From Halomonas alkalisoli (GTDB taxonomy: Bacteria; Pseudomonadota; Gammaproteobacteria; Pseudomonadales; Halomonadaceae), in NCBI RefSeq assembly GCF_021412585.1, contig NZ_JAKCMI010000030.1, positions 1 to 64,000 on the forward strand: a DNA stretch of 64,000 nt, in the 5' to 3' direction. Below are positions 1 through 64,000 of the stretch, piece after piece (position 1 is the first letter of the stretch; each line of letters begins with the position of its first letter). The notes under the pieces are model-generated. The model was not told the DNA's origin and ran no database searches. It saw only the letters and a program-made list of their open reading frames with translations. The position numbers and the translations under genes are program-made.

Positions 1-804
1 CCGATCCCGGTCTACGCCGAGATGAGCTCGATCAACCCGGTGTTCCTGCTGCCCGAGGCCTTGAAGGCGCGCGGCGACAAGATCGCCGAGGGCTTAGTCG
101 CCTCGATGAACATGGGCGCCGGGCAGTTCTGCACCAACCCGGGGCTGGTGATCGCGGAGAAGGGGCCCGAACTCGATGCCTTCATCGAAGCCGCCGGCAG
201 CGCCGTCAAGGGCAGCGCCGCCCAGACCATGCTCACCCCCGGCATCCACGGCGCCTATGCCGACGGCCTCGGGGCGCTGGCCGGTCATCCCAAGGTCCGC
301 GAGATCGCTCGCGGCCAGAGTGGCGACGGCCCGTACCAGTGCCAGACCGGGCTGTTCGTGGCCAGTGCGGCGGACTTCCTCGCCGACGAGGCGCTGCAGG
401 CCGAAGTCTTCGGCGCCACCTCGCTGGTGATCGAGTGCCAGGACGCGCAGGAGATGCAGCGCGTGGCGGCCCAGCTCGAAGGCCAGCTCACCGCTACCCT
501 GCAGATGGACGACGGCGATCTCGCCGTGGCGAAAGGCCTGCTGCCCATTCTCGAGCGCAAGGCGGGGCGGATCCTGGCCAACGGCTGGCCCACTGGCGTG
601 GAGGTGTGCCACGCCATGGTCCACGGCGGGCCCTACCCGGCGACGTCGGACTCCCGCACCACCTCGGTGGGCAGCGCGGCGATTTTCCGCTTCCTGCGCC
701 CGGTGTGCTACCAGGCGCTGCCGGAAGGCTTGCTGCCGGAGCCGCTCAAGGACGGCAACCCCTGGGGTGTGTCGCGGCTGGTGGATGGCAAGCGCGAGGC
801 CTGA
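1..804 (+). CDS. NADP-type aldehyde dehydrogenase, likely alpha-ketoglutaric semialdehyde dehydrogenase (5' truncated by window)
   Basis: The frame is open from base 1, so the N-terminal half lies outside the window and only about 267 residues are visible. The stretch AEMSSINPVFLLPEAL and the catalytic-cysteine motif GQFCTNPG are typical of the aldehyde dehydrogenase subfamily that contains 2,5-dioxovalerate (alpha-ketoglutaric semialdehyde) dehydrogenase. That enzyme oxidises the semialdehyde to 2-oxoglutarate with NADP at the end of oxidative pentose, hexarate or hydroxyproline routes. A GC-rich hairpin with a T run follows the stop, so this gene probably ends its transcription unit. Subfamily membership is fairly secure; the exact substrate is inferred because the upstream pathway genes are not visible. 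Confidence 0.8.
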   Translation, partial: PIPVYAEMSSINPVFLLPEALKARGDKIAEGLVASMNMGAGQFCTNPGLVIAEKGPELDAFIEAAGSAVKGSAAQTMLTPGIHGAYADGLGALAGHPKVREIARGQSGDGPYQCQTGLFVASAADFLADEALQAEVFGATSLVIECQDAQEMQRVAAQLEGQLTATLQMDDGDLAVAKGLLPILERKAGRILANGWPTGVEVCHAMVHGGPYPATSDSRTTSVGSAAIFRFLRPVCYQALPEGLLPEPLKDGNPWGVSRLVDGKREA

Positions 805-823
805 AGCAGGGGAGTTCTCTATT

Positions 824-857
824 GGCGGCCCGGGCAACCCGGCGCCGCCTTTTTTTG
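824..857 (+). terminator. Rho-independent terminator after aldehyde dehydrogenase
   Basis: A GC-rich stem (GGCGGC pairing with GCCGCC, extended by a CCGGG/CCCGG core around a CAA loop) is followed directly by about eight T residues. It lies 20 bp after the dehydrogenase stop and before the next start codon. Confidence 0.75.
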
Positions 858-892
858 CCATAATGCCCGCACACTCCTGCGGAACCCTCGCC

Positions 893-1639
893 ATGTCCTC
901 CTCCTTTCACGATCGTCGTAACGGTCGGCCCACAGCGTCCCGCCCGCCTCAACCCTCCGGCCGTGAGAGTCGGCCTCGTGCCCCGAAGGCAGCGGTGGGC
1001 GAGGTGGCCTACCTCGAGGTAGTGACGGTCAACGAGACCGGTGCCTTCCTCGACTGGGGGCATCCGAGGGACCTGCTGCTGCCCTACGGTGAGCAGCGCT
1101 TCCGGCCCACGCCCGGCAAGCGGGTGCTGGTGATTATCTACGAGGATCAGCAGGGCCGGCCGGTGGCCTCCCAGAAGCTCGACCGATTCGTTCAGGACGA
1201 GGCCACCGGCTACGCCGCGGGAGATGAGGTCGTGCTGGTCATCGCCGACCGCACCGACCTCGGCTACAAGACGGTGGTCGACCATCGCTTCTGGGGCCTG
1301 CTCTACCAGGATGACGTGACCCGGCCGCTGCGTCGGGGCCAGCGTGTGCCCGGCTTCGTCAAGCGGCTGCGCGAGGATGGTCGCCTCGACCTTTCGCTGT
1401 TGCCGCCGGGGCCGGCTCGGCTCGATGTGGTGGGGGAGCAGGTGCTCAAGGCGCTGCGGGAAAGCGGCGGCTACCTGCCGCTCTCCGATGCCAGCCCGGC
1501 CCACGTGATCAAGGCCCGGCTGGGGGTGAGCAAGAATGCCTTCAAGCAGGCCATCGGGCGGCTCTACAAGCGCCGCCTGATCGTCATCGAGGCGAGCGGT
1601 ATTCGCCTGGTGCCCGGGGCAACGAGCGACCCAGCCTGA
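893..1639 (+). CDS. S1-like RNA-binding protein, CvfB/YitL family
   Basis: This 249-residue protein has a disordered, basic, proline-rich start (about residues 1-35), then tandem S1-like OB folds, beginning with the motif VNETGAFLDWG, and a C-terminal winged-helix segment (about 195-245) with AFKQAIGRLYKR. This is the layout of the CvfB family, whose Staphylococcus and Streptococcus members bind RNA and affect virulence-gene expression. The ATG at 893 was chosen because upstream codons in the same frame fall in the preceding terminator. The gene stands alone between that terminator and a convergent VOC gene. A cytoplasmic RNA-binding role is inferred from the family; no target is visible. Confidence 0.8.
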   Translation: MSSSFHDRRNGRPTASRPPQPSGRESRPRAPKAAVGEVAYLEVVTVNETGAFLDWGHPRDLLLPYGEQRFRPTPGKRVLVIIYEDQQGRPVASQKLDRFVQDEATGYAAGDEVVLVIADRTDLGYKTVVDHRFWGLLYQDDVTRPLRRGQRVPGFVKRLREDGRLDLSLLPPGPARLDVVGEQVLKALRESGGYLPLSDASPAHVIKARLGVSKNAFKQAIGRLYKRRLIVIEASGIRLVPGATSDPA

Positions 1640-1678
1640 TCCCCGGATCGCCTGGATCGGTCTTCATCGAAGGGGCGC

Positions 1679-2224
1679 TCAGTCGAGCGCCTTGAACTCC
1701 TCCTCGTGCAGCCAGGCGGCGTGCTTGGGCGCCCGCTTGGTCCTGGACCACTCCTCGACCATGGCCGGGGCCACTTCCCGAAGCTGCTTCATCTGTGCCG
1801 GGGTGCCCTTCTCATAGGTCAGCTCCAGGCGATGCCCATTGGGATCGAAGAAGTAGATCGAGCGGATGATGCCGTGCTCGGTGGGGCCCAGCACCTTCAC
1901 GCCCTTGCTCTCCAGCTCCTCCTTGGCCGCCAGCAGGGCGGCCTCATCGGCCACGCGGAAGGCGATGTGCTGGACCCACTCCGGGGTGTTGGGGTCGCGG
2001 CCCATGGGCGGTGAATTGGGGATCTCGAAGAAGGCCAGGATATTGCCGTTGCCCGCATCGAGGAACAGGTGCATGTAGGGGTCGGGTTCCTTGGTGGAGG
2101 GCACCCGGTCCTCGGCGATGGCGACCAGGAAGTCCATATTGAGCTTGTCCTGGTACCACTCGACGGTCTCCTTGGCATCGCGGCAACGATAGGCGACGTG
2201 ATGAATCTGCTGGATATCGATCAT
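1679..2224 (-). CDS. VOC-superfamily (glyoxalase/dioxygenase fold) protein
   Basis: The 181-residue protein has two beta-alpha-beta-beta-beta modules of the vicinal oxygen chelate fold. Candidate metal ligands sit at the usual places: a histidine in IHHVAYR, a glutamate in ILAFFE, a histidine in VQHIAFRV and a glutamate in HRLELTYE. VOC enzymes are cytoplasmic metal-dependent lyases, isomerases, dioxygenases or resistance proteins. Here the sequence does not reveal the reaction, and no pathway partner is adjacent on the same strand. Its promoter region holds a GTTTCA-N2-TGAAAC palindrome between plausible -35 and -10 boxes, nearly identical to the one before the DUF6455 gene at 20518, which suggests shared regulation. 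Confidence 0.8.
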   Translation of the reverse strand: MIDIQQIHHVAYRCRDAKETVEWYQDKLNMDFLVAIAEDRVPSTKEPDPYMHLFLDAGNGNILAFFEIPNSPPMGRDPNTPEWVQHIAFRVADEAALLAAKEELESKGVKVLGPTEHGIIRSIYFFDPNGHRLELTYEKGTPAQMKQLREVAPAMVEEWSRTKRAPKHAAWLHEEEFKALD

Positions 2225-2247
2225 GGCGTGGGTCTCTTGGCGGTGCG

Positions 2248-2277
2248 CTATAATAGTTTCAACTGAAACTAAATCTA
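2248..2277 (-). promoter_or_regulatory. Promoter with GTTTCA-N2-TGAAAC operator, VOC gene
   Basis: Read on the minus strand this segment is a TAGATT -35-like box, a 16-nt spacer filled by GTTTCAGTTGAAAC, and a TATTAT -10-like box, ending 23 bp before the VOC start codon. The palindrome itself, flanked by A and T, is at 2255-2270. The 30-bp segment matches the promoter at 20420-20449 at 24 positions, with the same operator placement. The palindrome and the match are directly visible; promoter activity and the binding protein are inferred. Confidence 0.55.
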
Positions 2278-2388
2278 GTGGCAGTGATTGATGAAGTCAA
2301 GCGCAACGCATCGGGTCCGCCTTGGTGTTGCCCTCGAGCCTGCGGCATACTTCGCCCACACCAATCCATTCGTGGAAGCCCGGAGCCG

Positions 2389-3372
2389 ATGAGCAAGCCG
2401 AGTAGCAAGCCGACAAGCGAACGTGCCCTCAGGGTAGGGGTGGTGATGGATGCCATCGCCGACCTCACCTACAAGAAGGACACGACACTGGCCATGCTGT
2501 GGGCCGCCCAGGAGCGCGGCTGGTCGCTGCACTACATGGAGCAGGAGGACCTGTTCCTGAAGGATGGCCGCGCCCATGCGCGGATGCGCGACCTGACCGC
2601 CTTTCGCGACCCCGAGCGGTGGTATGCCCTGGGCGCACCGGAACCCACCCCGCTCGCCGAGCTCGACGTGATCCTGATGCGCAAGGATCCGCCGGTGGAC
2701 AGCCACTTTCTCAACGCGGTGCACCTGCTGGGCTTCGCCGAACGCGAGGGCGTCCTGGTGGTCAACCCTACGGTGGCGCTGCTCGCCTGCAACGAGAAGC
2801 TCTTTGCCCAGGAGTTTCCGCAGTGCTGTACGCCGACCCTGGTCTCCTGCAGCGAGCCGGTGCTGCGCGACTTCCACGCCGAGCATGGCGACGTGATCTT
2901 CAAGCCACTGGACGGCATGGGCGGCAGCGGCATCTTCCACGTGCAGCCGGAAGGGCGAAACCTGGGGGCGATCATCGAGACGCTCACCGAGCGGGGCCAG
3001 CGACAGATCATGGCCCAGCGCTACATTCCCGAGATCAGGGATGGCGATACCCGCATCCTGTTGGTCGACGGTGAACCGGTGCCCTATGGCCTGGCCCGGG
3101 TGCCCATGGCCGGCGAGACCCGCGGCAACCTGGCCGCCGGGGGCACGGGCGTCACCCGTGAGCTGACCGCGCGCGACTATTGGTTGATCGAGCAGGTGCA
3201 GCCGATGATTCGCGAGCGGGGGCTGATGTTCGTTGGCCTCGACGTGATCGGCGACTACATCACCGAGATCAACGTCACCAGCCCCACCTGCGTGCGCGAG
3301 ATCGATGACCAGCGTGGTACCGATATCGCCGGGCTGTTGATGGATGCCATCGAGCGACGCCTGGCGCGGTAA
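2389..3372 (+). CDS. gshB: Glutathione synthetase
   Basis: This 327-residue protein matches GshB, which ligates gamma-glutamylcysteine and glycine with ATP in the cytoplasm. It has an N-terminal pre-ATP-grasp domain (RVGVVMDAIADLTYKKDTTL), the ATP-grasp segment with IFKPLDGMGGSGIF, and C-terminal metal and ligand residues in DVIGDYITEINVTSPTCVRE. The length fits the usual 315-325 residues. The start was placed at 2389 because the longer open frame adds 37 residues with no family similarity. The downstream order tonB, yqgE, ruvX is conserved in Pseudomonas-type genomes, which supports the call. Confidence 0.95.
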   Translation: MSKPSSKPTSERALRVGVVMDAIADLTYKKDTTLAMLWAAQERGWSLHYMEQEDLFLKDGRAHARMRDLTAFRDPERWYALGAPEPTPLAELDVILMRKDPPVDSHFLNAVHLLGFAEREGVLVVNPTVALLACNEKLFAQEFPQCCTPTLVSCSEPVLRDFHAEHGDVIFKPLDGMGGSGIFHVQPEGRNLGAIIETLTERGQRQIMAQRYIPEIRDGDTRILLVDGEPVPYGLARVPMAGETRGNLAAGGTGVTRELTARDYWLIEQVQPMIRERGLMFVGLDVIGDYITEINVTSPTCVREIDDQRGTDIAGLLMDAIERRLAR

Positions 3373-3417
3373 CCCCATATCGCCACACATCCAGTACGAG
3401 GAGAGCCTGCGAATACC

Positions 3418-4341
3418 ATGGCGGTCACCATCAGCGATCCCATCCGCTATGCTCCGGTCACGCGGTCCTATCGCCGCTGGCTGGCGCTCTCGGCTGCGCT
3501 GCTGCTGCATCTGGCCCTGATCGGTGTGGTGGCCAGCTTCCGGTTTGCGCCGGCTCCGGCGGAACGCTCGAGCCTGGATGTGGTGCTGGTGACGCAGCCC
3601 GCCGAGATACCGGTGGAGGCGGACGCCATGGCCGAGGCCGATCAGCAGGCTGCCGGGGAGCCTTCCGAAGAGGCTCCCGCCGAGTCGCGGGCGGCGGCCA
3701 TGGAGGAGATACCCGTGCTGGAGGCGCCGGAGAGCGCGGTTGACCCGGCCACCACGGCGGAGCCGGAGCGTGCGGCTCAAAGCGAGACGGAGCCGGCCCC
3801 CGCTGAGGAGGCACCGCCGTCAGCGGAAGTGGCCCGTGATGAGAGCGCCGTTCCCGAACCCCGCGAAAGCGCTCCCCAGGCCAGCGAGTCGCCCACCGCG
3901 CCGGCCACGGCGGCCCCATCGGCATCGGGCCGCGACCTGCTGGCCCAGGCCACCAGCAGCATTCGCGAGCAGGGGCTGGCGCCCAGCGTGGAGGGCCCCT
4001 CCGCCGATTCGCAGCGGCCGGCGGCCCAGCGCGCCGCCGAGGCCCGCTATATCGACGACTGGACGCGACGGGTGGAGGACTATGGCAACCGGGTTCACCC
4101 GGCACCTCGCCACCTGGACGGACAGCTGCGCATCCGCGTGGTGATTGGACGAGATGGTCAGCTCCGTCAGGCGGAGGTGGTACAATCGTCAGGACATACC
4201 GAACTCGACCAGGCGGCACTGGATACCGTCCATGGCGCGGGCCCCTACCGGCCCTTCGACAGCGGCATGGGAGAGCTGGACAGCCTCTCCATTACCCGGG
4301 TCTGGCGGTTCGGACAAGGCAATCATTTCGGCGTGCGGTAG
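3418..4341 (+). CDS. TonB-family energy transducer
   Basis: The 307-residue protein has a short cytoplasmic lead, one membrane anchor (about residues 22-42, WLALSAALLLHLALIGVV) and a long proline/alanine/glutamate-rich periplasmic stretch (about 50-170). A C-terminal TonB domain includes LRIRVVIGRDGQLRQAEVVQSSG. TonB couples the proton-motive force, through ExbB-ExbD, to outer-membrane receptors. The partners are not in this window, and TonB paralogues at this locus in pseudomonads are accessory, so its receptor set is unknown. It sits 45 bp after gshB and 38 bp before yqgE. Confidence 0.88.
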   Translation: MAVTISDPIRYAPVTRSYRRWLALSAALLLHLALIGVVASFRFAPAPAERSSLDVVLVTQPAEIPVEADAMAEADQQAAGEPSEEAPAESRAAAMEEIPVLEAPESAVDPATTAEPERAAQSETEPAPAEEAPPSAEVARDESAVPEPRESAPQASESPTAPATAAPSASGRDLLAQATSSIREQGLAPSVEGPSADSQRPAAQRAAEARYIDDWTRRVEDYGNRVHPAPRHLDGQLRIRVVIGRDGQLRQAEVVQSSGHTELDQAALDTVHGAGPYRPFDSGMGELDSLSITRVWRFGQGNHFGVR

Positions 4342-4379
4342 GGCCCTGGCACGAGCTGGGCCTGCCGTCCGGGAGTCAC

Positions 4380-4952
4380 ATGCAATCTGCGCAAAGCTTA
4401 GGCTTGAAACACCATTTTCTGATGGCGATGCCTCATCTGGAAGATCCGAATTTTGCCGGTTCTCTCAGCTACCTGTGTGACCATGACGAGAACGGCACCA
4501 TGGGTGTTATCGTCAATCGGCCGCTGGATATCAGCCTGGATGCCCTGTTCGAGCAGCTGGAGCTTGAGGCGGAAGAGAGCCCACACCGCAATGCACCGGT
4601 CTACTATGGCGGACCCACGCACAAGGATCGCGGCTTCATCCTACATCGTGGCTCGAGCGAAGGCTGGGATTCCAGTATTCAGGTGGACAGCGATATCGCC
4701 CTGACCACCTCCATGGATATCCTGCTGGCGCTGGCGGCCGGCCGCGGACCGAAGGAGTTCCTCGTCTGCCTGGGCTGTGCCGGCTGGGAGGCGGGGCAGC
4801 TCGAGGCCGAGCTGCTCGACAACGCCTGGCTGACCGTGGAAGGGCGCGCCGACATCCTCTTCGAGGTACCGCCGGAGCAGCGCCTGACGGCCGCCGCCGG
4901 TATCCTCGGCGTGGACCTCAATTTGATGACGCGTGAAGCCGGCCATTCGTAA
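4380..4952 (+). CDS. yqgE: YqgE/AlgH family protein
   Basis: At 190 residues this has the family's usual length and its hallmark segments: an N-terminal FLMAMPHLEDPNFAGSLSYLCDH, then GTMGVIVNRPLDI, VYYGGPTHKDRGFILH and GCAGWEAGQLEAELLDNAWL. The biochemical function is not established. In Pseudomonas the homologue (AlgH) has been linked to alginate regulation. The stop codon overlaps the ruvX start (TAATG), which implies translational coupling, as in many proteobacteria. Confidence 0.93.
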   Translation: MQSAQSLGLKHHFLMAMPHLEDPNFAGSLSYLCDHDENGTMGVIVNRPLDISLDALFEQLELEAEESPHRNAPVYYGGPTHKDRGFILHRGSSEGWDSSIQVDSDIALTTSMDILLALAAGRGPKEFLVCLGCAGWEAGQLEAELLDNAWLTVEGRADILFEVPPEQRLTAAAGILGVDLNLMTREAGHS

Positions 4953-5407
4953 TGGCCGAGGCTGGCAAGCGCCTGATCCTGGCCTTCGACTTCGGTACCC
5001 GGCGCATCGGCGTGGCAGTGGGCAACGAGATGATCGCCAGTGCCCGCCCCCTCGACTCGCTGCCGGCCCGCGACGGCATTCCCGACTGGAACCGGGTCAC
5101 GCGCCTGGTGGAGGAGTGGCGGCCGGACCTGTTCGTGGTGGGGCTGCCGCTCAACATGGACGGTACCGAGTCGGCGATGAGCTTGCGGGCGCGCAAGTTC
5201 GGCAAGCGGCTCTACGGCCGCTATGGCAAACCCTGCGAGATGGTCGACGAGCGTGGTTCCACCCGGGAGGCCAAGGCCATCGCCCGCGAGGCGGGACACC
5301 TGCGTGATCGTGACAAGAGCTATCGCGACGACGGTGTCGACGGCATCGCGGCGGTATTGATACTCGAAAGCTGGTTCGCCCGCCAGGAGGGGTTGCCGGC
5401 GGGCTGA
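4952..5407 (+). CDS. ruvX: Putative pre-16S rRNA nuclease / Holliday-junction resolvase-like RuvX (YqgF)
   Basis: The 151-residue protein has the RNase H-like fold signature of YqgF: an N-terminal LAFDFGTRRIGVAVGN carrying the first catalytic aspartate, the central LFVVGLPLNMDGTES and the C-terminal DDGVDGIAAVLILESW with the last acidic residues. YqgF is essential in E. coli and acts in 5' maturation of 16S rRNA. The ATG overlaps the yqgE stop by one base. In Pseudomonas pyrR and pyrB follow here; in this window pyrB is about 9.5 kb away and inverted. Confidence 0.93.
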   Translation: MAEAGKRLILAFDFGTRRIGVAVGNEMIASARPLDSLPARDGIPDWNRVTRLVEEWRPDLFVVGLPLNMDGTESAMSLRARKFGKRLYGRYGKPCEMVDERGSTREAKAIAREAGHLRDRDKSYRDDGVDGIAAVLILESWFARQEGLPAG

Positions 5408-5430
5408 TTCACCAGGACCGGCTCATTGCC

Positions 5431-6651
5431 TCATCCTGAAGACAGCGACTGTGTGCGCATCAATTCCTGGAACTCTGCGATGGCCGCGGCGGCGAATTCC
5501 GGGTCGTTGATATGCCAGGGGCCGCGGATCAGGCGACGCTCCGGCGTCTGCCGTACGGTGGCTTCCAGGGCCGCGAACAGAGCGGCGTCTGCCTCCGGGT
5601 CGTGGAAAGGCTGTCCCGGGGCATCCAGTGCCGAGACACCGCCTTCGGGCAGCAGGAAGCGCACCGGCCCCCGGCAACGATTCAGCTTTTCCCCGATCCA
5701 GCGTCCCATCTGCGCGTTCTCCTCGGCGGTCGTGCGCATCAGGGTGATCTGGGGATTGTGCTCGTAGACAAGCCGCTGTCGGTATTTCTCCGGTAACGTT
5801 TCCGGGCCGGCGAAATTGACCATATCGAGAGCACCGCAGGAGCCCACGTAAGGCAGGTCGGTCTGTCCCAGTACGTCCAGCCGTGTCTCGCCGGCACTGA
5901 AGATGCCGCCCATCAGCAGGTCGCAGATTTCGGTGGTGGTGATATCCAGCAGCCCTTTCAGCATGCCGCTCGCGGCCAGCTTCTCCATCGAGCGCCCACC
6001 GGTACCGGTGGCATGGAAGACCAGACAGTCGTACCCCGGCGATAGTGCCTCGGTGATCCTGTTCACGCATTGGGTGGTGACCCCGAACATGCTCAGGCCG
6101 ATCGCCGGCTTGTCTTCGGCGACTTCGGGAATCCGGCCCTGGAGCATGCCGAGCAGCGCATGGGCGGCATTGCCCAGCACGCGACGCGAGATTCGGTTGA
6201 GCCCCGCCACGTCGGTCACCGAGTAGATCATGGCGATATCGCTGGGCCCGACGTAAGGCGCGACGTTGCTCGAGGCGATAGTGGAGACCATTACCTTGGG
6301 CACGCCGATGTCGAGGTCGCGCATGGCCGGCGTTATCAGCGCGGTGCCGCCGGAGCCGCCGATCCCGATGACGCCGCCGACATCAGCACGTTCCGCGAGA
6401 AAACGACGCAACGCCTCGGCCATCTGACCCACGGCCCGACCGCGGTCGTTGACGAAGACTGCCTTGGCGCCCTGAGGGTGACAGGCGGCTATCTGGCTGG
6501 CGGGAATGTCTGCCTCGGGTGCAGCGTTGCCGCCGGTGCCCACGTCGACGATCAGTGCCTCGGCCCCTGCCGCCCGCAGCAGGTCGCGCAGGTAGCATAG
6601 CTCCACGGCCTTGGTATCACAGGTGCCGATGATGAAGGCTTTCTGTCCCAT
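5431..6651 (-). CDS. Tm-1-like ATP-binding domain protein (UPF0261)
   Basis: This 406-residue protein is a full-length UPF0261 member. It begins [20 protein letters not shown] and carries [40 protein letters not shown] and a C-terminal [17 protein letters not shown]. The family is homologous to the N-terminal half of tomato Tm-1, the ATP-binding inhibitor of tomato mosaic virus replication; its bacterial role is not known. It is the last gene of a minus-strand series with an SRPBCC protein and a TIM-barrel homologue of the other half of Tm-1. That pairing, next to an ABC importer, points to a catabolic pair with unknown substrate. Confidence 0.87.
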
Positions 6652-6707
6652 GGTGCCTCCTGGCCGGCATGCGTCGCGCCGGCCTGATTGTTATCGGAAT
6701 GGTAGCA

Positions 6708-7145
6708 TCAGCCTTGGTAGCGCTCGGCGGCCCCTTCGAAGGCGAGCCGGAAGGTGTCCGACACCCGCTGCATGACATCCTCGCGATCGGCCTCGGCCAC
6801 TTCGAACTCCGCCCACCATTCGCCGAAACACTGCCCGCTGGTGGTGATCGGCTTCAGGCGCATTTCCGCCACGTAGCCTTGTACCGGAAGGGCGGGGGCT
6901 TCGAGGATACGGTAGCAGCAGAGGTGGTCGCGGTCCGAGAGGGAGAGCAGCTCCTCGCGGATGTGATTGCCATCGTGGTCGTGGAAATGGCGTACGCAGC
7001 CGAGCTGGTCGGCGGGCTTGCCGTCCTCGATATAGCTCTTGGCGAAGAACGGGTGGTAGTCGGGCAGCCCGTTGAAATCGCGCAGCACGCGCCAGGCTTG
7101 CTCCAGGCTGATCGGCATTACGGCGCTGACGTAGACCCTGGTCAT
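6708..7145 (-). CDS. SRPBCC (START-like) family protein
   Basis: The 145-residue protein has a helix-grip SRPBCC outline. An N-terminal strand VYVSAVMPISLEQAWRVLRDF leads into the first helix, central strands carry CVRHFHDHDGNHIREELLS, and a long C-terminal helix (DVMQRVSDTFRLAFEGA) closes the cavity. The fold binds hydrophobic or aromatic ligands and includes polyketide cyclases and lipid carriers. Its place between the two Tm-1-like genes suggests it handles an intermediate of the same pathway. That role is inference from context only. Confidence 0.78.
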   Translation of the reverse strand: MTRVYVSAVMPISLEQAWRVLRDFNGLPDYHPFFAKSYIEDGKPADQLGCVRHFHDHDGNHIREELLSLSDRDHLCCYRILEAPALPVQGYVAEMRLKPITTSGQCFGEWWAEFEVAEADREDVMQRVSDTFRLAFEGAAERYQG

Positions 7146-7166
7146 GGTGGCGTCTCCTTGAGTCGA

Positions 7167-7994
7167 TCAGGCAATGGCCTTGAACCGGCGAATCTGTTCG
7201 GTGAGAGCAATTTCCGTTGGCAGGCGCTCCATGCTGGAGGCGCCGTAGAAGCCGTTGCAGTGCTCGCTCTGTTTCATGACATAGGTGGCATCCTCGGGGG
7301 TGGCAATGGGGCCGCCGTGACAGAGGATGATCACGTCCCGGCGCACGCGCCTGGCTGCCTCGGCCCAGTCATCGATCAGGCGCACCGATTCGTCGAGGCT
7401 CTTGGACGACTCAGCGCCGATGGTGCCGCCCACGGTGACGCCCATGTGCGCCACGATGATGTCGGCGCCCGCCTTCGCCATGGCCACGGCCTCGTCGGCC
7501 GAGAACACGTAGGGTGTGGTGAGCATGTCCATCTCGTGGGCCTGGCGGATCATGTCGACCTCGCTGCCGTAGGTGATGCCGGTCTCCTCCAGGCTGATGC
7601 GGAAGGTGCCGTCGATCAGGCCTACGGTGGGAAAATTCTGCACCCCCGAGAAGCCCAGCTCCTTCAGCTCACGCAGCAGCTTGGGCATGATCACGAAGGG
7701 GTCGGTGCCGTTGACCCCGGCCAGAACCGGGGTGTGCTTGACCACCGGCAGGACCTCCAGCGCCATCTCCTGAACGATCTGGTTGGCATTGCCATAGGCC
7801 AGCAGGCCGGCGGAAGAGGCGCGCCCCGCCATGCGGTAGCGCCCCGAGTTGTAGATGACGATCAAATCGATGCCGCCGGCTTCCTCGCACTTGGCCGAGA
7901 TGCCGGTGCCGGCACCGCCGCCGATGATCGGCTGGCCGCGGGCGACCATGTCCTGGAAGCGGCTCATCAACTCCTGTCTATCGAAGGTGGGCAT
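7167..7994 (-). CDS. Phosphoenolpyruvate hydrolase-like TIM-barrel protein (Tm-1 C-domain homologue)
   Basis: This 275-residue protein matches the family annotated as phosphoenolpyruvate hydrolase. Segments include [21 protein letters not shown] near the start, [23 protein letters not shown] and [14 protein letters not shown], consistent with a PEP mutase/isocitrate lyase-like TIM barrel. The same fold forms the C-terminal half of plant and fungal Tm-1-type proteins, while the N-terminal half is the UPF0261 gene two genes downstream. The reaction is unproven. It lies 22 bp upstream of the SRPBCC gene and 22 bp downstream of a LIV-type permease, so it is probably co-transcribed with both. Confidence 0.82.
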
Positions 7995-8016
7995 AGCGGT
8001 TCTCCTTGTGATCCAT

Positions 8017-9000
8017 TTATCGATGATTGGTGTGGGGGCGCGAGTCGACCTTGGCGGCGGGCGCTGAGGGTCGGCGGGAGCGGAGCAGTTGGCCGAGCTG
8101 GCCCACCACCCCCTGGCGGAAGGTCAGTACGCAGGTCATGAACACCAGGCCGGTGATCACCGTGACCCAGGCACCGAACGGATCCAGGTAATGGTTGAGT
8201 GCCGAGACCAGGGCGGCCCCCACGGCAGGCCCGAACACCGTGCTCATGCCACCCATCAGCGTCATCAGGATGACGTCGCCGGAGGTGTGCCAGTGGGCGT
8301 CGTAGAGGGCCGCCAGCTGAAAGACGATCGCCTTGAGTGCGCCGGCGACGCCGGACAGGCCGGCCGAGATGGTGAAGACCAGTACCTTGTAGCGGGCCAC
8401 GGGATAGCCCAGCGAGATGGCGCGGGGCTCATGCTCGCGGATGGCCCGCAGCACGTGGCCAAAGGGCGAGTTGACGGTGCGCCACACCAGCCACAGGCCG
8501 GCACCGACGATGCCCAGCACCACGTAGTAGAGCGCCGTGTCGTTGCGCAGGTCGACGATGCCCAGGAAGGTGCCGCGGGGAATGCGCTGCAGGCCGTCCT
8601 CGGCGCCGGTGAACGGCGCCTGCAGGAAGAAGAAGAACACCAGCTGCGACAGGGCCAGGGTGATCATGGCCAGATAGATGCCGCTGCGTCGGATGGCCAG
8701 AGCACCGATGATCGCGCCCAGCGCGGCGGCCACCAGGCCGCCGGCGAGAATGCCCAGCTCGGTGGGCACGCCATAGGCCTTGACCAGCACGCCCGTCACA
8801 TAGGCACCGGTACCGAAGAAGGCAGCATGGCCGAAGGAGAGGATGCCGGTATGGCCCAGCAGCAGGTTGAAGGCGCATGCAAAGAGCACGAAGCATAGCG
8901 TCTTCATGACGAAGATAGAGTAGACCAGCTGCGGGAAGAAGGGCACCGCCAGCAGGGCCAGCAGCCCCAGGGCGAGCAGGGCAGAGGACAACGGTCGCAT
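8017..9000 (-). CDS. LIV-type ABC transporter permease (LivM-like)
   Basis: The 327-residue inner-membrane protein has about nine hydrophobic segments and the LivM-type signature [22 protein letters not shown] near its start. A second conserved stretch, [20 protein letters not shown], lies in the cytoplasmic loop that contacts the ATPases. It pairs with the LivH-like permease that ends 2 bp upstream. Together with the LIV-type binding protein and ATPases nearby it should form an importer of the branched-chain amino acid family. Many such systems import aromatic acids, amides or urea, so the substrate is open. Confidence 0.9.
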
Positions 9001-9002
9001 GC

Positions 9003-9896
9003 TCAGCCCTCCTCTCTACCGAAGAGGCCGGCCGGACGTAGCAGCAGCACCAGCACCATGACCAGGAAGACGATGGTGGAGGAGAACTCCGAATAGAACA
9101 CCCGGGTGAAGCCCTCCACCACGCCGAGGCCCAGCCCGGTGACGATGGCCCCCATGATCGAGCCGAGCCCGCCGATGACCACCACGGCGAAGATGATGAT
9201 CACCAGGCTCGAGCCCATGGAGGGGTTGACGTGGAAGATCGGGGCGGCAAGCACGCCGGCAAAGGCCGCGAGGCCCACGCCCACGCCATAGGTCAGGGTG
9301 ATCAGCCGAGGCACGTTGACGCCGAAGGCCTGGGTCAGCTCGGAGCGCTCGGTGGCGGCACGCAGGTTGGCCCCCAGCGAGGTGCGCTCGATGACATACC
9401 AGGTGACCAGGCACAGCAGCAGTGCCGAGACGATCACGAAGCCACGATAGAGCGGCAGGATCATGAAGCCCAGGTTGATGGTGCCCCGCAGCTGTTCGGG
9501 CGTGGCGAAAGGCTGGCCGGAGGAGCCGAAGGCAACCCGGAAGCCTCCTTCCAGCACCAGCACCAGGCTGAAGGTGAGCAGCAGGCCGTAGATGGGGTCG
9601 AGCCCATAGAGGCGGCGCAGGAACAGGAACTCGAATGCCATGCCGAACAGCGCCACGAGCAGCGGGGCGAGGAGCAGAGTCATCCAGTAGTTGGCGCCCA
9701 TGTACTGGGCCAGCAGGAAGGCGGTGAACGCCCCCACCATGAAGAAGGCGCCGTGGGCGAAATTGACGATCTTGAGCACGCCGAAGATGATCGCCAGCCC
9801 CAGGCTAAGAACCGCATAGAAGGAGCCGTTGACGATACCCAGCATGAGTTGGCCCATGAGGGCCTGTATGGGAATACCTAATATGTCCATTGTCAC
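9003..9896 (-). CDS. LIV-type ABC transporter permease (LivH-like)
   Basis: This 297-residue integral membrane protein has about eight hydrophobic segments and the LivH hallmarks GLAIIFGVLKIVNFAHGAFF near the N-terminus and GVGLAAFAGVLAAPIFHVNP toward the C-terminus. It is followed after 2 bp by the LivM-like gene and preceded by a 212-bp gap containing a strong palindrome. The binding protein gene lies just beyond that gap on the same strand. The substrate is not apparent. Confidence 0.9.
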   Translation of the reverse strand: MTMDILGIPIQALMGQLMLGIVNGSFYAVLSLGLAIIFGVLKIVNFAHGAFFMVGAFTAFLLAQYMGANYWMTLLLAPLLVALFGMAFEFLFLRRLYGLDPIYGLLLTFSLVLVLEGGFRVAFGSSGQPFATPEQLRGTINLGFMILPLYRGFVIVSALLLCLVTWYVIERTSLGANLRAATERSELTQAFGVNVPRLITLTYGVGVGLAAFAGVLAAPIFHVNPSMGSSLVIIIFAVVVIGGLGSIMGAIVTGLGLGVVEGFTRVFYSEFSSTIVFLVMVLVLLLRPAGLFGREEG

Positions 9897-10070
9897 TTGC
9901 TCACAGGGCTAAGAGGGGGATGACAAATTACTGCGCTAGGCCATGCGGCGTTGAAATCAGCCTTAAAATGCTCATTTAACACCCGGTAAACTCCGCTTTT
10001 TCAGCCGATTTCGCCTTGCCTGGCCGTCGCTCGTGACATTTGTAAACACCCCTCTGACAAAGAGTGGAGG

Positions 10071-10098
10071 TTCGTGCCCGGCCATGGCCGGGCACGAA
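10071..10098. repeat. 28-bp perfect palindrome (stem-loop) between binding-protein and permease genes
   Basis: A perfect 14+14 bp inverted repeat, starting TTCGTGCCCGGCCA, lies 10 bp after the binding-protein stop. There is no T run on the minus strand after it, so it is probably an mRNA stem that stabilises the upstream message or partly attenuates transcription into livH-livM. This would fit the usual excess of binding protein over permease. Confidence 0.6.
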
Positions 10099-10108
10099 TG
10101 GCAGGACA

Positions 10109-11338
10109 TCAACTGCCATTGAGCAGGTGACAGGAACTCTTCTCCAGCGGCTGGAAGGCTTCCTCGCCGGGGATGGTGGTTACCAGGCGCATGAAGTCGT
10201 AGTCATACTCCGACTCGTCGGGCGACTTCACTTCCCACAGGTACTGGTCATGCACCATGCGGCCGTTGGGGCGGATATAGCCGCCAGAGGCGAAGAAATC
10301 GTTGATCTCCATCTCGCGCATTGCCTCGGAGACCGCGGTGGCGTCGTCGGTGCCGGCGGCCTCGACGGCGTTCAGGTAGTGCATGGTGGAGGAGTAGTTG
10401 CCGGCATGCGCCATGTTGGGCATGCGCCCGGTGCGCTCATAGAAGCGCTGGGAAAACTCGCGGGTCTCGTCGTTGGCATCCCAGTAGAAGGCATTGGTCA
10501 GCAGCAGGCCCTGGGCGGTCTCGAGACCCAGGCTGACGATGTCGTCATACCACAGCAGCAGGGCTGCCGGCCGCTGATCCGGGGTAACGCCGAATTCCGC
10601 CAGGGCGTTGATGGCGTTGATGGCATCCGCGCCGGTGGAGGCGATGCCGATGATTTCGGCGCCGGAGGCCTGGGCCTGCAGGGCGTAGGAGGAGAAGTCG
10701 GTGGTGTCGAGCGGGTGTCGTGCGGCACCAACCACCTGGCCGCCGGCCTCGCGTACCACCTCGGATACCTGCTCCTCGAGCCCGATGCCGAAGGCGAAGT
10801 CCACGGTGAGGAAGAACCAGGTGTCGCCACCGTCCTCGACGATCGACTTGCCGGTGCCGTGAGCCAGTGAGTATGCGTCGTAGGTGTAGTGCGTCACATA
10901 GGGCGAGCAGTAGTCGTTGGTCAGCCCGATGTTGGACGCCGAGTTGGAAATGGCGTGGCGCTGCTGCTCGTCGGCCACGGCGGCCACCGCCAGCGCGACC
11001 CCGGAGTTGGACAGGTCGTTGATCATGTCCACGCCGTCATTGTTGTACCACTCGCGGGCACGGCTGGCGCCGGTGTCGGCACGATTGCGGTGATCGCCAT
11101 GGATGACCTCGATGGGCACGCCGTTGACCTCGCCACCGAAGTCCTCGACGGCCATTCGCACGGCCTCCACCGCCGCCTCGCCGGAAAGGTCGGTATAGAT
11201 ACCCGACATGTCGGTCAGCACGCCGATTCGCACCACGTCGTCGGAATAGCCTTCGCTTGCCATGGCACTGGAGAGGCCCCCCAGGCTCAGTACGGCGGAA
11301 GACACCATCAGGGTTTTCAAGGAGTTTTTGGCTGGCAT
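10109..11338 (-). CDS. LIV-type ABC transporter substrate-binding protein
   Basis: The 409-residue protein starts with a signal peptide (LKTLMVSSAVLSLGGLSSAMA, cleavage near residue 25) and then the periplasmic binding fold with VVRIGVLTDMSGIYTDLSGEAA. Later segments include WFFLTVDFAFGIGLEEQVSE, as in LivJ/UrtA-type type I binding proteins. The start at 11338 was chosen because AGGAGA precedes it and the upstream 25 codons are not signal-like. It is divergent from the AraC regulator gene at 11446 across a 107-bp gap, so that regulator is the likely controller. The ligand is unknown; lack of a lipobox indicates a soluble periplasmic protein. Confidence 0.9.
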   Translation of the reverse strand: MPAKNSLKTLMVSSAVLSLGGLSSAMASEGYSDDVVRIGVLTDMSGIYTDLSGEAAVEAVRMAVEDFGGEVNGVPIEVIHGDHRNRADTGASRAREWYNNDGVDMINDLSNSGVALAVAAVADEQQRHAISNSASNIGLTNDYCSPYVTHYTYDAYSLAHGTGKSIVEDGGDTWFFLTVDFAFGIGLEEQVSEVVREAGGQVVGAARHPLDTTDFSSYALQAQASGAEIIGIASTGADAINAINALAEFGVTPDQRPAALLLWYDDIVSLGLETAQGLLLTNAFYWDANDETREFSQRFYERTGRMPNMAHAGNYSSTMHYLNAVEAAGTDDATAVSEAMREMEINDFFASGGYIRPNGRMVHDQYLWEVKSPDESEYDYDFMRLVTTIPGEEAFQPLEKSSCHLLNGS

Positions 11339-11387
11339 TGTTTTCTCCTGTTCACTTTGGAAGTTATTGTTGTACTTTGCTCTGATT

Positions 11388-11397
11388 AGAACGTTCT
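11388..11397. promoter_or_regulatory. Small perfect palindrome in the divergent AraC/binding-protein promoter region
   Basis: AGAACGTTCT is a perfect 10-bp palindrome midway between the two divergent starts. It is a candidate operator for the AraC-type regulator, but it is short and AraC proteins more often use direct repeats, so the assignment is weak. Confidence 0.25.
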
Positions 11398-11445
11398 TGT
11401 TTTCCATTGCCACTATCAGTTAGGGCCAATCAGGGCGATTACGCC

Positions 11446-12291
11446 ATGGCTACAGAGCACGAACAGCTATCCGAAACACACATAGTCGGCGACGATACCC
11501 AGCAGTGGATCGTGCGCGCCGCGGACTGTCCCGTCCTCGAGCAGCGGCATATCTCCCACGTTGGCTTCGGTGATGCTGCGGTGCCCTACCGCATCGTTCG
11601 AACCCGGCTGAGCGGTGCCTATATCCACGGCTCTCTTGGTGGCGAAGGACGCATGCTGCTCGACGGGCGCTGGTGCACCATGCGGCGCAACATGATGTCC
11701 TTCGCCCCGGCCCACGCGCTGCACGCCTTCCACGCCGTACCGAAGAAGCGCTGGCAGTACTGCTGGCTGCGCTATCTGCCCAGCGCGCCACGCTCGGTGG
11801 TGGGCACCATTGCGCCGATCATGCAGGACTTCGATCCCGAGCCCATGAAGTACGCCATCCTGGGCCTCTACAGCGAGGTGTTCCACGGCCAGGGAGACCC
11901 GGCCAGCTGCGTGATGTGGGTCGACACCATCGAGCGCTACATCTCGCGCTTTGCCGACCCGTGGCGGCGCGATCCCCGTATCGTTGCCGTCTTCGATGCG
12001 GTGATGCCGACACTGGAGCGCCAGTGGAGCATCGAGGAGATGGCCGAGATCGCACATGTCAGCACCGAACACCTGCGACGCATCAGCCGCAAGGTATTCG
12101 GCCGCAGTCCGATGCAGCAGCTCACCCAGCTGCGCATGCAGCACGCATCGCATCTGCTGGCGACCAGCGATCTCCCCGTGGAGGAGATCGCCGGGCGAGT
12201 GGGGTATCAGAGTCCTTTCGCCTTCTCCAAGACCTTCAAGCGCATGAACGGTGTCTCGCCTTCGCGCTTTCGCCTGCACTCTCGTGACTGA
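11446..12291 (+). CDS. AraC-family transcriptional regulator
   Basis: The 281-residue protein has an N-terminal cupin-like sensing domain (about residues 20-160) and a C-terminal double helix-turn-helix. The HTH region includes WSIEEMAEIAHVSTEHLRRI for the first unit and VEEIAGRVGYQSPFAFSKTF followed by GVSPSRFR for the second. It sits inside the LIV-type transporter locus, divergent from the binding protein and convergent (8 bp apart) with the LivF-like ATPase gene. It is therefore probably the ligand-responsive activator of this cluster. The effector is unknown. Confidence 0.88.
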   Translation: MATEHEQLSETHIVGDDTQQWIVRAADCPVLEQRHISHVGFGDAAVPYRIVRTRLSGAYIHGSLGGEGRMLLDGRWCTMRRNMMSFAPAHALHAFHAVPKKRWQYCWLRYLPSAPRSVVGTIAPIMQDFDPEPMKYAILGLYSEVFHGQGDPASCVMWVDTIERYISRFADPWRRDPRIVAVFDAVMPTLERQWSIEEMAEIAHVSTEHLRRISRKVFGRSPMQQLTQLRMQHASHLLATSDLPVEEIAGRVGYQSPFAFSKTFKRMNGVSPSRFRLHSRD

Positions 12292-12299
12292 CCTCTTTC

Positions 12300-13028
12300 C
12301 TAGACGCCAAGGCGGGCCAGCAGGGCGTCGGCATCCTCCTCGATCCCCTTGCGGTCATAGCTCGCCGCCACCTGGCCGTGGTCGATCAGGTAGAAGTGGT
12401 CGGCCACGCTCATGGCGAAGCGCAGGTTCTGCTCCACCAGGAGGATGGTGTAGCCCTGCGCCTTGAGCTGGCGGATGGTGTCGCCGATCTGCTCGACGAT
12501 GCTGGGAGCCAGCCCCTCGGTGGGCTCGTCGAGGAGGAGGAGTCTTGCTCCAGTACACAGGGTGCGGCCGATGGCCAGCATCTGCTGCTCACCCCCGGAT
12601 AGCTTGGTGCCGGGGCTATGGAGTCTTTCACGCAGGTGCGGGAAAAGGTCCAGCACCTGTTCGGTGCTCAGGCCGTTGTCATTGACCCGCGCTGGCAGCT
12701 CGAGATGCTCCTTCACGTCCAGGGTGGCATAGATGCCGCGATCCTCGGGGCAGAAGGCCACGCCGTGCCGGGCGATGTGATAGGGACGCAGATCGATGGT
12801 CTCGGTGCCCTGCAGCCGGATGCTGCCGCGGCGGCGCGGCACGATGCCCATGATCGACTTCAGCGTGGTGGACTTGCCGGCGCCGTTTCGGCCCAGCAGG
12901 GTGACGACCCGCCCCGACGGCACATCCAGGTCGATACCGTGCAACACATGGCTTTCGCCGTACCAGGCATGAAGATCGCGAATGGCCAGCATGGGCTCGG
13001 GAGCGTGGACGGCTGCGACGTCAGTCAT
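12300..13028 (-). CDS. LIV-type ABC transporter ATP-binding protein (LivF-like)
   Basis: This 242-residue ATPase carries a Walker A at LLGRNGAGKSTTLKSIMG, the LivF-type segment VAFCPEDRGIYATLDVKEHL, the signature LSGGEQQMLAIGR and Walker B LLLLDEPTEGLAP. It overlaps the LivG-like gene by 8 bp, which indicates coupled translation. The two ATPase genes are separated from the permeases by the binding protein and the oppositely oriented AraC gene, an unusual split for a LIV operon. Confidence 0.92.
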   Translation of the reverse strand: MTDVAAVHAPEPMLAIRDLHAWYGESHVLHGIDLDVPSGRVVTLLGRNGAGKSTTLKSIMGIVPRRRGSIRLQGTETIDLRPYHIARHGVAFCPEDRGIYATLDVKEHLELPARVNDNGLSTEQVLDLFPHLRERLHSPGTKLSGGEQQMLAIGRTLCTGARLLLLDEPTEGLAPSIVEQIGDTIRQLKAQGYTILLVEQNLRFAMSVADHFYLIDHGQVAASYDRKGIEEDADALLARLGV

Positions 13029-13776
13029 GGCGGGCTCCTCCGATATAGGATTCGATCACGCGCTCATCGCGCGAGACCGTGGCGTAATCGCCCTCCACCA
13101 GCACTTCGCCGCGGGCCAGCACGGTAATGCGGTCGCAGAGTTCGGCCACCACGCCCAGGTTGTGCTCCACCATGAGTACCGATCGACCCTCGGCCACGCG
13201 GCGGATCAGCGCGGCGGTGCGGCCTACGTCTTCGGCGCCCATGCCGGCGAGTGGCTCGTCGAGCAGCATCAGCTGAGGGTCGAGCGCCAGCGTGGTCGCG
13301 AGCTCCAGCGCACGCTTGCGACCGTATGGCAGCTCGGCGGCGGGGGTATCGGCCCAGGCCTCGAGCCCCACGTCCTCGAGCAGCGCCATGGCACGTTCCT
13401 GATGATGGTCGAGCCGGTGATGGGAGGCCCAGAAATCGTAGGACTCGCCGCGCTGTCGCTGCAGCGCCAGCTTGACGTTCTCGAGGGTCGTCAGGCGGCT
13501 GAAGACGGCGGATATCTGAAACGAACGGACCATGCCAAGCCGTGCCACCTGGTCCGGCTTGAGCCGGGTAATGTCGCGCCCCTGGTAGAAGATGCTGCCG
13601 GCACTGGGCTCGAGGAACTTGGTCAGCAGGTTGAAACAGGTCGTCTTGCCTGCACCGTTGGCGCCGATCATGGCATGTATGGTGCCGGGCTCGATACGAA
13701 TGGAGATATCGCTGACCGCCTTGAAGCCCCGGAAGCTCTTGGTCAGGCCCCGGGTCTCGATAATTGCCTCTGCCAT
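13021..13776 (-). CDS. LIV-type ABC transporter ATP-binding protein (LivG-like)
   Basis: The 251-residue protein has Walker A MIGANGAGKTTCFNLLTKF, the LivG-type VRSFQISAVFSRLTTLENVK, and Walker B LMLLDEPLAGMG. It appears to start its own transcript: the upstream 239 bp hold no other gene on this strand and a terminator from the next unit. It forms the ATPase pair with the LivF-like gene that overlaps its end. The signature segment reads AAELPYGRKRALELATTLA, close to the usual LivG form. Confidence 0.92.
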   Translation of the reverse strand: MAEAIIETRGLTKSFRGFKAVSDISIRIEPGTIHAMIGANGAGKTTCFNLLTKFLEPSAGSIFYQGRDITRLKPDQVARLGMVRSFQISAVFSRLTTLENVKLALQRQRGESYDFWASHHRLDHHQERAMALLEDVGLEAWADTPAAELPYGRKRALELATTLALDPQLMLLDEPLAGMGAEDVGRTAALIRRVAEGRSVLMVEHNLGVVAELCDRITVLARGEVLVEGDYATVSRDERVIESYIGGARHD

Positions 13777-13970
13777 TGCACACTCCGCTATTGTTGTTGT
13801 CCGGTGTCGAGGCGACGGGATCGGCGTGATTGCATCGCGGCGCTCCGTCAGCTTCAGTGTTGTAGCAACAGAGGGGCTGTGCCATGGCCGCAGGGCACGT
13901 GAGGCTATCCAAAAGCCACATCATTGGCTCGGCTCGGCGTGCAGGGAGGCGGTAGACAACGAAAACCGGA

Positions 13971-13996
13971 CCGCGAGGGGTCCGGTCGGAGAGACA
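13971..13996 (-). terminator. Rho-independent terminator after the membrane protein gene
   Basis: ACCGGACC pairs with GGTCCGGT around a 6-nt loop, and on the minus strand the stem is followed by TTTTC. It lies 19 bp past the stop of the gene at 14016-14663. The rest of the 239-bp gap shows no other feature. Confidence 0.6.
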
Positions 13997-14015
13997 GTAA
14001 GGTGAAGCCCAGGCC

Positions 14016-14663
14016 TCAGGTGGTCAGAACGCGTTCCTGGTCGTAGTGGGCGGCGATATCGCTGACCGAGATGCAGGTGTACTTGATGACGAAGAAGGCC
14101 AGGGTGGCGGGGCAGGAGAACGTCTCTTCGAACTGCTCCACCTGGGCGCCGCGGCCACGGGTGACGCTGGCCCGGTAGGTATCGCCGGCCTTGGTCAGCT
14201 TGACCTTGGCCTGGCTGTCGGCCTCCTGCTTCTCCAGCACCAGTTCCTGCTGCTTCGACAGCATCTCACCCAGCATCTTGCCGCCTTCGCGCTCCTCCGG
14301 CGTGGCCCAGACCTCCTGGTCCCGGTTGCCATACTGGTAGAGCATGATGATCGGCAGGACGGAGAAGATGGCACCGCTCAGCACCCAGGTCAGTTCGCCA
14401 CCGGAGAGCCCACCGGTGAATACCGCCAGCAGCTGTACGACGATGCCGACGGCGAGCAGGCCGGCCAGCGGCCGCCACATGCGCGGATTGAGGAAGGGCT
14501 TGCCGAGGGTATGGCCCCAGAGCCCCGTTGCCACCAGGACGCCCACGCCGGTAGAGACCAGGGCCCACAGCGGCCCCCCGCCCACCAGCAGTGCAATGGC
14601 TCCCAACAGCACCAGCACGCTGTAGAAAACCGCCAGTAAAATGTACGCGCGATGCAGGTTCAT
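14016..14663 (-). CDS. Hypothetical inner-membrane protein
   Basis: No family was recognised. The 215-residue protein has four predicted membrane segments in its first half: about residues 7-28, 32-50, 64-84 and 92-110. A polar, partly helical cytoplasmic tail follows, containing EMLSKQQELVLEKQEADSQ and ending with a small domain that holds one cysteine in TFSCPATLAF. The start at 14663 was chosen because AAGGAG lies 7 nt upstream and the longer frame adds non-membrane sequence. It is transcribed alone, with its own terminator, downstream of pyrB on the same strand. Halomonas-type genomes carry similar unnamed membrane proteins, but that is from memory and not decisive. Confidence 0.7.
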   Translation of the reverse strand: MNLHRAYILLAVFYSVLVLLGAIALLVGGGPLWALVSTGVGVLVATGLWGHTLGKPFLNPRMWRPLAGLLAVGIVVQLLAVFTGGLSGGELTWVLSGAIFSVLPIIMLYQYGNRDQEVWATPEEREGGKMLGEMLSKQQELVLEKQEADSQAKVKLTKAGDTYRASVTRGRGAQVEQFEETFSCPATLAFFVIKYTCISVSDIAAHYDQERVLTT

Positions 14664-14892
14664 GCGTAACGTCTCCTTGTTCCGGGTTGCCGGCCGGCAA
14701 CGCCTGTTGTTGTCGTCGAACGCTTGGTGGCTAGCTGTATCTGGCGCCAGCTCTGTCGTCATGGGGGTGGCCGCGCCAAGGCTGCCCTTAGCTTCGCACA
14801 TTCCTCGGCTGCGATCAGCATAGCGCTGACCAACGCTGTACGCACCGCGCAACGCAGCGATTTACCCGCGCAGACATTTATGCAGTGTTTCC

Positions 14893-15924
14893 CTAGTGAT
14901 TGGCGTCGTCCACGCCGGTCTGCTCGGGCACGAACCAGCGCACGGGGCGCAGGTCCTTCTCGATCAGGTCCTCCACCCGGAGCAGGGCGGCAAAGATCGC
15001 CATGCGCATGGGAATGCCGTTGTCGGTCTGGCGAAAGATCGCCAGACGCGGGTCGCCGTTGAGGTCGACGTTGAGATCGTTGGCGCCGGGCCGGCTGTCA
15101 CGGGGCAGCGGGTGCATGACGATGGTGGTGTCGTTGCAGCGCGCATCGAGGAAGTCGCGGCCCACGCTGAAGTCCTGCGAGACCCCGGCGAAGCTCTCGC
15201 TCATCTCCTCGGTGAAGCGCTCCTTCTGGATGCGGGTGGTGTAGACCACGTCCAGGTCGGAGAAGTCGCAGGCCAGGCTGTCGCGCTGTTCGACCCGGTG
15301 GCCCCGGGAGACGACCCGGTCGATCACATGGCTCGGCATCTCCAGGCCCGGCGGCGAGACCAGGGTGATGCGCATCGGGTCGTAGAGTGACAGCAGCTTG
15401 ATCAGCGAATGGACGGTACGGCCGTACTTCAGGTCGCCGGTCAGCAGGATATGGGCCCCCGCCAGCTTCTTGCCCAGGCGTGCGAACTCCTTGTCGATGG
15501 TGTAGAGGTCGAGCAGCGCCTGGCTGGGGTGCTCGCCGGGGCCGTCGCCACCGTTGATCACAGGTACATGGGTGGCGGCGGCGAATTCGGCCACCGAGCC
15601 CTGTTCCGGGTGGCGCATGACGATGGCGTCGCAGTAGCCGCTCATCACCCGGCTGGTGTCGTAGAGCGACTCCCCCTTGGCCATGGAGGAAAAGGTGAAG
15701 CCGGTGGTGTCGCAGACGCTGCCGCCCAGCCGGCAGAAGGCCGCATTGAAGCTGACCCGGGTCCGGGTGCTGGCCTCGAAGAAGAGATTGCCGAGTACCG
15801 CCCCCTCCAGTACCCGGGTGACCTGCCGCCGCTGGGCGATGGGCTCCATGCGCGCCGCGACACGCAGCAGGTGATCGACATGGTCTCGGGTCAGGGGGTC
15901 GATGGAGAGCAGATGGGGACTCAT
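14893..15924 (-). CDS. pyrB: Aspartate carbamoyltransferase, catalytic chain
   Basis: The 344-residue enzyme condenses carbamoyl phosphate and aspartate in pyrimidine synthesis. The carbamoyl-phosphate loop FFEASTRTRVSF, the GDGPGEHPSQALLD motif and the distal VMHPLPRDSRPG are all intact. It is about 30 residues longer than the E. coli chain, with a charged C-terminal tail (EKDLRPVRWFVPEQTG). No pyrI regulatory chain and no pyrR or pyrC gene is adjacent. The ATG at 15924 gives the family-like N-terminus; 16 extra codons upstream do not. Confidence 0.93.
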   Translation of the reverse strand: MSPHLLSIDPLTRDHVDHLLRVAARMEPIAQRRQVTRVLEGAVLGNLFFEASTRTRVSFNAAFCRLGGSVCDTTGFTFSSMAKGESLYDTSRVMSGYCDAIVMRHPEQGSVAEFAAATHVPVINGGDGPGEHPSQALLDLYTIDKEFARLGKKLAGAHILLTGDLKYGRTVHSLIKLLSLYDPMRITLVSPPGLEMPSHVIDRVVSRGHRVEQRDSLACDFSDLDVVYTTRIQKERFTEEMSESFAGVSQDFSVGRDFLDARCNDTTIVMHPLPRDSRPGANDLNVDLNGDPRLAIFRQTDNGIPMRMAIFAALLRVEDLIEKDLRPVRWFVPEQTGVDDANH

Positions 15925-16012
15925 CACAGGCCTCGGGTTGGCAACGGGAATGGCCGTAGTGTAACCCTCCATGCGGTCCGCATCACGGGCGAATGTCGCT
16001 GAATATCAGCGG

Positions 16013-16690
16013 CTACTGGCCGATCAGCTCGGCGAGGTGGCGCGCATGGGTGACCACCTCGTGGCTCGCCCGCTCGGTGTCCAGGTCGTCCATGGCGACC
16101 ACGCCGATACACGCCTCCACACCGGCACGGAACTGGGGGGTGGCGATGGCGCTGGCCACGCCCACGGCGCCACGCTGAAGCTGGCCACGCGTCAGGCTGA
16201 AGCCGTCGGTACGGGCCTGGCGTACCGCCTCGCTGTCATCCTTGCGGGGTGGACGCCCGGCCAGGATGGCAATCCCCGCCGCCCCCTGGGTCAACGGATG
16301 GCGGCTGCCCACCCGGTAGCCGACTCGCAGCAGCCCCTCGTCGGGCTCCGCCACCAGGAGCACCACGCACTCCTCCCCCTGGGCGACCGAAATGAACGCC
16401 GTGGCCCGGGTCGCCTTGGCCAGCGCCTGCAGCAGCGGCTGGGCCACCGCACGCAGCTGCGGTTCGAAGCGCGAGGCGAGCAGGGCGACACCCGCCCCCA
16501 GGCGAATCGGCCCCTCGCTGGTGCGAGTGACCAGGGCGTGGCTCTCCAGGGTGGCGACGATGCGATAGGCGATGGCGCGATGCACGTCCAGTTGCCTGGC
16601 GAGTTCGGCAATCGTCATGCCTTCGCTGTGCTCGGCGATCAGCGCGAGGGCGCTCAGGCCACGATCCAGGGTCTGCAGGGTAGTGGACAT
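16013..16690 (-). CDS. IclR-family transcriptional regulator
   Basis: At 225 residues this is a slightly short IclR protein. The N-terminal winged helix (about residues 1-65) includes GMTIAELARQLDVHRAIAYR, and the C-terminal effector-binding domain (about 75-225) carries GFSLTRGQLQRGAVGVASAI. It is divergent from the P450-reductase gene with a 185-bp gap, so it probably controls that gene. An 11-bp palindrome near the P450 start is a candidate site. Effector unknown. Confidence 0.85.
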   Translation of the reverse strand: MSTTLQTLDRGLSALALIAEHSEGMTIAELARQLDVHRAIAYRIVATLESHALVTRTSEGPIRLGAGVALLASRFEPQLRAVAQPLLQALAKATRATAFISVAQGEECVVLLVAEPDEGLLRVGYRVGSRHPLTQGAAGIAILAGRPPRKDDSEAVRQARTDGFSLTRGQLQRGAVGVASAIATPQFRAGVEACIGVVAMDDLDTERASHEVVTHARHLAELIGQ

Positions 16691-16789
16691 CGGCGGCGGT
16701 ACCTCGGATGGCGAGTGGCACTGCAATGGTAGCGCAGCGGCACCAGGGTTTGACGCGACGAGAGAAACTGCCTATTTTCTCCACTGAGT

Positions 16790-16800
16790 TCGTTAAACGA
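16790..16800. promoter_or_regulatory. Candidate IclR operator between the regulator and P450 gene
   Basis: TCGTTAAACGA is a 5-1-5 inverted repeat 76 bp before the P450 start and 100 bp from the IclR start. Position and symmetry suit a divergent operator, but the site is short and single. Confidence 0.35.
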
Positions 16801-16875
16801 TACCATGTGTGCGATAAAAGTAAATAAACCATGGCACACGCCGTCGAGAAACCAGACCGTTCACCTGGAGCCACC

Positions 16876-19218
16876 ATGACGCCAGTTTCCCATCGTGCCG
16901 AAGCGGGCGGTTGCCCCTTCCATCAGGCGAGCCGGGAAGAAGCGGTATCGCCCACGGGCTGCCCCGTCTCGGCTGCCGCTGCCGCCTTCGATCCCTTCGA
17001 GGCGCCCTACCAGCTCGACCCCGCCGAGGCGCTGCGCTGGTCCCGTGAGCAGGAGCCGGTCTTCTACAGCCCCAGGCTCGGCTACTGGGTCGTGAGCCGC
17101 TACGACGACATCAAGGCGATCTTCCGCGATAACCACACCTTCTCGCCGTCGATCGCCCTGGAAAAGATCACCCCGGCGAGCAAAGAGGCCCAGGCGGTGC
17201 TCGAGCGCTACGACTACGGCATGAACCGTACCCTGGTGAACGAGGACGAGCCGGCCCACATGGCGCGGCGGCGCGAGCTGCTCGAGGCCTTCTCCCCCGA
17301 GGCGCTCGAGACCCACGCGCCCATGGTGCGCCGCCTGGTGCGCGAGAAGCTCGACGCCATCGTCGACCGCGGCCGCGCCGACCTGGTTGCCGAGATGTTC
17401 TGGGAGGTCCCGCTGACCGTGGCGCTGCACTTCCTCGGCGTGCCCGAGGAGGACATGGAGCAGCTGCGCCGCTTCTCGGTGGCCCATACCCTCAATACCT
17501 GGGGGCGGCCTTCGCCCGAACAGCAGGTCGAGGTAGCCGAGGGCGTCGGCAAGTTCTGGCAGTACTCCGGTGAGGTGCTCGAGAAGATGCAGCGCCAGAC
17601 CCAGGGGAAGGGCTGGATGTACGATATGATCGAGAAGAATCGGCAGAAGCCCGATGTCGTCACCGACAATTACCTGCACTCGATGATGATGGCGATCATC
17701 GTCGCCGCCCACGAGACCACGGCGCTGGCCACCGCCAACGCCTTCCGCCAGCTGCTCTCGCGCCCGGCGGTGTGGGACGAGCTGTGCGACAACCCCGAGC
17801 TGATCCCCGCGGCGGCCGAGGAGTGCCTGCGCCACTCCGGTTCGGTGGTGGCCTGGCGGCGGCGGGCTACCCGAGAGGTGGCGGTGGGCGGTGTGACCAT
17901 TCCCGAGGACGGCAAGATCCTGATGGTCACGGCCTCGGGCAATCACGACCCGAGCCACTTCGAAAACCCCGACGAACTCGACATCTACCGCGACAATGCC
18001 GTCGACCACCTGACCTTCGGCTACGGCAGCCACCAGTGCATGGGCAAGAACCTGGGGCGCATGGAGATGCGCATCTTCCTTGAGGAGTTCACCCGGCGGC
18101 TGCCGCACCTGGAACTCGAGGAGCAGGCGTTCACCTTCCTGCCCAATACCTCGTTCCGCGGCCCCGAGGCGCTGTGGGTGCGCTGGGACCCGGCAAAGAA
18201 CCCCGAGCGACAGGATCCCGCCGTGCGCACTGCCCAGCGGGATTTTCCGGTAGGGGCGCCGGAGGCCCACAGTATCGTGCGGCGAGTTCGCGTGACCCGC
18301 GCCGAGCCAGAGGCCGAGGGCGTGCTCGGCGTGACCCTGACCGACCCCGCCGGGCGCGACCTGCCGGCGTGGACGCCGGGATCGCATCTCGACGTGGTGC
18401 TGCCCATCGGCGAGGCGCGCAAGTATTCGCTGTGCGGCTCGCCAGATGCCGGCGACTGGCGCATCGCCGTGCTGAACGAGGAGGCCGGCCGTGGCGGCTC
18501 GCGCTGGATGCATGAGTCGGTCCGTGAGGGCATCGAGCTGCGGGTGCGCGGGCCCAAGAACCACTTCCGCCTCGATGAATCGGCGCAGCACTACGTGCTG
18601 ATTGCCGGCGGCATCGGCATCACCCCGATCATCGCCATGGCCGACCGTCTCAGGCGGCTGGGCAAGTCCTATGAGCTGCACTACGCGGGGCGCTCCCGTT
18701 CCAGCATGGCCTTTATCGAACGGCTCGAGCGCGATCATGGGGAGGCCCTGCACCTCTACCCCAAGGACGAGGGGTGCCGTCTCGATCTGGCCGGGCTGCT
18801 CGCCGAACCGCGCGAGGATACCCTGCTCTACGCCTGCGGCCCGGAGCGGTTGCTCACAGCGCTGGAAGCCGGCACCGCCCACTGGCCGGAGGGCAGTCTT
18901 CACGTGGAGCATTTCACCGCCGAGGGTGCACTGCTCGATCCGAAGAACGAGCACGCCTTCGAGGCCGAGCTCACCGACTCCGAGCTCACCGTGGCGGTGC
19001 CACCGGACAGGACGCTGCTCCAGGCCCTGCGCAGCGCCGGGATCGACGTGCCCAGTGACTGCGAGGAGGGCCTGTGCGGCTCCTGCCAGGTCGAGGTGGT
19101 CGAGGGCGAGATCGACCATCGCGACAAGGTGCTCACCGCCGCCGAGCGGGCCGGCCAGGATCGGCTGATGAGCTGTTGCTCAAGAGCCAAGGGCAAGAAG
19201 CTGGTGCTGGCCCTTTGA
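16876..19218 (+). CDS. Self-sufficient cytochrome P450 fused to a phthalate-dioxygenase-type reductase (CYP116B-like)
   Basis: The 780-residue protein joins three modules. The P450 domain (about 1-440) has the heme-thiolate motif FGYGSHQCMGKN with Cys388 and the I-helix AAHETTA (about 277-283). A flavin/NAD reductase domain (about 465-690) has RKYSLCGSP and IAGGIGITPIIAM. A plant-type 2Fe-2S domain has Cys729, Cys734 and Cys737 in CEEGLCGSCQ and a last cysteine near 767. This is the P450-RhF/CYP116B layout (about 770-780 residues), which takes electrons from NADPH without partner proteins. The start at 16876 has GGAG upstream; the ATG at 16831 has none. Substrate unknown; an orphan TRAP binding protein follows after 68 bp. 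Confidence 0.93.
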   Translation: MTPVSHRAEAGGCPFHQASREEAVSPTGCPVSAAAAAFDPFEAPYQLDPAEALRWSREQEPVFYSPRLGYWVVSRYDDIKAIFRDNHTFSPSIALEKITPASKEAQAVLERYDYGMNRTLVNEDEPAHMARRRELLEAFSPEALETHAPMVRRLVREKLDAIVDRGRADLVAEMFWEVPLTVALHFLGVPEEDMEQLRRFSVAHTLNTWGRPSPEQQVEVAEGVGKFWQYSGEVLEKMQRQTQGKGWMYDMIEKNRQKPDVVTDNYLHSMMMAIIVAAHETTALATANAFRQLLSRPAVWDELCDNPELIPAAAEECLRHSGSVVAWRRRATREVAVGGVTIPEDGKILMVTASGNHDPSHFENPDELDIYRDNAVDHLTFGYGSHQCMGKNLGRMEMRIFLEEFTRRLPHLELEEQAFTFLPNTSFRGPEALWVRWDPAKNPERQDPAVRTAQRDFPVGAPEAHSIVRRVRVTRAEPEAEGVLGVTLTDPAGRDLPAWTPGSHLDVVLPIGEARKYSLCGSPDAGDWRIAVLNEEAGRGGSRWMHESVREGIELRVRGPKNHFRLDESAQHYVLIAGGIGITPIIAMADRLRRLGKSYELHYAGRSRSSMAFIERLERDHGEALHLYPKDEGCRLDLAGLLAEPREDTLLYACGPERLLTALEAGTAHWPEGSLHVEHFTAEGALLDPKNEHAFEAELTDSELTVAVPPDRTLLQALRSAGIDVPSDCEEGLCGSCQVEVVEGEIDHRDKVLTAAERAGQDRLMSCCSRAKGKKLVLAL

Positions 19219-19286
19219 CCCAGAAAAACCATAACGCAGAAAAAACGTACGCCAATCCTGACAATCGGGACTCACGAGGAACGACA

Positions 19287-20348
19287 ATGAAAATGCACAA
19301 GCTCGCGACACTGACGACACTCACCGCGCTCTCTCTCGGCGCCTTCCAGGGCGCCGCCGCCACCGAGCTGCAGGTCAGCACCTGGGCCGGGCCCAACCAC
19401 GGCGTCAACACCATCGTCTGGCCGACCTGGGCCAGCTGGGTCGAGGAGGCCACCGAAGGCCGCGTCACCGTCAACGTGGTGCACGACATGGGCCCGCCGG
19501 GAGCGCAGATGGAGCTGATCGCCGATGGCGTGGCCGACGTCACCTGGCTGTTCCACGGCCTCATGCCGGGGCGCTTCGAGCTGACCAAGCTGCCCGAGCT
19601 GCCCACCTTCGAGGACTTCCCGTCCGAGCACGCCTCGGTGGCCTACTGGCGGACCCATAAGGAGTACTTCGCCGAGGCCGGCGAGCATCGCGGCGTCGAG
19701 GTGATCGGCCTGGGGGTACACGGCCCGGGCACGCTGTTCCTCGACGAGTCGATCGACAGCCTCGATGACCTCGACGGCAAGCGCGTCCGCATCGGCGGCG
19801 GCGTGATGGCCGACATCTCCAACGCCCTGGCGCTGACCGGCGTGGCGCTGCCGCCGGCGGGCACCTACGAGGCCGCCACCCAGGGGGTGGTCGATGGCGC
19901 CATGCTGACGCTGGAGGGCCTCAAGAGCTTCCGCCTCGCCGAGGTGCTGCCCTACACGGTGCAGATGCCGGGTGGCTTCTACCGCGGCAGTTTCTCGCTG
20001 GTGATCAACCCCGACACCTGGGCCTCGCTCTCCGAGGAGGATCGCGAGGCGATCGAGAGCGTCTCCGGTGAGCGGCTGTCCCGCCTGTTCGGCTACATGA
20101 TGGACGTGGTCGACGTGCGCGGCATCGAGTTCGCCGAACAGCAGGGCAACACCTTCATCGAGCTGCCGGCCGAGGAGGTCGATCGCTTCCAGCAGATGGC
20201 GGCGGAACTGCCGGGCAAGTGGAAGGCAGAGGCGGAACAGAAGGGCGTCGACGGGGAGGCCGCCCGTGCCTACTTCCTCGAGCAGCTCGAGGCGGTCGGT
20301 GAGGAAGAGGGGCTCGCTGCCGACGAGGTGATCGACCCCGAGGCCTGA
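19287..20348 (+). CDS. TRAP transporter substrate-binding protein, DctP family (no permease adjacent)
   Basis: The 353-residue protein has a signal peptide (KLATLTTLTALSLGAFQGAAA) and the DctP/TRAP binding fold, with STWAGPNHGVNTIVWPTWAS at the start of the mature part. Typical later segments are ADVTWLFHGLMPG and LDDLDGKRVRIGGG. DctP proteins deliver organic acids to a DctQM permease, but none is encoded nearby. It may therefore feed a distant permease or act as a sensor. It is probably co-transcribed with the P450 gene and ends at a strong stem-loop. The ATG at 19287 has GAGGA upstream. Confidence 0.88.
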   Translation: MKMHKLATLTTLTALSLGAFQGAAATELQVSTWAGPNHGVNTIVWPTWASWVEEATEGRVTVNVVHDMGPPGAQMELIADGVADVTWLFHGLMPGRFELTKLPELPTFEDFPSEHASVAYWRTHKEYFAEAGEHRGVEVIGLGVHGPGTLFLDESIDSLDDLDGKRVRIGGGVMADISNALALTGVALPPAGTYEAATQGVVDGAMLTLEGLKSFRLAEVLPYTVQMPGGFYRGSFSLVINPDTWASLSEEDREAIESVSGERLSRLFGYMMDVVDVRGIEFAEQQGNTFIELPAEEVDRFQQMAAELPGKWKAEAEQKGVDGEAARAYFLEQLEAVGEEEGLAADEVIDPEA

Positions 20349-20372
20349 TCCCGGCTAGCCAGCGACCGACCT

Positions 20373-20399
20373 GCGAGCACGGCCAATGGCCGTGCTCGC
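20373..20399. terminator. Strong stem-loop after the TRAP binding protein gene
   Basis: GCGAGCACGGCC pairs perfectly with its complement around an AAT loop, 24 bp after the stop codon. No T run follows, so it may stabilise the mRNA end or act with Rho rather than as a classical terminator. It separates the P450 unit from the DUF6455 gene. Confidence 0.5.
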
Positions 20400-20419
20400 T
20401 GCGTTACGGCAGTCGCCGA

Positions 20420-20449
20420 TTGATTTTGTTTCATTTGAAACTATTTTGA
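20420..20449 (+). promoter_or_regulatory. Promoter with GTTTCA-N2-TGAAAC operator, DUF6455 gene
   Basis: A TTGATT -35-like box, a 16-nt spacer containing GTTTCATTTGAAAC (20428-20441) and a TATTTT -10-like box lie about 70 bp before the DUF6455 start. The segment matches the VOC-gene promoter at 2248-2277 (minus strand) at 24 of 30 positions. A repressor bound here would block RNA polymerase; the protein is unknown. Confidence 0.55.
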
Positions 20450-20517
20450 TCCGTGTCAATGTCGGGAGAGGGCCAGGGGACGATACTGTCGGAAACGTAC
20501 CTGACGGGAGAGTCCTC

Positions 20518-20952
20518 ATGAATCACACACCGAAGTCATCGCGTAGCTCATGGTGGGATCGTCTCTGTGAACGCACCTATCGTGCCACCACCCCTCGGCT
20601 GGTGCGCGAGATCGAGGCGGAATCGCCCGGTGCCTATAGCGAGATGCTCCAGGACCTGAAGATGCCTCTCGAGCCGGCTTTCGAACGTGAAGTCGCAAGG
20701 CATATCGACCATGGCGGCTTTCGCGCCTTCGTGCCGGCCGATACCCTGATGCCGGCCATGCTGCAGCGGTTCGGCCTAAACAAGGCGACCGTTGCCGCGC
20801 ATGTCAGCTATCCGAGCCTGCGTGGCAACTGCAACGCCTGTCCGGTGGCCGGCTACTGCTGGCACGCCATGCGCCGCGACGCCGGCGTCGATGAGTGCCG
20901 CGCCTTCTGCCCCAACGCCGCGGCCTTCGATCGCCAGGCCGAGCTGACCTGA
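20518..20952 (+). CDS. DUF6455 family protein
   Basis: The 144-residue protein has the cysteine pattern of DUF6455 in its last third: LRGNCNACPVAGYCWHAM followed by DECRAFCPNA. The spacing (C-x2-C-x5-C, then C-x3-C) suggests a structural metal or iron-sulfur site, but none is proven. A preceding helical part holds FVPADTLMPAMLQRFGL. A paralogue with the same TDTLMPAM and CNAC/FCPNA motifs lies at 57295-57750. This copy has its own promoter with a palindromic operator. The ATG at 20518 follows a weak GGGAG site; 44 upstream codons are not family-like. Confidence 0.75.
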   Translation: MNHTPKSSRSSWWDRLCERTYRATTPRLVREIEAESPGAYSEMLQDLKMPLEPAFEREVARHIDHGGFRAFVPADTLMPAMLQRFGLNKATVAAHVSYPSLRGNCNACPVAGYCWHAMRRDAGVDECRAFCPNAAAFDRQAELT

Positions 20953-21009
20953 AGGCCAGGCCGATTCAACGATTCCATTCCAAATATTCCTGCTAAGTGG
21001 CTGCTGGCG

Positions 21010-21939
21010 TTACGCGCCGGCAGGCCATTTGCCATCGGCTTCCTTGGCCTGCGCGTCGAGGTGCTCGAGGATCCACTCGATGAACCCCTTCACCTTGGCC
21101 TGTTCCGCCTTGTACTCGGGGTAGGCCAGGTAGTAGGCATCGCGACTGGTCAGCGAGAACGCCCAGGGAATGATCAACTGTCCTGCCTTCAGTTCCTCCT
21201 CGGCCAGGAAGCGTGGCACCAGCGCCACGCCGCAACCCGCCCGGGCTGCCCCTAGCGACATGGAGAACGTATCGAATCGCGGGCCGTGATAGCTGTGCTC
21301 GGTATAGGCCCCTTGGGCGGCAAACCAGTCGTGCCAGGCCTCCGGACGGGTAGCGCTCTGCAGCAGCACCAGTTCGGTCAGCGCCAGGGGGTCCCCGATC
21401 CCGCCCTTCGGCACCACCGATGGGGCGCAGACAGCCACGACTTCCTCATCGAGCAGCTTGATGCACTCGGCCTTCGGCCATGCACCATGGCCGAAGAAGA
21501 AGGCGACATCGACGCGCTCATCCTCGAGGTCGAAGGGCTCCATCCGGTTGCTGATGTTCAGGTAGACATTGGGATGGCGAAAACGAAAGCCATTGAGCCG
21601 GGGGATCAGCCAGCGGGCGCCGAAGGTCGGCAGCGTGGTGACGTTGAGCACCTCGCTCTGGCCGCCGTAGGACTGCATGTAGCGGGTCGACATCTCGACC
21701 TGGGCGAGGATCTTGCGCACCTCGGTCAGGTAGAGCGAGCCCTCGGGGGTAACCTGCAGGCGCTTGCGGACGCGGCGGAACAGCGGATGCTCGAGCACCG
21801 ACTCGAGCTGGGCCACCTGCTTGCTGACCGCGCTCTGGGTCAGGCTCAGTTCATCGGCGGCGCGGGTGAAGCTGAGGTGGCGGGCCGAAGCCTCGAAGCA
21901 CTGCATGGCGGTGAGGGTCGGCAGGTGGCGGCGGCTCAT
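21010..21939 (-). CDS. LysR-family regulator, GcvA-like, likely of the amaBA genes
   Basis: The 309-residue protein has an N-terminal LysR helix-turn-helix, with ARHLSFTRAADELSLTQSAV and SKQVAQLESVLEHPLFRR, and a periplasmic-binding-like effector domain (about 95-300). It is divergent from the amaB-amaA pair across 123 bp, the classical LysR arrangement, and P. putida also has a regulator at this position. An AAACGTCGTTT palindrome at 21980-21990 in the shared promoter region is a candidate site. The start at 21939 matches the usual LysR N-terminus better than the longer frame. Confidence 0.85.
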   Translation of the reverse strand: MSRRHLPTLTAMQCFEASARHLSFTRAADELSLTQSAVSKQVAQLESVLEHPLFRRVRKRLQVTPEGSLYLTEVRKILAQVEMSTRYMQSYGGQSEVLNVTTLPTFGARWLIPRLNGFRFRHPNVYLNISNRMEPFDLEDERVDVAFFFGHGAWPKAECIKLLDEEVVAVCAPSVVPKGGIGDPLALTELVLLQSATRPEAWHDWFAAQGAYTEHSYHGPRFDTFSMSLGAARAGCGVALVPRFLAEEELKAGQLIIPWAFSLTSRDAYYLAYPEYKAEQAKVKGFIEWILEHLDAQAKEADGKWPAGA

Positions 21940-22062
21940 TTCAGTACCCAATCGGAAAAAAAGGAATGACCTTCGTATAAAACGTCGTTTGAGGCAGGTC
22001 AATCACGACGGCAATACTGCTTGCGATCATCATGTTCATAACGAGTCGCAGGAGGAGGAAGA

Positions 22063-23556
22063 ATGATCGATGCCGTCATGAGGCGCCTCGGTGTGCCCGA
22101 GACCCTGTACCGCCAAGGCGACTACCCCGTCACCTCCCCTACCGACGGCGCCGAGATCGGCCGCATCGCGCTCGAGGGAACGGACGCGGTCGAGTCCCGT
22201 ATCGCCCGTGCCCAGCAGGCCTTCGAGCAGTGGAGCCGGGTGCCGGCGCCCCGCCGCGGCGAGCTGGTCCGCCTGTTCGGCGAGCAGCTGCGTCGCCACA
22301 AGGAGGACCTCGGTACCCTGGTGACCCTGGAGTGCGGCAAGATCCTGCAGGAAGGCCTCGGCGAGGTGCAGGAGATGATCGACATCTGCGACCTGGCGGT
22401 CGGTCAGTCGCGTCAGCTCTACGGCTTGACCATCGCCTCCGAGCGCCCCGGGCACCATATGCGTGAGAGCTGGCATCCGCTGGGCCCGGTCGGCCTGATC
22501 ACCGCCTTCAACTTCCCGGTCGCCCCCTGGGCCTGGAACGCCGCCCTGGCCCTGGTGTGCGGCGACAGCCTGCTGTGGAAGCCCTCCGAGAAGACCCCGC
22601 TCAGCGCCCTGGCCTGCCAGGCCCTGCTCGAGCGCGCCATGACTGAGTTCGGCGACGAGGCCCCGGCGGATCTCAGCCAGGTCATTCTCGGCGACCGCGA
22701 GGCCGGTGAGCGCCTGGCCGACGACCCCCGCGTCCCCCTGATCAGCGCCACCGGCAGCACCCGCATGGGCCGCGAGGTCGCGCCGCGGGTTGCCGCCCGC
22801 TTCGGGCGCAGCATCCTGGAGCTCGGCGGCAACAACGCCATGATTCTAGCGCCCAGCGCCGACCTGGACATGGCCGTGCGCGCGATTCTCTTCTCGGCCG
22901 TGGGTACCGCCGGCCAGCGCTGCACCACCCTGCGCCGCCTGATCGTCCATGAGTCCATTCGCGACGAGGTGCTCGAGCGGGTGAAGACGGCCTACACGGG
23001 CATCAGCATCGGCGACCCCATGGCGGGGAACCTCGTCGGGCCGCTGATCGACGCCCAGGCCTATGACCAGATGCAGTCCGCCCTGGATCGGGCTCGTCAG
23101 CAGGGGGCCCGGGTATTCGGCGGCGAACGCCAGCTGGCCGAGACCTACCCCAACGGCTACTACGTGGCCCCGGCCATCGTCGAGGTCCCAGGCCAGGACG
23201 AGCTGGTCAAGAACGAGACCTTCGCCCCGATTCTCTACGTCATGGGCTATCGCGACTTCGACGAGGCGCTGGCGCTGAACAACGGCGTGCCCCAGGGCCT
23301 GTCGTCGTGCGTCTTCACCACCGACGTACGCGAAGCCGAGGCCTTTGTCTCCGACCAGGGCAGCGACTGCGGGATCGCCAACGTCAATATCGGCCCCAGC
23401 GGCGCCGAGATCGGCGGCGCCTTCGGCGGCGAGAAGGAGACCGGTGGCGGGCGTGAGTCAGGTTCGGACGTGTGGAAGAGCTACATGCGCCGTCAGACCA
23501 ACACCGTCAACTACTCCCGCGAGCTGCCCCTGGCCCAGGGTATCCGGTTCGACTGA
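22063..23556 (+). CDS. amaB: L-piperidine-6-carboxylate / alpha-aminoadipate semialdehyde dehydrogenase (ALDH7 type)
   Basis: The 497-residue enzyme has ALDH7-specific features: the N-terminal YPVTSPTDGAEIG, the oxyanion segment ITAFNFPVAPWAWN, catalytic Glu253 in LELGGNN and catalytic Cys287 in GTAGQRCTTLRR. In the pipecolate branch of lysine catabolism it oxidises piperideine-6-carboxylate (open form aminoadipate semialdehyde) to 2-aminoadipate with NAD. The neighbouring AmaA-like oxidase, 39 bp downstream, supplies that substrate, which strengthens the call. A strong GGAGGAGGAAG site precedes the ATG. Confidence 0.9.
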   Translation: MIDAVMRRLGVPETLYRQGDYPVTSPTDGAEIGRIALEGTDAVESRIARAQQAFEQWSRVPAPRRGELVRLFGEQLRRHKEDLGTLVTLECGKILQEGLGEVQEMIDICDLAVGQSRQLYGLTIASERPGHHMRESWHPLGPVGLITAFNFPVAPWAWNAALALVCGDSLLWKPSEKTPLSALACQALLERAMTEFGDEAPADLSQVILGDREAGERLADDPRVPLISATGSTRMGREVAPRVAARFGRSILELGGNNAMILAPSADLDMAVRAILFSAVGTAGQRCTTLRRLIVHESIRDEVLERVKTAYTGISIGDPMAGNLVGPLIDAQAYDQMQSALDRARQQGARVFGGERQLAETYPNGYYVAPAIVEVPGQDELVKNETFAPILYVMGYRDFDEALALNNGVPQGLSSCVFTTDVREAEAFVSDQGSDCGIANVNIGPSGAEIGGAFGGEKETGGGRESGSDVWKSYMRRQTNTVNYSRELPLAQGIRFD

Positions 23557-23595
23557 CCCGGGCAGCGTCCACCCGGCCCAAGCATGGGAGGCAAC

Positions 23596-24876
23596 ATGAA
23601 GGAGCGCTGTCTCTGGCAATCCACCTCGCTGGAACCGCCCTTGAGCCTGGGTGCGCTGCAGGGCGACCACAGTGCCGATGTGGTGGTCATCGGCGGTGGT
23701 ATCACCGGGCTCAGCACCGCGCTGCACCTCGCCGAGGGCGGTATCGACGTGACCCTGGTCGAGGCTGGGGATATCCCCAGCGGTGGTTCGGGACGCAGCG
23801 TCGGCCTGGTCAATGCGGGGCTGTGGATTCCACCGGATGACATCATGGCGGCTCTGGGCGAGGAGGATGGCGAGCGTGCCAACGCCATTCTGGGTGCCGC
23901 CCCCGCGGACGTCTTTTCGCTGATCGAGCGGCACGGCATCGACTGCCAGGCGACCCGCACGGGGACCCTGCACCTGGCCCACAATGGCAGGGGCGAGCAG
24001 GAGCTGGCGCGTCGCGCGGAACAGTTTCAGCGACGTGGCGCTCCCGTGGAGCTCCTCGAGGCGGACGCCTGCCGGGAGTACGTGGGTACCCGGCGTATTC
24101 GCCGGGCACTGCTCGACCGGCGTGCCGGCACCCTGAACCCCACCGCCTATACCCGGGGCCTGGCGCGCGCCGCCAAGGTGGCCGGCGCTCGCCTGTACAC
24201 CCACAGCGCCGTGGTTGGCGTCGCCAGAGCGGGGGATGACTGGCGGGTGACCACCGACCACGGCAGCGTCACGGCTGCGCGGCTGGTGCTCGCCACCAAC
24301 GCCTACACCGAGGACCGCTGGAACGAAGTCCGCCATCACTTCTTTCCCGGCCACTTCTTCCAGGTCGCTTCCCGGCCGCTACCCGCGGCACTCGCCGGCG
24401 ACATCCTGCCCGAGCGTCAGGGCGCCTGGGATACCCGCATGGTATTGAGCAGCCTGCGCCGCGACCCAGAGGGCCGGCTGATTCTCGGTAGCCTGGGCAA
24501 GGGGGAGGGGAAGCCCGCCGCCTTCCTACGCTGCTGGGCCAACCGCATTCAGCGCCACTACTTTCCCCAGCTGGGGACCGTGGAATGGGAGTGCACCTGG
24601 ACGGGGCGAATCGCCTTCACGCCGGACCATACGCTGCGTCTCTTCGAACTCGCCCCTGGCGTGTTGGGAGTCTCGGGCTACAACGGACGCGGCATCACCA
24701 CCGGCACCGTGGTGGGCAAGGGCTTTGCCAGATACCTGATCACCGGCGATGACGCCTTGTTACCCCTGCCGATCCGAGCCCCCCAGCCGATACGTGCCCG
24801 GTCTCTTAGAAGTTCAGGCTATGAGGGGGGCTTTACGCTCTATCACACGGGGCAGTGCCTGCGGGTATTGAGCTGA
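23596..24876 (+). CDS. amaA: FAD-dependent L-pipecolate oxidase (AmaA-like)
   Basis: This 426-residue DAO-fold flavoprotein has the N-terminal dinucleotide motif VVVIGGGITGLSTALHLAEGG and the C-terminal GVLGVSGYNGRGITTGTVVG that closes the FAD site. The family oxidises pipecolate or related secondary amines. Its place directly after the ALDH7 gene matches the P. putida amaA/amaB pair, in which AmaA makes piperideine-6-carboxylate. The start at 23596 is favoured because GGGAGG lies 4-6 nt upstream; an ATG at 23584 overlaps that site. The C-terminal 30 residues are basic and may not be conserved. Confidence 0.82.
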   Translation: MKERCLWQSTSLEPPLSLGALQGDHSADVVVIGGGITGLSTALHLAEGGIDVTLVEAGDIPSGGSGRSVGLVNAGLWIPPDDIMAALGEEDGERANAILGAAPADVFSLIERHGIDCQATRTGTLHLAHNGRGEQELARRAEQFQRRGAPVELLEADACREYVGTRRIRRALLDRRAGTLNPTAYTRGLARAAKVAGARLYTHSAVVGVARAGDDWRVTTDHGSVTAARLVLATNAYTEDRWNEVRHHFFPGHFFQVASRPLPAALAGDILPERQGAWDTRMVLSSLRRDPEGRLILGSLGKGEGKPAAFLRCWANRIQRHYFPQLGTVEWECTWTGRIAFTPDHTLRLFELAPGVLGVSGYNGRGITTGTVVGKGFARYLITGDDALLPLPIRAPQPIRARSLRSSGYEGGFTLYHTGQCLRVLS

Positions 24877-24913
24877 GCTGAGCTGAACTGAACCTGGCCA
24901 AAGGCGATGCCGC

Positions 24914-25396
24914 TCAGGGGAGGGGATCGATGGGAACCGGTACCGTCACGTCGTCTTTCACCAGTTCCATCACGACGAAGGAGTGCGTCTGGTGGACGTT
25001 CGGCAGTCGTCCGATCTGCTGCACCAGCACGTCACGATAATGCGAAATATCGTGGGTCCTCACCTTGAGCAGGTAATCGAAGTTCCCCGCCACCATATAG
25101 CAGCCCTGCACTTCGGGAATCAGACGTACGGCTCTGTTGAATCGGTCCAGGGCGTCTTCGCTGGTCTTCTCCATGGTCACCAGTACCACCAGTACGTTGC
25201 CCGCCCCGAGCTGTTCCGGATCCAGGTCGGCACGGTAGCCACGGATGATGCCGTCCTGCTCGAGGCGGCGCACACGCTGCGCGCAGGGCGTCTTGGTGAG
25301 GTTCACCCGATGGGCCAGCTCCACGATGGAGAGGCGCCCATGCTCCTGTAGCTGGTTCAGGATACGGCGATCGATACGATCCAGCTTAATAGCCAT
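24914..25396 (-). CDS. Lrp/AsnC-family transcriptional regulator
   Basis: The 160-residue protein has the AsnC-type helix-turn-helix (LDRIDRRILNQLQEHGRLSI, then RVNLTKTPCAQRVRRLEQDG) and a C-terminal RAM domain with VQGCYMVAGNFDYLLKVRTHD. Proteins of this form (PutR, BkdR and Lrp types) respond to amino acids. It is divergent from the NhaC-type gene at 25602, with an inverted repeat between them, and is convergent with amaA. It probably regulates the antiporter and perhaps the DadA-like gene. The inner ATG at 25396 gives the usual N-terminus; one at 25408 is possible. Confidence 0.87.
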   Translation of the reverse strand: MAIKLDRIDRRILNQLQEHGRLSIVELAHRVNLTKTPCAQRVRRLEQDGIIRGYRADLDPEQLGAGNVLVVLVTMEKTSEDALDRFNRAVRLIPEVQGCYMVAGNFDYLLKVRTHDISHYRDVLVQQIGRLPNVHQTHSFVVMELVKDDVTVPVPIDPLP

Positions 25397-25454
25397 ATTG
25401 CCTACCATTTCTTGTTATCGAGGACAAAGGTAAACCAATTTAGCGATATTTGGA

Positions 25455-25476
25455 GCCAATTCCTAGGAAAATTGGC
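25455..25476. promoter_or_regulatory. Inverted repeat between Lrp-type regulator and NhaC gene
   Basis: GCCAATT and AATTGGC flank an 8-nt centre that itself contains CCTAGG, about 60 bp from the Lrp start and 126 bp before the antiporter ATG. It is a candidate operator for the Lrp-type protein; spacing is plausible but unproven. Confidence 0.35.
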
Positions 25477-25601
25477 CAACAATGAGCCTGGAAGGTAACC
25501 CAGTGAAATAAGAGGAGTGATTATTTGAGAACAAACTAACCAAGCGATTCCTGTTGTCGAACGACAGTCGCTCGATAAATATCAAACCCAAGGTAATTGT
25601 T

Positions 25602-27146
25602 ATGACAACTCCAAGAACATCCATTCCAAAAAAGCCCATCGAATACCAACGCCCCGGCCTGATGCTGGCGCTTACCCCCGTCGTCCTGACGTTGCTGGTG
25701 CTCGGCGTGCAGCTGTTCTATTTCGGCGACTTCACGCCGCATATCCCCTTGGCCATCGGCCTGGCGATCACGGCGCTGGTGGGGGTCAAGCTCGGCTTCC
25801 GCTGGAAACAGATCGAAGAGGGCATCTTTCACGTCATTCATGTCTCCCTGCCCTCCGTCTCGGTGCTGATCTGCGTCGGCATGATCATTGGCGTGTGGAT
25901 CGCCAGCGGCACCGTGCCGACCCTGATCTACTACGGCCTGACGCTGCTCTCGCCGGCCATCTTCCTGGCGGCGGCCATGCTGCTCTGCTCGGTTGTCTCG
26001 CTGGCGCTGGGCACCTCCTGGGGCACGGTCGGCACCGTGGGCCTGGCGCTGATGGGCATCGGCGCGGGCTTCGATATCCCGATGTACTGGACCGCCGGCG
26101 CGGTGGTGTCGGGCGCCTTCTTCGGCGACAAGGTCTCGCCGCTGTCGGATACCACGAACCTCGCCCCGGCGGTCACCGGCACGGACGTCTTCTCGCATAT
26201 CAAGAACATGATGCCGACGACGGTTCCGGCGATGCTGATCGCCTTCGCCATCTACCTGGTGGCGGGCTTCACCATGATCGACGATGCCAACGCCTCCTTC
26301 GAACGGATCGATGCCATTACGGCCGCGCTGCAGGCGAACTTCACCATCTCGGCCTGGCTGCTGCTGCCGGCGGTGCTGGTGATTGCCCTCGCGGTCAAGC
26401 GTATGCCGCCCATCCCGTCCTTGTTCGCTGGCGCCCTGGCCGGGGCGGTCACCGCCATGGTCGTGCAGGGGGTCGGCGTGCACGATGTGCTCACCTACGC
26501 CAACAGCGGCTACTCGATCGAGACCGGCGTTGCCGCCATCGATAGCCTGCTCAACCGCGGTGGCATCCAGTCGATGATGTGGACCATCTCGCTGGTGCTC
26601 ATCGCGCTGGGTTTCGGCGGCGCGCTGGAGAAGACCGGCTGTCTGGAGGCGATCATCCGTGCAATCATGACCAAGGTGCGTAGCTTCGCTGGGCTGCAGA
26701 CCTCGGCGGTGCTGACCTCTGTCTCCACCAACCTGGTCGCCGGTGACCCCTACCTCTCCATCGCCCTGCCCGGTCGCATGTATGCGCCCACCTACCGCGG
26801 CATGGGCTATTCGACCCTGAACCTGTCGCGGGCGATCGAGGAAGGCGGGACGCTCATCTCTCCCCTGATTCCCTGGAACGCCGGCGGCGCCTTCGTGATC
26901 AGCGCACTGGCCCTGGGTATCGCCGACGGCAATGTCGAGAACCTGCTGTACATCCCGCTGGCCTTCGCCTGCTGGCTGTCGCCGGTGATCGGCCTGATCT
27001 ATGCGCAGACCGGCCTGTTTTCACCCAAGGCCAGCGAGGAGGAGCGTCAACTCTGGGAAGAGCAGGGCGAGGCCATCGCCACCGACCTGGGGGCTGCCGG
27101 CGGTGCCGACGACGTTGCTACTGCCACGCCGCGACCCTCGAGCTGA
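25602..27146 (+). CDS. nhaC: NhaC-family Na+/H+ antiporter or Na+-coupled amino-acid carrier
   Basis: The 514-residue protein has about twelve hydrophobic segments and NhaC landmarks: ALGTSWGTVGTVGLALMGIG, GDKVSPLSDTTNLAP and EEGGTLISPLIPWNAGGAF. NhaC proteins exchange sodium for protons, but members of the superfamily have also been predicted to carry lysine or exchange malate and lactate. Its site between the pipecolate/lysine genes and a DadA-like gene, facing an Lrp-type regulator, makes an amino-acid substrate possible. The start at 25602 was chosen because the longer frame adds residues without membrane character. A strong terminator follows. Confidence 0.85.
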   Translation: MTTPRTSIPKKPIEYQRPGLMLALTPVVLTLLVLGVQLFYFGDFTPHIPLAIGLAITALVGVKLGFRWKQIEEGIFHVIHVSLPSVSVLICVGMIIGVWIASGTVPTLIYYGLTLLSPAIFLAAAMLLCSVVSLALGTSWGTVGTVGLALMGIGAGFDIPMYWTAGAVVSGAFFGDKVSPLSDTTNLAPAVTGTDVFSHIKNMMPTTVPAMLIAFAIYLVAGFTMIDDANASFERIDAITAALQANFTISAWLLLPAVLVIALAVKRMPPIPSLFAGALAGAVTAMVVQGVGVHDVLTYANSGYSIETGVAAIDSLLNRGGIQSMMWTISLVLIALGFGGALEKTGCLEAIIRAIMTKVRSFAGLQTSAVLTSVSTNLVAGDPYLSIALPGRMYAPTYRGMGYSTLNLSRAIEEGGTLISPLIPWNAGGAFVISALALGIADGNVENLLYIPLAFACWLSPVIGLIYAQTGLFSPKASEEERQLWEEQGEAIATDLGAAGGADDVATATPRPSS

Positions 27147-27180
27147 CATTACCGCCACGCCATCGGCGTGGCCACGACAC

Positions 27181-27214
27181 AAGCCCAGCAGGCCATGCCT
27201 GCTGGGCTTCTTGT
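27181..27214 (+). terminator. Rho-independent terminator after nhaC
   Basis: AAGCCCAGCAGGC pairs perfectly with its complement around a CAT loop and is followed by CTTGTT. It lies 35 bp past the nhaC stop and before the convergent oxidoreductase gene, which it may serve as well. Confidence 0.75.
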
Positions 27215-27260
27215 TGCCACCCGGCCGTCAGAACCTGGCCATCGGCGAGGGCGACATCCG

Positions 27261-28508
27261 CTAGAACCTCGAAGCACGGAAAGGCGAGATGTCCTCGGCG
27301 CTCCTTCTGCCCTGCAGCAGGTCGGCGATCAGTCGCCCCGTAGTGGCACCCAGCGTCAGGCCGAGCTGGCCGTGGCCGAATGCCATGGCCGCATTCGCGA
27401 GCTTCGGAGACTTGTCGATGACAGGCTTGGTGTCGGGCAGGAAGGGGCGGAAGCCCGCGCCGAACTCGACATCGGAGGTATCGAGTGATGGCAGTATCCG
27501 CTTTGCCTTCTCCAGGATGATGCGGGCTCGCTCGTAGTTGGGCTCGGCATCGTCACCGGCGAACTCGATGGTGCCGCCGATCTGTAGCCCCCGGGTCATG
27601 GGCACGAAGAGGAAGCCACCATCGGCATAGACCGTGGCATGCTTCAGTTCGACGCCGCCGTGGCGCACCACGGCCTGATAGCCGCCGATGCCTATCAGCG
27701 GCACCTTGACGCCCAGCGCATCGAAGAAGCGCTTGCTGCCGTTGCCCGCGGCGACCACCAGCTGGTCCAGCGCAACGGCGCGGCCGCTCTCGAGGCGGAT
27801 GCCCGTCGCTTTCCCCTGACTCGACTCGATACGCTTGACCGACTCCTGCAGCCTTGTCCCACCCTGGTCGACGAAACGCTTCGTCAGCGCGGCGATGAAG
27901 CCCTTGGTATCGCGCACCGTTCGCCAGTCGGAGAGCAGCAGCCCATGGGAAAACTTTCCCGCCAGGGCCGGCTCGATCTCGCCGATCTCGCCCGCTCCCA
28001 GCGACTCCACCTTGAAGCCGAGTTCGCGCCTCAGCGCGATGTAGGCTTGCTCATGTGCCAGGCCCGCAGGCGTATCGAAGACCTCCAGAGTCGGCTGCGA
28101 ACCGAGCAGCGCCTTGTCCTCGCAGTGTTCGAACAGGCTTTCGTAATCCTGGTAGACCTTGCTCGTCAGAGAGGCGAGCTCCTTGGCAATGGTCTCGATT
28201 CGAGAGCGGCGGGCGTTGGCCAGGAACCGCATCATCCAGGGCAATAGTGCCGGCACCGCAGTCGGCCTCAGCGCCAAGGGGCCCCTCTGGTCCAGCATCC
28301 AGCCCGGAATCTTCTTGAGGATGCCGGGCTTGGACAGGGGCACGATTTCACTGACGGCCATCTGGCCACAGCTCCAATTGGCCGTACTCTCACCCGGTTC
28401 TGCAGCATCCACCAGCGTGACGTTGTGGCCTTCCCGTTGGAGATAGAGGGCGCAGCAGACCCCCACGATACCTCCACCAATCACCACAGTGGATGGAGCG
28501 ACGCCCAT
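27261..28508 (-). CDS. FAD-dependent D-amino-acid dehydrogenase-like oxidoreductase (DadA type)
   Basis: The 415-residue DAO-fold protein has the FAD motif VVIGGGIVGVCCALYLQREG and VTLVDAAEPGESTANWSCGQ, typical of DadA-type dehydrogenases. The C-terminal FAD contact is AFGHGQLGLTLGATTGRLIA. Such enzymes oxidise D-amino acids or related imino-acid precursors and pass electrons to the membrane. The gene stands alone; an AAGGAG site precedes the ATG at 28508. Because it is near amaBA, a D-lysine or pipecolate-linked role (AmaD-like) is conceivable, but this is only inference. Confidence 0.82.
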   Translation of the reverse strand: MGVAPSTVVIGGGIVGVCCALYLQREGHNVTLVDAAEPGESTANWSCGQMAVSEIVPLSKPGILKKIPGWMLDQRGPLALRPTAVPALLPWMMRFLANARRSRIETIAKELASLTSKVYQDYESLFEHCEDKALLGSQPTLEVFDTPAGLAHEQAYIALRRELGFKVESLGAGEIGEIEPALAGKFSHGLLLSDWRTVRDTKGFIAALTKRFVDQGGTRLQESVKRIESSQGKATGIRLESGRAVALDQLVVAAGNGSKRFFDALGVKVPLIGIGGYQAVVRHGGVELKHATVYADGGFLFVPMTRGLQIGGTIEFAGDDAEPNYERARIILEKAKRILPSLDTSDVEFGAGFRPFLPDTKPVIDKSPKLANAAMAFGHGQLGLTLGATTGRLIADLLQGRRSAEDISPFRASRF

Positions 28509-28704
28509 CGGATACTCCTTGTATAAGGACAGGTAGAGCGGCTGCACGCTCCTGCCAAAGCATGATCTTCTGGATGAGCTTGCTCGTCTTGAGCCTGTTC
28601 ATCACCGGGGCAATATTCCATTCAGGACGCTGTAGCCCAGCTGGATGGCTACCTGCATCAGATAGTTGTACAGCATGATGAGTTACCACGGCCACGCCCT
28701 TTCG

Positions 28705-28842
28705 CTACCAGACATCAAACAGGTAGCCGCGCTTGTGGGCCATGCCCGTCTGTTCGGCCACCCGCTGGTTGCTCACGGTGATCCGTCGCTTACGCTTGAG
28801 AGCCCATTCACTCAACGCCTGCTGCAGGGTTTGGATGCTGCT
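28705..28842 (-). pseudogene. C-terminal fragment of a sulfatase gene
   Basis: The last 45 codons before a TAG at 28705 encode a C-terminus closely similar to that of the intact sulfatase at 30767-32341: TVSNQRVAEQTGMAHKRGYLFDVW here against TISNQRVAQATGRAHERGYLFGLW there, preceded by LQQALSEW against LQEALLHW. Upstream of this the similarity stops and a transposase remnant on the opposite strand begins. It is therefore a leftover of a second sulfatase copy disrupted by an insertion element. Confidence 0.75.
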
Positions 28843-28849
28843 GGAAGGC

Positions 28850-29220
28850 ACCCAAGACCGGATGCGGCTGGGCTCCCTCCTGCTCGGCGCGCACCGCAGG
28901 CAGGACGTCCTCTGGGTGATTAAGGAAAAGCTCTGCTGGATCCAGAAGGACCCGACACCGCGGTCTGCCCGATGGCGTATCACGAACTACCTCAAGGTCA
29001 TGTGGGAAGCGATCACCGACAAGCCACTGCTCAAGCCAATGGCAAGTGCCTTGATAACGCAGGGCGGCACGGGATCTCGGGACTGACGAATGCACGGCTG
29101 GAGGGTATTGTTGGCCTGTTTGAGGCTGCTTGGTAACGCGCACACGGCTATCGGAATGAGGCCAACTTCATTGCGATGATCTACCTAATTGGCAGTCCTG
29201 TTGGGTGGCTACAATGTTAG
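28850..29220 (+). pseudogene. Decayed ISL3-type transposase, C-terminal part
   Basis: Two reading frames together resemble the end of an ISL3-family transposase. The first (to 29086) has VLWVIKEKLCWIQKDPTP and ARWRITNYLKVMWEAI. The second (29086-29220) has NARLEGIVGLFEAAW, a stop, then RAHGYRNEANFIAMIYLIG. A frameshift near 29080 and an in-frame TAA at 29134 kill the gene, and the N-terminal half is missing. The following sequence at 29222-29253, with CATGAAACGTCGAAG, may be the right terminal repeat. Family assignment is from motif memory. Confidence 0.6.
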
Positions 29221-29357
29221 GCCAAATCTACATGAAACGTCGAAGTACCACTCTTTTGGGAGAACCCCCTCTGTCCGTTAGCAGGTGGAAAATTATAAAT
29301 TGTGAAATATTAGAAGTTTCGGGGCGTTGTAATAGTTTTGTCTAGGCGCTTTTTCAA

Positions 29358-29388
29358 CTATAAAATAGAGCCGCCTTTTGAGCGGCTC
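29358..29388 (-). terminator. Rho-independent terminator of the outer-membrane protein gene
   Basis: On the minus strand GAGCCGCTC and GGCGGCTC form a stem with an AAAA-containing loop, followed by TATTTTATAG. It lies about 32 bp past the stop of the gene at 29420-30226. Confidence 0.7.
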
Positions 29389-29419
29389 CGTGCTGGTTTA
29401 AGTTTTACTTTGTGTGTTT

Positions 29420-30226
29420 CTAGAATGAAAGTCCGATACGGTATTCTATGATATGATTGGTGTCAGAAGAGTAGCCTCCGTAATTGGATTGGTTCTTGTA
29501 AGTTAGAGTGGTAGATAGGGTGTTGGTAATATTCCAGCGGAGAGAGGTGCTGGCTAAATATCCGATGCTGCCTTTACCTAGAGTATCCCAGTCAAGATGT
29601 GATCCTGAGAAAGACTGTTCACGATATCTTCTGTTGGGTCGGAACCCTTCTGTATAGAATATAAAGCTGAGGTTCTGCCCATAAAGCTGAAATGGATTGA
29701 CGTAAGTCGCAGCGAAGGCCTCCCCGGCGTGGCCATGCAGTGATTCTCCAAATGGGTTTCTTCCCATGACATAATGAAGCCCGGCATTGATGTTCCACAG
29801 CCCCGTCCTTGGGTTTCCACCATGGATGCCAAGTCCATAATAAAAGTTGTCTTCGGTAATGACTTCGTTGGCGACCAGGTAGTTCTGAGTCCACAGGTGG
29901 AAGGGTGAATCGCCAAGATGGTAGTTAAAGGATACCCAGTGCTTTCCCGTGGTGATCCCCTCCTCGCCTGACTGATTGTCAGAGTGCTTGAAAGGGTTGT
30001 CTATTTGAAGAAATTGGGTGAAGTTTCCCCAGTCGTAGGTCGTCCTGTTGTCCCATCGAAGATACTGAAGATTGAATTTGTTGGGACTCTTTTCCAGGGT
30101 GCCAGAGATATGCTGAATATGACCAAGGCTCAACGTGTTGCTGGAGGTTCTTACCTCTGCTTGTGCGATGCTTCCAGCCATTATTGTAATGAGGGTCAGT
30201 CCTGAAGCCATACTCTTAATTAGCAT
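29420..30226 (-). CDS. Outer-membrane beta-barrel protein, possibly Tsx/OmpK-like channel
   Basis: The 268-residue protein has a signal peptide (ASGLTLITIMAGSIAQAEV) and then alternating amphipathic strands rich in Tyr, Trp and Asn, ending in a terminal phenylalanine (IIEYRIGLSF), the usual mark of an outer-membrane barrel. The segment FNLQYLRWDNRTTYDWGNFT and the overall length recall the Tsx/OmpK nucleoside-channel family, but the match is weak. The gene is visibly more A/T-rich than its neighbours, which suggests recent acquisition with the surrounding island. It has its own terminator. It may let a substrate of the nearby TRAP systems cross the outer membrane. Confidence 0.6.
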   Translation of the reverse strand: MLIKSMASGLTLITIMAGSIAQAEVRTSSNTLSLGHIQHISGTLEKSPNKFNLQYLRWDNRTTYDWGNFTQFLQIDNPFKHSDNQSGEEGITTGKHWVSFNYHLGDSPFHLWTQNYLVANEVITEDNFYYGLGIHGGNPRTGLWNINAGLHYVMGRNPFGESLHGHAGEAFAATYVNPFQLYGQNLSFIFYTEGFRPNRRYREQSFSGSHLDWDTLGKGSIGYLASTSLRWNITNTLSTTLTYKNQSNYGGYSSDTNHIIEYRIGLSF

Positions 30227-30331
30227 GCTGAGTCTCCTTTTTCGGTTTTTGTGTTTTATTTTTGTGCTGGTCGGATATGGTGATCTGTGATGATGGTTGA
30301 CTTGTATTTTGTTTCTTTAGGTAAGTTATTT

Positions 30332-30368
30332 AATCCGACTTTCTTGCCTGTGAAAAGTCGGATTTTTT
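30332..30368 (+). terminator. Plus-strand intrinsic terminator without an assigned gene
   Basis: AATCCGACTTT pairs with AAAGTCGGATT around an 11-nt loop and is followed by TTTT. The U run is on the plus strand, yet no plus-strand protein gene precedes it, so an RNA end is suspected. The surrounding gap, 30227-30766, has no recognisable protein gene. Confidence 0.55.
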
Positions 30369-30498
30369 ACTGTATGAAATGATTGTTGCAGCTTTGTAGG
30401 TGTTCGAATTGTCAGGTTGTCCACTCTCCTTCATGAGTCGTGAAATCCAACAGGGTGAGGTGATAAAAATGGCTGTGATGATCAGGCGATAAAGCTGA

Positions 30499-30536
30499 CA
30501 GGCAGCCCCGAGAAGAGTGCTGGGCTGCCTGTTTTT
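30499..30536 (+). terminator. Second plus-strand intrinsic terminator without an assigned gene
   Basis: CAGGCAGCCC pairs with GGGCTGCCTG around a 13-nt loop and is followed by five T residues. It lies 130 bp after the first orphan terminator. A 7-codon frame starting at 30469 (MAVMIRR) after GGTGAGGTGA ends just before it, which could be chance. The remainder, 30537-30766, shows nothing I can name. Confidence 0.6.
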
Positions 30537-30766
30537 CTGATGTTGAGTACACTTTTATGGGGCGCTATGCAGTCAATGCTCCATGCGAAACGGGGGGTCC
30601 ATGGTGCTCAAGGCACTGGGAATTCTTCTATAAATATGTGCCGATATGGCGTGTCCTGCTCAGGCCACTAAGCCGAGTTCAATCATTTCTACTCCCTGCA
30701 TATTTATCGAGCGATCTGGATATCTCCTGGTAGGACTCGCTTACACACCTAATTATTGAGGAATGC

Positions 30767-32341
30767 CTACCAGAGCCCGAAGAGGTAGCCACGCTCGTGA
30801 GCTCGGCCGGTGGCTTGGGCGACCCTTTGGTTGGAGATGGTCGTGCGTACCTTGCGTGAGTTGTGCCAGTGGAGGAGCGCTTCCTGCAAGGATTGGCGAG
30901 TCGCTTTATAAGCGGGGTGGCCGCCCAGATCGTTTTGCTCGTCAGGATCCGCGGCGAGATCGAATAGTTGGGGGGCGAAGCCTTCGTAGTGGATATACTT
31001 CCATCGGCCATCGGTGACCATGAAGGCCCGAGCCCGGTCCGGAGCGACTTTAAGCAGATGGCGAGCCGGACGCCAGGCGTAATCGCCTTCGCTAAAGGCG
31101 TAGTGGCGCCATTCACTGACTGTCTTCCCTTGTATCAGCGGCCGCAGTGAGCGCCCTTCGAGGCGATGGTCATAAGCAGGGCCACCCGCATAGTCGACCA
31201 GAGTCGGCACCAGATCGATGGCTTCCACCAGGTGTTCGCAGATCGTTCCCCGAGATGCATCGGCCTCGCGGCGGGGATCACACAGAATCAGCGGGATGCG
31301 TACGCTGGCTTCATGAAAGAGCTCCTTCTCTCCTAGCCAGTGATCCCCTAGGTAGTCACCATGGTCGGAGGTCAGCACTACTATGGTGTTGTCCAACTGC
31401 CCCCGGGCCTCGAGGAAGGCCATCAAGCGGCCGATATGGTCATCCAGCTGGGTGACCAGGCCCATATAGGCGGGGATGACCCGCTCACGTACCTCGTCTC
31501 GGGAAAACTCCAGGGATTCACCGTGCTGCATAAAGGCCTCCACCACAGGGTGGGGAGAGCGGCGTTCACTTTCATCGCGGTTGGCCGGGAGCACATGGTC
31601 TGCCGTGTAGAGGTCATGGTATGGGGTGGGTGCGATATAGGGCCAGTGGGGCTTGATATAGCTTAGGTGTAGGCACCAGGGTTGGTCGCCGGCCTGCTCG
31701 ATGAACTCCATGGCGCGCCGGGTGGTATAGGCAGTTTCCGAGTCCTCTTCCCTGACCCGTGCCGGACGATTGGCGTTACGCATATACCAGCCGCTGAGCA
31801 CTTCACCATTCTCGCCTTCCACGGAATTGGCAAAATCGTGCCAAGGGTTGGGGCTCTCATAGCCTTTATCGCGCAGGTAGCGGTTGTAGCGCAGGTCGGG
31901 ATCCACCGATTGATCCGGGTGCAGGCCATCATCGCGCTCGAAGGGCTCGAAACCGCACTCGCTGACCAACACGCCTCGAGACGAGTCCGGGTCGACACCC
32001 AGGCGGCGCATGCCTTCATCGTCGCGCTTCATATGAGTCTTTCCCACGAGGGCGACGCGGTAGCCTTCGGGGCGCAGGTAGTCCCCCAGGGTGTGCTCAT
32101 CGACGCGTAACGGCACATTGTTGTAGCTGGCACCATGGCTGGAGGCATAGCGACCGGTATAGAAAGACATCCGTGAGGGCCCACAGACCGGGGCCTGGCA
32201 ATAGGTGCGCAGGAAATTGACGCCCCGTGCCGCCAGGGCATCGATATGTGGCGTACGGATATATGGGTGTCCGGTGCAGCCCAGGTAATCGGCACGCAGC
32301 TGGTCAGCCATAATAAACAGTAGGTTAGGTTTCTTTTCCAT
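30767..32341 (-). CDS. Type I sulfatase / alkaline-phosphatase superfamily hydrolase
   Basis: The 524-residue protein begins NLLFIMADQLRADYLGCTGH, with the metal-binding aspartate, and has the C-x-P-S-R maturation motif APVCGPSRMSFYTGR, where Cys53 would become formylglycine. Further landmarks are VALVGKTHM, HLSYIKPHWPY and LTSDHGDYLGDHWLGEKEL. It has no signal peptide, so it probably acts in the cytoplasm on an imported sulfate ester. Choline-sulfatase and phosphonate monoester hydrolase are related. It is divergent from the IclR gene at 32475. No sulfatase-maturation gene is in the window. The upstream 13 codons were excluded for lack of family similarity. Confidence 0.88.
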   Translation of the reverse strand: MEKKPNLLFIMADQLRADYLGCTGHPYIRTPHIDALAARGVNFLRTYCQAPVCGPSRMSFYTGRYASSHGASYNNVPLRVDEHTLGDYLRPEGYRVALVGKTHMKRDDEGMRRLGVDPDSSRGVLVSECGFEPFERDDGLHPDQSVDPDLRYNRYLRDKGYESPNPWHDFANSVEGENGEVLSGWYMRNANRPARVREEDSETAYTTRRAMEFIEQAGDQPWCLHLSYIKPHWPYIAPTPYHDLYTADHVLPANRDESERRSPHPVVEAFMQHGESLEFSRDEVRERVIPAYMGLVTQLDDHIGRLMAFLEARGQLDNTIVVLTSDHGDYLGDHWLGEKELFHEASVRIPLILCDPRREADASRGTICEHLVEAIDLVPTLVDYAGGPAYDHRLEGRSLRPLIQGKTVSEWRHYAFSEGDYAWRPARHLLKVAPDRARAFMVTDGRWKYIHYEGFAPQLFDLAADPDEQNDLGGHPAYKATRQSLQEALLHWHNSRKVRTTISNQRVAQATGRAHERGYLFGLW

Positions 32342-32474
32342 CGGCTCTACATCCGTTCGGTGATGCCTAAGCCCTGGCATTGGAAGCAGCAGGGCAGTAT
32401 CGGGTTTCTTGAACTCTCCATTGACAGGGGGCGCTTCTCAAGCAAGTCTTTTATTCTGTGAAAAGGAGCCGCTC

Positions 32475-33269
32475 ATGACCAAGCAGATCCGTGCCCTGGC
32501 CCGAGGCCTGGCGATCGTCAATGCCATCGACAGTGCAGAGGCCCCTCCTACCCTGGGAGAACTCCATCACGTCACTGGTATCGATCGCGCCACCATTTTG
32601 AGAATCCTGGCCACCCTGGAGGCAGCCGGCTGGGTCTATCGGGGGATCGGTGACAATCGCTACCGTCTCACCTACAAGCTTCATGAGATCGGAGATCGAG
32701 TCAGCATCCACGATGCCATTGCACAGCTGGCTAGCCCCGTTATCGACCGTCTGCAGAAGGAGATTCAGTGGCCTTCAGATATCTCGGTCTACAACGGGCG
32801 CAGCATGGAAATCGTGGAGACGACCCGCAAGCGTACGCCCTTCGTGATGAACCGTGAGGCGATCGGCTATTCACCGAGCATGCTGCAATCCGCCATGGGG
32901 CGGGCCTATCTGGCCTTCAGCGATGAGCGCCAGCGGCAACTCATACTAAGGCGTTTGCAGGAGGGAGGCGGTGAAGATGCTCGCCTAGCCAAGGATGTGG
33001 AGAGCATAGAGTTGTTGCTGAGAGAGATTCGCGAGCGAGGCTTCGCGACCCGCGATCCCAATACTTCGATCCTCTACGTGGATTTCGACGGAAGTTTTAG
33101 CGCCATCGCGGTGCCGATCCTGGTGAAGGGGGACGTCCAGGCCTGTCTAAACGTGGTGTGGATCACCGAAGCGTATGCTGACCCCGGCACCGAGAACCTC
33201 TTCTTCGAGAAACTCAAGCCCGCCGCTGAAGAGCTATCCGAGCTATTCTTGGAAAATCGCATCTACTAG
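32475..33269 (+). CDS. IclR-family regulator of the sulfatase/TRAP island
   Basis: The 264-residue protein has an N-terminal winged helix (residues about 8-70; PTLGELHHVTGIDRATILRI) and the IclR effector domain with GYSPSMLQSAMGRAYLAF and the late GSFSAIAVPILVKGDVQACL. It resembles MhpR/DhpR-type activators of aromatic or amine catabolism. It sits between the sulfatase (divergent) and the TRAP operon (same strand, 106 bp downstream). A 17-bp palindrome just past its stop recurs three more times in the island, so it is the best candidate for the shared regulator. A half site overlaps its own AAAAGGAG ribosome binding site. Confidence 0.88.
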   Translation: MTKQIRALARGLAIVNAIDSAEAPPTLGELHHVTGIDRATILRILATLEAAGWVYRGIGDNRYRLTYKLHEIGDRVSIHDAIAQLASPVIDRLQKEIQWPSDISVYNGRSMEIVETTRKRTPFVMNREAIGYSPSMLQSAMGRAYLAFSDERQRQLILRRLQEGGGEDARLAKDVESIELLLREIRERGFATRDPNTSILYVDFDGSFSAIAVPILVKGDVQACLNVVWITEAYADPGTENLFFEKLKPAAEELSELFLENRIY

Positions 33270-33275
33270 CTCGTT

Positions 33276-33292
33276 TTTTCACTTGGTGAAAA
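33276..33292. promoter_or_regulatory. IclR-type operator 1 (TRAP operon)
   Basis: TTTTCACTTGGTGAAAA is a 7-3-7 perfect palindrome 84 bp before the dctP start. Its 3' part plus the next G (TTTCACTTGGTGAAAAG) is identical to the site at 44688, and the same 7-3-7 layout recurs at 41005 and 44518. Confidence 0.65.
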
Positions 33293-33375
33293 GATCCATT
33301 GCGATCGGTCGATGTCATCGGCTAGCTTCAGCCATAGCCGTACAACAACATCAAGACCAACGAGGAGACCCTCTG

Positions 33376-34410
33376 ATGAAAAAGCTCCCTTCCCTGCTTG
33401 CTGTATCGACGCTCCTTGCCGGTAGCGCAATGGCCAGCGGCGATGATGATGTCACCACCATCGTCTTCAACAGCTTTATTTCCAGTCAGCACTTCTTTAA
33501 TCAGGAAATTCTGCACCCTTGGCTGGAGGAAGTCACCGAGGCCACCGAAGGGCGAGTTGTCTTCGAGGTACCTTCCAGTAGCCTGGCGGCGCCCCATCAG
33601 CAGTATGACAGTATCGTCAATGGTGTCTTCGATGCCGGCTACCTGCTGAATTCCATCAATCCGGAACGGGTTAAGCTGATGAGTATGGCGCAGCTGCCCT
33701 TCATAACCACTACTCCGGAGCAGAACTCCGTTGCCCTCTGGCGAACCTATCAGGAGTACTTCGCGGATACCGAAGAGTTCTCTGACCTCAAGGTGCTTGG
33801 TACCTTTGTAACCAATCCAGCGGAACTCTTTAGCCTTGGTGAGCCGATCAAAGGTGTCGAGGATATTCGTGGCCGTCGCTCCTACGCAGTGCCTGGCGTC
33901 TCGGCATATATGATGCAAGGGTTGGGGTCCGGTGTTCTGGCTCAGCCGGCGGTGCGCTCTTATGAGATTATCTCTTCCGGAGCCGTTGATCTCTTTACCG
34001 GCTATTCTACGGCCGATGCGATTCCTTTCCGAACTCTCCAGTTCATAGAGTCGATTACTGATATTCCTGGCTATATCTCCGCTCCCAGCTTCACTCTGGT
34101 CTTCAATCAGGAGGTCTGGAATTCCCTGGATGAGCGTGATCAGCGCATCATCGAATCTCTGGCTGGGGAGGAATGGGCGCAACGATTCGCTATCTATTCG
34201 GAGAAGCAGCGCGAGGCCCGTGAGCAGGCTAGTGCCAGCGGCATTGAGTTCTATGAAGCCAGTGATGCCCTGATGGAGGCCCTAAATGAGGTGGGCTATG
34301 GGCTGCACCAGGAGTGGATCGATACCGCGAATGCCATGGGCGTGGATGGTCGCGCCGCCCTCGACTTTTATATCGAACAGTCCAATGTCAACCATGAAAT
34401 CGAGCGTTAA
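33376..34410 (+). CDS. TRAP transporter substrate-binding protein, DctP family
   Basis: The 344-residue protein has a signal peptide (LPSLLAVSTLLAGSAMA) and a DctP fold. Mature-part segments include WLEEVTEATEGRVVFEVPSS and RGRRSYAVPGVSAYMMQGLG, near the conserved arginine that binds the ligand carboxylate in this family. It is the first gene of a complete DctPQM operon; its end overlaps the DctQ start. A GAGGAG site lies upstream. The ligand is unknown but should be an acidic compound linked to the sulfatase, dehydrogenase and aminotransferase around it. Confidence 0.9.
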   Translation: MKKLPSLLAVSTLLAGSAMASGDDDVTTIVFNSFISSQHFFNQEILHPWLEEVTEATEGRVVFEVPSSSLAAPHQQYDSIVNGVFDAGYLLNSINPERVKLMSMAQLPFITTTPEQNSVALWRTYQEYFADTEEFSDLKVLGTFVTNPAELFSLGEPIKGVEDIRGRRSYAVPGVSAYMMQGLGSGVLAQPAVRSYEIISSGAVDLFTGYSTADAIPFRTLQFIESITDIPGYISAPSFTLVFNQEVWNSLDERDQRIIESLAGEEWAQRFAIYSEKQREAREQASASGIEFYEASDALMEALNEVGYGLHQEWIDTANAMGVDGRAALDFYIEQSNVNHEIER

Positions 34411-34897
34411 GCGCTGCGCCGAGCTGCTCCTGGGGGTGGGCTGTGCCCTGCCCTTGTTGACCATTGTATTGGTGACCTTTGTCGACGTCTTTGCTCGCTA
34501 CCTATTCTCTCGGCCGATCTTGGGCTCATCGGAGCTGATCGAGTACTGCATGGCGCTGACCGTATTTTCGTCGTTGCCGCTGGTCAGCTGGAAGGGGGAG
34601 CATGTCTCGGTGTCGCTTCTCAATGGGCTCAAGGGGTGGGGGCGTATAGTCAGAAGCCTATTGATAGGCCTGGTCTCTACCTTCGCCATGTTGTTGCTTT
34701 CTAGGCTGCTTTGGAATCAAGCAACAAACTATCTAGCGTACGATACGAGAACTCTATTTATGCAGCTGCCCATGGGATATTTGGCTATTGCTATGAGCCT
34801 GTTTTCGGCGCTATCTGCTCTAGGAGTGATATTGGCTACCTGGAATGAAATTCATGCGGCCATCGACCAGAGAAAAGCGGAGAGCTCGTCATGTTGA
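34394..34897 (+). CDS. TRAP transporter small permease, DctQ family
   Basis: The 167-residue protein has four membrane segments (about residues 12-32, 48-64, 86-108 and 126-150) with the DctQ signature VTFVDVFARYLF and WKGEHVSVSLL. It overlaps the dctP end by 17 bp and the dctM start by 7 bp. Two nearby ATGs (34385, 34394) are possible; the later one gives the usual basic lead KSSVKRCAELLL. It forms the inner-membrane complex with DctM. Confidence 0.85.
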   Translation: MKSSVKRCAELLLGVGCALPLLTIVLVTFVDVFARYLFSRPILGSSELIEYCMALTVFSSLPLVSWKGEHVSVSLLNGLKGWGRIVRSLLIGLVSTFAMLLLSRLLWNQATNYLAYDTRTLFMQLPMGYLAIAMSLFSALSALGVILATWNEIHAAIDQRKAESSSC

Positions 34898-36189
34898 TCG
34901 CAACGCTTGGTATCAGCCTCGTGCTTTTTCTGGCCTTTCTTGGGACCCCCTTGGGACTCTCAATGTTATTAGTCGGAATCGGTGGATTTGCCTGGATACG
35001 TGGTATCGATGCGGCCCTGTTCATGGGCTCGCAAACGGTAATCGATGCCTCCGCCAACTATGGCCTGTCGGTTCTTCCCATGTTTATTCTCATGGGGGTC
35101 TTTATCCATCGCTCAAATATTGCCGACGAGCTCTATGAGTTTGCCAATCGGGTTGCTGGCAACGTTAAGGGTAGCCTGGCTCAGGCCACGGTGGGCTCCT
35201 GTGCCATGTTTGGCGTGCTGACTGGTAGCTCTATCGCCACGGCGGCGACAATGAGCAAGGTCGCGATTCCACCGATGCGCAAGCTGGGCTACAGCGATAC
35301 CCTTTCCACTGGCTGCGTAGCTTCTGCTGGCGTGCTTGGAATGCTGATCCCGCCTAGCGTACCCCTGATTATCTTCGGCCTGATCTCGGATCAGGACATC
35401 CTGTCACTGTTTATCGCAGCGATCGGCCCTGGCTTACTGGTGGCACTACTTTTTTCTATAACGATCTGGGTTATCGCTACTGTTCGTCCGGAGCTTTGTC
35501 CCAACCCCCAGTCTTCTGCCGAGCGGCGTCGCAGATCGACGAGTAGTGCTAAGACACTAATCCCCTTCTTCTTTCTTTTTCTACTGGTAGTGGGCGGCAT
35601 GTACAGTGGTGTCTTTACCATCACCGAGGCGGCGGGTATCGGTGCCTTCGGTGCCTTCCTGATTGCCCTGCTGCGTCGAAAGCTATGCCCGACAAGTTTC
35701 CTCGCCTGCCTGGTGGATGCCGCCAAGACAACGGGAAAGCTGTTCGTCGTGGTCTTCGGAGCCATGGTCTTCGGCACCTTTATCAATATGACCGGCATGG
35801 CCCGGGAGTTGGTACAGGTGATCGAATCCCTCAATCTTGGGCTCTTCGGGTTGTTGTTGGTGTTGATGCTGATGTACTTCGTGCTGGGAGCGGTGCTGGA
35901 AACCATCGGAGTGATGATCCTGACGGTGCCTATTCTGCTCCCGGTGATGACGCTCTATGGTGTCGATCTGGTGTGGTTCGGGATTTTTGTGGTGATGATG
36001 ATCGAGATCGGCATGTTGACTCCGCCGATCGGCATTAATGTCTTTACGGTGTCCTCGGTCTTTCCCGATATCCCGCTGAAGAAGATCTTCCTGGGCACGG
36101 CTCCCTTCCTGGTCGCCAACCTTGTCGCCGTGTTGGCCATCGTACTCTTCCCGGAAATCGCCATGCTACCCCTCGCCTGGCTAGGTTAG
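34891..36189 (+). CDS. TRAP transporter large permease, DctM family
   Basis: The 432-residue protein has about twelve membrane segments and DctM hallmarks: LPMFILMGVFIHRSNIADEL, GSCAMFGVLTGSSIATAATM and VASAGVLGMLIPPSVPLIIF. Later, GAVLETIGVMILTVPILLPV marks the second half. It completes the DctPQM importer, which uses a sodium gradient. It ends 31 bp before the decayed GMC gene. Confidence 0.93.
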   Translation: MLIATLGISLVLFLAFLGTPLGLSMLLVGIGGFAWIRGIDAALFMGSQTVIDASANYGLSVLPMFILMGVFIHRSNIADELYEFANRVAGNVKGSLAQATVGSCAMFGVLTGSSIATAATMSKVAIPPMRKLGYSDTLSTGCVASAGVLGMLIPPSVPLIIFGLISDQDILSLFIAAIGPGLLVALLFSITIWVIATVRPELCPNPQSSAERRRRSTSSAKTLIPFFFLFLLVVGGMYSGVFTITEAAGIGAFGAFLIALLRRKLCPTSFLACLVDAAKTTGKLFVVVFGAMVFGTFINMTGMARELVQVIESLNLGLFGLLLVLMLMYFVLGAVLETIGVMILTVPILLPVMTLYGVDLVWFGIFVVMMIEIGMLTPPIGINVFTVSSVFPDIPLKKIFLGTAPFLVANLVAVLAIVLFPEIAMLPLAWLG

Positions 36190-36220
36190 GCCTCTCGTAA
36201 GAGCATGAAGGAGAATTAGG

Positions 36221-36729
36221 ATGCGTTTCGACTATATCGTGGTCGGCGCCGGTTCGGCCGGTGCGTGCTGGCCAATCGGTTGAGTCAATCGGGACGTTAT
36301 TCGGTAGCCCTCCTGGAGGCAGGTCGGGCCAAGGGACCGTTCCCCCTGGATTCACTTGCCGGTGGGCCTGCAGAAAGCCATGGCTGATCCAACGCTGGAG
36401 TGGCGGTTGCCGAATCCGCGGGCAGCCCGAGGATTCGGCAACGCGATGTGGCCTTGATGATCCGAAGCCTGGAGACCGCCCGTGAGCTGGCCGATCAGCC
36501 GGCGCTAAGAGCGCTCATCGATACGGAATTGGCCCCCGGCCCGACGGTAATGGGAGAGGCGGACCTCGAGGCTTGGATACGCCAAACGGCGGTTTCCGTT
36601 TACCACCCGGTGGAAACCTCGCGGGTGGCGGATGCCTCCATCATGCCGACGCTGGTGTCGGGGAATACCAATGCACCGTCGATCATGATCGGCGAGAAGG
36701 GGGCCACCATGATCCTGGGGGCCCGGTGA
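36221..36729 (+). pseudogene. Decayed GMC-family (choline/alcohol dehydrogenase-like) oxidoreductase
   Basis: The gene starts normally after AAGGAG with MRFDYIVVGAGSAG, the FAD-binding start of GMC enzymes, but a 1-nt loss near 36263 shifts the frame. The frame CVLANRLSQSGRYSVALLEAG follows, then another shift to [20 protein letters not shown]. After that about 300 residues are missing, and the C-terminus resumes at [20 protein letters not shown] and ends [19 protein letters not shown]. Part of the HPVGT...GLRV segment is also lost. Functional GMC enzymes have 530-560 residues. It would have oxidised an alcohol to the aldehyde used by the next gene. Confidence 0.85.
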
Positions 36730-36740
36730 GGAGGAATAGT

Positions 36741-38165
36741 ATGAGTATCGTTAAGTCGGAACAGTATATCGGGGGACGCTTGCGCCCCTCGGCTTCTTCA
36801 GGATGTTTGGAAGTCATCGATCCCTATCGAGGTGAGGTCATCGCCCGGGTACCCCGTGGCCATCGAGACGATGTGGATGCTGCCGTGGATGCGGCAAGGC
36901 GCGCTTTCCCGGCCTGGGGCGAGACATCACCGGCGCGTCGGAAGGCTTACCTTAAGGACCTGTTGGAGCAACTGATAACACGTCGGGAAGCCGCTGCGGA
37001 CGTCATCACCGCCGAGATCGGCGTGCCGCGTCGCCTGGCCCGCACCATGCAACTGGATATGCCGATCGGCATCCTCGAGGCAACGCTGGCCGCTATGGAC
37101 GAGATTCCCTGGGTGGAAACGATTGGCCATAGCGGCGTGCTGCGCGAGCCCATCGGGGTCGTGGCGGCGGTGACGCCCTGGAACGTGCCTCTTCATCAGA
37201 TCATGGCCAAGCTGGCGCCGGCCCTCGCCGCCGGTTGCACCCTGGTACTCAAGCCCAGTGAGGTGTCTCCGCTCAGCGCCTACTTCCTGGCCGAGTTGGT
37301 TGATGCCATCGGACTGCCGGAGGGGGTCTTCAACCTGGTTTGCGGCGACGCCGAGGCTGTGGCCAAGCCGCTGGTGGCCCATCCCGGGGTGGATATGGTC
37401 AGCTTCACCGGCTCGGTGGAAGTGGGCAAGGCGGTCATGTCTGCCGCAGCGGCCAATCTGGCCAAGGTGAACCTGGAGCTGGGTGGCAAGTCGGTCAACC
37501 TGATGGCGCCAGGCACCGACCCGGAGAAGGTCGCCGCCGCCGCTTTGCGTCAGTGCTGGACCAACGCCGGCCAGATCTGTGTCTCCCACTCCCGGCTGCT
37601 GGTGCCGAGGTCCGAGCAGGAGGCTCTCTGCGAGCGGCTTCTGGTCGCCTCCGTCGACTGGACGCTCGGCGATCCCAACGAGGAGACTACTTGGGTGGGC
37701 CCCCTGGCTACCCGTGGCCAGTTTCACAAGGCGCGTGACTATATGATCGGGGCCGAGGCCGAAGGGGCCGTCTGTATCGTGGGCGGGAGTGCCGCTGTCG
37801 ATGAAGAGGCGCCCGGGAATCTGATCCCGCCGACCATCTATCGTGATGTGACGCCGACCATGCGTATCGCCCAGGAGGAAACCTTCGCCCCCATTCTCAC
37901 GGTGATGCCCTACGACGACCTGGATGAGGCGGTGGCCATCGCCAACCAGCTGCCCCTGGGGCTCTCCGGGTCGGTATGGGCCCCGAGTCATGCCGAGGCC
38001 GTCGCCCTGGCCAAGTGCCTGCGCACCGGTCAGGTCTTTATCAATGGTGCCCCGCCCAACTTCGCTGCGCCCTTCGGCGGTTACAAGCAGTCGGGAATCG
38101 GGCGCGAATATGGCCGCTATGGCATCGAGGAGTATTTCGAGCTTAAGTCTATCCATGGCTATTGA
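36741..38165 (+). CDS. Aldehyde dehydrogenase family protein
   Basis: The 474-residue enzyme has the full ALDH core: VAAVTPWNVPLHQIMAKLAP, VNLELGGKSVNLM with the general-base glutamate, NAGQICVSHSRLLV with the catalytic cysteine, and GYKQSGIGREYGRYGIEEY at the end. Subfamily is not clear; it oxidises an aldehyde to an acid with NAD(P). A GAGGAG site precedes the ATG, 11 bp after the GMC remnant. The remnant's former product would be the natural substrate. Confidence 0.9.
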   Translation: MSIVKSEQYIGGRLRPSASSGCLEVIDPYRGEVIARVPRGHRDDVDAAVDAARRAFPAWGETSPARRKAYLKDLLEQLITRREAAADVITAEIGVPRRLARTMQLDMPIGILEATLAAMDEIPWVETIGHSGVLREPIGVVAAVTPWNVPLHQIMAKLAPALAAGCTLVLKPSEVSPLSAYFLAELVDAIGLPEGVFNLVCGDAEAVAKPLVAHPGVDMVSFTGSVEVGKAVMSAAAANLAKVNLELGGKSVNLMAPGTDPEKVAAAALRQCWTNAGQICVSHSRLLVPRSEQEALCERLLVASVDWTLGDPNEETTWVGPLATRGQFHKARDYMIGAEAEGAVCIVGGSAAVDEEAPGNLIPPTIYRDVTPTMRIAQEETFAPILTVMPYDDLDEAVAIANQLPLGLSGSVWAPSHAEAVALAKCLRTGQVFINGAPPNFAAPFGGYKQSGIGREYGRYGIEEYFELKSIHGY

Positions 38166-38203
38166 GCCTTGGGCCCATATTTTCCAAGCGCTAGGTGATA
38201 ACA

Positions 38204-39319
38204 ATGCAGAGAAAGACCGGTTTCTTCTTCGACGAGCGCTGCCTGTGGCATAGCGCCGGCCAGCACGTACTGGTGATGCCCGTGGGGGGCTGGGTGCAGC
38301 CCCCGGCGGGGGCCGGCCATGCCGAATCCCCCGAGACCAAGCGACGACTCAAGAACCTGATGGATGTCTCGGGCCTGACTGCCCAGTTGATGCAGAGCTC
38401 GGCGTCTCCGGCCAGTGAGGAGAGCTTGCTGCGGGTGCATACGCCCGACTACCTGAGAAAATTCAAGGAACTCAGTGATCAGGGGTATGGCAGTGTGGGC
38501 CTCCATGCTCCGGTGGGGCCCGGCAGCTATGAGATCGCCAAGGTCTCGGCCGGGCTGGCCATCGCCGCCGTCGAGGCGGTGGTGACCGGCGAGTTGGAGA
38601 ATGCCTACTCCCTATCTCGCCCCCCGGGGCATCACTGTTTGCCCGACGAGGGCATGGGCTTCTGCTATTTGTCGAATATCGCCATCGCGGTAGAGGACGC
38701 CAAGGCGCGTCATGGCCTGGGCCGGGTGGCGATCCTCGACTGGGATGTCCACCAGGGCAATGGTACCCAGGCGATCTTCTATGAACGCCCCGATGTATTG
38801 ACGATCTCGCTGCATCAGGACGGCGCCTTTCCCCGCGGCTACGGCGGTGCCCAGGATCGTGGGACCGGCGATGGCGAGGGTTATAACATCAATGTGCCGC
38901 TGATTCCGGGTGGCGGCGGTGATGCCTACCGCCACGCCATGGAGCGCATCGTGGTGCCGGCGTTGGAGCGCTTCGAACCGGAGCTGATCGTGGTTGCCTG
39001 CGGCTATGACGCCAACTCCATGGATCCGCTGGGGCGCATGATGCTGGGCAGCGAAGACTTCCGCCAGATGACCGAGACAGTGATAGCAGTGGCGGATCGA
39101 CTCTGTGGCGGACGACTGGTCATGGTCCACGAGGGAGGTTATTCCGAGGCCTATGTACCTTTCTGTGGCCATGCGGTAATCGAGGCACTAGCCGGTGTAC
39201 GTACTGAGGTGGAAGACGTGGCCTATGCCGCGATTCAGGATCAGCAACCCCGACGCGAGCAGCGGGAGTTGCAGCGTGAGCTGATCGATCAGCAGGCTCA
39301 AAGCCTCTTTGCAGGATAG
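38204..39319 (+). CDS. Histone-deacetylase-like amidohydrolase (acetylpolyamine amidohydrolase type)
   Basis: The 371-residue zinc hydrolase has the deacetylase motifs LSRPPGHHCLPDEGMGFCYL, the metal ligands in LDWDVHQGNGTQ and VVACGYDANSMDPLG, and the tyrosine-bearing VHEGGYSEAYVPF. Bacterial members remove acetyl groups from acetylpolyamines or other N-acyl amines. It directly follows the aldehyde dehydrogenase in the TRAP operon, and an aminotransferase is convergent, so an N-acylated amine or amino acid could be the imported compound. ATG 38204 was preferred over GTG 38195 because the AGGTGA site suits it. Confidence 0.88.
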   Translation: MQRKTGFFFDERCLWHSAGQHVLVMPVGGWVQPPAGAGHAESPETKRRLKNLMDVSGLTAQLMQSSASPASEESLLRVHTPDYLRKFKELSDQGYGSVGLHAPVGPGSYEIAKVSAGLAIAAVEAVVTGELENAYSLSRPPGHHCLPDEGMGFCYLSNIAIAVEDAKARHGLGRVAILDWDVHQGNGTQAIFYERPDVLTISLHQDGAFPRGYGGAQDRGTGDGEGYNINVPLIPGGGGDAYRHAMERIVVPALERFEPELIVVACGYDANSMDPLGRMMLGSEDFRQMTETVIAVADRLCGGRLVMVHEGGYSEAYVPFCGHAVIEALAGVRTEVEDVAYAAIQDQQPRREQRELQRELIDQQAQSLFAG

Positions 39320-39348
39320 GCAACAAACTATCGAGCTAAATGGCATGG

Positions 39349-39375
39349 CGCCCCCTGGCCAGATGGCAGGGGGCG
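39349..39375 (+). terminator. Stem-loop at the end of the TRAP/deacetylase operon
   Basis: CGCCCCCTG pairs with CAGGGGGCG around a 9-nt loop, followed by TTATC. The T content is low, so efficiency is uncertain. It lies 30 bp past the deacetylase stop; the rest of the gap to 39490 shows no other feature. Confidence 0.55.
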
Positions 39376-39489
39376 TTATCATCTGGGTAACATCAAAGGC
39401 CGATAGGGCGCGACAATTCTTTCGAATATCGTCGAAGGCTGAGTGGTTGATGTAAGAGGAGACATATATTGATTCTGGTGTTTTCAGTA

Positions 39490-39514
39490 TAAAAAAAGGG
39501 AGCCATTGGCTCCC
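39490..39514 (-). terminator. Rho-independent terminator of the aminotransferase gene
   Basis: On the minus strand GGGAGCC-AAT-GGCTCCC is followed by seven T residues. It lies 37 bp past the aminotransferase stop. Confidence 0.8.
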
Positions 39515-39550
39515 ATAAGGCGACGGAAATATCGAGAGAAATCGACTGGT

Positions 39551-40915
39551 TCAGGCAGCTTCTAGCCCCGTAGCCACCCGATCCAGTGCCAGGCTCAGGG
39601 TGGTGACGATTTCATCGAGCTGGGCTTCCTCAATGATCAGTGGTGGCGCGATGGCGATGGTGTCACCGGCGATGGGACGGATCAGCAGACCATGCGCCTC
39701 AGCGATATCCACGACCTGCTTGGCCACGCCCTGGGAAGGCTCGAACTGGGCCTTGGTCGACTTGTCGCGAACCAGCTCGATGCCCATCAGTAGTCCGGCA
39801 CCACGGATATCACCCACCAGGGGATGTTCGCGTAAGGGCTCGAGGCGGGACGCGAGGTAGTCGCCCTTGGCACGGGCCTGGCCGGCGATGTCACGCTCTT
39901 CGTAGATCTTCAGTGCCTCAAGGGCCACGGCGGCACATACCGGGTGACCACCGTAGGTATAGCCATGGCCGAAGATCCCCAGGCGTTCGCTCTGCTGGAC
40001 CATGGCCTGGTAGATCGATTCGGTCATCAGCGTCGCCGAGATCGGCAGGTAGGCTGAGGATAGTGCCTTGGCACTGGTTAGGATATCCGGACGCATGCCT
40101 ACGGTCTGACTGCCCCATAGCTGACCGGTGCGTCCGAAACCGCAAATCACCTCGTCGGCAATCAGAAGGATGTCATGCCTTTCCAGTAGTACATTGAGCC
40201 GGGGGAAGTAGTCCGACGGTGGAACCACCACGCCTCCAACCCCCATGATCGGCTCGGCGAAGAAGGCGGCGATGTTATCGGCCCCCTCTTTCTCGATCAG
40301 GGCCTCCACGTTGCCGATCATGCGCTCGGTGAACTGGGCCTCGCTCTCGCCGGGTCGGCCAAAGCGATAGTAGTGGGGACAGTCCACATGCAGCACCCAG
40401 TCGAAGGGCAGGTTGAACTCCTCATGCATATGCGGCAGGCCGGTGACGCTGGCGGTCGCCAGGCCAGTACCGTGGTAGCCGCGCTGCCGGCCGATGATCT
40501 TGCGCTTGCCCGGTTTACCCTGGGCGTGGTGGTAGTACCAGGCAAGCTTGATGGCGGTGTCGTTGGCCTCACTGCCCGAGGATTGGAAGAGTGCCTTGGA
40601 CATCGGCACCGGGGCCATCTGCACCAGCTTCTCGGCAAGCTCGATGGTCGGTGCATTGGAGCGATGGGCAAAGGTCTGGCCATAGGGGAGGGTACGTAGC
40701 TGCCGGACTGCGGCCTCGATCAGTCGTTCCTCGCTGTAGCCCAGGGCAGTACACCAGAGCCCGGAGACCCCCTCGATATAACGTTTGCCCTGATCGTCTT
40801 CCACATATACCCCCTCCCCGCGAGCCAGCACCGCGGGCCCCTGGCGTTCGTGGAGAGCGAGATTGGTTTGGGGATGCACCAGGTAGGTAATGTCCTTTTT
40901 ATGTAATTCGTTCAT
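39551..40915 (-). CDS. Class III aminotransferase (omega-amine:pyruvate type)
   Basis: The 454-residue PLP enzyme has the class III landmarks LFQSSGSEANDTAIKLAWYY, GYHGTGLATASVTG, ILLIADEVICGFGRTG with the cofactor aspartate, and the Schiff-base lysine in LTSAKALSSAYLPI. Relatives transaminate putrescine, taurine, beta-alanine or other omega-amines with pyruvate. An operator of the island's IclR type lies 90 bp upstream. It would complete a route that frees an amine (deacetylase) and removes its nitrogen. The substrate is not determined. Confidence 0.9.
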   Translation of the reverse strand: MNELHKKDITYLVHPQTNLALHERQGPAVLARGEGVYVEDDQGKRYIEGVSGLWCTALGYSEERLIEAAVRQLRTLPYGQTFAHRSNAPTIELAEKLVQMAPVPMSKALFQSSGSEANDTAIKLAWYYHHAQGKPGKRKIIGRQRGYHGTGLATASVTGLPHMHEEFNLPFDWVLHVDCPHYYRFGRPGESEAQFTERMIGNVEALIEKEGADNIAAFFAEPIMGVGGVVVPPSDYFPRLNVLLERHDILLIADEVICGFGRTGQLWGSQTVGMRPDILTSAKALSSAYLPISATLMTESIYQAMVQQSERLGIFGHGYTYGGHPVCAAVALEALKIYEERDIAGQARAKGDYLASRLEPLREHPLVGDIRGAGLLMGIELVRDKSTKAQFEPSQGVAKQVVDIAEAHGLLIRPIAGDTIAIAPPLIIEEAQLDEIVTTLSLALDRVATGLEAA

Positions 40916-41004
40916 GGTCGCTTCACTTCTTGGTGGGAGAGACGGAGCCGAGCTCCGGCGATGCTACGAAGCTAGCCCCTTCTCGGCTATGGCCTCAAAC
41001 ACAT

Positions 41005-41021
41005 ATTTCACGCTGTGAAAA
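41005..41021. promoter_or_regulatory. IclR-type operator 2 (aminotransferase gene)
   Basis: ATTTCACGCTGTGAAAA shows the same 7-3-7 inverted-repeat layout (one mismatch in the outer base) as the site at 33276. It lies 90 bp before the aminotransferase start on the minus strand. Confidence 0.6.
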
Positions 41022-41049
41022 TCCGAATGGAAGTCTCTCGGCCGAATCC

Positions 41050-41316
41050 GCGCCGGTCTACTATTGGCTACCGGATCGTATCCGCGCCCATGCGCGGATC
41101 TATTTCCTCGACCTAGTCATGTACCGCGTGCTGATGATGCGGCTGAAGGCCGGCGAGCACCCTATGTCGCCGACTCGGGCACTGGAAATTGCCTGCAAAA
41201 TCCAATTCCATCAGGTCCTGCTTCACCGTCGAGAGACGGCGAGCGGCCTGACAAAATTGAAACCTGAACAACGCGGCCTCTTCGAGGCCATCGACCTGCC
41301 GGCACCTACCGAATAA
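41050..41316 (+). pseudogene. C-terminal remnant of an IS1634/IS4-type transposase
   Basis: About 88 codons ending at 41316 resemble the end of IS1634-like DDE transposases: VYYWLPDRIRAHARIYFLDL, then MSPTRALEIACKIQFHQVLL and a C-terminal AIDLPAP. The preceding 450 or more residues, including the catalytic acids, are absent. No terminal repeats are obvious. It lies in the 534-bp gap between the aminotransferase and TAXI genes, and together with the remnant near 29 kb it brackets the island. Confidence 0.65.
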
Positions 41317-41449
41317 TGCTTGCAGTGCCAATTTTTACAACGCGTTTCAGGTAAATCAGTAGATTACGGTTCTATCTGTTGGACTCCGGAGCTCCTGACT
41401 CATTGACACACGAAATTGCGCCAGAGCATCGCCGGACGCAACTTAATCA

Positions 41450-42493
41450 TTACTTCAACTCTGAGGGCACAAGGTTGTCGGGGATGTCGAGCCCTACCTC
41501 CTGATAATAACGAAGAGCACCGGGATGCAGGGGGGTGTTCATATCCTGGAAGACGGTATCCAGAGACAGGTTGCGCATCTGCGGAATCGCATTTTGCTTT
41601 TCCTCCAAGTTCTCCCAGAATGCCTTGGTCATCGCATAAATGGCTTCTTCCGGCATGTCCTTGTTGGTCGCCATGCCTATGGTCACCTGTATGGACCGAG
41701 CTGGCTCGGTATTGACCTGATTATCGCCGTATATTCCAGCAGGCAATTCCGCTATGCGAAAGCCAGGCCGGCTCAGTACAGCCTCAAGATCACCTTCTTC
41801 TGTTTCCGGAATACTCAAGAAACGAATCTTATTGGCCATCGCTATCTGGGTCAAGATAGGGCTGGGAGCCTGGGTTGGATTGAAATAGACATCAATGTTT
41901 CCATCTTGAAAGCTCTGAGCAGCCGCATCCCAGCTGATATTGATTGCCCGATAGTCTTCGCCAGCCTTATAGCCAGTCACGCCCTCTATAAGCGGCTCAA
42001 CCGTTTGTCGTGCCTGTCCGGTCGGCGGTCCAGTAAAAACGCGCTTCCCCTGCAGGTCGGCGTATGTCTCTATTCCAGAGTCTGCATAAACTACTGCATG
42101 ATAGAGCCCCATGGGATAATTGAAAATGGCGCGCATATTGTCATATAGTTCAGGTGCCTGAGGTAGTGTCTCAAACATGCCAGTACCACTCTGCATCAAC
42201 GCCGCCATGCCCGGCGAAAAGCTAGCAGTAAGCTGTGTAACTCCTTGAGCCGTAGCAACGGCATGCTCCGGACCACTACCGGTCGCATCGACTTGAATTG
42301 CATACTCCGTCTGGTTGCTAACAATATCAGAAAACACAGTCGACACCACATAGGGAGAGCTCCCCGTACCGAGCGTTTTGAGCCGGTAGTTTGATTGTGC
42401 AAGGCTCTCATCGGAGCTGATCATACCGAGTACGCCGCTCAGCAGAGCTCCTCCTATCAAGGTCATCGTCAAGGGTTTTATTACTTTTATCAT
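41450..42493 (-). CDS. TAXI-family TRAP transporter solute-binding protein
   Basis: The 347-residue protein has a signal peptide (LTMTLIGGALLSGVLGMISS) and the TAXI-type pattern LGTGSSPYVVSTVFSDIV, then VDATGSGPEHAVATAQGVTQ and LQGKRVFTGPPTGQARQTVE. TAXI binding proteins deliver small acidic solutes to fused DctQM permeases, and one is encoded 27 bp upstream. The gene is less GC-rich in codon third positions than the hpa genes, in keeping with the island. Confidence 0.9.
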   Translation of the reverse strand: MIKVIKPLTMTLIGGALLSGVLGMISSDESLAQSNYRLKTLGTGSSPYVVSTVFSDIVSNQTEYAIQVDATGSGPEHAVATAQGVTQLTASFSPGMAALMQSGTGMFETLPQAPELYDNMRAIFNYPMGLYHAVVYADSGIETYADLQGKRVFTGPPTGQARQTVEPLIEGVTGYKAGEDYRAINISWDAAAQSFQDGNIDVYFNPTQAPSPILTQIAMANKIRFLSIPETEEGDLEAVLSRPGFRIAELPAGIYGDNQVNTEPARSIQVTIGMATNKDMPEEAIYAMTKAFWENLEEKQNAIPQMRNLSLDTVFQDMNTPLHPGALRYYQEVGLDIPDNLVPSELK

Positions 42494-42520
42494 GATGGTG
42501 CTCCTTCTCTGGCTTGTTGG

Positions 42521-44392
42521 TTATATCAAAGTTGATAGAGGGCGCTTGAAATGTGAAACCGCTATCAAGGTTATCCCCCCCATGAAGGCACCGAACACTT
42601 GGATTGGCAGTGATGGTGCCACGAGAGCAATCGACACCGTGGCTGATACGCCCCACCAGAGTCGACCACGAATGCTGATTGTCGCAATCAGGTAGGCTGC
42701 CAGAACCAGCCGAGCAAGCGACCAGATAAGCTCGCCGAACGAGAAGTCGGCGATCAGTAGCATCGACGGGCTATAGACGAAAACGAAAGGCGTCAGGAAG
42801 CCAATGAATGCCAGGCGTCCCATAGCCGTCATACCGATCGCCATGGGGTTGGCACCGGCGATGGGTGCCGCCGCGAAGGCGGCCAAGGCGACAGGTGGAG
42901 TGATTGCCGACAGCACGGCGAAATAGACGACAAACATATGGGCAGCAATGGTCGGAACACCGAGCGCCTCCACGGCCGGCCCCATGATCAGGATGATGAT
43001 CAGGTAGGCCGGTACCGTAGGCATCCCCATCCCCAGTACGAGGCATGCCAGAGCCATTAGTACAAGCGACAGGAACAGGGATCCATCGGCAACCGATTGA
43101 ATCGATGAAGCAAAACGCAAGCCGAGCCCCGTCAGGTTCATCACCGCAATGATAATGCCGACGGCTCCCACGGCAATCAGGATGACTCCTCCCGCGCTAG
43201 CGCTACCGCTGACGATATTCATGAGAGCCTTTACATTGCGTGCTCTAGGGTTGAATAACAGCCCTAGCACCAAAGCTGCTCCAATCGCCCAGAGCCCAGC
43301 CATGGCCGGGGAGCGCCCCTGAAGCATCAACATAACAATGAGGACTAGAGGAACAAGGAAGGCCGAGAGCAGCATCCAGTCCTGGCGGCTGAGGGTGGGA
43401 AGAGAGCGACGATCAGCAGCGGTAATCCCCATCCGGCGGGCTTCTGCGCCAACACTGGCAAATAAGCTGCCATAGAAAAGCAGGGCGGGAATCAGCGCGG
43501 CCAGACAGATCTGCAGATAAGGGATACCAGTCATATCGGCCATGATAAAGGCTACTGCCCCCATGATGGGCGGCATGATCTGTCCCCCACTGGAGGCCGC
43601 GGCCTCTACAGCTCCTGCAAATCGTGCACTGAAGCCGCTCCTTTTGATCATGGGCATGGTCACGACCCCAGTGCCCACGACGTTGGCCACCACGCTGCCT
43701 GAGACTGTCCCGAACAAACCACTTGCCATTACCGCTGCATAGGCGGCCCCACCGCGCAATCTTCCCAAAGTACGCAATGATAGGTTGAGTAGCACCTGAC
43801 CAATACCCAGGGATTCCAGTACTGCACCGAAAATAATGAATACCAGTATGGTACTGGTCACTACGGCCAAGGGCTGACCAAACACACCGTCGAAGCTGTA
43901 CCAGAAAGTCTGCAGTAGCTCACTATAGGAAATTCCCGAATGTCTTAGTATGCCCGGCAACACATCTCCTAAATAAGCATAAGAAGCCACGATCAAGGCA
44001 ACCAGAACCAAAGGGAGGCCAATGGCTCGGCGAGTCAACTCAAGAAGTGCCAATATACCCCCCAAGCCGCACCACAGGTCGAGAGGTTGGAGTAAATAGA
44101 GTCCCGACTTCAGAAAGTCAGCGATGATAAAGTAACGCCAGGCAGCAACCACAATCAGTACGACAAGGACCAAGTCAAGCAACCATCGTAATGCATGGCT
44201 GGGCCGGCGCAGCGAATGAAATAGAAGAAATAATGCACCCAATGTGAAGCCGCCGACACGCACCAGAGCATCATCGAATACCCCGAATCTCGCAGTATAG
44301 AGAGCACCGCCGACGAGGAGCGCCCCTACGATATACATCAAGCCAGTGGTGAGCATCACCAGCGGGGAGCAGAAATTATCGCGGGTTGACAT
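42521..44392 (-). CDS. TRAP transporter fused permease (DctQ-DctM) of the TAXI system
   Basis: The 623-residue membrane protein has an N-terminal group of about four to five helices (DctQ-like) and a DctM-like remainder. The latter shows LESLGIGQVLLNLSLRTLGR, GTVSGSVVANVVGTGVVTMP and LVLGMGMPTVPAYLIIILIM. This fused form is typical of TAXI-associated TRAP systems. It precedes its binding protein in one minus-strand unit. Two operator-like palindromes lie 126 and 296 bp upstream of its start. Confidence 0.9.
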   Translation of the reverse strand: MSTRDNFCSPLVMLTTGLMYIVGALLVGGALYTARFGVFDDALVRVGGFTLGALFLLFHSLRRPSHALRWLLDLVLVVLIVVAAWRYFIIADFLKSGLYLLQPLDLWCGLGGILALLELTRRAIGLPLVLVALIVASYAYLGDVLPGILRHSGISYSELLQTFWYSFDGVFGQPLAVVTSTILVFIIFGAVLESLGIGQVLLNLSLRTLGRLRGGAAYAAVMASGLFGTVSGSVVANVVGTGVVTMPMIKRSGFSARFAGAVEAAASSGGQIMPPIMGAVAFIMADMTGIPYLQICLAALIPALLFYGSLFASVGAEARRMGITAADRRSLPTLSRQDWMLLSAFLVPLVLIVMLMLQGRSPAMAGLWAIGAALVLGLLFNPRARNVKALMNIVSGSASAGGVILIAVGAVGIIIAVMNLTGLGLRFASSIQSVADGSLFLSLVLMALACLVLGMGMPTVPAYLIIILIMGPAVEALGVPTIAAHMFVVYFAVLSAITPPVALAAFAAAPIAGANPMAIGMTAMGRLAFIGFLTPFVFVYSPSMLLIADFSFGELIWSLARLVLAAYLIATISIRGRLWWGVSATVSIALVAPSLPIQVFGAFMGGITLIAVSHFKRPLSTLI

Positions 44393-44517
44393 GGGGGTTC
44401 CTCGCTTAAGTGCATGTCTTTATTGTCTATATCGTGCTTTTATGTCTTCCAAGAAGATTTTATAAATATGTTAATGATCCCAACGTTAGAATGCCGGTGA
44501 AGGATGCGCAATCATCA

Positions 44518-44534
44518 TTTTCATAGAATGAAAA
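44518..44534. promoter_or_regulatory. IclR-type operator 3 (TAXI-TRAP unit)
   Basis: TTTTCATAGAATGAAAA is a perfect 7-3-7 palindrome, differing from operator 1 by T for C in each arm. It is 126 bp before the fused-permease start on the minus strand. Confidence 0.55.
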
Positions 44535-44687
44535 CTGTGCGGGCCTTTGGCCTCATTGCCGGTCACTGCCACCTCTACCTGGGCAGTTGAGCGTTCGTGC
44601 CATACTGAAACATCGGCTTCAGTCTCATTAGGGGGCAGTAATACGCGATTTTCTCAGGCAATTCCAGCACGCTATCGACTCTTCTTT

Positions 44688-44704
44688 ATTTCACTTGGTG
44701 AAAA
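44688..44704. promoter_or_regulatory. IclR-type operator 4 (between TAXI-TRAP and hpa units)
   Basis: ATTTCACTTGGTGAAAA shares 16 of 17 bases with operator 1, including its asymmetric TTG centre. It lies 296 bp from the TAXI permease start and 91 bp before the hpa palindrome, so it could act on either divergent unit. No protein gene was found in 44393-44962; that gap is entirely regulatory in appearance. Confidence 0.6.
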
Positions 44705-44778
44705 GCATGCCTTCCTTTGTGACGGCAAACTGCCATACTGCCGTCGAATTACCGGCACGACCACCATAGCCATCATAA

Positions 44779-44794
44779 CGTTAACATGTTAACG
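44779..44794. promoter_or_regulatory. Candidate HpaR operator before the hpa operon
   Basis: CGTTAACATGTTAACG is a perfect 16-bp palindrome. It overlaps a weak promoter candidate, TTAACG at 44789-44794 and TATCAT at 44813-44818 with an 18-nt spacer. Position and symmetry fit a MarR-type repressor, and hpaR is the last gene of the operon. Confidence 0.55.
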
Positions 44795-44833
44795 AGCTGG
44801 TAAGTTGCGACGTATCATATGTTCATTGATGCC

Positions 44834-44945
44834 GAACAACAAACAACAAACAACAAACAACAAACAACAAACAACAAACAACAAACAACAAACAACGAAC
44901 AACAAACAACGAACAACGAACAACGAACAACGAACAACGAACAAC
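44834..44945. repeat. Sixteen 7-bp tandem repeats (AAACAAC/GAACAAC) in the hpa leader
   Basis: The units run without interruption: one GAACAAC, eight AAACAAC, one GAACAAC, one AAACAAC and five GAACAAC. A partial seventeenth unit merges with the hpaF ribosome binding site AAGGAG at 44950. The tract lies just downstream of the candidate promoter. Because 7 is not a multiple of 3, each copy change would also shift the frame of the ATG at 44819, which now reads through into hpaF. Confidence 0.9.
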
Positions 44946-44962
44946 GAACAAGGAGTCACGAC

Positions 44963-45352
44963 GTGCCGCATTTAAGACTCGAATACTCACCGGGACTGGC
45001 GCAGCGCGCCGATATCGGCGCCGTCTGCCGGGCCGCCTACGAGGCGATGAAGGCTACGGGCATCTTCCCGCTGGCGGGGATCCGCGTGCGGGCCTATGCC
45101 GCCGATCACTGCATCGTCGCCGATGACCTGGCCGAGAACGACTTCGCCGCCCTGACCCTATCGGTCGGTGCCGGCCGCGACAAACCGGCGCTACAGGCCG
45201 CCGGGGAGCGGATCTTCGCCGCCGTCCAGGCCGCCCTGGCCGAGCCGCTGGCGACACCCCACTTCGCCCTGTCACTGGAGATCCGCGTCATGGATCCGGA
45301 TCTGAGCTGGAAAGACACCCCGATACACGCCCGACTCTCGGGCACCAAGTGA
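44963..45352 (+). CDS. hpaF: 5-carboxymethyl-2-hydroxymuconate delta-isomerase
   Basis: The 129-residue tautomerase-like protein begins with the conserved PHLRLEYS (catalytic Pro after the start residue) and contains GIRVRAYAADHCIVADD, as in CHMI/HpaF (about 126 residues). It isomerises 5-carboxymethyl-2-hydroxymuconate in homoprotocatechuate degradation. The GTG at 44963 was chosen because AAGGAG lies 7 nt upstream and it puts proline at position 2. An in-frame ATG at 44819 would add 48 residues encoded by the 7-bp repeats and is unlikely to be the normal start. Confidence 0.88.
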   Translation: MPHLRLEYSPGLAQRADIGAVCRAAYEAMKATGIFPLAGIRVRAYAADHCIVADDLAENDFAALTLSVGAGRDKPALQAAGERIFAAVQAALAEPLATPHFALSLEIRVMDPDLSWKDTPIHARLSGTK

Positions 45353-45365
45353 GGGAAGGAAAACG

Positions 45366-46874
45366 ATGAGTACGCTTAGCGATAACCTGTCTCGCGCCGA
45401 AGGCTACCTGGCACGCTTCCGTGCAAGCGGCGTGATGAACCATATTGATGGCGAGTCCGTACCGGCCGCCTCGGGCAAGACCTTCGAGACGCTCTCGCCG
45501 GTCGATCTCAAGCCGCTCGCCCAAGTCGCCAAGGGCAATGCCGACGATATCGACCGCGCCGTCAAGGCCGCCGAAAGGGCCTTCAAGACCTGGAGCAAGA
45601 CCCCCGGCAAGGAGCGGCGAGCCATCCTCATCCGCGTCGCCGAAGCGATCGAGGCACGCGCCGAGGAGATCGCATTCACCGAGTGCCTGGATACCGGCCA
45701 GGCGCTGCGCTTCATGGAAAAGGCTGCGGTTCGCGGTGCCGCCAACTTCCGCTTCTTCGCCGACAAGGCGCCGGAGGCCGAGGATGGATTGGCGCTGCGC
45801 AACGCCGACCAGATGAACGTGACGTCGCGGCGTCCGCTGGGCCCCGTGGGGGTCATCACGCCGTGGAACACGCCTTTCATGCTGTCGACCTGGAAGATCG
45901 CGCCGGCGCTGGCCTCGGGCTGCACCGTAGTGCACAAGCCGGCCGAATTCTCGCCGATGACCGCCAAGCTGCTGGTCGAGATCGCCGAGGAGGCCGGTCT
46001 GCCCAAGGGCGTGCTCAATCTGGTCAACGGCTTCGGCGAGGACGCCGGCAAGGCCTTGACCGAGCACCCGGGGATCAAGGCGATCGCCTTCGTCGGCGAG
46101 AGCCGCACCGGCCAGATGATCATGGCCCAGGCGGCGCCGACTCTGAAGCGCTTCCATTTCGAGCTGGGTGGCAAGAACCCGGTCATTGTCTTCGACGACG
46201 CCGACCTGGATCGCGCCGTCGACGCCGCCAGCTTCATGATCTACTCGCTCAATGGCGAGCGCTGCACCTCGTCCTCACGGCTGCTGGTGCAAGACTCGAT
46301 CTACCAGGACTTCACCCGCCGCGTCGCCGAGGTGGCCAACAACATCAAAGTCGGACATCCGCTCGACCCGGACACCGTGGTCGGCCCGCTGATCCATCCC
46401 GAGCACGAGCAGAAGGTGCTGTCGTACTTCGCCAAGGCGCGTGACGAGGGAGCGACCATTGCCGCCGGCGGCGAGAAGGTTGGCGAGGAAGGCTGCTTCG
46501 TGCGCCCGACGCTGTTCACCGATGCCACCAACGACATGACCGTCGCCCAGGAAGAGATCTTCGGACCGGTGCTTACCGCCATCCCGTTCAAGGATGAGGA
46601 AGAGGCACTGCGACTGGCCAACGATACCCAGTACGGCCTGGCCGCCTACCTGTGGACCAACGACCTGAACCGGGCGATGCGCATGACCGACGAGCTGGAA
46701 GCCGGAATGATGTGGGTGAACTCGGAGAACGTCCGCCACCTGCCGGCCCCGTTCGGCGGCGTCAAGGCCTCCGGTATCGGCCGCGACGGCGGTGACTGGT
46801 CCTTCGACTTCTATATGGAGACCGTCAACGTCTCCTTCCCGCGCCAGATTCACCAGGTGCCGAAGCTCGGTTGA
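45366..46874 (+). CDS. hpaE: 5-carboxymethyl-2-hydroxymuconate semialdehyde dehydrogenase
   Basis: The 502-residue ALDH has VGVITPWNTPFMLSTWKIAP, FELGGKNPVIVFDDADLDRA, the catalytic cysteine in NGERCTSSSRLLVQ, and the HpaE-like end MWVNSENVRHLPAPFGGVKA. It oxidises the ring-cleavage product of homoprotocatechuate to 5-carboxymethyl-2-hydroxymuconate. It follows hpaF by 13 bp, with GAAGGAAAACG before the ATG. Context (hpaF, hpaH, hpaD, hpaI) makes the pathway assignment firm. Confidence 0.92.
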   Translation: MSTLSDNLSRAEGYLARFRASGVMNHIDGESVPAASGKTFETLSPVDLKPLAQVAKGNADDIDRAVKAAERAFKTWSKTPGKERRAILIRVAEAIEARAEEIAFTECLDTGQALRFMEKAAVRGAANFRFFADKAPEAEDGLALRNADQMNVTSRRPLGPVGVITPWNTPFMLSTWKIAPALASGCTVVHKPAEFSPMTAKLLVEIAEEAGLPKGVLNLVNGFGEDAGKALTEHPGIKAIAFVGESRTGQMIMAQAAPTLKRFHFELGGKNPVIVFDDADLDRAVDAASFMIYSLNGERCTSSSRLLVQDSIYQDFTRRVAEVANNIKVGHPLDPDTVVGPLIHPEHEQKVLSYFAKARDEGATIAAGGEKVGEEGCFVRPTLFTDATNDMTVAQEEIFGPVLTAIPFKDEEEALRLANDTQYGLAAYLWTNDLNRAMRMTDELEAGMMWVNSENVRHLPAPFGGVKASGIGRDGGDWSFDFYMETVNVSFPRQIHQVPKLG

Positions 46875-46988
46875 TCCCAAACGCCTCGAGCATGGCCCGA
46901 GGCCCTGTCGCCACGGTCTTCTGCCCGGCCTGTGGCGGCCCTGATATCCGCGAGCCCGGTGCCGCCGGGATCGCCAGGAGGACGACAC

Positions 46989-47867
46989 ATGAATCGACCC
47001 ATCCCCGCCCGCCTCACCGCCTTCCGCGCCAACGGTGCCGATCGCTACGGCGTGGTCGTCGATGCCGGCATCATCGACCTGACGCCGGAGTTCGGCTCGC
47101 GCTTCAGCGGGCTCAAGGAGGTCATCGAAGCCGGCGCCATCGACGAGCTGCTCAAGGCCGCCGAGGGCCGCACACCCAGCTATCGCGAAGAGGACGTGAG
47201 CTTCCTGATCCCGATCGCCAACCCGGAGAAGCTGATCTGCGTCGGGGTCAATTTCCCCTCGCGCAACGAGGAGTACAAGGACGGCCAGGCGGCGCCCGGC
47301 AAGCCCTCGCTGTTCATCCGCTTCCCGCGCAGCTTCGTCGGCCACCGCCACAACCTGGTGCGCCCCCCGGAGAGCGACCAGCTCGACTACGAGGGCGAGG
47401 TGACCATCGTCATCGGCAAGAGCGGTCGCCGGATCCCGCAGGAGCGGGCCTACGAGCACATCGCGGCCCTGACGCTGTGCAATGAGGGCACGATCCGCGA
47501 CTGGGTTCGCCATGCCAAGTTCAACGTCACCCAGGGCAAGAACTTCGACGCGACCGGCGCGATCGGCCCCTGGCTGGTGCCCTTCACATCGGCCGATCAA
47601 CTGGATGATATCGAGCTGACCACCCGGGTCAACGGCGAGCTGCGACAGCAGGATCGCACCTCGCGAATGATGTTCGATTTCCGCTACATCGTCAGTTACG
47701 TCTCCACCTTCACCACCCTGGTGCCCGGCGACGTCATCGTCTGCGGTACGCCCACGGGTGCCGGTGCCCGCTTCGAGCCGCCGATCTGGCTCAAGCCGGG
47801 TGACGTGGTCGAAGTCGAGGCCGAGGGCATCGGCAAGCTCGTCAACGGCGTGGAGGACGAACGATGA
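46989..47867 (+). CDS. Fumarylacetoacetate hydrolase-family protein, probable decarboxylase step of the hpa pathway
   Basis: The 292-residue protein has one FAH domain with KLICVGVNFPSRNEEYKDG, the metal-binding LDYEGEVTIVIGK and the late VPGDVIVCGTPTGAG. In E. coli the 5-oxopent-3-ene-1,2,5-tricarboxylate decarboxylase HpaG has two fused FAH domains (about 430 residues); here only one domain of this type is present. It probably performs the decarboxylation with or without a second protein. Its end overlaps hpaH by 4 bp (ATGA). The start at 46989 has AGGAGG upstream. Confidence 0.83.
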   Translation: MNRPIPARLTAFRANGADRYGVVVDAGIIDLTPEFGSRFSGLKEVIEAGAIDELLKAAEGRTPSYREEDVSFLIPIANPEKLICVGVNFPSRNEEYKDGQAAPGKPSLFIRFPRSFVGHRHNLVRPPESDQLDYEGEVTIVIGKSGRRIPQERAYEHIAALTLCNEGTIRDWVRHAKFNVTQGKNFDATGAIGPWLVPFTSADQLDDIELTTRVNGELRQQDRTSRMMFDFRYIVSYVSTFTTLVPGDVIVCGTPTGAGARFEPPIWLKPGDVVEVEAEGIGKLVNGVEDER

Positions 47868-48667
47868 CGCTGGCACCGGCGCAGGTCGCCTCGGCCGCCG
47901 AGTCGCTGCTCGCCGCCGAGGCGAAGCGCGAGCCGATCGGATTGCTGTCTCTCGCCCACCCCGGCATGACCCTGGATGACGCCTATGCCATCCAGGCTGC
48001 CCAGATGGAGAAGAAACTCGCCCAGGGGCGAGAGATCATCGGCTGGAAGATCGGGCTGACCTCCAAGGCGATGCAGGACGCGCTCGGTATCGACACCCCC
48101 GACAGCGGGGTGCTCTACGACGACATGGCCTTCGCCGACGGCGCCACGATCTCCGAGGCACGTTTCATCCAGCCGCGCATCGAGGCCGAGATCGCCTTTG
48201 TCATGAAGGCACCGCTGGAAGGTAATGTCACCCGCATGGAGGTCCTGGCCGCTACCGACTATGTGGCGCCGGCGATCGAGATCCTCGATACCCGCATTCT
48301 GCGCAAGGACCCCGAGACGGGCCAGGCCCGCACCATCTTCGACACCGTATCGGACAACGCCGCCAACGCCGGCATCGTTCTGGGTCAGCAGCGACACGCC
48401 CCCGACGCCTTCGACCTGCGCTGGGTCGGTTCCATCGTCAAGCAGAACGAGACGGTGGTCGCGACCGGCCTGGGGGCCGGGGTGCTGGACGATCCGGTCA
48501 CCGGCCTGGTCTGGCTGGCCCGTCGCATGGCGACCTATGGGCAGCGAATCGAAGCCGGCCAGGTCGTGCTGTCGGGCTCCTTCATCGGTCCCGTCGAGTG
48601 CCCGTCGGGCACGGACATTCACGCCGATTACGGGCCCTTTGGGTCAGTGAGCCTGCGCTTCGCGTGA
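47864..48667 (+). CDS. hpaH: 2-oxo-hept-3-ene-1,7-dioate hydratase
   Basis: The 267-residue protein matches HpaH: YAIQAAQMEKKLAQGREIIG, WKIGLTSKAMQDALGI, the metal-binding RIEAEIAFVMK and the C-terminal VVLSGSFIGPVECPSG. It hydrates the dienoate to 4-hydroxy-2-oxoheptanedioate, the substrate of HpaI. The start overlaps the FAH-domain gene by 4 bp, so the two are translationally coupled. Confidence 0.93.
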   Translation: MTLAPAQVASAAESLLAAEAKREPIGLLSLAHPGMTLDDAYAIQAAQMEKKLAQGREIIGWKIGLTSKAMQDALGIDTPDSGVLYDDMAFADGATISEARFIQPRIEAEIAFVMKAPLEGNVTRMEVLAATDYVAPAIEILDTRILRKDPETGQARTIFDTVSDNAANAGIVLGQQRHAPDAFDLRWVGSIVKQNETVVATGLGAGVLDDPVTGLVWLARRMATYGQRIEAGQVVLSGSFIGPVECPSGTDIHADYGPFGSVSLRFA

Positions 48668-48702
48668 CCGATAGCGCATTAACCAAATCTTGGAGAAATA
48701 CC

Positions 48703-49566
48703 ATGGGTGAAGTTGTTCTTGCAGCGAAAGTCACACACGTTCCGTCCATGTACCTGTCGGAACTCCCCGGCCAGCATCATGGCTGCCGCCAGGCGGCCAT
48801 CGCCGGCCATAAGGAGATCGGCCGTCGCGCCCGCGAGCTGGGCGCGGATACCGCCGTCGTGTTCGACGTCCACTGGCTGGTCAACAGCGGTTATCACATC
48901 AACTGCGGCGAGCGGTTCGAGGGCATCTATACCAGCGGTGAGCTACCGCACTTCATCAAGGATATGGCGTACCAGTACCAGGGCTGCCCCGAACTGGGGG
49001 AGGCGATTGCCGCCGAGGCCAATGCCGCCGACGTGCGTACCCTGGCCCATAACATTCCCAGCCTGGAGCTGGAATACGGCACCCTGGTGCCGATGCGCTA
49101 CATGCACATGGACGTGCCCGAAGACCAGCACTTCAAGGTGATCTCCGTCGCGGCCTGGAACGCCTGGCATCGCCTCGAGGACAGCTTCACCTTCGGTGCC
49201 GCGGTGCGTCGCGCCATCGAGAAGAGCGATCGCAAGGTGTTGGTGCTGGCCTCAGGCTCGCTGTCGCACCGCTTCTCCGATGACCGCAAGGCCGCCGATA
49301 ACCTGCACAACTGGACCCGGGAATTCGACAAGCAGGTCGATATGCGTGTCGTCGAACTCTGGAAGCAGGGGCGCTTCAAGGAGTTCTGCGCCATGCTGCC
49401 GGAATATGCCGAGCACTGCTACGGCGAAGGCGGCATGCACGATACCGCCATGCTGCTCGGCCTGCTCGGTGGTGAGGAGTACGACAAGCCGGTGGAGATC
49501 CTTACCGAGCCGTTCGGCAGTTCCGGGACCGGGCAGATCAACGCCGTCTTTCCGCTTCCCTGGTGA
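48703..49566 (+). CDS. hpaD: 3,4-dihydroxyphenylacetate 2,3-dioxygenase
   Basis: The 287-residue class III (LigB-type) extradiol dioxygenase opens the ring of homoprotocatechuate using Fe(II). It has AAKVTHVPSMYLSELPGQHH with the first histidine ligand, VVFDVHWLVNSGYHIN and ALASGSLSHRF-like VLVLASGSLSHRFSDD. The size matches E. coli HpaD (283). TTGGAG lies upstream of the ATG, 35 bp after hpaH. Confidence 0.93.
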   Translation: MGEVVLAAKVTHVPSMYLSELPGQHHGCRQAAIAGHKEIGRRARELGADTAVVFDVHWLVNSGYHINCGERFEGIYTSGELPHFIKDMAYQYQGCPELGEAIAAEANAADVRTLAHNIPSLELEYGTLVPMRYMHMDVPEDQHFKVISVAAWNAWHRLEDSFTFGAAVRRAIEKSDRKVLVLASGSLSHRFSDDRKAADNLHNWTREFDKQVDMRVVELWKQGRFKEFCAMLPEYAEHCYGEGGMHDTAMLLGLLGGEEYDKPVEILTEPFGSSGTGQINAVFPLPW

Positions 49567-49636
49567 GATCGTCCAAGCCGCTGCCCTTGATCCACCCACG
49601 GGGTGAATGATCCGCCCGCTGCACGAGGAGCTCTCA

Positions 49637-50440
49637 ATGCAGATGCCCGTCAACACCTTCAAACAGGCGCTCTCCGAGCAGCGCCAACAACTCGGCATGT
49701 GGTTGGGGCTGGCCAATGGCTACAGCGCCGAATTGTGCGCCAATGCCGGCTTCGACTGGCTGCTGCTGGATGGCGAACACGCCCCCAACGACCTGCAGAC
49801 CCTGCTGGCGCAGCTGCAGGCCATCGCCCCCTATGGCAGCCAGCCGGTGGTCCGCCCGCCGGTGGGGAATACCGCCCTGATCAAGCAGTACCTGGACCTG
49901 GGCATCCAGACCCTGCTGGTGCCCATGGTGGACAGCGCCGAGCAGGCCGCTGAGCTGGTGCGTGCCATGCGCTACCCGCCCGAGGGGATACGTGGCGTGG
50001 GCAGCGCCCTGGCACGGGCCTCGCGCTGGAACGGTATCCCCGACTACCTCGATCGGGCGGATGAGCAGATGTGCCTGCTGGTGCAGGTGGAGACCCGCGA
50101 GGGCTTGGCCAACCTGGACGCCATTGCCGCCGTGGAAGGTGTCGATGGGGTCTTCCTCGGGCCGGCGGACCTTTCCGCCGCCCTGGGGCATCGCGGCAAT
50201 CCGGTCCATCCCGAGGTTCAGGCCGCCATCGAGGACGCCATCGCCCGCATCCAGCAGGCCGGCAAGGCCGCCGGCATCCTCTCTGCCGACGAGACCCTGG
50301 CCAAGCGCTATCTCGAACTGGGCTGCACTTTCGTTGCCGTGGGCGTCGACACCAGTTTGCTGATGAAGGCCCTGACCGGCCTGCTCGGGCGCTTCCGGGA
50401 GGGCGCGGACAGGGGCCCCCAGGGCGGCAGCGTCTACTGA
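49637..50440 (+). CDS. hpaI: 4-hydroxy-2-oxoheptanedioate aldolase
   Basis: The 267-residue class II pyruvate aldolase has [34 protein letters not shown] with the catalytic histidine, [20 protein letters not shown] with the metal-binding glutamate, and [15 protein letters not shown]. It splits 4-hydroxy-2-oxoheptanedioate to pyruvate and succinic semialdehyde. The inner ATG at 49637 has GAGGAG upstream; that at 49607 does not. The next gene consumes the semialdehyde. Confidence 0.94.
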
Positions 50441-50459
50441 CAATTGATGAGGAGTCATT

Positions 50460-51914
50460 ATGCAACTTTCCGAACCGTCCCTGTTGTGCACCCGGGCCTA
50501 TATTAATGGCCGTTGGGTTGATGCCGATGAGGGTGGCCAGTTCGTCGTCTCCGACCCGGCCGATGGTAGCCGGATCGCCGACGTCGCCGACCTCGGGGCG
50601 GTCGAGACTCGGCGAGCCATCGGCGCCGCCGAGGCGGCCTTGCCGGCCTGGCGGACTCTGACCGGCAAGGCCAGGGGGGCTATCCTGCGGCGCTGGTACG
50701 AGCTGATCCTGGCTCATCAAGAGGATCTGGCACGACTGCTGAGCTGGGAACAGGGCAAGCCGCTTACCGAGAGCCGCGGCGAGATCGCCTATGGGGCCAG
50801 CTTCATCGAGTGGTTCGCTGAGGAAGCCAAGCGCGTGTATGGCGATGTCATTCCCCATGACCGTGATGGGCGTCGGCTGGTGGTGATCAAGCAACCGATC
50901 GGAGTGGTGGGCGCCATCACCCCCTGGAACTTCCCCAATGCCATGATCACCCGCAAGGCCGGACCGGCTCTCGCCGCGGGTTGTACCCTGGTTCTCAAGC
51001 CCGCCGCCGAGACGCCGCTGTCCGCCTTGGCGCTGGCCGAACTCGGCGAGCGGGCGGGCCTGCCGGCGGGGGTCTTCAATGTGGTGCCGGGGACCCGCGC
51101 CCGCGAGATCGGTGCGGTACTGACCGGTAGCCCGGCGGTGCGCAAGCTCACCTTCACCGGCTCCACTGGAGTCGGCAAGCAATTGATGGCACAGGGTGCC
51201 GAGCATATCCAGAAGCTCAGCCTGGAACTGGGCGGCAACGCGCCCTTTATCGTCTTCGATGACGCCGACCTGGATGCCGCGGTGGAAGGGGCGCTAGCCG
51301 CCAAGTTTCGCAACAGTGGCCAGACCTGCGTCTGTACCAATCGGATCCTGGTGCAGGCGGGGATTCACGACGCCTTCGTCCACCGCCTGGCGGCGGCGGT
51401 CGACGGGCTCAAGGTGGGACGGGCCGACGAAGTGGGAGTGCAGCAGGGGCCGCTGATCAATGCCCAGGCGGTGGCCAAGGTGCAGGAGCATATCGAGGAT
51501 GCCCTGAGCCAGGGAGCCGAGCTGGTATGTGGTGGCAAGCCCCACGACCTGGGCGGCGGTTTCTTTGAACCAACCCTGCTGGTGAAAGTCACGTCGGAGA
51601 TGCAGGTGGCTCACGAGGAGACCTTCGGGCCCTTGGCGCCGGTCTTTTGTTTCACCAGCGAAGAGGAGGCGATCCGCCTGGCCAACGATACGCCCTATGG
51701 CCTGGCTTCCTACCTCTATACCCGTGATCTGGGCCGTGCCTGGCGGGTCGGAGAGGCACTGGAATATGGTATGGTCGGCATCAATGAAGGCATCATTTCC
51801 ACCGAGGTGGCGCCCTTCGGCGGTATCAAGGAGTCCGGCCTCGGTCGCGAGGGCTCCCACTATGGAATCGATGAGTATCTCGAAGTGAAATACCTGTGTC
51901 TTGGCATTCAGTGA
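50460..51914 (+). CDS. gabD: Succinate-semialdehyde dehydrogenase
   Basis: The 484-residue ALDH has the GabD-type sequence VVGAITPWNFPNAMITRKAG, LSLELGGNAPFIVFDDADLD, the catalytic cysteine in NSGQTCVCTNRILV, and GLGREGSHYGIDEYLEVKYL at the end. It oxidises succinic semialdehyde to succinate, closing the homoprotocatechuate route to the TCA cycle. GAGGAG precedes the ATG, 20 bp after hpaI. Confidence 0.92.
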   Translation: MQLSEPSLLCTRAYINGRWVDADEGGQFVVSDPADGSRIADVADLGAVETRRAIGAAEAALPAWRTLTGKARGAILRRWYELILAHQEDLARLLSWEQGKPLTESRGEIAYGASFIEWFAEEAKRVYGDVIPHDRDGRRLVVIKQPIGVVGAITPWNFPNAMITRKAGPALAAGCTLVLKPAAETPLSALALAELGERAGLPAGVFNVVPGTRAREIGAVLTGSPAVRKLTFTGSTGVGKQLMAQGAEHIQKLSLELGGNAPFIVFDDADLDAAVEGALAAKFRNSGQTCVCTNRILVQAGIHDAFVHRLAAAVDGLKVGRADEVGVQQGPLINAQAVAKVQEHIEDALSQGAELVCGGKPHDLGGGFFEPTLLVKVTSEMQVAHEETFGPLAPVFCFTSEEEAIRLANDTPYGLASYLYTRDLGRAWRVGEALEYGMVGINEGIISTEVAPFGGIKESGLGREGSHYGIDEYLEVKYLCLGIQ

Positions 51915-51979
51915 TGCCGATACCGGGGCGCTGGGCTTTGGCCCAGGGCTCGAACTCCTTAGGATGATGATCGCCGAGC

Positions 51980-52408
51980 ATGTCTAGACCGACTCCCTCC
52001 CTGACCCTGGCCCTGCTCCAGGCCCGTGAGGCCGCCATGGGCTATTTTCGCCCCCTGCTCAACGAGCACGGGTTGACCGAGCAGCAGTGGCGGGTAATCC
52101 GCATACTCAAGCAGTCTCCCGAGGCCACTCTGGAGAGCCGCGAGCTGGCCGAACAGGCCTGTATCCTGCGACCCAGCCTGACCGGCGTCTTGGTGCGCCT
52201 GGAACGCGACGGCTATGTGCGGCGCTGGAAGCCGGAGCACGACCAGCGTCGGCTCTGTGTGACCCTGACGGAGCAGGGCCATGCCCTCTTCGATGCCATG
52301 AGTATTGGAATGATTCGCCAATACCAAAAAATTCAGCAGCAGTTGGGGGCTGAGAACTTCACAGACTTGATGGCATTACTCAGACGGCTTCGGCAGCTTG
52401 AACCTTAA
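51980..52408 (+). CDS. hpaR: HpaR, MarR-family repressor of homoprotocatechuate degradation
   Basis: The 142-residue protein matches HpaR: LTEQQWRVIRILKQSPEATL, LAEQACILRPSLTGVLVRLE and GYVRRWKPEHDQRRLCVTLT form the winged helix. HpaR represses the hpa genes and is released by the aromatic acid. Here it is the last gene of the operon rather than divergent as in E. coli. The perfect palindrome at 44779 is its likely target. A terminator follows at 52506. Confidence 0.92.
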   Translation: MSRPTPSLTLALLQAREAAMGYFRPLLNEHGLTEQQWRVIRILKQSPEATLESRELAEQACILRPSLTGVLVRLERDGYVRRWKPEHDQRRLCVTLTEQGHALFDAMSIGMIRQYQKIQQQLGAENFTDLMALLRRLRQLEP

Positions 52409-52505
52409 TGAGCTTCTGTACATTCGGCCCAACGATTACTGAAGCTGGCTTTTCCTCTGTATTTATTTCATGAATTCAATTGGTTAACAGCCTTCCAGTG
52501 GAGAG

Positions 52506-52547
52506 ACAGAGCCCCGGCAGGCACGACCTGTCGGGGCTCTGTCTTTC
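52506..52547 (+). terminator. Rho-independent terminator of the hpa operon
   Basis: A 16-bp stem (ACAGAGCCCCGGCAGG with its near-perfect complement, one G-T mismatch) around CACGA is followed by CTTTC. It also faces the end of the convergent LysR gene. Confidence 0.75.
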
Positions 52548-52558
52548 AGGATGGCGGT

Positions 52559-53476
52559 TCATGGCGCCGACAGGGGCCCGACGGTCTCGAGGGTGCCTAT
52601 GAAGGCGCGAGCGACGGCATCTAGCATGGCGTCGCCGGCCAGGGCGGGAGCATGCCAGAGGTGCATGTTGCGCTCGCCGAAGTCGGCCGCTACCGGCAGG
52701 CTCTTCAGGCCGTACTGTGGGGCGGCGATGTTGGTGAGGCGCTCGGGCATGATACTGAGATAGTCGCCGGTGGGCAGGATATTCAGGCAGACCGTGGCAT
52801 CGCCGGCCAGGGCGATATGGGTGTTCACCTGCTTGAGCCCCGCCTTCTGCAGGCGTTCCACCGGCGACTCCTCGAATTTGGCGTAGGTGGCGATATTGAC
52901 CCAGGGGTAGCCGACCAGGTCGCCGATCTCGATGCGCTCCTTGCCCGCCAGGGGATGTTGGAGGGAGGCGAAGATGGCCAGCCGATCCTCGAAGAGGGTG
53001 ATGCGGTCGAGTTCCTGGCTCGCCGAGAATACCGTGGGGGCCACGGCGATATCCAGCTCGTCGTCGTTGATCTTCTCGAAGAGCCGGTAGGGGCTATCCA
53101 CCTGGATCAACAGCGACAGGCTCGGGTAGTCGCGCAGCAGCGCCTCGGTGACGGTGTGCATCAACAGGCTGGCCATCAGGGGGCCGACGCCGATGCGCAG
53201 CTCGGTCTGCATGCCCAGCCCGAAGCGGGTGGCGGACTGCTCGGCCGCCCATACCGAGGTGGCGATGGCGCGCCCCTGCCTGGCCAATATGCCTCCCAAG
53301 GCTGTTTGCCGGACCCCGTGACGGCTGCGGGTAAAGAGGGAGCCCCCGGCCTGCATCTCCAGTGTTTGCATGTTCTTGGTCAGGGTCGGCTGGCTGATGT
53401 GCAGCTTGCCGGCGGCCTGGCTGATGGAACCGCAGTCGAGAATGATGGCCAGCTGCATTAGATGCTTGGATTCCAT
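52559..53476 (-). CDS. LysR-family transcriptional regulator
   Basis: The 305-residue protein has an N-terminal helix-turn-helix, with MQLAIILDCGSISQAAGKLH and ISQPTLTKNMQTLEMQAGGS, and a LysR effector domain (about 90-300). It is divergent from the TauE-type gene at 53640, so it probably controls that gene. Because it ends against the hpa terminator it could also influence hpa genes, but nothing in the sequence shows this. Confidence 0.85.
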   Translation of the reverse strand: MESKHLMQLAIILDCGSISQAAGKLHISQPTLTKNMQTLEMQAGGSLFTRSRHGVRQTALGGILARQGRAIATSVWAAEQSATRFGLGMQTELRIGVGPLMASLLMHTVTEALLRDYPSLSLLIQVDSPYRLFEKINDDELDIAVAPTVFSASQELDRITLFEDRLAIFASLQHPLAGKERIEIGDLVGYPWVNIATYAKFEESPVERLQKAGLKQVNTHIALAGDATVCLNILPTGDYLSIMPERLTNIAAPQYGLKSLPVAADFGERNMHLWHAPALAGDAMLDAVARAFIGTLETVGPLSAP

Positions 53477-53639
53477 TGCGACCCCTTGCTCTTATTAGTA
53501 TTCAGTTTCTTTTCTCAAGGGTATCAGAAATGAATTTTTGGAATCTCAAGGCTTGGGGCAGGATAGGCCTTTCCAGAATTCATGCGGGGCGGTTCGGTAC
53601 CGTTTCGTTTCGCTCTCGAGTCTTGCCATGGAGTAGTCG

Positions 53640-54398
53640 ATGTACGAAGTCACGGCCCTGCTGTTCGGTGTCCTCTGTGGCCTGTTGATCCTGCTTTCCG
53701 GGGTCGGCGCCGGGGTGATCATGGTGCCGGGTCTGATGCTGCTGTTCGGCGTGGCGCCGGCTTCGGCGGTGGGCACCGCCAGCCTGGTCTCGGTGCTGAT
53801 CAAGGTGGTGGCGACCTATGCTAACGGGCGCGACAGCCGCGTCGACTGGGCACTGTTCAGGCGCTTCTCGCTCTGGGCGATGCCCAGCTGTCTGCTACTT
53901 GCCCTGGTCATCACCCTGCTGTTGCGCACCTCCTGGGGGGAGAGCGTGCAGCATGGGCTCAAGCTGGCGGTGCTGGCCGCCGCCGGCTTCGCACTGCTGG
54001 CCAGCTTCCGGCCCCAGGCACTGCAGCACGTCGGCCAGTGGCTGGGCGGGCTGATGCCATCGACCTGTGGGGCCATGGTGGGTGCCACCGGAGTGGGCGG
54101 CGGGGTGCTGATCGTGCCGGCCCTGCGCGCCATGAGTAGTGCCGACATCAAGGTGGTTGTGGGTACCTCGACGGTCATCGGCCTGCTGTTGTCGGCCTGC
54201 ACAGGTCTGGTGTTCGGTGGCGGTGGGCATCTCGACCCGCTGCTCGCCCTGCTGGTGACCTTGGGTGGTGCCGTGGGGGTAATGCTGGGCCGCCCCCTGG
54301 CTGCCAGGCTGTCGAGCCTTGCCGTCAGCTCCCTAGTCTACACCCTGATCGGCGTCTCACTGCTCAACATGACCTACGGTCTTCTTCTGGTTCAATAG
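53640..54398 (+). CDS. TauE/SafE-family membrane exporter
   Basis: The 252-residue inner-membrane protein has about eight hydrophobic segments and the two TauE repeats: VGAGVIMVPGLMLLFGVAPA at the start of the first and GATGVGGGVLIVPALRAM at the start of the second. The family exports sulfite, sulfoacetate or other organic anions. It stands alone, facing a LysR gene. In this setting it might move an aromatic acid or a sulfur anion from the sulfatase island. GGAG lies before the ATG. Confidence 0.86.
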   Translation: MYEVTALLFGVLCGLLILLSGVGAGVIMVPGLMLLFGVAPASAVGTASLVSVLIKVVATYANGRDSRVDWALFRRFSLWAMPSCLLLALVITLLLRTSWGESVQHGLKLAVLAAAGFALLASFRPQALQHVGQWLGGLMPSTCGAMVGATGVGGGVLIVPALRAMSSADIKVVVGTSTVIGLLLSACTGLVFGGGGHLDPLLALLVTLGGAVGVMLGRPLAARLSSLAVSSLVYTLIGVSLLNMTYGLLLVQ

Positions 54399-54500
54399 AC
54401 TCTGTACTTCTAAAAGAGACTAGCTTGCCGCCACATTGCACTGGTCTTTGCCATAGCCTCCGGCCCTATCGCCTGGGGCTTTTGTTTATCGACTTCCTCA

Positions 54501-55286
54501 TCAACTCGGCCGACACAGCGCCACCAGCCTCGCCTTGGAAGGCACGCCGAGCTTGGCGTAGGCGCGCTTGCGGTAGGTCTCGGCGGTGGACAGCGCGATA
54601 TCGAGTTCGGCGGCGGCGGTCTTGAGGGTGTGGCCACGCAGCAGATAGAGGCAGAGCTGGCGTTCCCGCTCGGAGAGCGGGGTCAGCACGGCGGTTTCCT
54701 GGGCGCTGGGCCGCTGGGAGAGGGGGCGGGTGCTGCCGTAGTGTCGCCGGATCAGGCTGGCCAGCAGCGGCGCAAGGCCGTCCAGGCAGGCCAGGTCATC
54801 CTTGGTGAAGGGGCCCGCCGTCACGCCACAGTAGAGGTTGAGGTAGTAGATGCTGTCCTGCCCCGGGATGGTCAAGGAGACCTTGTCGACCAGGTCGGGA
54901 AAGGCGAATAGATGGCTCTGATAGGCCGGCGACATGGCCTCGGGCTGCATCGTCGTCAGCTCGGTGGCGGCGAGCTTGCCCTTATCATCGATCAGTTGCC
55001 GCAAGCGCTGGTAGTTGGGGTCCTGGCGGAACAGGCCGTCGGCGTAGAGCTGGGCCAGGCGGCCGGCGACCCGGGGCTGGCGCTCGTTGGCGGCCAGCAG
55101 GCAGTCGATCTCGTCGCTGCTGTCATAGGCGAAGATCATGCACTGCTCGATACGCACCGCCCGGCGCAGCAGGTCGAGCAGGGCCTCATCGAAGCCTTCG
55201 CTGCCCATGGCATCGACGCAGGCGGCCATCGCCGGAACCAGCGATGGCCAACTGGATGCGTGCCTGTCTTCGCGCTTATCTGCCAT
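54501..55286 (-). CDS. LuxR-type helix-turn-helix regulator
   Basis: The protein (261 residues from the chosen ATG) has a C-terminal LuxR/NarL helix-turn-helix, with LTPLSERERQLCLYLLRGH and LKTAAAELDIALSTAETYRK. The N-terminal part (about 1-190) has no clear known domain but contains QCMIFAYDSSDEIDCLLAAN, suggesting a sensory fold. It is divergent from the FAD monooxygenase gene at 55399 and is the likely activator of that unit. The ATG at 55286 has GAGG upstream; 55301 is an alternative, while the longest frame runs into the neighbour's promoter. Confidence 0.82.
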   Translation of the reverse strand: MADKREDRHASSWPSLVPAMAACVDAMGSEGFDEALLDLLRRAVRIEQCMIFAYDSSDEIDCLLAANERQPRVAGRLAQLYADGLFRQDPNYQRLRQLIDDKGKLAATELTTMQPEAMSPAYQSHLFAFPDLVDKVSLTIPGQDSIYYLNLYCGVTAGPFTKDDLACLDGLAPLLASLIRRHYGSTRPLSQRPSAQETAVLTPLSERERQLCLYLLRGHTLKTAAAELDIALSTAETYRKRAYAKLGVPSKARLVALCRPS

Positions 55287-55398
55287 GCTGGCCTCGATCA
55301 TGGATATTGCCTGTCCCCCCTTTTGCAGGACAGTGCCCCTGTCTGCTTCAGGATAGGCTGTCGTCAGGCTCGACAATAACCCTGACAGGAGAGTGAGC

Positions 55399-57096
55399 AT
55401 GCGCCCCGCCGGAAGAGACGAACACGATTCGCTGTACTTCGATTATCCCCGTTTCCCCTTCGTGCGTCCCGCCGAGCTGGAGGGCCGCGAGGTTCGTCAT
55501 CGCGTGGCCATCGTCGGCGCCGGTCCGGTGGGGGTGACCGCCGCCCTGGAGCTGGCACGCCATGGCATCGCCTCGGTGGTGCTCGACGACAAGGACAGTG
55601 TCAACGACGGCTCGCGGGCGATCTGCATCTCCCGCCACAGCCTGGAGATCCTCCAGCAACTGGGTGTGGATAAGTGCTTCACCGACAAGGGGCTCGGCTG
55701 GACCCGCGGGCGTACCTACTTTCGCGACCGCGAGATCTACCGCTTCGAGATGCCCCACTCCGAGCAGGAGCGCTTCCTGCCCATGGTCAACCTGCAGCAG
55801 CAGTACATCGAACAGTTCCTGATCGACAAGGCGATGGCGTCGTCGCTGATCGAGCTGCGCTGGCAGCAGGCGGTGACCGGGGTGAGCCAGGATGGCAGCG
55901 GCGTGACCCTGGAGGTCGCGACCCCCGAGGGCGACTATCACCTGCAGAGCGACTACCTGCTGGCCGCCGACGGTGCCCGCAGTGTGGTGCGCAAGGCCTT
56001 CGGCCTCCCGCTGCACGGCGAGGCCTACGAAGGGCGCTACGTGATCGCCGACGTGCGGCTGAGATCCGACTTCCCCACCGAACGGCGCGCCTTCTTCAGC
56101 CCCTCGGTGATGCCCGATTCCACCCTGCTGGTGCACAAGCAGCCCGACGATATCTGGCGTATTGATTACCAGCTGCTGCCGGATGAGGACCCCGACAAGG
56201 CGGTGGAGGAGGCCAGTATCCGTGAGCGGGTCGGCACCATCATCGACATGCTCGGCGAAGGCGATGACTGGGAGCTGGAGTGGTGGAGTCTCTACAAGGC
56301 CTACACCCTGGCGCTGGACGACTACCGTCACGGCCGGGTGCTGTTCATCGGCGACAGCGCCCACCTGGTGCCGATCTTCGGTGTGCGCGGGCTCAACAAC
56401 GGTATCGCCGATGCCGCGAACGCGGCCTGGAAACTGGCCTGGGTATTGAACGGAAGGGCGCCGGATCGGCTGCTCGACAGCTACAGCCCGGAGCGGCGTG
56501 GCGCCACCCTGGATGTGTTCGCCAACGCCGGCAAGAGCACCCGCTTCATGACGCCGCCGACCCGTGGCTATCGGTTGATGCGCGATGCCGCCCTGTCGCT
56601 GGCGGTGGATAACGACTATGCCAGCGACTTCGCCGATCCCCGCCAGGTCACGCCCTACACCTACGCCGAGAGCCCCCTGACCCTGGCCGATGGCGACGAC
56701 TTTGCCGCCGGGCCGATCCCCGGGGCTCCGCTGATCAACCGTCGCCTGGGCGAGGATGACTTCCTGCTCGACCATCTCGGCCGGGGCTTCACGCTGCTGC
56801 TGTTCAGCGACGATGGTTCTCTGGTGCCGGCGCGGCAGGAGCAAGTGGCCAGCCTGCAAGCCCGGGAGCCTGGCCTCGACGTGCTGATCATCGGCCGTGA
56901 GGCGTCGGCCCAGGCGCTCGGCAGGAGCCTGGGTGATAGCCGGGTGAATAGAGAGGGCGGCGTGTTCGAGGCCTATGGCGCCGTCGATGGCACGGCCTAC
57001 CTGGTACGCCCCGACCGCCATGTGGCGGCGCGCTGGAAAACCCTCGACGCCGCCGACCTCGATGCCGCACTCACGACCGCCCTGGGAGGAGAATGA
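55399..57096 (+). CDS. FAD-dependent aromatic hydroxylase (class A flavoprotein monooxygenase, MhpA-like)
   Basis: The 565-residue protein has the N-terminal FAD motif VAIVGAGPVGVTAALELARH, the DG-type segment YLLAADGARSVVRKAFGL and the GD motif VLFIGDSAHLVPIFGVRGLN. A thioredoxin-like C-terminal extension (about 430-565) is as in phenol hydroxylase-type enzymes. Such enzymes hydroxylate phenolic acids with NAD(P)H and O2. It is followed by a DUF2783 gene and lies near the hpa operon, which lacks HpaBC, so it may feed that pathway; this is inferred. ATG 55399 follows AGGAG; GTG 55393 is too close to it. Confidence 0.88.
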   Translation: MRPAGRDEHDSLYFDYPRFPFVRPAELEGREVRHRVAIVGAGPVGVTAALELARHGIASVVLDDKDSVNDGSRAICISRHSLEILQQLGVDKCFTDKGLGWTRGRTYFRDREIYRFEMPHSEQERFLPMVNLQQQYIEQFLIDKAMASSLIELRWQQAVTGVSQDGSGVTLEVATPEGDYHLQSDYLLAADGARSVVRKAFGLPLHGEAYEGRYVIADVRLRSDFPTERRAFFSPSVMPDSTLLVHKQPDDIWRIDYQLLPDEDPDKAVEEASIRERVGTIIDMLGEGDDWELEWWSLYKAYTLALDDYRHGRVLFIGDSAHLVPIFGVRGLNNGIADAANAAWKLAWVLNGRAPDRLLDSYSPERRGATLDVFANAGKSTRFMTPPTRGYRLMRDAALSLAVDNDYASDFADPRQVTPYTYAESPLTLADGDDFAAGPIPGAPLINRRLGEDDFLLDHLGRGFTLLLFSDDGSLVPARQEQVASLQAREPGLDVLIIGREASAQALGRSLGDSRVNREGGVFEAYGAVDGTAYLVRPDRHVAARWKTLDAADLDAALTTALGGE

Positions 57097-57098
57097 TC

Positions 57099-57302
57099 AT
57101 GACCGCACCGACACTGCCTTTTGCCGATCTGGAGCAGGTCTACGAGACGTTGGCGACCACGCTGGATGCCTTGCCCGAGGAGCAGGAACGGCTGTTTCTC
57201 GCCCAGCTGGCGCTGGCGCTGGCGCATCGGGTACCCGATGTGGCCCTGGTAAGGGAAGCGATCGAGGAAGCCCGGCGGGGGCTGGCGGTTGCGGCTAGTT
57301 AG
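57099..57302 (+). CDS. DUF2783 small protein
   Basis: The 67-residue acidic helical protein (FADLEQVYETLATTLDALPE, then LALAHRVPDVALVREAIEEA) matches DUF2783, a small partner often encoded after FAD-dependent aromatic monooxygenases. Its function is not known. ATG 57099 was chosen because GGAGGA lies 8 nt upstream; the ATG at 57093, overlapping the monooxygenase stop, is only 2 nt from that site. Confidence 0.75.
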   Translation: MTAPTLPFADLEQVYETLATTLDALPEEQERLFLAQLALALAHRVPDVALVREAIEEARRGLAVAAS

Positions 57303-57750
57303 CGGGGCCGCGGCTATCCGGCTCTGCTGCCCGCGCCTCGAGGGCCTTGGCATTGGGGCAGAAACGCCGGCACTCCTCCCGCGGTGCCTGGTGACGCAGG
57401 GCCAGCCAGCAGGTACCCACCTTCGAGCAGGCGTTACAGGTAGTGCGCAAGGCGTGGATGATGGGGTCCTGGTCAAGGTCCCCCGGGGCAAGCCCCAGGG
57501 CGCGCATCATCGCCGGCATCAGGGTATCGGTAGGCTGAAAACCCGGGATATCGCCCGCGGCCAGGCTGCGCGCCAGCGCCTGCTCCAGGGATCGGCTCAT
57601 CGGTTGTGACAGGTCATGGATCAGGACACTCAGCGCTTTCGGCGCACAGCACTTGAGCTCGAGCAGGGCGCGCTGCCCCTCGAGGTAGTCACTGATGGGC
57701 TCCTGGCCGGCTGACGGGTTGTCGTCGGCGGGGTGAGTGGGTGAGCTCAT
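57295..57750 (-). CDS. DUF6455 family protein, second copy
   Basis: The 151-residue protein shares PTDTLMPAMMRALGL and the cysteine pattern CNACSKVGTCWLAL...ECRRFCPNA with the protein at 20518-20952. Its N-terminal 30 residues differ. It converges with, and overlaps by 8 bp, the DUF2783 gene. No GTTTCA-type operator is visible upstream, so its control differs from that of the first copy. A metal or iron-sulfur role of the five conserved cysteines is inference. Confidence 0.75.
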   Translation of the reverse strand: MSSPTHPADDNPSAGQEPISDYLEGQRALLELKCCAPKALSVLIHDLSQPMSRSLEQALARSLAAGDIPGFQPTDTLMPAMMRALGLAPGDLDQDPIIHALRTTCNACSKVGTCWLALRHQAPREECRRFCPNAKALEARAAEPDSRGPAN

Positions 57751-57872
57751 AGTCGCTGTTCTCTGCCGGACCTACTTTCACTATGGTCGACACGATCCAT
57801 CGCCGCCTTGATCGATATCATGTTCTCGGGCAGGCGGCCGACAGGGTCGGCGACTCACCCCGAATCCACCAC

Positions 57873-59297
57873 TCAGGCCGGGCTTGGCAGCAGTTCGGCT
57901 ACCGCCTCGCCGACGCGCCGGATGGCTGCCTCGACGGCGGGCGTCATCGCGGCGGCGTAGTTCAGCCGCAGGCATTGGCGGAACTTGCCCGAGGCCGAGA
58001 ACAGCGAGCCCGGCGTGATATGCAGCCCTTCGCGGACCAGGCGCTCTTTCAGGCGCACGCAGTCGACCGAGTCGGGCAGCTCAATCCAGAGCAGGAATCC
58101 ACCCTGTGGATAGCTGACGCCGGTACCGACAGGGAAGTGGCGCGTGACCCAATCGATCATGATGTCGCGGTGCTGCCTGTACTGGCGGATCATCTCGCGC
58201 AGGTGGCGCTCGTAGTGGCCGTGCCGGACGAATTCGGCCACTGCCAGCTGCGGCAGCGTGGCCGAGGCGCCGGTGGAGACGTACTTCATGTGCAGCGCCT
58301 GGTCGCGGTAGCGTCCCGGGGCCATCCAGCCGACCCGCAGCCCCGGCACCAGCGTCTTGGAGAAGGCGCTGCACAGCAGTACCCGGCCATCGTCATCGAA
58401 GCTCTTGAGGGTAGGCGGCCTGGGCGTGTCGAAGGAAAGATCGCCGTAGATATCGTCCTCGACAATGGCCACGTCGAAGCGCTGGGCCAGGGCGACCAGG
58501 GCGCGCTTGCGTGCCTCGGGCATGGTGTAGCCGAGCGGGTTGTTGCAGGTGGGCGTGATCTGGATGGCCTTGATCGGCCACTGCTCCAGCGCCAGTTCCA
58601 GCGCCTCCAGGCTGATCCCCGTGCGCGGGTCGGTGGGAATCTCCAGCGCCTTGAGCTTCTGCGCCTTGAGGATCTGCATGGTGCCGTAGAAGCTTGGCGA
58701 GTCCACGGCGACCACGTCGCCGGGTTCGGTCAGGGTGCGCAGGGCCAGCGAGAGCGCCTCCTGGCAGCCGGTGGTGATGAGGATATCGTCGGGATGCAGC
58801 AGGCAGCCCGACTTGTCGGCCAGGCGAGCCACCTGCCGACGCAGCTCGAGGCTGCCCTGCAGGCTGTCGTAGTTGAGCTCGTGGGCCGCCGCGTGCCGAT
58901 GCAGCGTAGCCAATTGCCGCTGCAGCGGGCGCAGGCTGGCGGCAGTGAGGTCGGGGATGCCGCGCCCCAGCATCATCAGGCGATCCTCCTGGGGAGCGCG
59001 TGCCACCAGCTCCAGCACCTGATCCCATTGGGAGACGTCCAGCGGGCGCTGGGCGGGACGCGACACCTTCGGCAGCACGTTCGGAGTTGGCCGGGGCTGC
59101 ACGTAATAGCCCGAGCGTGGACGCGCCTCGACCAGCCCCGATGCCTCCAGGCGCCGATAGGCCTCTTGCACCGTGGAAATACTCACGCCGAGCTCGCGGC
59201 AGAGAAGGCGAACGGAGGGCAGCCGGTCGCCGATGCGATACTGGCCCTGCTCGATGCGCTGGGTCAGGGTCTGGGCGACCTGGTCGTAACGCTTCAT
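57873..59297 (-). CDS. MocR-type regulator (GntR winged helix fused to aminotransferase fold)
   Basis: The 474-residue protein has an N-terminal GntR winged helix (residues 1-70; GQYRIGDRLPSVRLLCRELG and VSISTVQEAYRRLEASGLVE) joined to a fold-type I aminotransferase domain. The latter keeps ITPTCNNPLGYTMPEARK and the PLP lysine in FSKTLVPGLRVGWM. MocR proteins use PLP as an effector ligand and control vitamin B6, GABA or taurine genes. It is divergent from a DUF1127 gene; four TACAGA motifs lie between them. The regulated gene is unknown. Confidence 0.9.
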   Translation of the reverse strand: MKRYDQVAQTLTQRIEQGQYRIGDRLPSVRLLCRELGVSISTVQEAYRRLEASGLVEARPRSGYYVQPRPTPNVLPKVSRPAQRPLDVSQWDQVLELVARAPQEDRLMMLGRGIPDLTAASLRPLQRQLATLHRHAAAHELNYDSLQGSLELRRQVARLADKSGCLLHPDDILITTGCQEALSLALRTLTEPGDVVAVDSPSFYGTMQILKAQKLKALEIPTDPRTGISLEALELALEQWPIKAIQITPTCNNPLGYTMPEARKRALVALAQRFDVAIVEDDIYGDLSFDTPRPPTLKSFDDDGRVLLCSAFSKTLVPGLRVGWMAPGRYRDQALHMKYVSTGASATLPQLAVAEFVRHGHYERHLREMIRQYRQHRDIMIDWVTRHFPVGTGVSYPQGGFLLWIELPDSVDCVRLKERLVREGLHITPGSLFSASGKFRQCLRLNYAAAMTPAVEAAIRRVGEAVAELLPSPA

Positions 59298-59327
59298 GAC
59301 AGATCCATGGCGTTGATTTCCTGCTTC

Positions 59328-59412
59328 GATACAGAAGGCGTATCAGCGAGCGATACAGAGACAGAATAGCCCTTTCTGTACTGATTAAATAAACATTTCT
59401 TGAATCTGTATT
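59328..59412. promoter_or_regulatory. Array of TACAGA motifs upstream of the MocR gene
   Basis: GATACAGA occurs as a direct repeat at 59328 and 59352, and the complementary motif occurs at about 59373-59380 (TTTCTGTA) and 59403-59412 (AATCTGTATT). MocR proteins commonly bind spaced direct repeats of 6-8 bp, so this is a plausible operator array covering both divergent promoters. Confidence 0.45.
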
Positions 59413-59464
59413 GGTGTGGTCGAGCGGCCGTAGCCTGTCAGTACGCCTGACAGGAGATGCCCCC

Positions 59465-59629
59465 ATGATTCTCGAACACCTCTTATACCTGCCCGACCGC
59501 CTCAGAACCCAGCGGCAGCGCCACCGTTCTCGACGCCAACTGCGCCATCTCGACGACCGCCTGCTGGCCGATATCGGGCTTGACCGAACCACGGCCAAGC
59601 GAGAGGTGAGCAAACCGTTCTGGCGATGA
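59465..59629 (+). CDS. DUF1127 (YjiS-like) small protein
   Basis: The 54-residue arginine-rich protein has the DUF1127 core LRHLDDRLLADIGLDRTTAK. Proteins of this family bind RNA or act in phosphate and carbon regulation in some alphaproteobacteria; their function here is unknown. AGGAG lies 10-12 nt before the ATG. It is divergent from the MocR gene. The 286-bp region after it (59630-59915) contains only a GC-rich inverted repeat near 59651-59670 and no convincing gene. Confidence 0.78.
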   Translation: MILEHLLYLPDRLRTQRQRHRSRRQLRHLDDRLLADIGLDRTTAKREVSKPFWR

Positions 59630-59915
59630 CGCACCGGCATGGCGGGCGGGAACCCGCCCAGAGGCCTGCTGGCCACAAAGGAAAAATCGTGAGCACCGAG
59701 ACAGCAAGGCGGAAGCATGATCGAAATACGTCAGGCCCCCGAGTACGTGGCGGTGAACGCCAGGCGCCGAGGGAGTGCCGAGCTTCTGCTCCAACGCCAG
59801 GATCTTTGAGTGCCAACGCTTTGAGCAATGAATCCGGGAGGCCCATGCTGGTATGCTGAGCGCTAATATACGATTGCGGTTAGACTGGCCGCCCATATAA
59901 GGCTAAGGCATCGCC

Positions 59916-60680
59916 GTGTTGACCCTGCTTGCCGAGCGTGTCGCCCGACATCTCGAAGACTCGCCCCGCACCCCCAAGTACTTGTGCCTGCGCGATGCCC
60001 TGATTGAGCTGATCGTCGAGGGCGAATTGGCCGAGGGCACTCGCCTGCCCACCGAGCAGGAGCTGGCCGCGACTCTGCCGCTGAGCCTGGGTACCGTGCA
60101 GAAAGCGCTGCGCGACCTGGTCGAGAGCGGTGAGTTGTACCGTCGGAGGCGGCTCGGTACCTTCGTTGCCGACGGAAACCACCGTCGCGAGATCGCCACC
60201 CCTACCTTTGGCTTCCTGCGTCCGGATGGCACCCGTGTCCGGATGGTCTTCATCCGGTTGATCAAGCGCGGAATGTTGCAGCGCCGAGGGGCATGGATCG
60301 AAGTGCTTGGTGAGTGCGAGGCGGGCCATGTGCACCTGGTGCGCCAGGATCGTATCGATGGCGCCTTCGACTGCTATACCGAGATTTACCTGCGCGCCGA
60401 CGTGGCCAGCGAGCTGCTGGACCTGCCCGCCGAGGCCCTGGAGCACGAGAGCGTGCTGCCGCTACTGCAGGCCCAGGGCCATGAGGTCAGCACGGCGGAG
60501 AACCGGATCAGCCTGGGGCGCCTGCCCCGGACCATCGTGCCGGACCTCGCCGAGGCCCCGCCACCGGGCATTCGCCTGGAGACCCGCTATCTGGATGCCG
60601 AGGCCGGGGTGCTGGCCTGGCAGATCATGTACATCCCCCCCACCGACTACCGGCTCACCCTGATCACCGAGCCGCGCTGA
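59916..60680 (+). CDS. GntR-family regulator with UTRA effector domain
   Basis: The 254-residue protein has a GntR winged helix (about 20-90; AEGTRLPTEQELAATLPLSL and GTVQKALRDLVESGELYRRR) and a C-terminal UTRA/HutC-type domain with DCYTEIYLRADVASELLDLP. It begins at GTG 59916 after a weak AAGG. It lies 220 bp before the Rieske operon, whose promoter has a perfect palindrome of the kind GntR proteins bind, so it is the likely local repressor. Confidence 0.86.
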   Translation: MLTLLAERVARHLEDSPRTPKYLCLRDALIELIVEGELAEGTRLPTEQELAATLPLSLGTVQKALRDLVESGELYRRRRLGTFVADGNHRREIATPTFGFLRPDGTRVRMVFIRLIKRGMLQRRGAWIEVLGECEAGHVHLVRQDRIDGAFDCYTEIYLRADVASELLDLPAEALEHESVLPLLQAQGHEVSTAENRISLGRLPRTIVPDLAEAPPPGIRLETRYLDAEAGVLAWQIMYIPPTDYRLTLITEPR

Positions 60681-60771
60681 TCCCCTTCAATCAGAGCCAT
60701 GCCTTCCTGACCTGACTGACCTTGCCCTGCCCGTGGCCTACCTCGGACGGAACCTTCGAGCATCACCACGA

Positions 60772-60815
60772 TCAATACTATATAGTATTGACAGGCAGAA
60801 TGGCTTGGCTATACT
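60772..60815 (+). promoter_or_regulatory. Strong promoter with overlapping palindromic operator for the Rieske operon
   Basis: A perfect 20-bp palindrome, TCAATACTATATAGTATTGA, at 60772-60791 overlaps a consensus TTGACA -35 box (60788-60793). A 16-nt spacer leads to TATACT (60810-60815). It is 85 bp upstream of the ferredoxin start. A GntR dimer bound here would block the -35 element. Confidence 0.75.
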
Positions 60816-60899
60816 CGCCAAAGGATCAAATAATAAATCATGTTTCAAATATGATTCCATTCATGGATGACCCCATACCCCGTGATGAGGACAGCCCCT

Positions 60900-61217
60900 A
60901 TGAGTTGGACCCCTGTCTGCAAGACCGATCAGGTGCAGGAAGACTTCCCCTTCTCCGCCAAGCTGGGCGACAAGGAGATCGGCGTCTATGTGCTGGACGG
61001 CGAATACTATGCCCTCGAGGACATCTGCCCTCACGCCTATGCGCTGCTCTCCCAGGGCTTCGTCGAGGATGGCCAGGTGGAGTGCCCGCTCCACGAGGCG
61101 GTGTTCGACATCAAGACCGGCAAGTGCCTGCGAGAGCCTGCCGACCGGGACCTGCATGTCTACCCGGTACGCATCATCGACGACGAGATTCAGTTGCAAG
61201 TCAGCGAGGAGGCCTGA
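60900..61217 (+). CDS. Rieske 2Fe-2S ferredoxin
   Basis: The 105-residue protein has the two Rieske cluster motifs CPHAYALLSQG and CPLHEAVFD with the normal spacing, and CLREPADRDLHVYPVRIIDD at the end, as in oxygenase ferredoxins. It would carry electrons from the FAD reductase at 63372 to the oxygenase at 61569. ATG 60900 follows GAGGACAG and gives the usual N-terminus (VCKTDQV). It is the first gene of the operon. Confidence 0.9.
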   Translation: MSWTPVCKTDQVQEDFPFSAKLGDKEIGVYVLDGEYYALEDICPHAYALLSQGFVEDGQVECPLHEAVFDIKTGKCLREPADRDLHVYPVRIIDDEIQLQVSEEA

Positions 61218-61221
61218 GCCC

Positions 61222-61530
61222 ATGTCCACCACCCTCGACCACAACCCCGAGCTCAAGACCTGGGCCCGCATCATCCCCTCCTTGGAGCCGGGCCAGGGCC
61301 ATATCGAGCGCCCCGGCGGCTTCGACAACCGGGTCTGGCAGAATCGCCAGCGCGCCCCGGAGGCCTTCGAGCTGGCCCTGGTGGCCGCCCTGGAGGAGGT
61401 CTTCGAGAGCGGCGCCAGCGAACTCGACGCGGTGATCGCCGGGCTCAATGCCCGCCATAGCCAGGATCGCCAGGGCCGGCCCTGGACCGAAGAGAGTTTC
61501 CTCCAGGAGATGGCGGTGCTGGGCCAGTAA
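61222..61530 (+). CDS. Small HTH-like protein linked to Rieske oxygenase genes
   Basis: The 102-residue protein has no signature I can name with certainty. It contains RPGGFDNRVWQNRQRAPEAF and NARHSQDRQGRPWTEESFLQ. The second part resembles the recombinase-like helix-turn-helix motif reported for small proteins in oxygenase clusters. It lies 4 bp after the ferredoxin gene and 38 bp before the oxygenase gene, so co-transcription is likely. Whether it regulates or assists the oxygenase is open. Confidence 0.6.
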   Translation: MSTTLDHNPELKTWARIIPSLEPGQGHIERPGGFDNRVWQNRQRAPEAFELALVAALEEVFESGASELDAVIAGLNARHSQDRQGRPWTEESFLQEMAVLGQ

Positions 61531-61568
61531 GGCCGCCCCCCGAGACAACGACAATCAAGGTGAGAGAG

Positions 61569-62600
61569 ATGACGACAGCCGCTTCTATGGACACCGACGT
61601 CCAAGACTATCTCGATACCGGCCTGCGCTCCCTGTGGTACCCGGTGGTGGCCAGCTGGGAGGTGGGCAGCAACCCCTTAGGCATCACCCGCCTGGGCGAA
61701 AACCTCGCCCTGTGGCGCGATCATGACGGCGTGGTACACGCCATTGAGGATCGCTGTCCCCATCGCGGTGCCCGCCTCTCCAAGGGCTGGAACCTGGGCA
61801 ACCGTCTGGCCTGCTGGTACCACGGGGTCGAGGTGGACGGGGAAGGCACCGTCTGCGACGTGCCGGCGATCAGCAACAGCCCCATGGTGGGCACCTCCTG
61901 CGTGCGTCACTATCCGGTGCAGGAGGCCCAGGGCACCATCTTCGTCTTTTTCGGCACCACCCCGGATGAGGAGCCGCCGGCCCTGGAGCTGCCCGAGCAG
62001 CTCACCGACGAGGCCACCTACGGTCACTTCCTGTGTACCGCCACCTGGAAGTGCAACTATCAGTATGCGGTGGATAACGTCATGGACCCCATGCACGGCA
62101 CCTACCTGCATGCCGACTCCCACTCCATGGCCGAGGGCGACCGCCAGGCTGAGATGGTGCTGGAGCCTACCGAGACGGGCTTCATCTTCAAGAAGACCGG
62201 CCAGACCGGGGTCAACTTCGACTGGGTGGAGTACGGCAACAGCGGCGCCCTCTGGCTGCGTCTGTCGATCCCCTACCAGAAGCGCTTCGGGCCGGGTGGT
62301 CCCTTCTGGATCGTCGGCATGGCAGTACCCGAAGACAAGGAGCACACCCGGGTGTTCTTCTGGCGGGTGCGCAAGGTGGACGGCTGGCAGCGCCAGGTGT
62401 GGCGCTTCTTCTACCGCACCAAGCTCGAGGGCCTGCACTGGGACGTGCTGGAGCAGGATCGCGTCATCCTCGAGAACCTGGCCCCGGACGCCCGTCATCA
62501 CGAGAACCTCTATCAGCACGACGTGGGCCTCTCGCGGCTGCGCCGGGTGATGCTGAAGATGGCCAAGGCGCAGCTCGCCAAGCGCCGGGAGGCGGCCTGA
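61569..62600 (+). CDS. Rieske non-heme iron oxygenase, alpha subunit
   Basis: The 343-residue protein has an N-terminal Rieske domain (CPHRGARLSKGW and CWYHGVEVDG, about residues 60-90) and a catalytic domain with the iron facial triad in DNVMDPMHGTYLH. The short length and lack of a beta-subunit gene fit the homotrimeric oxygenases such as phthalate, carnitine or dicamba types rather than the alpha-beta benzoate type. Substrate unknown. ATG 61569 has AAGGTGAGAG upstream. Confidence 0.9.
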   Translation: MTTAASMDTDVQDYLDTGLRSLWYPVVASWEVGSNPLGITRLGENLALWRDHDGVVHAIEDRCPHRGARLSKGWNLGNRLACWYHGVEVDGEGTVCDVPAISNSPMVGTSCVRHYPVQEAQGTIFVFFGTTPDEEPPALELPEQLTDEATYGHFLCTATWKCNYQYAVDNVMDPMHGTYLHADSHSMAEGDRQAEMVLEPTETGFIFKKTGQTGVNFDWVEYGNSGALWLRLSIPYQKRFGPGGPFWIVGMAVPEDKEHTRVFFWRVRKVDGWQRQVWRFFYRTKLEGLHWDVLEQDRVILENLAPDARHHENLYQHDVGLSRLRRVMLKMAKAQLAKRREAA

Positions 62601-62601
62601 G

Positions 62602-63360
62602 ATGGCCGGCGCAGGGCTGGCCGGCAAGCGGCTGATGATCACCGGCGCCGCCCGCGGCCTGGGGCGTAGCATCGCCGAGGCCGCCGCCGCCGAGGGGGCG
62701 CGCCTGGTGATCAGTGACATCCTCGAGGCGGAGCTGGAACAGACCGCCGCGGCGCTGCGCGACGGCGGTGCCGAGGTGGAGGCGCTGGTGATCGATCAGG
62801 GCGATGCCGCCTCCATCGAGGCGGGCCTGGCCCGGGTCGCCGAGGGCGGTGCCCTGGATGGCCTGGTCAATAACGCCGCCATCGCCACCAATGTGGGCGG
62901 CAAGACCCTGGACGAGTACGACCCCGAGCTGTGGGACCGGGTGATGGCGGTGAATGTGCGCGGGGTCTGGCAGATGACCAGGGCGGCGCGGCCGCTGCTG
63001 GCCCAGGCCGAGCACGGCAAGGTGGTCAATGTGGCCTCTGACACCGCCCTCTGGGGGGCGCCGCGGCTGATGGCCTATGTGGCCAGCAAGGGCGCGGTGA
63101 TCTCGATGACCCGGGCCATGGCCCGGGAGCTGGGCGAGCAGGGCATCTGCATCAATGCCATCGCCCCGGGATTGACCCACTGCGAGGCCACCGAGTACGT
63201 GCCCGAGGAGCGTTACGCCTTCTATGCCGCCGGGCGCGCCCTCAAGGAGGAGCAGCATCCCCGGGACATTGATGGCACCGTGCTCTACCTGCTCTCGGAC
63301 TGGTCGAACTTCGTCACCGGCCAGCTGATCCCCATCAACGGCGGTTTCGTCTTCAACTAG
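62602..63360 (+). CDS. Short-chain dehydrogenase/reductase
   Basis: The 252-residue SDR has the NAD(P) motif ITGAARGLGRSIAEA, the NNAAIA motif (LVNNAAIATNVGG) and the catalytic Y-x3-K in LMAYVASKGAVISM, with serine in VNVASDTALWG. It starts 2 bp after the oxygenase gene, so it is coupled to it. It may oxidise the diol or alcohol product of the oxygenase; this is inferred from position. Confidence 0.9.
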   Translation: MAGAGLAGKRLMITGAARGLGRSIAEAAAAEGARLVISDILEAELEQTAAALRDGGAEVEALVIDQGDAASIEAGLARVAEGGALDGLVNNAAIATNVGGKTLDEYDPELWDRVMAVNVRGVWQMTRAARPLLAQAEHGKVVNVASDTALWGAPRLMAYVASKGAVISMTRAMARELGEQGICINAIAPGLTHCEATEYVPEERYAFYAAGRALKEEQHPRDIDGTVLYLLSDWSNFVTGQLIPINGGFVFN

Positions 63361-63371
63361 GGGGAAGGATC

Positions 63372-64000
63372 ATGTCCAGCGAGGAGATTTCCCGCATCGT
63401 GGTGATCGGCGGCGGCCAGGCCGGCGGCTACGCCTGCAAGGCGCTGCGCGGCGAGGGTTATACCGGCCGCCTTACCGTGGTGGCCGATGAGCCCCACGAC
63501 TTCTACGAGCGCCCGCCGCTCTCCAAGGGGGTGGTTACCGCGGGCGAGCCGCTGCCGCGACTCTTCCCGGAGGAGAGCCTGGCGGCCCTGGCCATCGACT
63601 GGCGGCGCCCTCGGCGTGCCACCGCCATCGACCGCCAGGCCCAGGAGGTGGTGCTCGACGACGGCGAGCGGCTGGCCTATGACCGCCTGCTTATCGCCAC
63701 CGGTAGCCGGCCCAGGCTGCCGGTGCCCGAGTGGGCGGAGATCGGCAATGTCATGACCCTGCGCACCTGGGACGACGCCTCCCGGCTCAAGGCACAATTC
63801 GAGGCGAGCCGGCGCATCGGCGTCATCGGCGGCGGCTGGATCGGCCTGGAGGTGGCCTCCAGCGCCCGCAAGCTGGGTCTCGAGGTGGACGTCTTCGAAC
63901 GCGCCCCGGCGCTGTGCGGCCGTAGCGTGGGCCCCGAGGTGGCCGAGGCGATCCGTGAGCTCCACGAGCGCCACGGCGTGGGCCTGGCGCTGAACCGCCA
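63372..64000 (+). CDS. FAD/NAD-dependent ferredoxin reductase of the Rieske system (3' truncated by window)
   Basis: The visible 209 residues have the FAD motif IVVIGGGQAGGYACKALRGE, the ferredoxin-reductase segment FYERPPLSKGVV, LLIATGSRPRLP and the second dinucleotide fold IGVIGGGWIGLEVASSARKL. This is the oxygenase-linked (BphA4-type) reductase, normally about 400-410 residues. It would reduce the Rieske ferredoxin at 60900. GGGGAAGG lies before the ATG. The gene runs off the window. Confidence 0.9.
   Translation, partial: MSSEEISRIVVIGGGQAGGYACKALRGEGYTGRLTVVADEPHDFYERPPLSKGVVTAGEPLPRLFPEESLAALAIDWRRPRRATAIDRQAQEVVLDDGERLAYDRLLIATGSRPRLPVPEWAEIGNVMTLRTWDDASRLKAQFEASRRIGVIGGGWIGLEVASSARKLGLEVDVFERAPALCGRSVGPEVAEAIRELHERHGVGLALNR

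Follow-up and report, generated by a model that had tools for sequence, protein, structure and literature searches.

Tracts of heptanucleotide repeats are found in the promoters of adhesin genes in Haemophilus. At the mRNA level, Pseudomonas uses an A-rich sequence, the CA motif, which is defined as AAnAAnAA in the excerpts consulted of PMC5429807. Situated near a translation start, this motif is a target of Hfq acting together with Crc, according to the accessible parts of two papers (PMC5429807, PMC10617552). The Hfq/Crc site of amiE is given as AAAAAUAACAACAAGAGG in the sections consulted (PMC5815094, PMC6422490), and the sites of the RNA CrcZ are described, in the portion available, as ARN runs with n of 4 or more (PMC4063720). 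Here, we describe a heptamer array in the leader of a homoprotocatechuate operon, which appears specific to its lineage, seems to have grown by slippage, and may work as a multi-site Hfq/Crc element. We give this reading a probability of about 0.38.

The window, i.e., the whole stretch of DNA that was analyzed, comprises the first 64 kb of contig C28 in a genome of 4.87 Mb and 47 contigs. Sixteen uninterrupted RAACAAC heptamers run into the AAGGAG of hpaF, just as the first-pass annotation had reported (Table 1). Tandem Repeats Finder (TRF) gives the array a score of 185 (44835–44951, 16.7 copies), against 53 for the runner-up array in the window. Read 5′ to 3′, the first letters of the units are G AAAAAAAA G A GGGGG (one G, eight A, one G, one A, and five G). 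The annotation had seen a pure AAACAAC block and a pure GAACAAC block; both blocks are present, but a G unit opens the array, and one G unit and one A unit lie between them. The last full unit is separated from the hpaF start codon by 17 nt. No second site with at least three RAACAAC units was found in the 4.87 Mb genome, where the 14 overlapping matches all fall in the hpaF array. A tandem repeat thereby stands within a regulatory region, which is a mark of phase-variable simple sequence repeat loci.

Downstream of the array, the genes for homoprotocatechuate degradation follow in one direction. The precomputed Pfam family PF02962 is assigned to a protein identical to the HpaF of the window, while the NCBIfam model PRK15031 reaches 75.7 bits with it, under its cut-off of 215. 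The closest named HpaF proteins belong to Halomonas kalidii (90% identity) and H. elongata (89%), and the protein cluster of the window HpaF lists one contig. Divergent from hpaF lies a TRAP-TAXI transporter pair (41450–44392); in the sister genome G050, the divergent neighbor of hpaF (L027) resembles, by eye, an AraC-type regulator.

Table 1. Features of the hpaF leader and operon in the window, with positions counted from its first letter.
Feature	Position	Strand	Basis or remark
Palindrome GTTAACATGTTAAC, operator-like	44780..44793	+	counterpart upstream of hpaF in 16/17 relatives
Weak promoter candidate TTAACG-18-TATCAT	44789..44818	+	9/12 match; motif scan vs shuffles
ATG in frame with hpaF at 16 copies, without SD	44819..44821	+	sequence
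Upstream frame of 48 codons, without SD	44829..44975	+	sequence; begins at ATG 44829, crosses the array, and ends at TAA 44973–44975, overlapping the hpaF start
Heptamer array, 16 full RAACAAC units	44834..44945	+	sequence, TRF
Nine AACAACAA copies matching the CA motif AAnAAnAA	44835..44905	+	first bases 44835, 44842, 44849, 44856, 44863, 44870, 44877, 44884, 44898
Partial unit GAACAA after the array	44946..44951	+	sequence; overlaps the start of AAGGAG by its last two bases
AAGGAG, Shine-Dalgarno (SD) sequence of hpaF	44950..44955	+	sequence
hpaF, 5-carboxymethyl-2-hydroxymuconate isomerase	44963..45352	+	Pfam PF02962, PRK15031; GTG start at 44963
hpaE	45366..46874	+	TIGR02299, over cut-off
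HpaG-like hydrolase, start uncertain	46986..47867	+	TIGR02303, below cut-off
hpaH	47864..48667	+	TIGR02312, over cut-off
hpaD	48703..49566	+	TIGR02298, over cut-off
hpaI	49637..50440	+	TIGR02311, over cut-off
Succinate-semialdehyde dehydrogenase (SSADH)	50460..51914	+	TIGR01780, over cut-off
hpaR, MarR-type regulator	51980..52408	+	TIGR02337, over cut-off

A search for hpaF recovered the gene from 2 of the 90 genus genomes and, with the own genome included, from 28 of the 275 family genomes. Leaders were compared in the 17 relatives whose HpaF shares at least 65% identity, and ten more genomes with only more distant matches were left out. None of the 17 leaders carries the array; AACAAC and AAnAAnAA are equally absent from them between −120 and +15, and two heptamer units within 300 nt were found at none of the 21 hpaF loci tested. 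A single regular expression recovered the operator-like sequence (A/G)TTAATATGTTAA(C/T), with variants, in 16 relatives, starting 69–122 nt upstream of hpaF, and similar sequence is visible in the one that it missed (L028). As a guess, the palindrome could be the operator of HpaR. In the window, it lies 183 nt upstream of the start codon, or 71 nt once the 16 units are subtracted. Since the latter distance falls within the range of relatives that have no array, the array looks like an addition to an otherwise ordinary leader.

The promoter itself differs from that of the relatives. The first TTGAC occurs 23–25 nt upstream of the operator-like sequence in 14 of the 17 and 26 nt upstream in L010, while in L041 the scan matched a farther TTGAC; the window has no TTGAC on the hpaF strand within 260 nt upstream of the start. 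Because TTGAC is gone and the palindrome is kept (44703–44793), the promoter has seemingly been remodeled or lost strength. On this comparison of sequences, the array adjoins a promoter whose −35 region appears diverged, and a rearranged neighborhood may explain the change. The first-pass annotation had placed the array between a candidate promoter and AAGGAG. Its position between the operator-like palindrome and the SD holds, whereas the promoter candidate hardly exceeds chance (two candidates in the region on both strands, against 0.9 ± 0.9 in shuffles). The array appears to be lineage-specific and has probably grown in a recent expansion by replication slippage. The earlier claim of slippage-driven expansion agrees with this as far as recency goes, given the absence from all 17 relatives and the normal spacing without the 16 units; the slippage itself is what we infer.

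A chance AACAAC beside the SD could have grown into an array with no regulatory role or a slight one, because the leader tolerates unstructured AC-rich sequence, and we hold this neutral course to be almost as likely as the Hfq/Crc reading. The array-free leaders of the 17 relatives are in keeping with it. Evidence for the Hfq/Crc reading includes the content of the array. It holds the nine CA motifs of Table 1, while the GAACAAC units adjoining the SD form no AAnAAnAA; the closest motif ends 57 nt upstream of the GTG and does not overlap the SD. No long (ARN)n run, as for the distal face of Hfq, occurs in the leader, where the longest is 3, compared with six in amiE and at least 4 in CrcZ.

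The proteins that would bind such motifs appear to be encoded in the same genome. Hfq is found over the cut-off, with 138.6 bits to the Hfq structure 1u1s in PDB. There are two proteins of the xth family, one of which is Crc-like. Its best PDB match is 2myi (256.2 bits), which is named exodeoxyribonuclease III, closely followed by Crc (4jg3, 253.7; 4f1r, 253.1), and the exonuclease 2jc5 (215.5) and exonuclease III 1ako (50.8) score lower. At a position that we take to hold the catalytic residues of the nuclease, the second xth protein has GDFN, the Crc-like protein GTWH, and Crc GSLY. With GTWH in place of GDFN, and GSLY in Crc, this xth-family protein looks Crc-like rather than like an active nuclease. 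It has counterparts of 93% identity in G050 and 86% in G179, and distant matches of 44–46% in G495 and G520. The CrcZ family of Rfam (RF01675) has no match in the own genome and none in any of the 14 control genomes, and no Rfam family reaches the gathering level in the window.

The motif is also frequent in front of other genes of this genome. Counting overlapping matches, AACAACAA occurs 54 times within 20 nt upstream of an ATG, about three-fold more than its reversed pattern (18; p = 3e-5), and AATAANAA occurs 64 times against 29 reversed (p = 4e-4, overlapping matches counted). The permuted motif gives 10 against 8 reversed, and a comparison of the two enrichments, AACAACAA and permuted, shows no significant difference (Fisher p = 0.15). 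The AACAACAA matches fall at 52 distinct places with 34 frames of at least 70 aa, 25 of which were classified. Nine frames were dropped: a second-ATG duplicate (L251), frames taken to start at internal ATGs, since an open frame extends upstream of them (L197 twice, L238), frames without a Pfam family (L196, L202, L249), and frames not scanned (L237, L243). L182 and L198 were kept despite an open frame upstream, since the family match in each starts close to the ATG. Uptake proteins account for 11 of the 25 (L182, L184, L185, L191, L193, L194, L198, L201, L239, L241, L251), and several more genes encode dehydrogenases or oxygenases. The background consisted of 28 frames from 15 stretches picked before their content was seen; 19 had a Pfam family and two of these, both of one operon, were uptake proteins (2/19 vs 11/25, Fisher p = 0.02, with classes assigned afterwards by the analyst). 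That the array unit coincides with a motif in excess before the ATG codons of this genome speaks against purely neutral growth.

Further sites were noted. The amiE site ends in the 12 bases AACAACAAGAGG, and these recur in the leaders of genes for a TAXI-type solute-binding protein (L193, C19:153499) and a MalK-type ATPase (L198, C21:110947). On the minus strand of the window (13774–13798), a AACAACAA leader precedes a gene for a UrtD-like ABC ATPase, and the array of G179 likewise stands before an ABC ATPase gene. Upstream of a gene of the TENA/THI-4/PQQC family (L247, C42:33316), AACAACAAACAACTAACAGGA forms two tandem near-units, which perhaps represent an early stage of a heptamer array.

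Heptamer arrays of at least four units are present in 2 of 275 genomes of the family, the own genome and G179, which belongs to another genus. The array of G179 (C13:81427–81460; L026 2427–2461) consists of one TAACAAC and four GAACAAC units on the sense strand, and ends 17 nt upstream of the ATG of an ABC-transporter ATPase gene, the same distance as in hpaF; a UrtE-like ATPase (below the cut-off) is encoded next to this gene. This rarity, together with the shared strand and 17-nt spacing before a start codon, counts against neutral slippage. When three units suffice, an array is found in 3 of the 390 genomes sampled from the order, the own one included. In G520 it lies 60 nt upstream of a 210-aa frame on its own strand, which is MOSC-like by eye only, and the array of G495 is outside the leader pattern, because a long frame surrounds it on the opposite strand.

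Arrays in other bacteria speak for the neutral explanation. A scan of genome contigs returned at least 106 stretches with a heptamer array, and about 65 of the 80 array loci listed are from cyanobacteria or Bacteroidetes, as judged by record titles. A sense-strand bias of AACAACR arrays was considered as an argument for an RNA role. The first count was 21:4 and included many arrays that fell within called frames or at the edge of a locus; a recount with ATG-only gene calls, for arrays between same-direction genes in other bacteria, gave 18 sense to 8 antisense. Single AACAAC sequences in other gaps of those loci stand at 44:23, so that the arrays are not more strand-biased than the composition, and the argument was dropped. 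Judged from these genomes, the heptamer in general gives no sign of an RNA role, and only the two cases in the family appear alike.

Copy changes had been expected by the first-pass annotation to alter the structure of the leader and to toggle whether the ATG at 44819 is in frame with hpaF. The structural part is not supported by the folding predictions. The predicted unpaired probability of the SD stays at 0.65–0.66 or at 0.52 over 14–24 copies, depending on the candidate 5′ end (44796 or 44825), and changes from 0.56 to 0.66 or from 0.51 to 0.52 between 0 and 16 units. The z-score of the leader fold is 0.03, with the array almost unpaired. As accessibility is flat over 14–24 units, slippage by single units should not act through structure, and tuning by this route was discarded on the models with 0 to 24 units; the same independence of copy number suits neutral slippage. 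An unpaired array that abuts the SD could instead enhance translation, as a ribosome standby or S1-binding tract that increases translation of hpaF independently of Hfq and Crc. In the excerpts consulted of PMC4679880, MacGregor proposed a part for S1, Csp, or Csr proteins at the TAACTGA heptamers that precede start codons. We regard an enhancer as unlikely, however, since the predicted accessibility of the SD is similar at 0 and 16 units.

The arithmetic of the reading frame stands. The 7-base unit shifts the frame: the ATG at 44819 is in frame with hpaF at 13, 16, and 19 copies but not at 15 or 17, the ATG at 44829 is in frame at 14, 17, and 20, and both frames cross the array without a stop. 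Slippage could in principle switch between copy numbers that fuse these frames to hpaF. As a switch, however, this is very improbable: no SD is seen by eye ahead of either ATG, and the SD and GTG of hpaF itself stay in place whatever the number of copies. Variants with an N-terminally extended HpaF were rejected, as none is found among the 120 listed of 683 homologues (124–141 aa; an indirect measure, since the starts are those of gene callers). As far as the consulted part of PMC4679880 reports, two repeats lying between a promoter and a start codon have been studied, and both belong to genes of surface proteins. What remains as a route for an effect of copy number is a protein that binds the repeats and tunes expression by degrees.

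The Hfq/Crc element would provide such a route. Replication slippage probably multiplied the heptamers between the operator-like palindrome and the ribosome-binding site, and transcription through the array would yield an AC-rich leader, on which Hfq and its partner Crc are predicted to find multiple landing sites. As long as a preferred carbon source lasts, the two would restrain translation of the homoprotocatechuate operon, and gain or loss of units would change the number of sites and tune expression in a graded manner rather than as an on/off switch. Nine CA motifs, genes for Hfq and a Crc-like protein, the excess of AACAACAA before ATG codons, and the 11 uptake genes out of 25 make the array plausible as a catabolite-repression element. 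The array of G179, with its strand and spacing, appears to add to this. Counting against the Hfq/Crc reading are the short ARN runs (≤3), the 57 nt to the nearest CA motif, the relatives' leaders without the motif, an excess that is not significantly distinct from that of the permuted motif, a Crc-like protein whose best PDB match is named exodeoxyribonuclease III, and arrays elsewhere without strand bias beyond that of single AACAAC. A further version is decidedly unlikely, in which the array is both a slippage-tunable dial of catabolite repression and a built-in decoy. The CA motifs would bring Hfq/Crc to the hpa mRNA, the heptamer count would determine the strength in a given strain, and the strongly induced leader would soak up Hfq/Crc as CrcZ does, lifting the repression of other catabolic genes.

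If the Hfq/Crc reading is right, simple replication slippage can multiply a post-transcriptional motif of catabolite repression, and bacteria would have a means of adjusting aromatic degradation quickly in evolution. A further implication would be that Halomonadaceae have a CA-motif regulon served by Hfq and Crc. In the portion of the literature retrieved on Halomonas with Crc, Hfq, catabolite repression, or phase variation and tandem repeats, no study of such a regulon was found.

Among known systems, the tracts of Haemophilus adhesin genes resemble the array as 7-bp tandem repeats upstream of a gene. Unlike those tracts, which lie in the promoter of a surface protein, the hpaF array is located between an operator-like site and the SD of a metabolic operon. 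The heptamers of marine Beggiatoaceae have the unit TAACTGA and occur in 169 sets in the excerpts consulted (MacGregor, 2015; PMC4679880), whereas here the unit is RAACAAC, in one array and with a clear SD. The decoy RNAs CrcZ and CrcY are similar in carrying several CA motifs per RNA, six in CrcZ according to the part available of PMC5429807 against nine here; in contrast, the hpaF array is part of an mRNA leader and has ARN runs of 3, where the accessible section on CrcZ gives n of 4 or more (PMC4063720). The nearest likeness is to the A-rich mRNA operators for Hfq/Crc in Pseudomonas, such as that of amiE. The array differs from amiE-type operators in its nine tandem CA motifs, none of them over the SD, and in its ARN runs of 3 rather than 6, and binding is here a prediction. 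It shares AACAAC with the amiE site and, like these operators, puts AAnAAnAA into the leader ahead of catabolic genes, and the host encodes Hfq and a Crc-like protein.
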